A stretch of 33,312 nt of DNA from Gammaproteobacteria bacterium (GTDB lineage Bacteria > Pseudomonadota > Gammaproteobacteria > QNFE01). A program made the position numbers and the translations under genes. Shown here piece after piece: positions 1 to 33,312 of this stretch. The notes beneath the pieces were generated by a model that saw only the letters and a program-made list of their open reading frames with translations, was not told where the DNA came from and did not search any database. Position 1 is the stretch's first letter. Each line of letters begins with the position of its first letter. The stretch lies in assembly GCA_003645455.1 (NCBI GenBank), contig QNFE01000019.1, positions 1-33,312 on the forward strand. The letters run 5' to 3'.

Positions 1-122
1 ATAATGTCAAATTACAAGTAACTCTCATAGCACCAATTGCGATGGAAGAAGGACTGCGGTTTGCCATCAGAGAAGGTGGCAGAACAGTAGGGGCAGGTGT
101 TGTTTCAAAAATAATTGAATAA
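1..122 (+). CDS. tuf: Elongation factor Tu, 3' end (partial)
   Basis: The first 122 bases encode the last 39 residues of EF-Tu and a TAA stop; the first two bases belong to an incomplete codon. The reading includes the C-terminal domain-3 signatures [19 protein letters not shown] and [10 protein letters not shown], which are nearly invariant in bacterial EF-Tu, the GTPase that brings aminoacyl-tRNA to the ribosome. It is followed by tRNA-Trp, secE and nusG, the tufB context of gammaproteobacteria. The 5' part lies outside the window. Confidence 0.96.
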
Positions 123-143
123 ACATCTTTAATATTTTATCTA

Positions 144-219
<76 letters not shown>

Positions 220-246
220 TTTATTTTTAAAATTTTATACAAAACT

Positions 247-636
247 ATGGCAAAACAAAACAAAATAACAGCCGAAGATAGCGGCACAAAAGTAATAGAC
301 ACCATAAAGCTAAGTATAGCATTGCTGATGTTATTATCATCGATAGGTGCTTTTTATTATTTTGAAGAGTTTTCACAACTATACAGGATATTAGCATTAT
401 TATCCGTTGTGGCATTAAGTGTGTTTTTGGTTATTAACACCAAAATTGGTAACAGATTATACAGGTTTTCTCAAGATGCAAGAATAGAGGTTTTAAAGGT
501 TGTGTGGCCATCACGGGCACAGGCCACTCAAACTACTTTGGTTGTTTTGATTGTTGTGACTTTAATAGGCATATTTTTATGGCTTCTCGACATGTTTTTG
601 GCATGGGCTTATAAATTTTTAATAAATATATCATAA
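247..636 (+). CDS. secE: Preprotein translocase subunit SecE
   Basis: The 129-aa protein is the essential clamp-like subunit that braces SecY in the inner-membrane SecYEG channel. Three hydrophobic segments are visible at about residues 19-39, 45-63 and 95-120. The conserved amphipathic helix RFSQDARIEVLKVVWPSR precedes the last helix; its VVWPSR core is the family signature. Three helices rather than one is the E. coli-type form. ATG 247 (MAKQNK) was chosen because the frame open further upstream runs into the tRNA gene. nusG follows after 4 bp. Confidence 0.95.
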   Translation: MAKQNKITAEDSGTKVIDTIKLSIALLMLLSSIGAFYYFEEFSQLYRILALLSVVALSVFLVINTKIGNRLYRFSQDARIEVLKVVWPSRAQATQTTLVVLIVVTLIGIFLWLLDMFLAWAYKFLINIS

Positions 637-640
637 AAAA

Positions 641-1225
641 ATGAATAAAGAACAAGAACAAGAAAAAGAACAAGATCAGATAGGTAAGTTGCTAAAAAAA
701 CAATGGTTTATTTTGCAAGTTCATTCAGGATATGAAGACAAGGTAAAGAGATCTATTCAAGAAAGAGTGCAACTTGCTAAGATGGATAACTTATTTGGCG
801 ATATAGTCATCCCCAAAGAAGAAGTGGTCGAGATAAAAAATGGCAAAAAAAGAATATCTCAGAGAAAATTTTATCCAGGTTATGTGTTAATAGATATGTC
901 AATGACAGATGAAACATGGCATCTTATCAGGCAAATTTCTAAGGTTTCAGGTTTTGTTGGCGGAACATCACAAAAACCTACTCCTATATCAGAATCAGAA
1001 GTTAATAAGATATTTAACCGGGTTGCCGATGGGGTAGATAAACCGCAACCTAAGGTCTTATATCGTGTAGGGGAAATTATTCGGGTCAATGATGGACCTT
1101 TCGATGATTTTAACGGCATAGTGGAAAAGGTTGATTTTGAAAAAAATAAACTTCTTATTGCGGTGCAAATTTTTGGTCGTTCAACCCCAGTTGAATTAGA
1201 CTTTGGTCAAGTGGAGAAGACATAA
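641..1225 (+). CDS. nusG: Transcription termination/antitermination protein NusG
   Basis: The 194-aa NusG binds the RNA polymerase clamp and couples transcription to Rho or to ribosomal protein S10. An N-terminal NGN domain is visible from about residue 20 (WFILQVHSGYEDKVKRSI) to 115, with the typical RKFYPGYVLIDM strand and GFVGGTSQKPTPI. The C-terminal KOW domain follows (VGEIIRVNDGPFDDFNGIVE). The first 18 residues are rich in Glu and Gln and lack obvious counterparts in E. coli NusG (181 aa). Downstream of secE it is the usual partner; it is not RfaH, given its position and full NGN motifs. Confidence 0.96.
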   Translation: MNKEQEQEKEQDQIGKLLKKQWFILQVHSGYEDKVKRSIQERVQLAKMDNLFGDIVIPKEEVVEIKNGKKRISQRKFYPGYVLIDMSMTDETWHLIRQISKVSGFVGGTSQKPTPISESEVNKIFNRVADGVDKPQPKVLYRVGEIIRVNDGPFDDFNGIVEKVDFEKNKLLIAVQIFGRSTPVELDFGQVEKT

Positions 1226-1331
1226 GCACTTGTTTTAACAAGACTTTTAATGAAAATTTAAAAGTTATTTTGAAAATAAGGGAGATTGATTTTTTTATTC
1301 AATCGTTTGCACCTCATTTTAGGAGAAAAAA
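1226..1331 (+). promoter_or_regulatory. nusG-rplK intergenic region with two hairpins
   Basis: The 106-bp spacer holds a short hairpin CTTGTT-TT-AACAAG (1229-1242) and a second stem GATTGA (1284-1289)/TCAATC (1299-1304) just before the rplK ribosome-binding site AGGAG (1321-1325). In E. coli this interval carries the rplK promoter and the L1 autoregulatory target in the L11 leader RNA. The hairpins are seen; assigning them to L1 feedback control is inference, since I could not match the L1-binding consensus. Confidence 0.35.
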
Positions 1332-1763
1332 ATGGCAAAAAAAACAATAGAATCTTATATAAAATTACAAATTCCAGCAGGAGAGGCGAACCCTAGCCCT
1401 CCTGTTGGCCCTGCATTAGGACAACATGGTGTAAATATTATGGAATTTTGTAAAGCATTTAACAGTAAAACATCGGGTTTTGAAAAAGGCCTGCCTATTC
1501 CAGTTGTAATTAGTGTATATAATGACAGAAGTTTTACTTTTATTACAAAAACTCCTCCTGCCTCTGTTTTGTTGTTAAAAGCAGTAGGTTTGAAAAAAGG
1601 ATCAGGAGCACCAAATACTGATAAAATAGGCAAGGTAACTCGGGCCCAATTAGAAGAGATTGCAACCACAAAACAACCAGATTTAAACTCAAAAGATATG
1701 GATGCTGCGGTTAAAATTATAGCAGGCACCGCAAGATCTATGGGCTTGGAGACGGAGATTTAA
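1332..1763 (+). CDS. rplK: 50S ribosomal protein L11
   Basis: The 143-aa protein is of standard length. It binds 23S rRNA in the GTPase-associated centre and is needed for RelA-dependent stringent control. The N-terminal proline-rich linker region ([20 protein letters not shown]) and the C-terminal RNA-binding part ([13 protein letters not shown]) are both intact. A clear SD, AGGAG, lies 6 bp before ATG 1332. It is separated by a single base from rplA, and the two are presumably co-transcribed. Confidence 0.97.
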
Positions 1764-1764
1764 C

Positions 1765-2457
1765 ATGAAAACAACAAAAAGAGTTAAACTTATTAGAGAG
1801 CAGATTTCTCCCGATAGTGTCTATGCAATAACTGATGCTATAGATTTGTTGCAAAAATTACCAAAGTTAAAATTTAACCAAAGCATAGATATTGCTATAA
1901 ATCTTGGAGTGGATGCCAAAAAATCAGATCAAGTAGTTCGTGGTGCTTGTATTTTACCAAATGGCACAGGAAAAACTGTTAGAGTTGCAGTTTTTGCCGA
2001 TGGTGAAAATGCCAAAGCAGCCACAGATGCAGGTGCTGATGTGGTTGGCATGGATGATTTAGTTGATACCATGAAAGGCGGAGATTTAAACTTTGATGTT
2101 GTAATTGCATCCCCTGAAACAATGCGAGTCGTAGGAAAACTTGGAACTATTTTAGGCCCACGAGGTCTTATGCCAAACCCTAAGGTGGGTACAGTCACAA
2201 AAGATGTAGCAACAGCAGTTAAAAATGCCAAATCAGGGCAGGTAAGGTTTCGCACAGATAAGGCTGGAATAATCCATACTATGATAGGTAAGTTGGATTT
2301 TACTAATCAAGCATTAGTTGAGAATTTAAATGCTATGATAGCAACCCTTAATAAGTTAAAACCTAGTGTTGCCAAAGGAATATATATTAAAAAAATAAGC
2401 ATATCATCAACAATGGGACCAGGTTTGGTGATAGATAAGGCAACATTAGAAATATAA
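1765..2457 (+). CDS. rplA: 50S ribosomal protein L1
   Basis: The 230-aa protein matches the usual family length. L1 forms the mobile stalk at the ribosomal E site and represses its own operon in many bacteria. Recognisable motifs are [14 protein letters not shown], the central GRGLMP-like segment read here as [15 protein letters not shown], and the C-terminal ISSTMGPGL signature. It starts one base after the rplK stop, indicating translational coupling. Confidence 0.97.
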
Positions 2458-2612
2458 CAATTCTAATTTGCTCTTTAAAGTTTTGACGATAAGCCGGATT
2501 TTGCAGGTTTACTTTCAAAGACCGTAGGTGATTTTTCTTAATATCCTACGTAGTGGGTGATAAGATTTTACTCTTATCTGTTAGTTTAATTTAATAAAAT
2601 TGGAGATGTTTT
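2458..2612 (+). promoter_or_regulatory. L10 leader region upstream of rplJ
   Basis: The 155-nt spacer between rplA and rplJ has two perfect stems: CGTAGG (2523-2528) with CCTACG (2545-2550), and GATAAGA (2559-2565) with TCTTATC (2572-2578). The position and the GACCGTAGGTG segment resemble the L10 leader, an mRNA structure bound by the L10-(L7/L12) complex that represses rplJL translation. The hairpins are direct observations; the autoregulatory role is by family analogy. A covariance-model search with the L10 leader model would settle it. Confidence 0.6.
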
Positions 2613-3131
2613 ATGGCTTTGAGCTACAATGATAAAAAAGCAATTGTGAAGGAGGTTGCATCCTATGCAAAAACTGCACATTCTGCTGTAGCCGCTGAGT
2701 ATCGAGGGATTACAGTTGATCAAATGACGCAGTTGCGAAAAAGTGCAACAGATAGTGGTGTTTATTTGAAGGTTGTTAAAAATACCTTAGCAAAAATAGC
2801 AATACAAGGCACACAATTTGAGTGTATGCAAGATAGTCTAAAAGGCCCTTTAGTTTTGGCTTTTTCGATGGAAGATCCAGGATCTTCGGCAAGATTAGTT
2901 AAAAATTTTGCCAAAGAATGTGATTTGTTGATGGCTAAATTAATTTGTATCGGTGGTGAGTTATTTGATTCATCCCATCTTGCAAAAATTGCATCCTTAC
3001 CAACTAAGATGGAAGCTATTTCTATTTTGATGTCTGTTATTAAGGCACCAATTACAAAAATGGCAACCACACTTAATGAAGTGCCAAGTAAATTAGTTCG
3101 CACAATTAGCGCTGTCAAAGACAGCAAGTAA
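2613..3131 (+). CDS. rplJ: 50S ribosomal protein L10
   Basis: The 172-aa protein is the base of the ribosomal stalk; its C-terminal helix holds L7/L12 dimers. The N-terminal rRNA-binding part is seen in AVAAEYRGITVDQMTQLRK and VVKNTLAK, the most conserved L10 block. An SD of GGAG lies 7 bp before the ATG. The gene follows a structured leader and is 30 bp upstream of rplL, the standard autoregulated rplJL pair. Confidence 0.96.
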   Translation: MALSYNDKKAIVKEVASYAKTAHSAVAAEYRGITVDQMTQLRKSATDSGVYLKVVKNTLAKIAIQGTQFECMQDSLKGPLVLAFSMEDPGSSARLVKNFAKECDLLMAKLICIGGELFDSSHLAKIASLPTKMEAISILMSVIKAPITKMATTLNEVPSKLVRTISAVKDSK

Positions 3132-3161
3132 TAATAATAATAATTTTTTTAGGAGTTAAAA

Positions 3162-3539
3162 ATGGCTATATCAAAAGATGATATTTTAAATGCAATTGCA
3201 GATATGTCTGTAATGGATGTTGTGGATTTAATCGCAGCAATGGAAGAAAAATTTGGTGTAACGGCAGCCGCCGCAGTTGCCGCCGCCCCTGCTGCCACAG
3301 GTGGTGATGGTGCAGCAGCGGAAGAAAAAACCGAATTTGATGTTGAGATGAGTAGTTTTGGTGCTAACAAAGTTTCAGTTATCAAAGCTGTGCGAGCTGC
3401 CACAGGCTTAGGTCTTAAAGAGGCAAAAACTATGGTCGAGTCAGCACCAATTAAGGTTAAAGAGGGTGTTAGTAAAGACGAAGCAGAAGAACTTAAAAAG
3501 CAATTAGAGGAAGCGGGCGCCACAATCGAGTTGAAATAA
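3162..3539 (+). CDS. rplL: 50S ribosomal protein L7/L12
   Basis: The 125-aa acidic stalk protein recruits and activates translational GTPases. It shows the N-terminal dimerisation domain (to about residue 35), an Ala/Gly/Pro-rich hinge (about 36-55) and the C-terminal factor-binding domain with [20 protein letters not shown], close to the universal sequence. SD AGGAG lies 7 bp before the ATG. Its high expression need is met by four copies per ribosome; the hairpin after the stop codon may reduce readthrough into rpoB. Confidence 0.97.
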
Positions 3540-3558
3540 AATAAATTTAACTCATAAG

Positions 3559-3606
3559 CCCTTGATAAGCAGGTTATTTATTTTAAAAATAACACCTAAT
3601 CAAGGG
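3559..3606 (+). terminator. rplL-rpoB intergenic hairpin (attenuator or RNase III site)
   Basis: An outer stem CCCTTGAT/ATCAAGGG (3559-3566 with 3599-3606) encloses an inner stem GTTATTT/AAATAAC (3573-3579 with 3587-3593). In E. coli the corresponding gap holds a partial terminator and an RNase III cleavage site that set the ribosomal-protein to polymerase ratio. There is no strong U-run after the stem, so a processing or attenuation role is more likely than full termination. The structure is seen; the function is inferred from position. Confidence 0.55.
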
Positions 3607-3776
3607 TTTAAAATATCTGTATAAAAAGGTGCTTTTTATGTATTTTGTAAATTGTGCTTGATTTATGCAAGGGTCTCACATACATTTTTAAAGATTGCAT
3701 AGGTTAATAAGATAGCTTTATAAACAAAGCAAATTTTACTTTTGATGCATAACATATATACATACGGAACAAATTT
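3607..3776 (+). other. rpoB upstream spacer
   Basis: This 170-bp gap after the hairpin has no coding content. It includes a TGCAAGGGTCTCA segment (3666-3678) that resembles the GAGACCTTTGCA repeat seen at 12,027 and 33,112 in the opposite or same sense. Only a weak ribosome-binding site (CGGAAC) precedes the rpoB ATG. A secondary rpoB promoter is possible, but no convincing -35/-10 pair was found. Confidence 0.4.
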
Positions 3777-6700
3777 ATGGATAAAAATAGCAAGCAATAC
3801 TCTTATACAGAAAAAAGAAGAATCAGAAAAGACTTTTCAAAACGTCGTAAATTATTGGATATACCACCTCTACTACAGGTTCAAACAGATTCATACCGTA
3901 AGTTTTTACAATTAGATGGCAAGGATAAAGATGCAAAAAACAAAAGTTTAGAAAGTGTTTTCAAGTCAATTTTTCCTATTATTAGTCATTCAGGAACAGT
4001 AGAGCTACATTTTGACAAACATAGTGTTACCAAATCAAAATTTACCGAAAGAGATTGCAAGAGTCGTGGCATAACCTATGGAGCATCAGTTAGGGCAAAA
4101 ATGAGAATAATAGTATATGATAAAAATATTCACTCCAAATCAAGAAAAGAAAAAGAATTAAGAGAGCAAGAGGTGTATATGGGAGAGATGCCTCTTATGA
4201 CAAAAAACGGTAGCTTTATAATAAACGGCACAGAAAGAGTGGTTGTCTCTCAAATGCATAGATCCCCCGGTGTATTTTTTGATCATGATAAGGGTAAATC
4301 CCACTCATCTGGTAAGTTGTTATACTCCGCTCGTATTATCCCATATCGTGGCTCTTGGTTAGATTTTGAATTTGACGTAAAAGATGTTTTATTTGCAAGA
4401 ATAGATAGAAGAAGAAAAATTTTATCAACATTGATATTGCGAGCTATGGGTTATGAAGAAAATGAGCAAATACTCAATCTATTTTACGATACTCAGACAA
4501 TAAAGAAAAATGGTAAAAAATGGTCTATAGTTTTAAAGCCTGATAAATTAATAGGAGAGACTGCAACATTTGATATAATCCATGATGGTAAAAATATAAT
4601 AAAAAAAGGAAAAAAAATAAATTCTCGCCAAGTTGAGGCATTAAAAAAAACAGCTATAAAAACTTTAAATATTACCGATGAATATGTTATAGGAAAGATT
4701 ATGGCTCGCAACATAATAGACAAGGATACAGGCGAATTATTGCATGAAGCAAATACAGAAATTACAGAGGAAGTATTGCAGTCATTAAAGGATCATAAAA
4801 CGAAACTAATCGACATCATTCATACAAACGAGGTAGATAAGGGAATATTCATATCTCAAACTATAGCAGCAGATGCCACTCGCACAAAATTAGAAGCATT
4901 AGTTGAGATATACAGAATGATGCGCCCAGGCGAGCCACCCACTCAAGAATCTTGCGAGACACTTTTTCATAATTTATTTTTTACAGAAGATCGTTATGAT
5001 TTATCAGAGGTAGGGCGAATGAAATTTAACCATCGCCTAAGAATTAAAACAAGAAAAAATAATGGCATATTGTCAAAAGAAGACATAGTGCGGGTCATGA
5101 GAGAGTTGATAGATATTCGTGATGGCAAGGGTCATGTTGACGACATAGATCACTTAGGAAATCGTCGTATCCGCTGTGTAGGAGAGATGGCTCAAAATGT
5201 ATTTCGTTTGGGTTTGATAAGAGTAGAGAGAGTTGCCAAAGAAAGATTAGGGTCGGTCGAGGCGGATGATCTTATGCCCCAAGATATAGTAAATTCAAAA
5301 CCAATTACAGCTACAATTCGTGAATTTTTTGGTTCAAGTCCGCTATCTCAATTTATGGATCAAAACAACCCCTTGGCAGAAATTACCCACAAAAGAAGAG
5401 TATCAGCATTAGGCCCTGGCGGACTTACCAGAGATAGAGCAGGTTTTGAAGTTAGAGATGTTCATCCCACTCACTATGGCAGGCTTTGTCCTATTGAAAC
5501 TCCAGAGGGTCCAAATATTGGACTTATAAACTCATTAGCTCTTTTTTCTCGCACTAATAATTATGGTTTTTTAGAAACTCCTTATTGTAGAGTAAAAAAT
5601 GGCAAGGTTACCAAAAATATTGAATATCTTTCAGCTATTGATGAGGGTAAGTTTGTTATTGCACAGGCAAATACAGATTTAGATAAAAATAACAAAATGA
5701 AAGATGATTTAATATCTTGTCGTCATATGTATGATTTTACTATAACAAACCAAGATAAGATAGATTTAATTGATGTGTCACCACGACAAATTGTATCAGT
5801 TGCCGCCGCTTTGATTCCGTTTTTAGAACATGACGATGCTAATCGTGCTTTGATGGGTTCTAATATGCAAAGACAAGCAGTTCCTGTGTTAAGATCACAA
5901 AAGCCCTTAGTGGGAACTGGTATAGAGAGAGTAGTAGCAGCAGATTCAGGAGCTAGCATCATAGCGGATCGTAGCGGAATTGTCGCCAAAGTAGACTCAT
6001 CTCGTATAGTAATAAGATCGGATGATTACAATGAAGATGATGCCGTAGATATTTACAATTTAAGTAAATATGTTCGTTCAAACCAAAATACCTGCATAAA
6101 CCAAAAACCATTAGTTAATGTTGGTGATAAAATTTCTAAAAATGATATTTTGGCAGATGGACCATCGACTGATTTGGGAGAATTAGCCTTAGGACAAAAT
6201 ATGCTGGTAGCTTTTATGCCTTGGAATGGATATAACTTTGAAGATTCAATAGTTATATCTGAAAAAGTGGTGCAAGATGATAGGTTTACCAGTATCCACA
6301 TTGAAGAGTTAACCTGTGTGGCTCGCGATACAAAGTTAGGAGCAGAAGAGATCACCGCAGACATACCAAATGTAGGTGAGCATTTATTATCAAAATTAGA
6401 TCAAGCAGGAATGGTGTATATTGGTGCAGAGGTTTCAGGTGGAGATATTCTTGTAGGAAAAATAACTCCAAAAACTACATCGCAGTTATCTCCTGAGGAG
6501 AAGTTACTAAGTGCAATATTTGGTGAAAAAGCCCAAGATATAAAAGATACCTCATTAAAAGTGCCATCAAGCATGAAAGGCATCGTGATTGATGTCAAGG
6601 TTTTTACTCGCGATGGCATGGAAAAAGATATAAGGGCACAAGAGATAGAAGAAACTGCTTTGATGAATGTTGAAAAAGATATGAAAGATCAGTTGAATCT

Positions 6701-7868
6701 TATTCAGCAAGATATCTATCACAGAGCGATAAAAATTGTTGTCAATAACGAAGCTATCAGCGGATGTGATATAGAATCACCTACAATAATTAGCGATAAT
6801 GAGATAAAAAAAATAGAGAAAGAAGATATTTTTTTACTAATCATGAAAGACGAATCTATAAATAAAAAATTAGAATCATTGCAAAAAACATTAAAAAAAC
6901 AACAAAAATCTTTTGCAGATAATTTAAAAATAGAGCAAAATAAAATAACATCAGGAGACGTATTAGCCCCTGGAATAATAAAAATGGTGAAGGTATCTGT
7001 TGCTGTTAAAAGACGTTTGCAAGCAGGAGATAAGATGGCAGGGCGTCACGGTAATAAGGGTGTAATATCAACAATTGTGCCAGTAGAGGATATGCCATAC
7101 ATGGAAGATGGTGAACCGGTTGATATCCTATTAAATCCACTGGGAGTTCCATCACGGATGAATATCGGGCAGATTTTAGAAACTCATCTGGGGTGGGCTG
7201 CAAAAGGTATAGGCAAAAAAATTAGCCACATGTTGGAGAAAAAAACAAACATCAAAGATTTAAGGAAATATTTAGAGCAAACCTATAACCATAATAAAGA
7301 TGTAAATCAAGAAGATCTAAAATCATTAACGGACGATGAAATTATGAATCTTTGTTACAACTTAAAAGATGGCATGCCTATGGCAACCCCTGTATTCGAT
7401 GGTGCATCAGAAAATGACATAAAACAAATGTTAAATATTGCAGATTTGCCAGAATCAGGACAAACTCAATTGTATGATGGTAGATCAGGTGATCCTTTTG
7501 ATCGCAAAATTACAGTAGGTTATATGCATATTTTAAAACTTAACCACCTTGTTGATGATAAGATGCATGCTAGATCAACAGGACCGTATAGTCTGGTAAC
7601 TCAACAACCTCTTGGAGGCAAGGCACAATTCGGCGGTCAAAGATTTGGTGAGATGGAAGTATGGGCATTGGAGGCCTATGGAGCATCCCATACATTGCAA
7701 GAAATACTGACGGTAAAATCAGATGATGTAATCGGTAGAAACAGAATGTATAAAAGCATTATTGATGGTGATAATCAAGTTGAGGCCGGTATGCCAGAGT
7801 CATTTAATGTTTTATTAAAAGAGATTCGTGCCCTTGGTTTAAATATTGATCTGGAGAAAACAAACTAA
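3777..7868 (+). CDS. rpoB: DNA-directed RNA polymerase subunit beta
   Basis: The 1363-aa protein (E. coli: 1342) forms one pincer of the RNA polymerase core with beta'. The start [16 protein letters not shown] matches the gammaproteobacterial N-terminus. The rifampicin-pocket block is nearly canonical ([18 protein letters not shown], then [16 protein letters not shown]), as are the active-centre segments [13 protein letters not shown] and the C-terminal [20 protein letters not shown]. One unusual residue is Pro522 where E. coli has Gln510. The sequence between the hinge segments around residues 950-1050 is Lys-rich. The stop codon overlaps the rpoC start by one base (CTAATGA), so the two subunits are coupled in translation. 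Confidence 0.98.
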
Positions 7869-10800
7869 TGAAAGACTTATTGAATTTATTCAAACAAGAA
7901 AGCATTGAAAGTGATTTTAATGCTATTAAAATTAATCTGAGCTCCCCTGAGACGATAAAATCTTGGAGCTTTGGTGAGGTTCGCAAACCAGAGACAATAA
8001 ATTATCGCACCTTCAAGCCAGAGAGAGACGGTTTATTTTGTGCAAAAATATTTGGTCCCACCAAAGACTATGAATGTCTCTGTGGAAAATATAAAAGACT
8101 AAAACACCGTGGAGTTGTGTGCGAAAAATGTGGAGTTGAGGTGACCCTTGCTAAGGTTCGCCGTGAAAGAATGGGAATAATTTCATTAGCAAGCCCATGC
8201 TCACATATTTGGTTTTTAAAATCACTACCATCAAGAATAGGCCTTCTACTTGATATGACATTAAGAGAAGTTGAGAGAGTTCTTTATTATGAATCTTTTA
8301 TCGTAACAGATGCAGGCAATACAGACTTAGAAGAAGGACAAATAATAACTGATGACGAAAAACAAGAAGTATTCGAAGAATTTGGTGATGATTTTACTGC
8401 CAAAATGGGAGCAGAGGCTATCAAAGAGCTTTTAGAATCTCTTGATTTGGACGAAATGTATACAGAGATAAACGAAGAAATTCAAAACACAAAATCAGAA
8501 ATAAAACTAAAAAGACTAACCAAAAGATTAAAATTAACAGAATCTTTTATCAAATCTGGTAATAATCCAGCATGGATGATATTAGAGGTGTTGCCAGTCT
8601 TACCACCTGATTTGCGTCCATTAGTACCCTTAGATGGTGGCAGGTTTGCAACCTCTGATTTAAATGATTTGTATCGCAGAGTTATAAATCGCAATAATCG
8701 TCTAGCAAGGTTATTGGAGTTATCAGCGCCTGAGATAATAGTTCGTAATGAAAAAAGAATGTTACAAGAAGCAGTTGATTCTTTGCTTGATAACGGGCGA
8801 CGCGGTCGTGCTATCACAGGCACAAATAAGATGCCATTAAAATCATTAGCAGAGCTTATTAAAGGAAAACAAGGCAGATTCAGACAGAACCTATTAGGAA
8901 AACGTGTTGATTATTCAGGACGTTCGGTAATTGTGGTAGGACCTAAATTGAGATTGCATCAATGTGGATTACCAAAAAAAATGGCATTAGAGTTGTTTAA
9001 ACCGTTCGTATTTAGCAAGCTCCAATTAAGAGGATTTGCCACTACAATTAAACATGCTAAAAAAATGGTAGAGGCAGGAGGATCTGAGGTGTGGGATATC
9101 TTAGCTGACGTAATCCATGAACACCCAATTATGTTAAATCGTGCACCAACACTACATAGGCTTGGAGTGCAAGCATTTGAACCGATTTTAATTGAGGGCA
9201 AAGCCATTCAACTTCATCCATTAGTTTGTGCAGCTTTTAATGCTGACTTTGACGGTGATCAGATGGCAGTACATGTGCCACTTTCATTGGAATCACAAAT
9301 GGAAGCCAGAACACTTATGATGTCATCTAATAATATTTTATCTCCTGCCAATGGCGAGCCAATTATTGTGCCATCTCAAGATATTGTGCTGGGTTTGTAT
9401 TATATGACAAGATACAAAAAAGACTCACAAGGAGAGGGGTCATATTTCAGCGACTTATCAGAGTTAAATAAGGCTATTGCTATCAAAAAAGTTAGCATAC
9501 ATGCAAAAGTTATAGTTCGGATAAAAGATATAGAATATAGCGAAAATGGAGATGTAAATTACATCACTCATAAGGTTAAAACCGTAGCAGGTAGAGCGGT
9601 TTTATCAGAAATACTTCCCAGAAATGTTGCTTTTAAAAACTTAGATTGTGACTTGTCAAAAAAAGCTATCTCTAATCTTATCGATGTTTGTTATCGTTTT
9701 GCAGACTTAAAGGATACGGTTATTTTTGTTGATCAGCTCATGTATGCAGGTTTTAGAAATGCAACCACAGCTGGTATATCTATAGGGTTTCAAGATATGG
9801 TGGTGCCAAAATTAAAATATGAAATTGTATCTAATGCCGAAAAAGAAGTAGCAGAGATTCAAGAACAATATACCGCAGGTTTGGTCACAGACGGCGAGAG
9901 ATATAATAAAGTCATAGATATATGGTCAACAGCAGGTGAAGATGTAGCGGATGCTATGATGAGGCAAATTGGCAACAAAGAACTTGATGACAAAACACAA
10001 GAAAACTCCTTTAATTCTATCTTTATGATGGCAGATTCTGGGGCTCGAGGCAGTGCTCAACAAATAAGACAACTTGCAGGAATGCGTGGACTTATGTCAA
10101 AACCTGATGGATCTATTATTGAAAACCCTATCACGGCTAACTTCCGCGAAGGATTGACAATTTTACAATATTTTATATCTACTCACGGAGCCCGTAAAGG
10201 TTTGGCGGATACAGCTTTGAAAACAGCTAATGCAGGATATCTAACTCGTAGATTAGTGGATGTCTCACAAGATATGGTAGTGAATGAAAAAGACTGCTAC
10301 ACCAAAAATGGCATAAATATGCAACCTATTATTGAAGGTGGAGACATAGTAGAGCCATTAAGTGAGAGAGTTTTAGGCAGAGTTGTCGCAGAAAATATTT
10401 TAAAACCAGGCACAGATGAGGTTATAATTGAAGAGTCTACCCTAATAACAGAAAAAGAAATTAAAAAAATAGAAGAGGCGAGCATCGATGAGATTAAGGT
10501 GCGATCAGCTATTACATGCGAGGCAGAATTTGGAGTATGCTGTAAGTGTTATGGGCGAGATCTTGCTCGAGGAGACATAATAAACGAAGGAGAAGCAGTA
10601 GGTGTAATTGCCGCCCAATCAATCGGCGAGCCTGGCACTCAACTTACGATGAGAACCTTCCACATAGGCGGAGCCGCTTCTCGCTCGGTGGCAGTTTCAT
10701 CAGTGCAAATCAAAAACAACGGTAAATTAAGATTCCACAATATAAAATCCATCAAAAACAAAGAAAAAAAATTAATCTTAGTAAAGAGATCAGCGGAAAT

Positions 10801-11965
10801 AGGAGTTATCAACGAACACGGACAAGAAAAAGAAAGATACAAGGTGCCATATGGTGCAACCCTAAACTATAATGATGGTAGTGATGTTAAATCAGGTGAT
10901 ATAGTGGCAAACTGGGACCCACATACTCACCCAATTATTGCAGAATTAGAGGGTAAGTCCAAATTTATTGATTTTGTTGAGCAATTAACCGTTAAAAAAC
11001 AAGTAAATACTACAACAGGAATAACATCAAACATAATAATTGACCCCAAACAAAGACCGTTAGCTGGCAAAGAATTATATCCGACAGTTAAATTTTTTGG
11101 CAAAAAAGGAGAAGAATTATGTTACCCTGGTACAGATATACCTGCTAATTATACACTGCCAAGCGGTGCTTTGATAGAGTTATCAGATGGTGATAAAATT
11201 CAAGCAGGAGATATTATTGCGAGGGTTCCACAAGAATCATCAAAAACACGCGATATAACAGGCGGACTGCCACGTGTTGCTGATCTTTTTGAGGCAAGAA
11301 AACCAAAAGAGCCTGCAATTTTAGCACAAATATCAGGAACAGTGAGTTTTGGCAAAGAAACTCGTGGTAAAATTCGTCTAATAATAACTCCTGAATCTGG
11401 TGAAGAATTTGAAGAGTTGATACCAAAGTGGCGATCCATAGAGGTATTTGAAGGAGAAACAATTGAAAAAAGCGACATAATAAGTGATGGTGAACCAAGC
11501 CTCCATGATATTTTAAAATTGCAAGGAGTGGAATCTTTGGCAAGTTATCTTGTTCGCGAAATCCAAGATGTTTATAGTTTACAAGGAGTAAAAATAAACG
11601 ACAAACATATTGAAGTCATAATTAAACAAATGTTAAAAAAAGCAATAATAATTAAAAGCCATGATACTGACTATTTGCCAGGAGAGCAGGTAACCTATGA
11701 AAAATTAAAAAAAGTAAATGAAAAACTTGTAGAACAAGATAAAATTCCCGCTACTTTTGAAAGACAATTATTAGGAATTACCAAAGCATCATTAGTTACA
11801 GATTCTTTTATATCAGCTGCATCATTTCAAGAAACAACTCGTGTTTTGACAGAATCTTCAATAAGTGGCACCAAAGATTTCTTACGAGGATTAAAAGAAA
11901 ATGTAATAGTTGGTAGACTAATTCCAGCAGGAACTGGAAAAACATATAATGAAAGTTTTGAGTAA
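7868..11965 (+). CDS. rpoC: DNA-directed RNA polymerase subunit beta'
   Basis: The 1365-aa catalytic subunit (E. coli: 1407) is complete. The N-terminal zinc site is seen in [20 protein letters not shown]; the active-site Mg2+ loop [12 protein letters not shown] is encoded around 9239-9274; the second zinc site appears in [19 protein letters not shown]; the trigger-loop region has [16 protein letters not shown]. The C-terminus ([20 protein letters not shown]) is the family end. It begins on the last base of the rpoB stop. No strong terminator follows; there is only a weak ACAAT/ATTGT stem just past the stop. Confidence 0.98.
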
Positions 11966-12026
11966 CAATTGTTTATTGTAAATAGAGTGCTATCTTCTGA
12001 TTGTTGCTTCTTTAATTGTATTTTAT

Positions 12027-12042
12027 GAGACCTTTGCAAAAC
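12027..12042 (+). repeat. Short repeat GAGACCTTTGCA (copy 1)
   Basis: GAGACCTTTGCAAAAC lies just upstream of the response-regulator start. The reverse complement TGCAAAGGTCTC recurs at 33,112-33,123, with near matches at 3666 (TGCAAGGGTCTC) and 24,906 (GCCAAAGGTCTC). I read these as relics of terminal inverted repeats of an insertion sequence or MITE; the IS family was not identified. Confidence 0.4.
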
Positions 12043-12048
12043 TTAATA

Positions 12049-12612
12049 ATGAAAAAGAAAAAAACTATCCTAATTGTTGATGACGAATATGACATTCGCT
12101 CTTTATTGACAGAAATCTTAACAAATGAAGGTTATTTTATTTTAAGTGCTGAAAATGCTACTCAGGCTAATGAGCACTTAAAAAAAAACAGACCAAGTGT
12201 TGTTTTGTTGGATGTATGGATGCCAGGACAAGATGGCATAAGTCTATTAAAAAAGTGGCAAAAAACTAAACCATACGATACAAAAGTCATAATGATGTCA
12301 GGTCATGCAACGATTGAAAATGCTATGGAGGCTACCAAGTATGGAGCAGTAGATTTTGTTGAAAAACCAATATCCTTGCCATTATTGTTGAAAACTATAA
12401 AAAAATATTTAAAACCAAAAGAAATAGAAAAAAAAGCTTATAAAAACAAAAGAAAGATAGAAGAATTATTCAAGTTAAAATACAAAGAAGCTATAGCAAA
12501 ATTTGACAAACTATACCTTAAAAATAGAATTAAAAAACAAAAAAATATCAGTAAGTTATCAATGGAAATAGGATTAGATAGGACATCTATTTATCGTAAA
12601 ATAAAAGATTGA
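12049..12612 (+). CDS. NtrX-like response regulator, receiver plus Fis-type HTH, no AAA+ domain
   Basis: The 187-aa protein has a receiver domain (about 5-122) with acidic pocket D11-D12, phosphoacceptor D55 in LLDVWMPGQDG, S84 in MMSGH and K106 in VEKP. The receiver resembles NtrX/NtrC-type regulators (ILIVDDEYDIRSLLTEIL). After a Lys-rich linker (about 123-160) comes a C-terminal Fis-like helix-turn-helix (ISKLSMEIGLDRTSIYRKIK). The sigma-54-activating AAA+ ATPase module normally between these parts is absent, so it should act by direct DNA binding. ATG 12,049 was chosen because the upstream in-frame ATGs (12,016, 12,025) would add a tail running into a repeat. No sensor kinase is in the window. 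The RegA/ActR family has the same architecture, but its receiver is less similar by eye. Confidence 0.85.
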   Translation: MKKKKTILIVDDEYDIRSLLTEILTNEGYFILSAENATQANEHLKKNRPSVVLLDVWMPGQDGISLLKKWQKTKPYDTKVIMMSGHATIENAMEATKYGAVDFVEKPISLPLLLKTIKKYLKPKEIEKKAYKNKRKIEELFKLKYKEAIAKFDKLYLKNRIKKQKNISKLSMEIGLDRTSIYRKIKD

Positions 12613-12667
12613 CATAAACAGCATTAGAGTATTATATTTATGTGATACTTGTTGTTTTTGTGAAATA

Positions 12668-12697
12668 ACATATTTTTTTATAAAAAATATGTATAAT
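12668..12697 (+). promoter_or_regulatory. Promoter with palindromic element upstream of the sulfur permease gene
   Basis: A perfect inverted repeat ACATATTTTTT (12,668-12,678)/AAAAAATATGT (12,682-12,692) with a 3-nt loop runs directly into a consensus -10 TATAAT (12,692-12,697). No good -35 is visible 17 bp upstream; the palindrome occupies that place. It may be an operator for an activator or repressor, or a terminator for the response-regulator gene; AT-richness also makes chance palindromes more likely. Confidence 0.45.
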
Positions 12698-12729
12698 GGG
12701 TATTTTTTACAAAATATTAGGACACATTT

Positions 12730-13953
12730 ATGGAAATAACGATTATTTATCAAATATTTTTGATAGTTTTTACCTTAGCCTTTATTCTTGGTGCCGTTGC
12801 TAATAAAACAGATTTTTGCACGATGGGCGCGGTATCTGACTGGGTAAATATGGGAGACACCAATCGGATGCGATCTTGGATGTTAGCCTTAACAACTGCT
12901 CTAATCATAGTGCTTTGTATGGAATATTTTGGTTTGGTTGATATGTCGCTTACCACAGACAATGCAAAATCAAACCCACCTTATCGCACAACAAATTTTG
13001 TTTGGTTGCGTTATATTGTTGGTGGTTTTATATTTGGCATAGGTATGACTATGGCATCAGGTTGTGGCAACAAAACTTTGATTCGTTTTGGAGCTGGCAA
13101 TTTAAAATCATTGTTTGTTTTATTGGCTATCTCAGCTGGTGCATCACTTATGATGTTTACCAATTTTAGTTATGATGTTTTTTTAAGTTGGATGGGCATT
13201 TTATCTATTGATTTTGCAGAATATGGTATTAGCGGACAACATCTAAGTGCCATTATCACAGGATATAGTGGGGCAGAAAACTCAAATATTATTCACCTGA
13301 CAATTGGTTTGTTGGTGGCATCTTTGTTTGCTTTATTTATATTTAGATCAAAAGAATTTTTAAAACACCAAGAATTATTGATAGCAGGAGTTGTGGTGGG
13401 AATGATAGTGGCAGGGGCTTGGTTTGTTAGTGCAGGATTTATGGGGCAAGAGTTATTAGAAGAGGCAGAAATGATGGATGAGATTCCATATGCCATTGGT
13501 GCCCAGTCTTTTACATTTGTTGCACCCACCGCTCATATGACACAATTTGCTACCCAAGGATTTAATCTTAATTTTTTAACATTCGGTATAATAGCAGCTC
13601 TGGGAGTTATTTTAGGCTCATTTATATATGCTTTAATCGCCGGTAAATTACGTTTTGAATGGTTTGTCAGTCTCAAAGATTTTGCTAATCATATAATCGG
13701 TGGTTTTATTATGGGTATAGGCGGCGTGCTTGGTATGGGTTGCACCATAGGACAAGGCATAACCGGAGCATCAACCCTTGCATTGGGCTCTTTTATGACT
13801 CTTTTTTCAATCATATTTGGCTCTGCTTTGACTATGAAATATCAATATTATAGAATGTTATATGAAGATGAGAGTATGTTTGCGGCAATTATTACAGCCA
13901 TGGTAGAGATGAAAATGTTACCTGCAAAACTAAGAAAATTAGAAAAACTTTAA
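12730..13953 (+). CDS. YeeE/YedE family sulfur (thiosulfate) transport protein
   Basis: The 407-aa polytopic membrane protein has many hydrophobic segments over its whole length. Three cysteines lie in family-typical settings: C30 in NKTDFCTMGAVSDW, C112 in MASGCGNKTLIRFGAGNLKS and C338 in GMGCTIGQGITGAS. In characterised YeeE (TsuA) the conserved cysteines pass thiosulfate through the membrane by transient S-H-S contacts. TsuB (TusA-like), its usual partner, is not next to it. It is preceded by its own promoter-like element and faces clpA. Import of thiosulfate or related sulfur species is the likely role; the exact substrate cannot be read from sequence. Confidence 0.85.
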   Translation: MEITIIYQIFLIVFTLAFILGAVANKTDFCTMGAVSDWVNMGDTNRMRSWMLALTTALIIVLCMEYFGLVDMSLTTDNAKSNPPYRTTNFVWLRYIVGGFIFGIGMTMASGCGNKTLIRFGAGNLKSLFVLLAISAGASLMMFTNFSYDVFLSWMGILSIDFAEYGISGQHLSAIITGYSGAENSNIIHLTIGLLVASLFALFIFRSKEFLKHQELLIAGVVVGMIVAGAWFVSAGFMGQELLEEAEMMDEIPYAIGAQSFTFVAPTAHMTQFATQGFNLNFLTFGIIAALGVILGSFIYALIAGKLRFEWFVSLKDFANHIIGGFIMGIGGVLGMGCTIGQGITGASTLALGSFMTLFSIIFGSALTMKYQYYRMLYEDESMFAAIITAMVEMKMLPAKLRKLEKL

Positions 13954-14219
13954 TTTAAAACAGTCCTCCGTAACAGATATCAAATCCAGTTTTTACAAGG
14001 AGAGATATCCACTTATTATGGATTAATTCAAAAAAACTATGATTCATTTGTGGCATAGTGATGGTCGGACTTATATAGACAGACCAAGATTATTCCGATG
14101 ATTTAGATCTGATGATGTAGAGAGGTGGATACCGAATCAAGTTCGACATGACGGTTTTGGGTTGTGGAGCATGATAAAATGAGGTCAATCAGAGCTTCTT
14201 TAAAAAAACTACCACAGTT
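13954..14219. other. Convergent intergenic region with degraded repeats
   Basis: The 266-bp gap between two converging genes shows no intact gene. At 14,124-14,154 a segment containing ATACCGAATCAAGTTCGACATGACGG looks like the dispersed palindromic type CCGAA-N-TTCGG-ATGACGG found between genes of many proteobacteria. At 14,186-14,198 CAATCAGAGCTTC matches the CTCTGATTA repeat ends seen elsewhere in the window. A short stretch in one frame reads like coding sequence broken by stops, but no family was recognised. No strong terminator was seen. Confidence 0.4.
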
Positions 14220-16592
14220 TTAAGCGACAATAGCAACAGAAGTTTTTGGTTTTTTTGCACATATTGAAGAGAAATTCATTGTTATTGAATCATCAACGAT
14301 ATCAACGATAACCAACCCACCTTTTTTTAGCTTGCCAAAAAGAATTTGTTCCGCCAATGGTTGTTTTATTAGTGTATTTATTGTTCTATCCATCGGACGC
14401 GCCCCCATTTTATCATCATAACCTTTTTTTATTAATAATTTTTTAGCGGAATTAGAGACTTTAATCATTATGTTTTTTTGTTTTAATTGATTTTTTAATG
14501 CCTCTAAAAACTTATCAATTATTTTTAATATAATAGATATATTTAAAGATTTGAACAAGACAATTTTATCTAAGCGGTTGCGAAATTCTGGGTTGAATAT
14601 CTTTTTAATTTCTAACAAACTGTCTGTTCTGTTATCTTGTTTGGTAAAACCAAAAGATCCTTTATCGAGAGTCCATGCCCCTGCATTAGATGTCATAATT
14701 AAAATTACATTCGTAAAATCACTTTTTCTACCGTTATTATCTGTTAATACTCCGTAATCCATGATTTGCAAAAGAATATTAAAAATATCAGGGTGGGCTT
14801 TTTCAATTTCATCCAACAGTAACACACTATGGGGATTTTTGTGAATCTCATCTGTCAAAAGACCGCCTTGATCAAAACCTACATAACCAGGCGGTGCACC
14901 GATAAGTCTGGATACCGTATGGCTTTGAGTATATTCAGACATATCAAAACGGATAAGATTGATATTCATTGTTGTAGCAAGTTGCTGACATAACTCTGTT
15001 TTACCAACTCCAGTAGGTCCTGCAAACAAAAAAGATCCGATAGGTTTTTCATCGGATGACAATCCACTTTTAGAGAGATTGATGGTGTCACATAAAGTAT
15101 CAATTGCTTCATTTTGTCCAAATATATTTTGTCGTAGTTTTTTTGAGAGGTTTTTAAGGTTTGATAAATCATGAGAATTTATGCTTTGCTCTGGTATCTG
15201 AGTTATTTTAGATATGATATTTTCTATGAGGGTTTTATCAACTATTTTTTTTCTTTTATTTTTCGGTTGGGTTCGCAAATATGCTCCGGCTTCATCAATA
15301 ACATCGATGGCTTTATCTGGTAAAAATCTCTCGTTAATATATCTTTTTGAAAGTATAACAGCAGAATTTATAGCATCATCGTTATATTTAATTTGGTGAT
15401 GTTTTTCATAATAAGGGGCAACTCCTTTTAAGATCAATTTGCTATCTGCAATATTAGGCTCTTTGATGTCAATTTTTTGAAAGCGCCTTGATAAGGCATG
15501 TTCTTTTTCAAAAATACTGCGAAATTCTTTATAGGTTGTGGAGCCTATACAACGTAGCTCACCATTATTCAGTGCAGGTTTTAATAAATTAGCAGCATCC
15601 ATCGAGCCATCTGAGGTGGCTCCTGCTCCAACAATAGTATGAATCTCATCAATGAAAAGAATAACACTTTGATCTTGTTTAATCTCATCTATTATTTGTT
15701 TTAACCTCTCTTCAAAATCTCCACGATATTTTGTGCCAGCTATTAACGCCCCTACATCAAGTGAAAAAATTACTTTATTTTTTAAAATATTGGGGACTTT
15801 TTTATCTGTTATGTGTTTGGCAAGACCCTCAGCAATAGCTGTTTTACCAACCCCTGATTCCCCCACTAATAAGGGGTTGTTTTTAGAACGCCTGCAAAGA
15901 ATTTGAATAACTCTCTCTACCTCTTGTTTTCTGCCAATAAGTCTATCAATTTTTTTATCAATGGCTTTTTGGTTCAGATTTGTGGCAAAACTTTGCAATG
16001 CTGTTTTATCCTCTTTTTTCTTATTTTTGTCAATTTTCTCATAGGCTTCATCAAAATGTTCAAAATCATTATCTGTGCTGTCATCTAAATTATCAAAAGC
16101 ATTATCAATCATATCGTCTAAAAATGCCAAATCATCGGCAATCTCATCCGTTATATCTGATTTAATATCAGATAAATTGTTTTGAAAATTATTTAAAATT
16201 CTATCGTTTGTTACTCCATATTTATGCAATAGGTATGCACTATAACATTCGTTCTCTTGTATTATGCTCAACAAAATATGTTTTGTTGTGGTTGTGTCAG
16301 TATTCTTGGTTAAATTGGTGGCACGTTGTAAAACTCTTTGTAATCCAATAGTAGGCACAACATCTATTTGATGAGATGAGCCGATAGTAGGTTCATAGTT
16401 ATTTATATGCTCTGTTAATAAAACTATCAACATTTCTATGGTATTGTTTTCATAGATCTCAATAAAATTTTGCACAGATGTGTCGTTCAATAGGTGCAAG
16501 GTTAGATTCTCAATACTAGCAAATTCCAAAGACTTATTAACTGAAAATTTAAAAGTATTTTTTAAGATTGTTTCTAAATTGTTGCTATACAT
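14220..16592 (-). CDS. clpA: ATP-dependent Clp protease ATP-binding subunit ClpA
   Basis: The 790-aa AAA+ unfoldase feeds substrates to the ClpP peptidase. It has an N domain (about 1-140), a first ATPase module with Walker A GESGVGKT (244-251) and Walker B ILFIDE, and a second with GPTGVGKT (525-532) and pore-loop GYVG. A Phe-Gly-Phe tripeptide at about 647-649 sits where E. coli ClpA has the ClpP-docking IGL loop. The linker between the N domain and D1 (about 145-200) is strongly acidic and roughly 30 residues longer than in E. coli ClpA (758 aa). It lies 12 bp downstream of its adaptor clpS. clpP is not in the window. Confidence 0.96.
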   Translation of the reverse strand: MYSNNLETILKNTFKFSVNKSLEFASIENLTLHLLNDTSVQNFIEIYENNTIEMLIVLLTEHINNYEPTIGSSHQIDVVPTIGLQRVLQRATNLTKNTDTTTTKHILLSIIQENECYSAYLLHKYGVTNDRILNNFQNNLSDIKSDITDEIADDLAFLDDMIDNAFDNLDDSTDNDFEHFDEAYEKIDKNKKKEDKTALQSFATNLNQKAIDKKIDRLIGRKQEVERVIQILCRRSKNNPLLVGESGVGKTAIAEGLAKHITDKKVPNILKNKVIFSLDVGALIAGTKYRGDFEERLKQIIDEIKQDQSVILFIDEIHTIVGAGATSDGSMDAANLLKPALNNGELRCIGSTTYKEFRSIFEKEHALSRRFQKIDIKEPNIADSKLILKGVAPYYEKHHQIKYNDDAINSAVILSKRYINERFLPDKAIDVIDEAGAYLRTQPKNKRKKIVDKTLIENIISKITQIPEQSINSHDLSNLKNLSKKLRQNIFGQNEAIDTLCDTINLSKSGLSSDEKPIGSFLFAGPTGVGKTELCQQLATTMNINLIRFDMSEYTQSHTVSRLIGAPPGYVGFDQGGLLTDEIHKNPHSVLLLDEIEKAHPDIFNILLQIMDYGVLTDNNGRKSDFTNVILIMTSNAGAWTLDKGSFGFTKQDNRTDSLLEIKKIFNPEFRNRLDKIVLFKSLNISIILKIIDKFLEALKNQLKQKNIMIKVSNSAKKLLIKKGYDDKMGARPMDRTINTLIKQPLAEQILFGKLKKGGLVIVDIVDDSITMNFSSICAKKPKTSVAIVA

Positions 16593-16604
16593 ATTTTTTA
16601 ATTT

Positions 16605-16931
16605 TTATTTTAAAGTTTTGCGAACTATACATTTTAGTGGATATTTTGCTTGTTTGCTGTAATGATTAACTAAGGCTGCTTTTGAGATAGCAATATCCTT
16701 GCCAAATGTTCCACAGATGCCCTCACCATCACTGTGAATTTTTAACATTATAATTTCTGCATCAGTCTGGTTCATATAAAAAACTTCCATCAAAAGCTGT
16801 GAGACAAAATCCATAGTTGTGGTATTATCGTTAATCAGCACAACATTATATAAAGACGGATGTTTGTAGTTTATTTCTATTCTATCTAAGGTTGCAGTAT
16901 TGCCTTGTGGCTGTGGTTTTTTAGTACTCAT
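16605..16931 (-). CDS. clpS: ATP-dependent Clp protease adaptor ClpS
   Basis: The 108-aa protein is the N-end-rule adaptor that delivers proteins with bulky hydrophobic N-termini to ClpAP. After a flexible N-terminal tail of about 25 residues comes the core: YNVVLINDNTTTMDFVSQLL, with the substrate-pocket Asn-Asp and the following Thr/Met, then a His (IKIHSDGEG in the form KIHSDGEGICG) and a short C-terminal strand. It starts one base after the icd stop and is followed by clpA, the normal pairing. Confidence 0.95.
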   Translation of the reverse strand: MSTKKPQPQGNTATLDRIEINYKHPSLYNVVLINDNTTTMDFVSQLLMEVFYMNQTDAEIIMLKIHSDGEGICGTFGKDIAISKAALVNHYSKQAKYPLKCIVRKTLK

Positions 16932-16932
16932 A

Positions 16933-18180
16933 TCAAATATTAGAAATTATATTTTTGCTAAATTCGCTGCAAGATACTCTGGTAATATTTTTATCTAAAT
17001 TCGCAAAATCTGCGGTAAGAGTTTTTTGAGATATTGTCTCCTCCATGGCTTTTTCAATAAAACCTGCTGCTTTTTTAAAGTTTAAATAAAGCAACATCAT
17101 CTGTGCGGATAAAATTATAGATCCAGGATTTACTATATTCTTACCTGCGATATCAGGGGCACTACCATGAGTTGCCTCAAAAATAGCACATTCTTTGCCA
17201 ATGTTGGCTCCTGGTGCAATGCCAATTCCACCGACCTGGGCGGCAAGAGCATCCGATATATAATCACCATTTAAATTTAAGGTGGCAATTACACTATAAT
17301 TTTGGGGGTTTAATAAAATTTGTTGTAAAAAATTATCAGCTATAACATCGTTGATAATAATTTTGTGCTGAGTTTTGGGGTTTATAATTTGATAACTACC
17401 ACTATTTTTTATTTTTTTTGCTCCAAATTCATCCTGAGCTAATTGATGACCCCACTTTAAAAAAGCTCCTTCGGTAAATTTCATTATATTGCCTTTGTGC
17501 ACTAAGGTTACTGATGGCAAATCATTATCTATCGCATATAAAATTGCCTGTCTAATTAAACGTGTGCTACCCTCATAAGAGACAGGTTTGATGCCAATCC
17601 CACAATTTTTATCAAATCGTATTGAATTTACATTCATTTTTTGTTGCAAAAAATCTATAATTTTTTTGGCATTATCGCTGTTTGCTTTGTATTCAATACC
17701 AGCATAGATATCTTCGGTATTTTCACGAAAAATAGTCATATTTGTTTTTTCAGGATTCTTTAAAACAGAGGGCACGCCCTTATAGTATTTAACAGGACGC
17801 ACACAAGCAAATAGGTCTAATTTTTGTCGCATTGCTACATTTAAAGATGAAAAGCCACCACCTATGGGAGTTGTGAGTGGTCCTTTAATGGCTACCTTAT
17901 ATTTTTTTATTGCCTCAATAGTCTCTTGGGGTAGATAATTATTTTCTCCATATTTTTTGACTGCATTTTCACCTGCATACACCTCACACCAATGAATTTT
18001 TTTATGCCCTTGATAGGCCTTATTCATGGACTTGTCAACAACTTTTTTCATAACAGGAGTTATCTCTTCTCCTACTCCATCTCCTGTTATATATAAAACA
18101 ACGGGATTGTCGTTTGGAACTAAGTTTCCGTTGTTGTCAAAATCAATAATTTTACCATTGTTTGGAAATTCAATTTTCAT
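16933..18180 (-). CDS. icd: Isocitrate dehydrogenase, predicted NAD+-dependent
   Basis: The 415-aa enzyme oxidatively decarboxylates isocitrate to 2-oxoglutarate. It aligns without large gaps to E. coli Icd (416 aa). Substrate residues are intact in SSLNVAMRQ (S112 matching the phosphorylatable S113) and RPVKYYKGV. The cofactor-specifying positions differ: E. coli K344, Y345, Y391 and R395 are D343, I344, A390 and N394 here ([16 protein letters not shown]). Asp-Ile at the first two positions is the signature of NAD-specific dimeric IDHs, including those of some chemolithoautotrophs. The start overlaps the pssA end by 11 bp, with SD AAGGAG inside pssA. Cofactor choice is inference from these residues. 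Confidence 0.95.
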
Positions 18181-18940
18181 TATTTTTTTCTCCTTTTTTG
18201 TATCTTTTAGGTTTTGTTCGTATTTTTCGCCAAAGAGTCAAGAGTGGTCCTGATAAGGCATACAACAAAAAACAAAATAAAATAATCTTGGGAGGGTCAA
18301 TTGTGGTAAGAGCAAAAACTAAGATAATCGCCAATAAAACCACAAAAGGCACAGTTTTAACCGACCCTAAGTCTTTAAAGCTATAATAGGGGAACGAGCT
18401 TACCATCAAACCTCCTAATGTTGCCGTTGTAATCAAAGCTAATATATCTAATTGTTGTCCTTTAAAGCCCAATTCTTCGCCTGACCACACCAATGCTACC
18501 AAAACCGCCGCCGCCGCAGGAGATGCCAAACCTTGAAAAAATTTTTTATCAATAACTCCTACTTTTACATTAAATCTTGCCAACCGCAAAGCTGCACAGG
18601 CGGTATATAAAAAAGCCACCACCCAACCAATATTTCCCATCCCAGTTAATGCCCACTTATAAACTACCAAAGATGGAGCTATACCGAAGCTTACCATATC
18701 CGATAGGCTATCAAATTCTGCTCCAAAATCACTTTGAGTGTTGGTAAGTCTGGCCACCCGACCATCCAAACCATCAAAAATCATTGCCACTAAGATAGCA
18801 ATAGCAGCTGATGAAAAGTGATTATCCATAGCCAAAATAATGGCATAAAAACCTGCGAACAATGCCGTGGTGGTCAATATATTTGGCAAAAGATATATTC
18901 CCTTTTTAAATTTTTTGCTGTTGTTTTTATTAAGTTTCAT
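18170..18940 (-). CDS. pssA: CDP-diacylglycerol--serine O-phosphatidyltransferase
   Basis: The 256-aa membrane enzyme makes phosphatidylserine from CDP-diacylglycerol and serine. The CDP-alcohol phosphatidyltransferase motif DGx2ARx8Gx3Dx3D is complete ([19 protein letters not shown], then SLSD). Several hydrophobic helices surround it, and the C-terminus is very basic ([17 protein letters not shown]). It belongs to the integral-membrane PssA type usually paired with a small phosphatidylserine decarboxylase, and such a gene sits 14 bp upstream here, although in altered form. The stop codon overlaps the icd start. Confidence 0.94.
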
Positions 18941-18954
18941 TTCATAAGTCTCTT

Positions 18955-19563
18955 TTATGATAATTTGCCACCAAGATTAGCAATTTTTCTCAAGGCTTTA
19001 ATGTTTCTCCCCATATTTTTGTTGGTAATAATGCTATCGTCAGGTATTAAAATTCGCACACTTTTTAAAAAAATAAAAAATCCAATATACTGCCCTGATC
19101 CTACTCTATAACCTGGTTGAATAATAAGTTTGCATAAACCTAACATAGCACCCATCAAAAAAACTTCCACTTTACCGCCCTCATCAGTTATAATTTGAAT
19201 TGATAATTTTACTCTATTTTGGTTTGAAAATTGTTTTATTTTTAAAATTTTACCCTCGATAGGAGAAAAAATAGCAATTTTATGAAACCATTTATGGTTA
19301 ATATTCAAAGCAATAGCAGGTTGCATGCTGTGAGAATATAAGCCGGTTCCTCGTTTTTCTACCACACCATTGATGGGACTTATAATAGATAATGGGTCAA
19401 TAATTTTTTGTGATTTTTCATAACGAAAAAACCACATTAAAATTACTAATACCAACCAAAGCCACCAGAGATAACCTATGCCATTAACAATAGAATTAAT
19501 AAACAACAGCAAAGTAAGTCCAATTAAAGTCATTTTAAATTGTGGAATAATTCTATAATTCAT
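18955..19563 (-). CDS. Phosphatidylserine decarboxylase-family protein lacking the pyruvoyl-forming residues
   Basis: The 202-aa protein has the layout of small proteobacterial phosphatidylserine decarboxylases: two N-terminal hydrophobic segments (about 11-29 and 31-46), a central beta-rich part and a C-terminal GxR...ILIP block. Key positions differ. The PxDG motif with the catalytic Asp reads PING (63-66). The His-containing VHVNRAPV strand is rebuilt (HKIAIFSPI, one His at 94). The Gly-Ser pair that cleaves itself to form the pyruvoyl group is Leu166-Lys167 (IFLKSVRILIP). Autoprocessing should therefore fail. It sits between glyS (1-bp gap) and pssA (14-bp gap). It could be a pseudoenzyme supporting PssA or a decaying gene, but the frame is open throughout. 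Family membership rests on my alignment by eye. Confidence 0.75.
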   Translation of the reverse strand: MNYRIIPQFKMTLIGLTLLLFINSIVNGIGYLWWLWLVLVILMWFFRYEKSQKIIDPLSIISPINGVVEKRGTGLYSHSMQPAIALNINHKWFHKIAIFSPIEGKILKIKQFSNQNRVKLSIQIITDEGGKVEVFLMGAMLGLCKLIIQPGYRVGSGQYIGFFIFLKSVRILIPDDSIITNKNMGRNIKALRKIANLGGKLS

Positions 19564-19564
19564 A

Positions 19565-21649
19565 CTAATGATTTTCGGTTAAGTATGACAAATCTGCAAT
19601 TTTTTTAAATTGTTGATAAAGATTATGAAGAAGCAACAAACGGTTATTTTTTTGTTGAGGGTTGTCGCAGTTTACCATGACATCTTCAAAAAAATCATCA
19701 ACAGTAGGTTTTAATTTGCTAAGGATTTTTAATATTTTTTTATAATCTGGTTTTGTTGTTTTTAACAATGGTTCTATTTTTGTTTTACTGAGACTGAGCT
19801 CTTTAAAAAGGTTTATCTCGGCATTCTCTTGCAATAAGGACTCATCAATTTGAGATTTTATATCAATCTTTGATTTTTTGAGAATATTTTTAGCTCTTTT
19901 GTTGGAGTTTGATAATTGCTTGGCATCTTCGGTTTTAGAAAAATCTTGCAATGCTATTATTTTATGATGAAGGTTTAAAATATTATTTTCATTGCTGCTT
20001 AAAACTGCGGTAAATAAGTTATTAAAACCCAGACTATTTAGATAATTTTTTAATCTCTCATAGAAAAAATGACTGATTTTATCCGTTGTTTTGTTGTCTG
20101 TTTTGTTATGATTATCACAAGCAAAATTTATTAAATCAATAAGGTTTAAATTTAATTCTTTTTCAATTATAATCCTGATAATTCCTAAGGTGGCACGTCT
20201 CAAAGCAAACGGATCTTTGTCGCCTGTGGGTGACAAACCTATTTTAAAAATTCCACAGATCGTATCTATTTTATCGGCGATGGATAAAATTGCCCCTTCA
20301 TAACTTTCAGGGATTTTATCGGTGGCAAATGCCGGTTGATATGATTCGGCAATAGCATTTGTTATATTTTTATTATAACCGTTATCTATCGCATAATATT
20401 TTCCCATAATGCCTTGTAATGATGGGAACTCTACAACCATATCTGTAATTAAATCACACTTTGAAAGTCTCGCTGCGACAAGAACATCATCGCTATTTTT
20501 AAAAGATAATTTTTCACTAAGATATTCACATATTTTTTCAATTCTTGTGGTTTTATCATATAAGCTGCCAAGTTTTTGTTGAAAAACTACTTTTTTTAAT
20601 TGAGGTAATCTGTCAATAAGAGCAGTTTTTTGATCCTGTTGCCAAAAAAAGCGAGCGTCTTCTAATCTTGGTAAAATAACTCGCTCATTGCCGCTTATTA
20701 TGCTTTGTGGATTTTTACTTTTTATATTAGCTATGGTTATAAATTTGTTGATTAGTTGGTTTCTATCGTTTACAAGAGCAAAATATTTTTGATTTTTTTG
20801 CATCGTGGTAATTAAAACCTCAGATGGGATTTTTAAAAATTCTGCAGGAAACGATCCTACTATTATTTGTGGATATTCATTTAAAGCGGTAATCTCATCC
20901 AATAAATCATCATCAAAAAGGGCAGTAGATTTTAATTTTAAAGATTCTTTTTTAACCATATCTTTAATATGATCTCTTCGTTTATTAAAGTCTGCATAAA
21001 CACAAGCATCCATTAAAACATCTTCATAATTAACAGGGTTTTTGATTTTAATTGGTTGTGGGTGATGAAACCTGTGTCCGTATGTTATGTTATCAGAGCT
21101 AATATCAAAAAAATTAGTGTTGATAACATTTGAACCAAACATTAAAACAATCCAATGCACAGGGCGGACAAATTCAGCCTTGCCGTCTCCCCAGCGCATA
21201 AGTTTAGCGATAGGCAGTTGTTTGATTGATTTTTGTAAAATACCAGAGATTAAATCAGTGGTTTTTTGCCCCTCTTTGTTGCCTTTGAAAAAAAGATACT
21301 CACCTTTATCGGTTTTCATCCAACTCAAATCAGTCCATTCAACTTGACAAGAGGAGGCAAATCCCAAAGCTGCTTTTGATGGTTTTTGTTGATCTTTGTC
21401 CTCAAAACAAGCATTTTTATGCGGACCTTTTCTCTCTATATCAACAGCTGGTTGGGTTGCAGGTAATTGTTTGATTAAAATCGCAATTCTGCGAGGAGTG
21501 GCAAAATATTGATAATTTTCAGCCTGCAAACCGCTCTCATCTAATTGTTTCCGGGTGTTTTGCAACAAAGATTCTCCGAGTTTTTTTAAAGACTTTGGCG
21601 GCAATTCTTCTGTTCCTATTTCAAATAATAAATTTTCTTTAATCATCAT
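19565..21649 (-). CDS. glyS: Glycyl-tRNA synthetase beta subunit
   Basis: The 694-aa beta subunit (E. coli: 689) of the heterotetrameric bacterial glycyl-tRNA synthetase provides tRNA recognition. The start [16 protein letters not shown] is the family hallmark; GRRIA-type motifs ([11 protein letters not shown]), GHRFHHP and [13 protein letters not shown]...[21 protein letters not shown] are all present. ATGATG at the start overlaps the glyQ stop; the first ATG was taken. It is followed after 1 bp by the decarboxylase-like gene. Confidence 0.97.
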
Positions 21650-22542
21650 TTGTCACCCTCACTAATATCTTGAATTTGTTGGGTTTTATAATATGTTTGG
21701 GCGATGGCTTTGGAGGTTGTTCGTAGTTTTAAAATATAAGCCTGTCGCTCGGTGGCAGATATTGCCCGGCGAGCATCTAATAAATTAAAAGTATGCGAGG
21801 CAGAGAGCAACATTTCATAAGCTGGAATACTAAGATTTTTTTGAACCAATACTAATGCTTGTTTTTGAAACTCAGCAAATTCTTTAAACAAAACATCAAT
21901 ATCAGCCATTTCAAAATTATAAACAGACTGCTCGTATTCATTTTGCAAAAAAATATCACCATAGGTTGTATCATTTGAATATTTTAAATCATACACAGAT
22001 GAGACATTTTGCATGGACATCGCAATTCTCTCTAATCCGTAGGTTATCTCTCCTGATATAGGCACGCAACTCAAACCGCCAACCTGTTGAAAATAAGTAA
22101 ATTGAGTCACCTCCATCCCATTTAACCACACCTCCCATCCAAGCCCCCAAGCACCAAGCGAGGGAGATTCCCAGTTGTCTTCAACAAAACGAATATCATG
22201 TTCCAAAACATCAAAACCCAAATTTATAAGTGAGTCAATATATAGTTGTTGAATGTTAGCAGGGGAGGGCTTTAATAAAACTTGAAATTGATAATAGTGT
22301 TGCAGGCGATTAGGGTTTTTGCCATATCTGCCATCGGTCGGACGCCTGGACGGTTGCACATAAGCACATTTAAAAGGTTGAGATCCGATAGATTTTAAAA
22401 AAGTAGCCGGATGAAAAGTGCCAGCCCCCATAGGTTTGTCATAGGGTTGCATCAAAACACAGCCATGTTTTTGCCAAAAATCTTGCAAGTTCAAAATCAT
22501 CCCCTGCAAAGTTTGGAGATTATATTTGTTGTTATTTGCCAC
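21646..22542 (-). CDS. glyQ: Glycyl-tRNA synthetase alpha subunit
   Basis: The 298-aa class II catalytic subunit (E. coli: 303) activates glycine. [24 protein letters not shown], broken here after [15 protein letters not shown] and [19 protein letters not shown], leads into the motif 2/3 regions ([40 protein letters not shown]). The start codon is GTG at 22,542-22,540, as no ATG gives a full-length N-terminus. It overlaps glyS by 4 bp. A -10-like TATAAT lies about 27 bp upstream. Residues 22-43 are duplicated as a non-functional fragment at 24,752-24,912. Confidence 0.96.
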
Positions 22543-22568
22543 AATAAAAATTAAAAATTAAAACGATA

Positions 22569-22597
22569 ATTATACATTTTTTATTTTTTTATTTCAG
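22569..22597 (-). promoter_or_regulatory. Putative glyQ promoter
   Basis: On the - strand a perfect -10 TATAAT (22,569-22,574) has a 4/6 match to the -35 consensus, CTGAAA (22,592-22,597), 17 bp upstream. It would start the compact glyQ-to-clpA gene run. The region is AT-rich, so chance matches are possible. Confidence 0.4.
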
Positions 22598-22615
22598 AGT
22601 GTTTTTTTATCAACC

Positions 22616-22640
22616 ATTGTTAAGGCAGATTTTTAACAAT
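22616..22640 (-). terminator. Perfect 8-bp hairpin between the Cys-rich gene and glyQ
   Basis: ATTGTTAA (22,616-22,623) pairs with TTAACAAT (22,633-22,640). On the - strand it is followed by A/T-rich sequence with a T-poor run, so it is a weak terminator candidate for the upstream cysteine-rich gene. Confidence 0.35.
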
Positions 22641-22646
22641 TTCCCT

Positions 22647-22747
22647 ATCGGAGGTGGGACTTTTGGAGTTGCCTACGGCGATGTCCCACTCTTGCAACTT
22701 GTTCCCCAATTGAAAGTGGGACTTTAGTCCCGCCCTTGCAACTTGTT
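22647..22747. repeat. GGGAC-hairpin repeat cluster
   Basis: Two related hairpins lie in tandem. The first pairs GTGGGAC (22,654-22,660) with GTCCCAC (22,683-22,689). The second is AAGTGGGACTTTAGTCCCGC plus CC (22,714-22,735), in which GGGAC and GTCCC flank TTTA. A 13-bp direct repeat CTTGCAACTTGTT stands at 22,691-22,703 and 22,735-22,747. The second hairpin recurs exactly at 32,209-32,230. This is a dispersed intergenic repeat; its origin is unknown to me. Confidence 0.7.
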
Positions 22748-22878
22748 GCAATATATACAATAAAAACGGCAATTTGAAACTTGCAAAAAACATGGCTTTT
22801 TATCTCGCAATTGTTTAAGTATGCATTACCATCGTGGACGATGGGAACGAGCCAATAGCGGCAAATAATTCAAAGCAT

Positions 22879-23241
22879 TTATTTCCCTCCTGAACCATGA
22901 CAATACTTACAATCTCGTTCGCCACAACCATTACAATCGGAACAATCAACCTTGCCACAACCATTACAATCGGAACAATCAATCGTGTCAAAACCATTGC
23001 AATCTGGACAGCTAACCTCACCAGAGCCATCGCAATCTGGACAAGTGCTATCATGTTTGTCGCAACAATCAATCTCACCAGAACCATTGCAATTTTGACA
23101 ATCAACATTGCCACAATAACACTCAGAGCAATTTTCTTTTCCAGAACCTTCACAACCAGCACATTCTACTTTTCCATCACCATAGCACCAAGAGCAATTT
23201 TCTTTTCCAGAACCTTCACAATATGGACAACTTTCAGACAC
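22879..23241 (-). CDS. Cysteine-rich protein of tandem DnaJ-type CxxCxGxG repeats
   Basis: The 120-aa protein is almost entirely made of 11-residue units of the form CxxCxGxGxxx; ten CxxC pairs and 25 cysteines are present (examples CPYCEGSG, CAGCEGSG, CQNCNGSG, CSDCNGCG). The unit is also visible in DNA as an exact 28-nt direct repeat at 22,922-22,949 and 22,955-22,982, 33 nt apart. The unit resembles the zinc-binding centre of DnaJ, but there is no J domain, no substrate-binding domain and no signal peptide. Expected chemistry is zinc binding and/or thiol-disulfide or holdase activity. The start is GTG with a strong SD (AGGAGG, 5 bp away). It lies between gdhA and glyQ. I do not recognise a characterised bacterial family with this exact build. 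Confidence 0.8.
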   Translation of the reverse strand: MSESCPYCEGSGKENCSWCYGDGKVECAGCEGSGKENCSECYCGNVDCQNCNGSGEIDCCDKHDSTCPDCDGSGEVSCPDCNGFDTIDCSDCNGCGKVDCSDCNGCGERDCKYCHGSGGK

Positions 23242-23291
23242 TGCACCTCCTTATATAATAATTTTGATTGAAATTAATTCCAATTTTTTAG

Positions 23292-23324
23292 CAACTCCAA
23301 CCGACCGATACAATAACACAAACA
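23292..23324 (-). promoter_or_regulatory. Shared 33-nt upstream element, copy A (Cys-rich gene)
   Basis: This element ends 51 bp before the GTG start of the cysteine-rich gene and matches copy B (25,236-25,268) at 26 of 33 positions without gaps. On the - strand it reads TGTTTGTGTTATT followed by a variable core and TCGGTTGGAGTTG. In copy B the variable core contains an extended -10 (TGTTATAAC), so the element is probably a promoter plus early leader. Confidence 0.5.
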
Positions 23325-23346
23325 AAAATATATTTGCATTGTTTTT

Positions 23347-23363
23347 TAATCAGAGGCTCCTTA
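23347..23363. repeat. CTCTGATTA repeat end after gdhA
   Basis: TTAATCAGAGGCTCCTTA overlaps the gdhA stop codon. The same end occurs at 32,240-32,257 (TTAATCAGAGGCTTCTTA), overlapping the yidD stop codon, and in inverted pairs at 24,771-24,783 and 24,845-24,859. It is likely the terminal repeat of a MITE or IS. Confidence 0.45.
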
Positions 23364-24722
23364 AACCACACCTTGATCCAACATTGCATCAGCGATTTTT
23401 AAAAAACCTGCAATATTAGCACCATTGGCATAATCATCAGGAGTGCCATATTTTTTTGCTGTTTCTATGCAAGTTGTATGAATATTTTTCATAATTTCTT
23501 GTAATTTTTTATCTACCTCTTCTGACTCCCAATAAATTCTGCCACTATTTTGGCTCATCTCAAGTCCTGATACTGCTACACCACCTGCATTGGCAGCTTT
23601 ACTCGGACCATAGAGGATTTTTTCTGCTTTGAATATATCAACACCTGCTGCAACAGTTGGCATATTAGCACCTTCACATACAAGATAGATGCCGTTTTTA
23701 ATCAAATTGTTTGCATCTTTTTCATTTATTTCATTTTGGGTGGCACAAGGATATGCACAATCTGCTTTATTGTCCCAGATGGGGTTATTTGTTGCAGAAT
23801 TATCAACAGGGGTATAAATTGCACTTTTATATTTATCCGTATATTCTTTTATTCTGCCACGGCGATTATTTTTTAAATCTTTGACAAATAATAGTTTTTC
23901 TCTGGTAATTCCTGCCTCATCAAGTATGAATCCACTTGAATCAGAAAGAGTGATAGGTTTGCCACCAAGGTCTAAAATCTTTTCAGCCACATGTTGCGCT
24001 ACATTGCCACTACCTGAGATTAAACATTTTTTGCCACCAAGTGTTTTGTTTTTTGTTTTTAACATTTCTGCTGCAAAATAAACAACCCCATAACCGGTTG
24101 CCTGTGGGCGAACTTGTGAACCTCCCCATCCGGCTCCTTTACCTGTCAATACCCCTACAAATTCATTTTTAATTTTTTTATATTGTCCAAAAAGATAACC
24201 AATTTCACGACCTCCCACTCCTATGTCTCCTGCAGGAATATCTGTAAACTGTCCGATATGATGTTGCAACTCATTCATAAAACTGTGACAAAACCTCATA
24301 ACTTCATTATCAGTTTTGCCTTTTGGATTAAAATCAGAGCCACCCTTGCCACCGCCTAATGGCAGAGTTGTAAGAGCGTTTTTAAAAACCTGTTCAAATG
24401 CTAAAAATTTTAAAACACCAAGATTTACAGACGGATGAAATCTCAACCCTCCTTTGTATGGGCCGATTGCACTATTCATCTGCACTCTAAAACCACGATT
24501 AACCTGCACCTCGCCTTTATCATCTATCCAAGGGACGCGAAACATAATAACTCGTTCAGGCTCCACAATTCTTTCTAAAATTTTTGCAGATATGTATCGG
24601 GGGTTTTTGCTTAGCACAATATCTAATGAATTTGCAACCTCTTCAACTGCTTGAACAAACTCAGGTTCTGCTTGATTTTTTTCTTTAACTTGCTCCATTA
24701 AAGAGTCGACAAAATTACTCAT
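23361..24722 (-). CDS. gdhA: NADP-type glutamate dehydrogenase
   Basis: The 453-aa enzyme (E. coli GdhA: 447) interconverts 2-oxoglutarate plus ammonium and glutamate. The substrate pocket is seen in RVQMNSAIGPYKGGLRFHPSVN and the catalytic-lysine segment PLGGGKGGSDFNPKGK (K126). The Rossmann fold has SGSGNVAQHVAEK (about 236-248) and a following SDSSG typical of the NADP-using hexameric class. SD AGGAG lies 6 bp before the ATG. With icd it forms the ammonium-assimilation route from isocitrate to glutamate, though the two are not adjacent. Confidence 0.96.
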   Translation of the reverse strand: MSNFVDSLMEQVKEKNQAEPEFVQAVEEVANSLDIVLSKNPRYISAKILERIVEPERVIMFRVPWIDDKGEVQVNRGFRVQMNSAIGPYKGGLRFHPSVNLGVLKFLAFEQVFKNALTTLPLGGGKGGSDFNPKGKTDNEVMRFCHSFMNELQHHIGQFTDIPAGDIGVGGREIGYLFGQYKKIKNEFVGVLTGKGAGWGGSQVRPQATGYGVVYFAAEMLKTKNKTLGGKKCLISGSGNVAQHVAEKILDLGGKPITLSDSSGFILDEAGITREKLLFVKDLKNNRRGRIKEYTDKYKSAIYTPVDNSATNNPIWDNKADCAYPCATQNEINEKDANNLIKNGIYLVCEGANMPTVAAGVDIFKAEKILYGPSKAANAGGVAVSGLEMSQNSGRIYWESEEVDKKLQEIMKNIHTTCIETAKKYGTPDDYANGANIAGFLKIADAMLDQGVV

Positions 24723-24751
24723 TTTAAACTCCTGAATTAAAAAAATAGGTT

Positions 24752-24912
24752 AAAAGTGCCTGCCCCCTATATAATCCTCTGATTAACTACTAACAAGGGG
24801 ACATGTCCCCTTGCTATAACTGCATTTGTTGTTTGTTTTTTGCAGATAATCAGAGCTTCCTATGGGTTTGTCATATTGTTGCATCAAAACACAGCCATGT
24901 TTTTGCCAAAGG
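24752..24912 (-). pseudogene. glyQ 5' fragment interrupted by a MITE-like insertion
   Basis: Two pieces, 24,752-24,770 and about 24,859-24,912, match glyQ positions 22,413-22,478 (codons 22-43); the last 33 nt of homology (GTTGCATCAAAACACAGCCA and on) are identical. Between them are about 88 bp absent from glyQ. The fragment has no start, no other domain and cannot be functional. It sits just downstream of the DUF1330 stop codon, as glyQ itself sits downstream of the cysteine-rich gene. Confidence 0.8.
24771..24860. mobile_element. Small MITE-like insertion with perfect palindromic core
   Basis: The insert in the glyQ fragment starts with ATAATCCTCTGATTA and ends with TAATCAGAGCTTC, imperfect terminal inverted repeats. 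CTAT occurs at both junctions (24,767-24,770 and 24,860-24,863 including the adjoining C), which may be a target-site duplication. Its centre has a perfect 20-bp palindrome, CAAGGGGACATGTCCCCTTG (24,794-24,813). It encodes no protein, so it would be moved in trans if at all. Confidence 0.6.
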
Positions 24913-24919
24913 TCTCTTA

Positions 24920-25207
24920 CTATGTTTCTTTTTGATAGCTGACCAAATCTACCTTAGCGGCTTGATTACGCAGAGGGATTAATTCTTGATATGCATCCGA
25001 TAAAAACCAATTATTTAATGCTTCAACATTAGGAAAATTTATAATTACATTATCTGTGTGTCTATGTTCTCCTCCAAGAACTTCCAACTTTTTACCTCGT
25101 AAAATAAGTTCACCATCCCAAGGAATTAGTGTATCGGAAACTTTGCTTTTATATTCTAACCATTTGGTGTTGTCTAAAATCGTAATATTTCCAATTACAT
25201 ATGCCAT
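24920..25207 (-). CDS. DUF1330 domain protein
   Basis: The 95-aa protein reads as a single dimeric alpha-beta barrel domain of the DUF1330 family: an opening MAYVIGNITILD strand, the central GGEHRHTDNVIINFPNVEALNNWFLSDAYQELIPLR with the family's His-rich turn and W-x-x-S-x-x-Y-x-x-L-x-x-x-R signature. DUF1330 proteins are small soluble proteins of unknown function. SD GGAG precedes the ATG. It shares its upstream element with the cysteine-rich gene. Confidence 0.88.
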   Translation of the reverse strand: MAYVIGNITILDNTKWLEYKSKVSDTLIPWDGELILRGKKLEVLGGEHRHTDNVIINFPNVEALNNWFLSDAYQELIPLRNQAAKVDLVSYQKET

Positions 25208-25235
25208 TATCCTATCTCCGTAAATTAAATTTTAA

Positions 25236-25268
25236 CAATTCTAACCGAATGTTATAACAACACAAACA
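25236..25268 (-). promoter_or_regulatory. Shared 33-nt upstream element, copy B (DUF1330 gene)
   Basis: It ends 29 bp before the DUF1330 start and is 26/33 identical to copy A at 23,292-23,324. On the - strand it contains TGTTATAAC, an extended -10 pattern, followed by TCGGTTAGAATTG. Sequence on the upstream side (ACAATATGAATA versus ACAATGCAAATA) also looks related, so homology extends beyond the 33 nt. Confidence 0.5.
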
Positions 25269-25346
25269 TTTTTTTTATTCATATTGTTTTTGTGTTCGTA
25301 TCAATAAAATTAAAGCGTAAAACCAGCCTGCTGCAAAACTTGATTA

Positions 25347-26426
25347 TTAAGCATTGTATCTTGGTTTATTTTTTACAACTGATTTGACAAACTTGCCAAA
25401 ACTTCTATCTTCCTTTCTTTTTTCTAAATATGACATTTGATTAAATTCGCTCTCTCTTTTTATTTTTAAATAATTTTGATAACGTTTTTGGGATAATTCC
25501 CCTGTATTTATCGCAGATAAAATCGCACAACTTTTTTCATTAGTATGCGAGCAATTTGAAAATTTGCAGTTTTGTGATAGGTTTATTATATCAACAAAAG
25601 TCTCATCCAAACCATCGTCTGTTGATATATTGCCAAGCTCTCGTATGCCGGGGGTGTCAATTATCATCGCTCCGCAATCAATATAGGTTAATTGGCGAGA
25701 GGTGGTTGTGTGCCTGCCCTTGTTTTGGATTTTGCTAACCGTTTTGGTGGCAAATTTATCTTGCCCTATGATGTTATTTAGCAAAGTTGTTTTGCCGACA
25801 CCAGATGAGCCCAACAGACAATAGGTCCGCTCTTTTTTTAATAAACCAACAATGGATTTGATGCTGGACTGATTTGAATTACTAAATTCAATTATTATTT
25901 TGTCAGGTGTTATATTTAAAACTTTTTGTTTGAATTTTTGAACCTCATCAGGGTTTATTAGATCAGATTTGCTAAGCAAAATAATAGGTTTGATGCCAGA
26001 CTCATTAACAATAACAAGATATCGCTCTAATCTTCGTAGGTTAAAATTATCATCCAAAGACTGGATTATAAAAGCTGCATCAATATTAGTTGCCATCAGT
26101 TGAATGTTGATATTTTTGCCTGCGGATTTTCTTTTAAGAGTTGTTTTTCTTGGCAAAACACCATATATAACCGCATGAGTATCATCGTCATAAAAATCAG
26201 CATACACAAAATCACCTGTCGTAGGCAAATCACATTCGCTTGCAACACTATAACGAAGATTGCCAGATAATTCAGCAAATATATCAACACCTTCACCATT
26301 TGACAACATATAACTATCCTTATGCACCGCAACCACTCGTGCTATACTATGATTATCAGTTTTTTCATCATCAAGACGACTTTTAAACCAATGACTAAAT
26401 CCTATATTTTTGAGGCTTTTTGGCAT
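25347..26426 (-). CDS. rsgA: Ribosome small-subunit biogenesis GTPase RsgA
   Basis: The 359-aa GTPase checks late maturation of the 30S subunit. It shows the circularly permuted order typical of RsgA/YjeQ: an N-terminal OB fold (about 28-100), then G4-like LLSKSDL (150-156), G1 GSSGVGKT (206-213) and G3 DTPGIRELG (257-265). A C-terminal zinc knuckle follows: C287, C292, H294, C300 (CKFSNCSHTNEKSC). The C-terminus is basic. It starts 9 bp after the antitoxin-like gene and may be co-transcribed with the accessory genes upstream. Confidence 0.95.
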   Translation of the reverse strand: MPKSLKNIGFSHWFKSRLDDEKTDNHSIARVVAVHKDSYMLSNGEGVDIFAELSGNLRYSVASECDLPTTGDFVYADFYDDDTHAVIYGVLPRKTTLKRKSAGKNINIQLMATNIDAAFIIQSLDDNFNLRRLERYLVIVNESGIKPIILLSKSDLINPDEVQKFKQKVLNITPDKIIIEFSNSNQSSIKSIVGLLKKERTYCLLGSSGVGKTTLLNNIIGQDKFATKTVSKIQNKGRHTTTSRQLTYIDCGAMIIDTPGIRELGNISTDDGLDETFVDIINLSQNCKFSNCSHTNEKSCAILSAINTGELSQKRYQNYLKIKRESEFNQMSYLEKRKEDRSFGKFVKSVVKNKPRYNA

Positions 26427-26435
26427 TTTGTTTTT

Positions 26436-26633
26436 TTATGCAACCTTATTCCAAATTTCTTTTTTTACATCGTCCCAGTCTTCAAAAACATCATTGCCAT
26501 TTACAATTTGTTTTTCTCTTTTATCTAATAATTCTTTATGCCACAAAGGAGATTTGTAGTTTTCAGGTTCTTTGCAAATGTTGCTCCATAAAATTTCCAT
26601 AGTTGAAAATTTATCCTTTATTATCACGTTCAA
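26436..26633 (-). CDS. Putative addiction-module (antitoxin-like) protein, orphan
   Basis: The 65-aa protein resembles the putative addiction module component family (PF09720 type): an N-terminal helix with MEILWSNIC, SPLWHKELLDKREKQI and a C-terminal DVFEDWDDVKKEIWNK, matching the pattern M-E-x-L-W-x-S-L...SPxWH...R...G...F.DW..AK..I. Members usually sit directly before a RelE/ParE-type toxin. Here the next gene is rsgA, and no RelE/ParE-like gene is nearby; the overlapping upstream gene (23 bp) encodes an unrelated 256-aa protein. An alternative start at 26,600 (MEILW) would remove the overlap. Antitoxin function is inference. Confidence 0.72.
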   Translation of the reverse strand: MNVIIKDKFSTMEILWSNICKEPENYKSPLWHKELLDKREKQIVNGNDVFEDWDDVKKEIWNKVA

Positions 26634-27381
26634 AACCTATCTGCCAAAAATACATATCTACTAATTTCATCGTAGGGTAATTTGCAACACTATTTATGCT
26701 AATAAAATCTTGTGCTTTTTTAAATTGTTCGTAATGTTTTTGATAGAATTTTGCAACTGATAACAAGTTTTTTGTGCTTATCTTGGAATATTGAATATTT
26801 GATTTTCTTATACCGTCTATAAAATAACGGTCATATGCTGGGATGCAACCTAATGTGCCAAGCATTATTTTTGTAACCAATGTGTCGGTAACATTAACTG
26901 TTTTACTTTTTCCATTAACTTCGCTGATATTATCGTGATACCAGTTTTTTACCCAGTCGGATAAACCTATAATTCTGTTGCATTTTTCATCAGTAATAGA
27001 TAAAAAGTCTATATCTTGCAAGTCCTTGTGTTTCGCCAGTTCTTTTACAACTTCTTTATGGATTTTATAATCTTTCCATAATAAAAAACTAGAACCACGA
27101 TACATCCCCCAACTTGCCAGATAAAATGCTAAATGTAGTGAGGCAACATCAATGTCTATGTTGTTGTTCGAAAAATAATGATAGCAGTGTTCCCATGATT
27201 TGTATCTATGATTTTCATTTTCAATAAGAGTGCAGTAAAAGGAAGTTACGGTTTTGTATATACTGCTATCAATTTTTAATAATGCTAAATCTTGAATGTC
27301 ATCATCAATTAACATGTCTTTGTGACATAAAAAATCATTTTTCTTGCCATGTTCATCAATATAATAAAGTTCATTGCTCAT
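26611..27381 (-). CDS. Uncharacterised 256-aa protein of accessory cluster
   Basis: I do not assign this 256-aa protein to a known family. It is soluble, with no signal peptide or clear transmembrane helix, and is predicted mostly helical by composition. A notable core is ASLHLAFYLASWGMYRGSSF followed by LLWKDYKIHKEVV, which gives the impression of a conserved family block. Another is TLVTKIMLGTLGCIPAYDRYFIDG. There are no nuclease, kinase or methylase motifs that I can see. It lies 9 bp after a 63-aa gene and overlaps an antitoxin-like gene by 23 bp, so the three may form one unit. A toxin or defence role would be a guess from context. Confidence 0.75.
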   Translation of the reverse strand: MSNELYYIDEHGKKNDFLCHKDMLIDDDIQDLALLKIDSSIYKTVTSFYCTLIENENHRYKSWEHCYHYFSNNNIDIDVASLHLAFYLASWGMYRGSSFLLWKDYKIHKEVVKELAKHKDLQDIDFLSITDEKCNRIIGLSDWVKNWYHDNISEVNGKSKTVNVTDTLVTKIMLGTLGCIPAYDRYFIDGIRKSNIQYSKISTKNLLSVAKFYQKHYEQFKKAQDFISINSVANYPTMKLVDMYFWQIGFERDNKG

Positions 27382-27390
27382 TTTTTTTGT

Positions 27391-27582
27391 TTAATATTTT
27401 AACTCAGTTTGTGCATTGGAAGTATGCTGGGATGATTTGTTGTGCGTTTTTTGTGTTAAGTATGTAAAAGACTTGTTATGTTGTTTTAAAAATTCTGATT
27501 CCTCTTGCCAAGACAAGTTTTTGATTTCTAAATCAACCTTATTTCTTATTTCTCTCATCATTTTGACTGCATTAATTTTCAT
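27391..27582 (-). CDS. Small protein with MMREIR N-terminal motif
   Basis: The 63-aa protein begins MKINAVKMMREIRNKVDLEI and continues with KNLSWQEESEFLKQH, a helical pattern resembling small uncharacterised bacterial proteins with VKxMREIRxK...LSxEEExxxL, which I recall near toxin-antitoxin genes. The last 25 residues are Ser/Thr/Gln/Asn-rich and probably disordered. An SD-like GAGG lies 10 bp before the ATG. It is 9 bp upstream of the 256-aa gene and likely co-transcribed. Function is unknown. Confidence 0.6.
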   Translation of the reverse strand: MKINAVKMMREIRNKVDLEIKNLSWQEESEFLKQHNKSFTYLTQKTHNKSSQHTSNAQTELKY

Positions 27583-27889
27583 GTTTTATAACCTCGTCTG
27601 GTTTTCTAATTTAATATTGACAGAGCTGTAACCATAGATTTTGGATAAGTTCTTTTTTCAAGTGGCAAATTATAATATAAACTGAAAATAAAAATATTGA
27701 ATTTTTTTGAAGCTTATGCATGTCATACAAATTCATTCAATTTTTTCATCCAACAACAAAAAAATCCGTCATAACGAGGCGGACGGATAGAGCGATGCAA
27801 GACAAATAATAATCCGCCGTGGTTATCTCTTTGGGTTTCCGTATATTCTGATGAGATTGCTTTGCTTCGCTCGCAATGAAAGGGTATTT
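27583..27889. other. Intergenic region upstream of the accessory cluster
   Basis: The 307-bp gap after the argJ stop carries a degraded palindromic repeat (27,766-27,884) on its argJ side. The rest (27,583-27,765) is AT-rich and should hold the promoter of the accessory cluster; no clear -35/-10 pair was found and no coding content was seen. Confidence 0.4.
27766..27884. repeat. Degraded long palindromic intergenic repeat
   Basis: The left arm TCATAACGAG (27,769-27,778) and right arm CTCGCAATGA (27,870-27,879) are inverted at 8 of 10 positions, and the inside contains GGCGGACGGATAG and GATTGCTTTGCTTCGCTCGC. This is the widespread bacterial type CCGTCATTGCGAGGCGGA...GATTGCTTCGCTCGCAATGACGG, mobile-like but non-coding. 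It stops 5 bp short of the argJ stop codon. Confidence 0.65.
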
Positions 27890-29068
27890 TTAAGTGCGGT
27901 ATTCGGCGTTTATTTTTATGTAATCATAGGATAAATCACAACTGAAAATTGTGCAGGTTTTGGTGCCATTTTGTAGATCTATGTTGATGGTTATTGCTTT
28001 TTGTTGCATAATTTTTTCACCTTTTTTTTCGGTGTAGTTGGGGCTTAACTCGCCGTTTATGATTAGTTCTTGATTATCTAAAAAAATATTTGTTTTGTCG
28101 ATTTCTAAGTTATCTATTTTAGCATTACCTACCGCCGATAGGATTCTGCCCCAGTTGGCATCACTGGCAAAAAACGCTGTTTTTACCAAAGATGATTTTG
28201 CCACCGATCTGGCGACTATATCGGCATCTTGGGTTGTTTTGGCATTTTTGACATTGATAGTGATAAATTTTGTTGCGCCCTCGCCATCATAGATTATTTT
28301 TTTGGCAAGCTCGATAAATGAGTTATTAAATTGAGATAAAAATTCTTTGTTTTCTAAATCGTCTGTGTTGATTGTATTTTCTTTATTGCCAGTGCAGACC
28401 AAGATACAGGCATCATTGGTTGAGGTATCGCCATCTACGGTTATTTTATTAAACGATAAATTAACGGCATTTTTTAATAAAATTTGCAGGTCATTATGTT
28501 GAATATCGGCATCAATAAAAACATAGGCGAGCATCGTTGCCATATTCGGTTCAATCATGCCAGAGCCTTTACAAAATCCCCATATTTTTATCTTTTTGTT
28601 ATTATATTCTATCGTGTTTTGAATAATTTTGGTCGTTGTGTCGGTGGTTAAAATTGCCTCTGCTACATCTTTGAGATTACTTTGATCTAATTTTTGAATT
28701 AAATCTGGGAGGGCTTTGGTCATCTTTTGAATGGGTAGTTTTTGTCCTATGACCCCTGTTGAAAAGGGTAGGATTTCTGTTGTTTTGCAACCTGTTATTT
28801 TGGCTAATTTTTCACAACTATCGATTGCATCTTTTATGCCTTGTATTCCTGTGCCTGCGTTCGCATTGCCTGAATTTATCAATAAAAATTTTGGATTTTG
28901 TTTTTTTATATGTTCTTTTGCGACAACAACAGGGGCTGCACAAAATTTATTTAAAGTCCAGGCCCCCACGCATTTGCTGTTGAGTGGTAATTTGATTAAA
29001 GATAAATCTAATTTGTTGTTTTTTTTGATGCCTGAATTTATGGCAGAGTATTGAATTTGAGATGTCAT
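27890..29068 (-). CDS. argJ: Bifunctional glutamate N-acetyltransferase/ornithine acetyltransferase
   Basis: The 392-aa enzyme recycles acetyl groups in arginine synthesis by moving acetyl from acetylornithine to glutamate. The N-terminal part has FCAAPVVVAKEH and INSGNANAGTG; the self-cleavage site is MIEPNMATMLAYV, where the Thr (T178) becomes the catalytic nucleophile of the beta chain. SDANWGRILSAVGNA and the C-terminal YDYIKINAEYRT are also family marks. ATG 29,068 (MTSQIQYSAI) was chosen over one 21 bp upstream that would overlap mnmE. Whether it also uses acetyl-CoA cannot be read here. Confidence 0.95.
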   Translation of the reverse strand: MTSQIQYSAINSGIKKNNKLDLSLIKLPLNSKCVGAWTLNKFCAAPVVVAKEHIKKQNPKFLLINSGNANAGTGIQGIKDAIDSCEKLAKITGCKTTEILPFSTGVIGQKLPIQKMTKALPDLIQKLDQSNLKDVAEAILTTDTTTKIIQNTIEYNNKKIKIWGFCKGSGMIEPNMATMLAYVFIDADIQHNDLQILLKNAVNLSFNKITVDGDTSTNDACILVCTGNKENTINTDDLENKEFLSQFNNSFIELAKKIIYDGEGATKFITINVKNAKTTQDADIVARSVAKSSLVKTAFFASDANWGRILSAVGNAKIDNLEIDKTNIFLDNQELIINGELSPNYTEKKGEKIMQQKAITINIDLQNGTKTCTIFSCDLSYDYIKINAEYRT

Positions 29069-29073
29069 AATTT

Positions 29074-30435
29074 TTATTTTCCGATACAAAAGTTTGCGAA
29101 TATATCCCCCAGTAAATCATCTGGTTTTATTTTGCCTGTGATTTTTGAGAGGGCGTTTTGTGCTGTGGTTAAATCATCCGCTGATAGTTCTGGATAGTCA
29201 TTTTCATCAAGTCTTGCTTTGGCAAGTTTCAGATAATTTTTTGCCTCCGTGATGTTATTTATATGGCGAGATTTTGCCATAAATGCACCTTCATGTTCTC
29301 TAAAACCTGCGGATTTTTTAAGGTGATTTTTTAAGATTTCTAAACCTATTTTATGTTTAGCAGATAGATAAATGAAAGTATTTTTATTGTTGTTATTATC
29401 TTTTTTTATACAGGCTTTGTCGCCGCTTAAATCAATTTTATTAATGATAATATCAACTGGAATATTTGTTGGTAATTTTTTGATTATTTTTTTAATCGTG
29501 TTTTGTTGTTTTTTGTCGCTATCATTACCATCGACGATTAAAAGAATCCTATCGGCTTTTTTATACTCTGCCAAAGCATAAGATATGCCAATTTTTTCAA
29601 TCTCATCATAACTTTTACGAATCCCTGCGGTATCGATGATATTTATCGGCATTGAATCTAATAAAATGGTTTTGCTGATGACATCTCGTGTTGTGCCTGC
29701 TATGTCTGATACTATTACGCTGTTCCTTTGCAACAGAGCATTTAATAGGCTTGATTTGCCAGAGTTAGGCGCTCCTGCCAAAGCGATTGTAATGCCGTGT
29801 TTTAATAACTCGCCTTGTTTGGTGCTTTTTAAAATTGAATTAAAAATATCTAATATTTGATTAAAAGATTTTTGAAGATTTTTATCGGTTTTAAAGTTTA
29901 TTTCTTCATCGGGAAAGTCCATTGATGCCTCAATATATACTCTTAAATTATTTAATCTATCTTGGAGTTTGTTGATTTGTTTAGAAAACTCTCCTTGTAA
30001 TGATGAAACCGCAGCTCTGGCGGCTTGCTCGGAGTTAGCATGAATCATATCCATTACAGATTCTGCTTGGAGTAAATCCATCTTATCGTTGAGAAAAGCC
30101 CGCGAGGTAAATTCCCCTGGGTTTGATAGGCGAACACCATCAAAAGATAAAACAAGTTTTAAAATTTGATCTAAAATTATAGGGCCGCCGTGGGCTTGAA
30201 TCTCTAAAACATCTTCGCCGGTATAGGAGTGAGGGGCAGGATAGTAGATAATAATGGCATTATCAATGAGTTCATTTTTAATTTTTACAGGTAGGTAGTG
30301 GGCGTAGCGAGATTTTAATTTGGTCGTGAATAATTTTTTACAGATAGCTTGCACTTCATCACCTGAGACTCGCACAATACCAACTCCACCAAAACCCTGC
30401 GGAGTGGCAATTGCTGTTATTGTGTCATTATCCAT
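29074..30435 (-). CDS. mnmE: tRNA modification GTPase MnmE
   Basis: The 453-aa GTPase, with MnmG, modifies the wobble uridine of certain tRNAs. It has the N-terminal folate-binding domain (TIAAIATPxG-like start, TAIATPQGFGGVGIVRVSG), a helical domain, and an inserted G domain with GAPNSGKSS (221-229), GTTRD (247-251), DTAGIR (268-273) and NKID. The C-terminus ends in the catalytic CIGK (450-453). It lies 32 bp after yidC in the conserved rpmH-rnpA-yidD-yidC-mnmE order; argJ starts 5 bp after its stop. Confidence 0.97.
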   Translation of the reverse strand: MDNDTITAIATPQGFGGVGIVRVSGDEVQAICKKLFTTKLKSRYAHYLPVKIKNELIDNAIIIYYPAPHSYTGEDVLEIQAHGGPIILDQILKLVLSFDGVRLSNPGEFTSRAFLNDKMDLLQAESVMDMIHANSEQAARAAVSSLQGEFSKQINKLQDRLNNLRVYIEASMDFPDEEINFKTDKNLQKSFNQILDIFNSILKSTKQGELLKHGITIALAGAPNSGKSSLLNALLQRNSVIVSDIAGTTRDVISKTILLDSMPINIIDTAGIRKSYDEIEKIGISYALAEYKKADRILLIVDGNDSDKKQQNTIKKIIKKLPTNIPVDIIINKIDLSGDKACIKKDNNNNKNTFIYLSAKHKIGLEILKNHLKKSAGFREHEGAFMAKSRHINNITEAKNYLKLAKARLDENDYPELSADDLTTAQNALSKITGKIKPDDLLGDIFANFCIGK

Positions 30436-30467
30436 TTATAGAAAAACATAATTTTTTTGATAGGTTT

Positions 30468-32165
30468 TTACTTAGTGTTTAAAATGCCACGTGTTATATA
30501 ATATTGTTGGGCGATGGAAATTACATTATTCATCAACCAATATAAAACCAAACCTGCTGGGAAAAAAGCAAAGAAAACTGTAAAAACAAATGGTAGTGCC
30601 ATAAATAATTTTTGTTGCATTGGGTCTGCGGGTGCTGGGTTTAGTTTTTGTTGTAAAAACATTGTAATTCCCATCGTAATAGGTAGCACAAAATAGGGGT
30701 CTTTGGCAGAAAGATCAGTTATCCACAACATAAAAGGCGCTTGACGAAGCTCGACGGTTTCTAATAATACCCAATATAAAGCGATAAAAACAGGAATTTG
30801 GGCGACAACAGGCAAGCAACCACCAAGCGGATTCACTTTTTCTTTTTTAAATAATTCCATTTGGGCGACTCCCATTTTTTGCTTATCATCTCCATATCTA
30901 TTTTTTAGGGATTGAATTTTAGGAGCTAATTTTTTCATCTTTGCCATTGATCTATATGATGTGGCAGATAATTTATAAAGTAATAATTTTATAAGGATTG
31001 TAATTAGCACAATTGACCAACCCCAGTTGCCGACAAAACTATGAATTTTATCTAACACCCAAAAAATAGGGTCAGCAATAATGGTTAAAATTCCATAATC
31101 AACAGTTAGTTTTAAATCTTTTACCGGAGCCTGTTCTAATCTTTTTTGAATCTTGGGTCCGGCATATAAAGTTGATTTTAAAGTTTTTGCTGTGTTTGCA
31201 GGGATAACATATGATTGAGATATTTTGCCCAAGATATAACGAGGATTATTATTGTTAATTGTTTTGGTGTAATAGGTGTTAGTCTCGTCCTCCACAGGCA
31301 ACCAAGCTGCCAGAAAATAATGTTCGATCATCGCTAACCAGCCGTCTTTATTGGTTTGGTTTTGGTTAGATGAAAACTCATCAAAATCTACTTTTTGATA
31401 TTTATCATTGGCATTGTATAAAACACCACCAGTATAGGTGTATAAAAATCCTGATTGTTTGTCTTCGTTTAGGACTCTTTGCAGTTGATGATATTGACTG
31501 ACATTAAAAGGTTTGTTGGTGTTATTTTTAATTGTGTGATGAGATTCAATTTGATAAGAATCTTTTTTAAAGACATAGGTTTTTACAACTTCAATCCCAT
31601 TTTTTTGCCATTTGAGAGGGACTGATATAGTGTCTTGATTGTCTTGTAATATGTATGAGTTGTTGTCTGTTTGATATTGTTCGGTGTGAGCGGGGGCAGG
31701 CAAATCTTTTGATGCGGAGCTAAGACCTGATTGAGCGATAAAGAAATTTATAGGATCGGTTGTCATAAGTTTTAAAACATTATTTTTGTCTTTGACTGTG
31801 ACTGGATATTTTTTTAATTTAATCTCTTGGATTGTGCCACCTACAGGCGAGATACTAACTTCAAAAAGATCGGTTAACACTTTAATGTTATTGCTATTAT
31901 CAACGGCATTATTATTGATGTTTTTTGGTAAATCATTATTTTGCTGTGAGTTGGCAGATGTAGGTTGCGGTGCGGTGGGAATATTGCCATCTGATGTGTT
32001 GCCCGCTGTGGCAGGATTATTATTAGGTTGTTGCGTATTTTGAACCGATGAGTTTTGGCTTGTTTGCGGTTGAGTAGGGCTGTTATAGTCAAATTGCCAC
32101 TGTTGCCACAGAACAAGTGAGATTAAACCCAAAGCTGCATATAAAAAAAGTCGTTGATTATCCAT
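30468..32165 (-). CDS. yidC: Membrane protein insertase YidC
   Basis: The 565-aa insertase (E. coli: 548) places proteins in the inner membrane alone or with SecYEG. It has an N-terminal anchor (about 6-20), a Gln/Asn/Ser-rich flexible periplasmic stretch (about 30-95), the large beta-rich P1 domain, and the conserved C-terminal five-helix core with MAKMKKLAPKIQSLKNRYGD, KVNPLGGCLPVVAQIPVF, ELRQAPFMLWITDLS and PAGLVLYWLMNNVISI. This is the gram-negative form. It follows yidD by about 89 bp, a gap that contains repeats. Confidence 0.97.
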   Translation of the reverse strand: MDNQRLFLYAALGLISLVLWQQWQFDYNSPTQPQTSQNSSVQNTQQPNNNPATAGNTSDGNIPTAPQPTSANSQQNNDLPKNINNNAVDNSNNIKVLTDLFEVSISPVGGTIQEIKLKKYPVTVKDKNNVLKLMTTDPINFFIAQSGLSSASKDLPAPAHTEQYQTDNNSYILQDNQDTISVPLKWQKNGIEVVKTYVFKKDSYQIESHHTIKNNTNKPFNVSQYHQLQRVLNEDKQSGFLYTYTGGVLYNANDKYQKVDFDEFSSNQNQTNKDGWLAMIEHYFLAAWLPVEDETNTYYTKTINNNNPRYILGKISQSYVIPANTAKTLKSTLYAGPKIQKRLEQAPVKDLKLTVDYGILTIIADPIFWVLDKIHSFVGNWGWSIVLITILIKLLLYKLSATSYRSMAKMKKLAPKIQSLKNRYGDDKQKMGVAQMELFKKEKVNPLGGCLPVVAQIPVFIALYWVLLETVELRQAPFMLWITDLSAKDPYFVLPITMGITMFLQQKLNPAPADPMQQKLFMALPFVFTVFFAFFPAGLVLYWLMNNVISIAQQYYITRGILNTK

Positions 32166-32208
32166 AGTATTTATATTGAAAGAAGACCTAAATAACTTCC
32201 CAAATCGG

Positions 32209-32257
32209 AAGTGGGACTTTAGTCCCGCCCATAATTCCCTTAATCAGAGGCTTCTTA
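32209..32257. repeat. GGGAC hairpin repeat plus CTCTGATTA repeat end
   Basis: The 22-nt unit at 32,209-32,230 is an exact copy of 22,714-22,735. It is followed 9 bp later by TTAATCAGAGGCTTCTTA (32,240-32,257), whose last bases include the yidD stop codon. On the - strand this follows yidD and precedes yidC, so it may separate or partly terminate their transcripts. Confidence 0.65.
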
Positions 32258-32497
32258 GGGAACATTATCAATTCCACCTTGATGAAAAGGATGACATTTA
32301 AAAATTCGTTTAATTGCCAAAAACAAGCCTTTGATAGCCCCATATTTTTCAATTGCCTGCATCGAGTAATCAGAGCAGGTTGGTATAAAGCGACAATTAG
32401 AGCCGAGTAGTGGGCTAATAAGAGCGCGATATATTTTTATAAAAAAAATTAAAATCAAACCAGGGGCTTGGAATATTTTTGTCGCAATTTTTGCCAT
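32255..32497 (-). CDS. yidD: Membrane protein insertion efficiency factor YidD
   Basis: The 80-aa protein helps YidC-dependent insertion. It carries the full family block [39 protein letters not shown] and [14 protein letters not shown], including cysteines C35, C41 and C68. An amphipathic N-terminal segment likely associates with the membrane. The start lies inside rnpA (43-bp overlap), the usual arrangement for this pair. Confidence 0.95.
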
Positions 32498-32817
32498 AGT
32501 TGCTCCACATCGTCTCGCATTTGTTTTTTATTATTTTTTGTTCTCGCTTTTTGTGCCAAAAAAACAATATCAAAATTAGGTAATGTTTCAACATTGTGGA
32601 TAAAGCTCTCACAGATGATTCTTTTGATAAGATTTCTATCCGTGGCTTTTTTGATGTTTTTTTTAGCAATGGCAAAGCCGAGCCTTGCAGTTTTGCAGTT
32701 ATTTTTAACAACTAACATAACAAATTGTGAGTTAAAAAAACTTTTATTTTTGCTACGGTCAAAACACAGGCTGTAATCGCTTGCATTTTTTAATTTAAAT
32801 CTTTTGTTGAGCCCCAA
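32455..32817 (-). CDS. rnpA: Ribonuclease P protein component
   Basis: The 120-aa basic protein is the cofactor of the RNase P ribozyme that trims tRNA 5' ends. [27 protein letters not shown] corresponds to the family's RNR block (seen as LGFAIAKKN and [12 protein letters not shown]); the second Arg of the RNR motif is Leu and the usual RE is CE, both deviations from the E. coli sequence. It starts 8 bp after the rpmH stop and overlaps yidD. Confidence 0.95.
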
Positions 32818-32825
32818 TTTTTATT

Positions 32826-32960
32826 TTATGCACTTAGGACTTTGCGACCCTTAGCCCTGCGAGCACGGATAACGGCTCTGCCACCTTTTGTTGCCATTCT
32901 TGCACGAAAACCGTGGGTTCTTTTGCATTTTAAGTTGCTCGGTTGAAAAGTTCTTTTCAT
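32826..32960 (-). CDS. rpmH: 50S ribosomal protein L34
   Basis: The 44-aa protein reads [20 protein letters not shown] and continues [20 protein letters not shown] to the end, matching L34 along its whole length. It is very basic and binds 23S rRNA. The first gene of the rpmH-rnpA-yidD-yidC-mnmE run, it has a good promoter upstream. In most gammaproteobacteria dnaA is divergent here; in this window it is not. Confidence 0.97.
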
Positions 32961-32990
32961 GGTGTTTTGTTATCAATAAAAAAACGGTAT

Positions 32991-33020
32991 ATTATACTGT
33001 GGTAGTTTGTTATAAATCAA
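32991..33020 (-). promoter_or_regulatory. Putative rpmH promoter
   Basis: On the - strand a consensus -10 TATAAT (32,991-32,996) is preceded after 18 bp by TTGATT (33,015-33,020), a 4/6 -35 match. The distance to the rpmH start is about 30 bp. Confidence 0.55.
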
Positions 33021-33111
33021 GTGTTATTTTTTATTTTTTCTGTTTTACCAATCACAATAGGTTATTAAGGTCTTTTTTGAGAAAGGCACAGCGGAGAAAT
33101 TGCTTGAATTA

Positions 33112-33123
33112 TGCAAAGGTCTC
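33112..33123 (-). repeat. Short repeat GAGACCTTTGCA (copy 2)
   Basis: TGCAAAGGTCTC on the + strand is the exact reverse complement of the copy at 12,027. It is followed by TTTATA; the first copy is preceded by TTTTAT. This resembles opposite ends of one element type, but no intact element lies between them. Confidence 0.4.
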
Positions 33124-33137
33124 TTTATAGTTTAGAT

Positions 33138-33206
33138 TTACGAACAAAACTCTTCATCAAACTGTTTGGCAATGAATATTTTAATAACATGGCGGATCCC
33201 CATCAT
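33138..33206 (-). pseudogene. 3' end of an unidentified gene cut by the IS30-type element
   Basis: On the - strand an open frame enters from the IS side and reads MMGIRHVIKIFIAKQFDEEF, then CS and TAA at 33,140-33,138. The mixed charge pattern looks like protein sequence, and the frame stops making sense at the putative IS boundary near 33,207. The gene is not recognised, and a 23-codon open frame can arise by chance, so confidence is low. Confidence 0.3.
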
Positions 33207-33312
33207 AAGTGCAACACTCCAATAGGTTAAAAGGATATAATAAATCACTTTTTAACCTATCAAAATTAAGGAGTGATTATATGAAACAATATATCCAGTT
33301 AACCTGTGAGGA
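33207..33312 (+). mobile_element. IS30-family insertion sequence, left end (partial)
   Basis: The left end starts near AAGTGCAACACTCCAATAGG (33,207-33,226), which resembles the terminal repeats of IS30-family elements. A perfect 11-bp inverted repeat ATAGGTTAAAA (33,222-33,232)/TTTTAACCTAT (33,250-33,260) lies between it and the transposase start. The exact boundary cannot be fixed without the right end, which is beyond the window. Confidence 0.65.
33281..33312 (+). CDS. IS30-family transposase, N-terminus (partial)
   Basis: After an SD AAGGAG (33,268-33,273) the ATG at 33,281 begins MKQYIQLTCEE, where the window ends. Y-x-Q/H-L-T-x-E-E-R is the usual opening of IS30-family transposases, ahead of their helix-turn-helix domain. 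Only ten complete codons are visible, so the call also leans on the inverted-repeat context. Confidence 0.7.
   Translation, partial: MKQYIQLTCE

Follow-up and report, generated by a model that had tools for sequence, protein, structure and literature searches.

In the cysteine-rich domain of DnaJ (PF00684; structure 1exk), CxxCxGxG units run antiparallel and form two four-Cys zinc sites; according to the 1exk structure paper, motif 1 reportedly pairs with motif 4, and motif 2 with motif 3. Thiol-reductase activity resides in the DnaJ zinc domain (PMC4428491). The BSD2 / ZnJ / DnaJE proteins (PF25436; structure 6ekb) are small, have no J domain and are built of 11-residue unit pairs, and BSD2 forms a hairpin with two zincs at its centre and four Cys holding each of them (PMC5859369). 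J-domain-less proteins of plants and algae bind zinc and need no ATP to hold unfolded proteins (PMC5818400, PMC7865324): ZnJ2 (PMC5818400) and ZnJ6 (PMC7865324) are zinc-binding holding chaperones of this kind, and disulfide isomerase activity has been reported for LQY1 (PMC4754418). Anti-TRAP (RtpA, PF15777) is a four-Cys zinc ribbon formed from CxxC motifs; it has one zinc site, 53 aa and a C-terminal trimer helix.

Here we describe a protein that has the units of DnaJ and the small size, the 11-residue unit pairs, the missing J domain and, in its proposed form, the zinc-centred hairpin of BSD2. It is encoded on a 33,312-nt stretch of gammaproteobacterial DNA (contig QNFE01000019.1; hereafter the window). 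Whereas DnaJ carries 2+2 irregularly spaced units between its J and C-terminal domains, and BSD2 is a 2+2 plastid protein of plants and algae, the array protein consists of ten paired motifs, 5+5, standing alone. The 2+2 hairpin of DnaJ and BSD2 is already known; of the n+n layout we found no description in searches of open-access literature.

A 5+5 array gene between gdhA and glyQ

The array protein consists of five CxxCxGxG units, an 11-residue loop and five further units, with gaps of 11,11,11,10,19,11,11,11,11, so that the unit number is even and the longest gap lies exactly at the centre (Table 1). Cys residues match at a lag of 11 residues in 17 cases, against a maximum of 11 in 20,000 residue shuffles, which bears out the 25 Cys in 120 residues with an 11-residue period of the original prediction. 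That prediction had also described a near-regular array of about ten units: the 11-residue units hold, but the array is not continuous, and the segment EIDCCDKHDST, which had been placed within it, is the central loop. An exact DNA repeat with a 33-nt period had been noted as well; it lies in the right arm and measures 29 rather than 28 nt, and a second exact repeat, of 31 nt with a 66-nt period, lies in the left arm. A DNA pattern that demands three perfect 11-residue units in a row matches the window twice, both times inside the array ORF, and matches none of 100 window shuffles.

Table 1. Features of the array gene and its surroundings, in window coordinates
Feature	Position	Strand	Details
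Stand-alone CxxCxGxG array ORF	22879-23241	-	GTG start; 120 aa; 25 Cys and 20 Gly
Left arm, units 1-5	23077-23229	-	CPYCEGSG, CSWCYGDG, CAGCEGSG, CSECYCGN, CQNCNGSG
Central loop	23044-23076	-	EIDCCDKHDST, with 2 extra Cys
Right arm, units 6-10	22888-23043	-	CPDCDGSG, CPDCNGFD, CSDCNGCG, CSDCNGCG, CKYCHGSG
Left-arm exact repeat	23125-23221	-	31 nt, 66-nt period; copies 23191-23221 and 23125-23155
Right-arm exact repeat	22921-22982	-	29 nt, 33-nt period; copies 22954-22982 and 22921-22949
Shine-Dalgarno AAGGAGG	23246-23252	-	4 nt before GTG
Sigma-70-like promoter match	23255-23283	-	TTGGAA-17-TATTAT; 9/12 consensus positions, not above chance
Palindromic dispersed repeat	22643-22751		Intergenic, between array gene and glyQ

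An open frame alone is weak evidence of a gene at this place because other frames also stay open under a 33-nt period. The Shine-Dalgarno sequence of the array gene (TAAGGAGG) is the longest match among the 20 window genes compared, and synonymous codon usage scores +0.24 bits/codon in the array ORF (neighbouring genes: 0.20 to 0.36) as against -0.17 and -0.03 in the two shadow ORFs that overlap it. Given this Shine-Dalgarno sequence and codon usage in that frame only, the array ORF is likely translated. GC at its codon position 3 is 21%. At the paired positions Cys is encoded by 14 TGT and 6 TGC codons, and all four Gly codons are used at conserved positions, indicating that the amino acids were kept while the DNA varied. 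A drifting minisatellite, open by chance and coding for no functional protein, would account for the exact 33-nt and 66-nt repeats and for the other frames that period-33 DNA opens; the ribosome-binding and codon signals, the mixed Cys and Gly codons and a 5+5 symmetry common to independent proteins all speak against it, and we disfavour it as highly improbable.

The array gene is flanked by gdhA and glyQ on the same strand. The palindromic dispersed repeat between the array gene and glyQ (GTGGGACTTTAGTCCCGCC ... CTTGCAACTTGTTGCAA) has 19 matching places in the genome, and the only terminator-like stem found in that interval lies inside it.

A fragment of a longer dnaJ gene was ruled out. The genome (2.06 Mb, 98% complete) contains one match to the DnaJ central domain, which belongs to its only DnaJ, a 378-aa open frame on another contig (C20); a profile of 5+5 arrays retrieved the array protein and this DnaJ, and nothing else in the genome. 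The 120-aa ORF begins at the array, has no Pfam match to a J domain and lacks the C-terminal domain, supporting the earlier description of DnaJ/BSD2-type zinc motifs in an array that stands alone, with no J domain. Its scores were 10.7 bits against PF00684 (curated cut-off 32.7), 15.3 bits against PF25436 (cut-off 27) and 15.8 against the anti-TRAP model NF058604 (cut-off 65), and none of the Pfam and NCBIfam models that it touched was matched above its curated cut-off. Its best match by sequence in the PDB is the DnaJ cysteine-rich domain 1exk (E 1.3e-4).

Equal arms among related arrays

The original prediction had proposed a search for homologues with the same repeat period, and we scanned viral and genome contigs with the spaced DNA pattern for three perfect 11-residue units: arrays are present in at least 120 viral and at least 116 genome stretches, from Bacteroidales, Shewanella, Spirochaetes, Planctomycetota, Lokiarchaeota, other archaea including haloarchaea, and huge phages. 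Searches of viral and genome contigs with back-translated peptides gave no matches, although the spaced pattern did find arrays. About 165 phage, bacterial and archaeal proteins among the matches listed have an n+n layout. The scan does not select for symmetry, since three units are needed on one arm only.

We examined the position of the longest gap in complete ORFs in which one gap is clearly longest (n = 176 among the matches listed), leaving the array protein of the window out of the set from which the n+n rule was drawn. The longest gap was exactly central in 139 of these arrays, whereas 23.6 are expected at random placement (3+3: 56; 4+4: 42; 5+5: 30; 6+6: 6; 7+7: 2; 8+8: 1; 9+9: 2). By source, again among the matches listed, it was central in 89 of 94 viral and 50 of 82 genome arrays. 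When arrays were grouped into families by flanking sequence or identity (n = 53), the symmetric total came to 37.4, where 6.6 were expected and no more than 17 were reached in any of 20,000 simulations. Loci fetched later had a central gap in 27 of 28 cases, a replication that is not fully independent, as they come from the same collection and in part from the same families.

Among the matches listed, 167 of 197 arrays have an even number of units, as do about 60 of 75 families. Among the even arrays listed, 116 of 167 have perfectly palindromic gap vectors (21.9 after shuffling), and palindromic vectors also exist where there is no long loop (e.g., 13,11,11,11,10,11,11,11,13). Symmetry is lacking in about 21% of arrays that have a clear loop. 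Mirrored units showed no coupling in Gly degeneracy (14 vs. 13.8 expected), and charge pairing between mirrored linkers differed slightly.

The n+n proteins (e.g., loci L140, L083, L112, L180, L171, L244, and L029) share with the array protein the unit, the 11-residue period and the central loop, and many of them are 5+5; they differ in that most carry extra domains and that a signal peptide is common in the bacterial ones that stand alone. In an alignment of the array protein with 25 other 5+5 arrays (31-48% identity), the columns correspond one to one and 20/20 paired Cys are invariant; this identity leaves descent unproven because composition inflates it between arrays of the same motif. 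The array with the best BLAST score, likewise 5+5, comes from Sphaerotilus sulfidivorans, where it is part of a 734-aa protein (39% identity across 120 aa).

Several protein families were seen among these matches. In one phage family of 255-324 aa, with about 70 viral loci (e.g., L060:597-1568, L085:4069-4983, L115:6056-6934), conserved sequence on the N- and C-terminal sides encloses an n+n array; PHROG scans of representatives gave no match, and L060 and L038 matched only the DnaJ central domain in Pfam, below cut-off. A large-phage family of 485-570 aa (L058:978-2633, L112, L029, L031) combines a common N-terminal part with a C-terminal array of 4+4 to 7+7, and the one member scanned had no PHROG match. 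In bacterial and haloarchaeal proteins of 550-740 aa (L158, L216, L244, L267, L188) the array is followed by hydrophobic, membrane-like segments; L158 of this group had no Pfam or NCBIfam match, and bacterial array-bearing membrane proteins reach 550-1000 aa. Stand-alone arrays of rumen Bacteroidales (L161, L204, L205, L223, L265) begin with a signal-peptide or lipoprotein-like sequence, and their end gaps, of 13 residues, are mirrored.

A putative five-zinc hairpin and its possible function

The simplest reading of the central gap and the palindromic gap vectors is that units pair as mirror images across a hairpin, and judging from these sequence patterns they probably do so with one zinc per pair. 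The array protein would then be a small cytosolic protein built as a single long hairpin whose antiparallel arms are DnaJ/BSD2-type zinc motifs, with five units leading out, a turn at EIDCCDKHDST and five units leading back. Unit 1 would pair with the last unit, unit 2 with the one before it, and the remaining left-arm units with the right arm in reverse order, each pair holding one zinc by four Cys; five Zn(Cys)4 sites would thus occupy 20 of the 25 Cys, and the whole would be a 5+5 extension of the cysteine-rich hairpin that DnaJ and BSD2 have as 2+2. Under the n+n rule the 5+5 layout predicts five zinc sites, which makes the earlier proposal of up to five plausible, and we regard a hairpin with five metal sites as likely.

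Of five AlphaFold models of the array protein, one reached a pLDDT of 74 and the other four 28 to 33; in the former both termini are confident (86-91), the middle is at 50 and a short strand is predicted at every linker. A 3+3 relative yielded no confident model, at a pLDDT of 41. Foldseek searches of the PDB with the array model returned the DnaJ cysteine-rich domain 1exk first, BSD2 (6ekb) second and then DNAJA2; TM-scores, taken over the query, were low at 0.18 to 0.34, and E-values were all at or above 0.001. Anti-TRAP ranked lower, with a local 36-column match (rmsd 1.3-1.9), and its C-terminal trimerisation helix has no counterpart in the AlphaFold model, which contains no helix. Given the low pLDDT of most models and the low TM-scores, these predictions are supportive but weak as evidence for the hairpin.

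By analogy with DnaJE/BSD2-type proteins, we tentatively suggest that the array protein may bind or hold client proteins in a thiol- and zinc-dependent way that needs no ATP, perhaps alongside a weak disulfide-exchange activity. To the reading as a whole, a five-zinc hairpin with a chaperone-like role, we assign a probability of roughly 0.45. The neighbouring genes gdhA and glyQ give no pointer to a client.

A metal store or buffer, metallothionein-like and with the holding of zinc (or Cd, Cu) in a thiol-rich array as its main job, would suit a protein of about 12.5 kDa with 25 Cys in 120 residues and five possible sites for metal, and rumen bacteria have many versions, secreted or lipoprotein-like, that could bind metal too. 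The strict CxxCxGxG spacing, the conserved Gly and the n+n layout exceed what a store needs, the array is one domain of 500-1000 aa proteins in many relatives, and no metallothionein family in Pfam or NCBIfam matched the array protein; we consider this role unlikely.

The host genome encodes SoxB, DsrA and the RuBisCO large subunit, all scoring over curated cut-offs; the RuBisCO gene (G000:C2:63081-63974) and soxB (C2:9545-11263) are on one contig and dsrA is on C4. By these genes the host is a sulfur-oxidising autotroph; the original prediction had called it a probable sulfur oxidiser. RuBisCO is a conceivable client if the hairpin clamps one partner rigidly, in the manner of BSD2 with RbcL or anti-TRAP with TRAP, both of which bind a single partner through such zinc modules (PMC5859369, PMC11255114). 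Such a specific regulator or assembly factor is, in our estimate, about as improbable as a metal store: no partner gene adjoins the array gene, BSD2 homologues are reported only from plants and algae (PMC5859369), other RuBisCO bacteria manage without BSD2, and the anti-TRAP score falls far below its cut-off.

The sox and dsr genes, and a best BLAST-scoring array from S. sulfidivorans that is also 5+5, could fit a polysulfide or sulfane-sulfur carrier or a thiol redox buffer. Similar arrays occur, however, in rumen Bacteroidales, Shewanella, haloarchaea and phages, most of them unlinked to sulfur oxidation, and the three-unit pattern is absent from the other 368 genomes of the class searched; no evidence for a sulfane-sulfur carrier was found, and we judge sulfur chemistry very unlikely. 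Orthologue searches in 56 and 369 genomes of the class gave DnaJ-type matches only. The host genes leave room for a part in thiol/sulfur stress or RuBisCO assembly, both conceivable, and nothing found points to either.

Matched arms and a proposed zinc-ladder fold

Each arm of the array gene carries a recent exact duplication, at a two-unit distance in the left arm and at a one-unit distance in the right. These separate events indicate that each gain of units affects a single arm, and still the two arms are equal in unit number. Comparison of the sequences suggests that unit number is probably not free; with equal arms kept in related arrays, gain or loss of units should be paired. We think it rather probable that the DnaJ/BSD2 hairpin marks the short end of a zinc-ladder fold that is widespread and has n = 2 to at least 9 paired rungs, lengthened on both arms in phages, bacteria and archaea, and that the array protein is a bare five-rung ladder.

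If so, a rule of equal unit numbers around one loop would predict the structure and metal count of many unannotated phage and prokaryote proteins, which fall under Pfam and PHROG thresholds. The family would also offer a natural ruler series for the role of the DnaJ zinc hairpin in the absence of a J domain, with the array protein as its minimal stand-alone case, and it raises the evolutionary question of how arms stay matched though units duplicate on a single arm.
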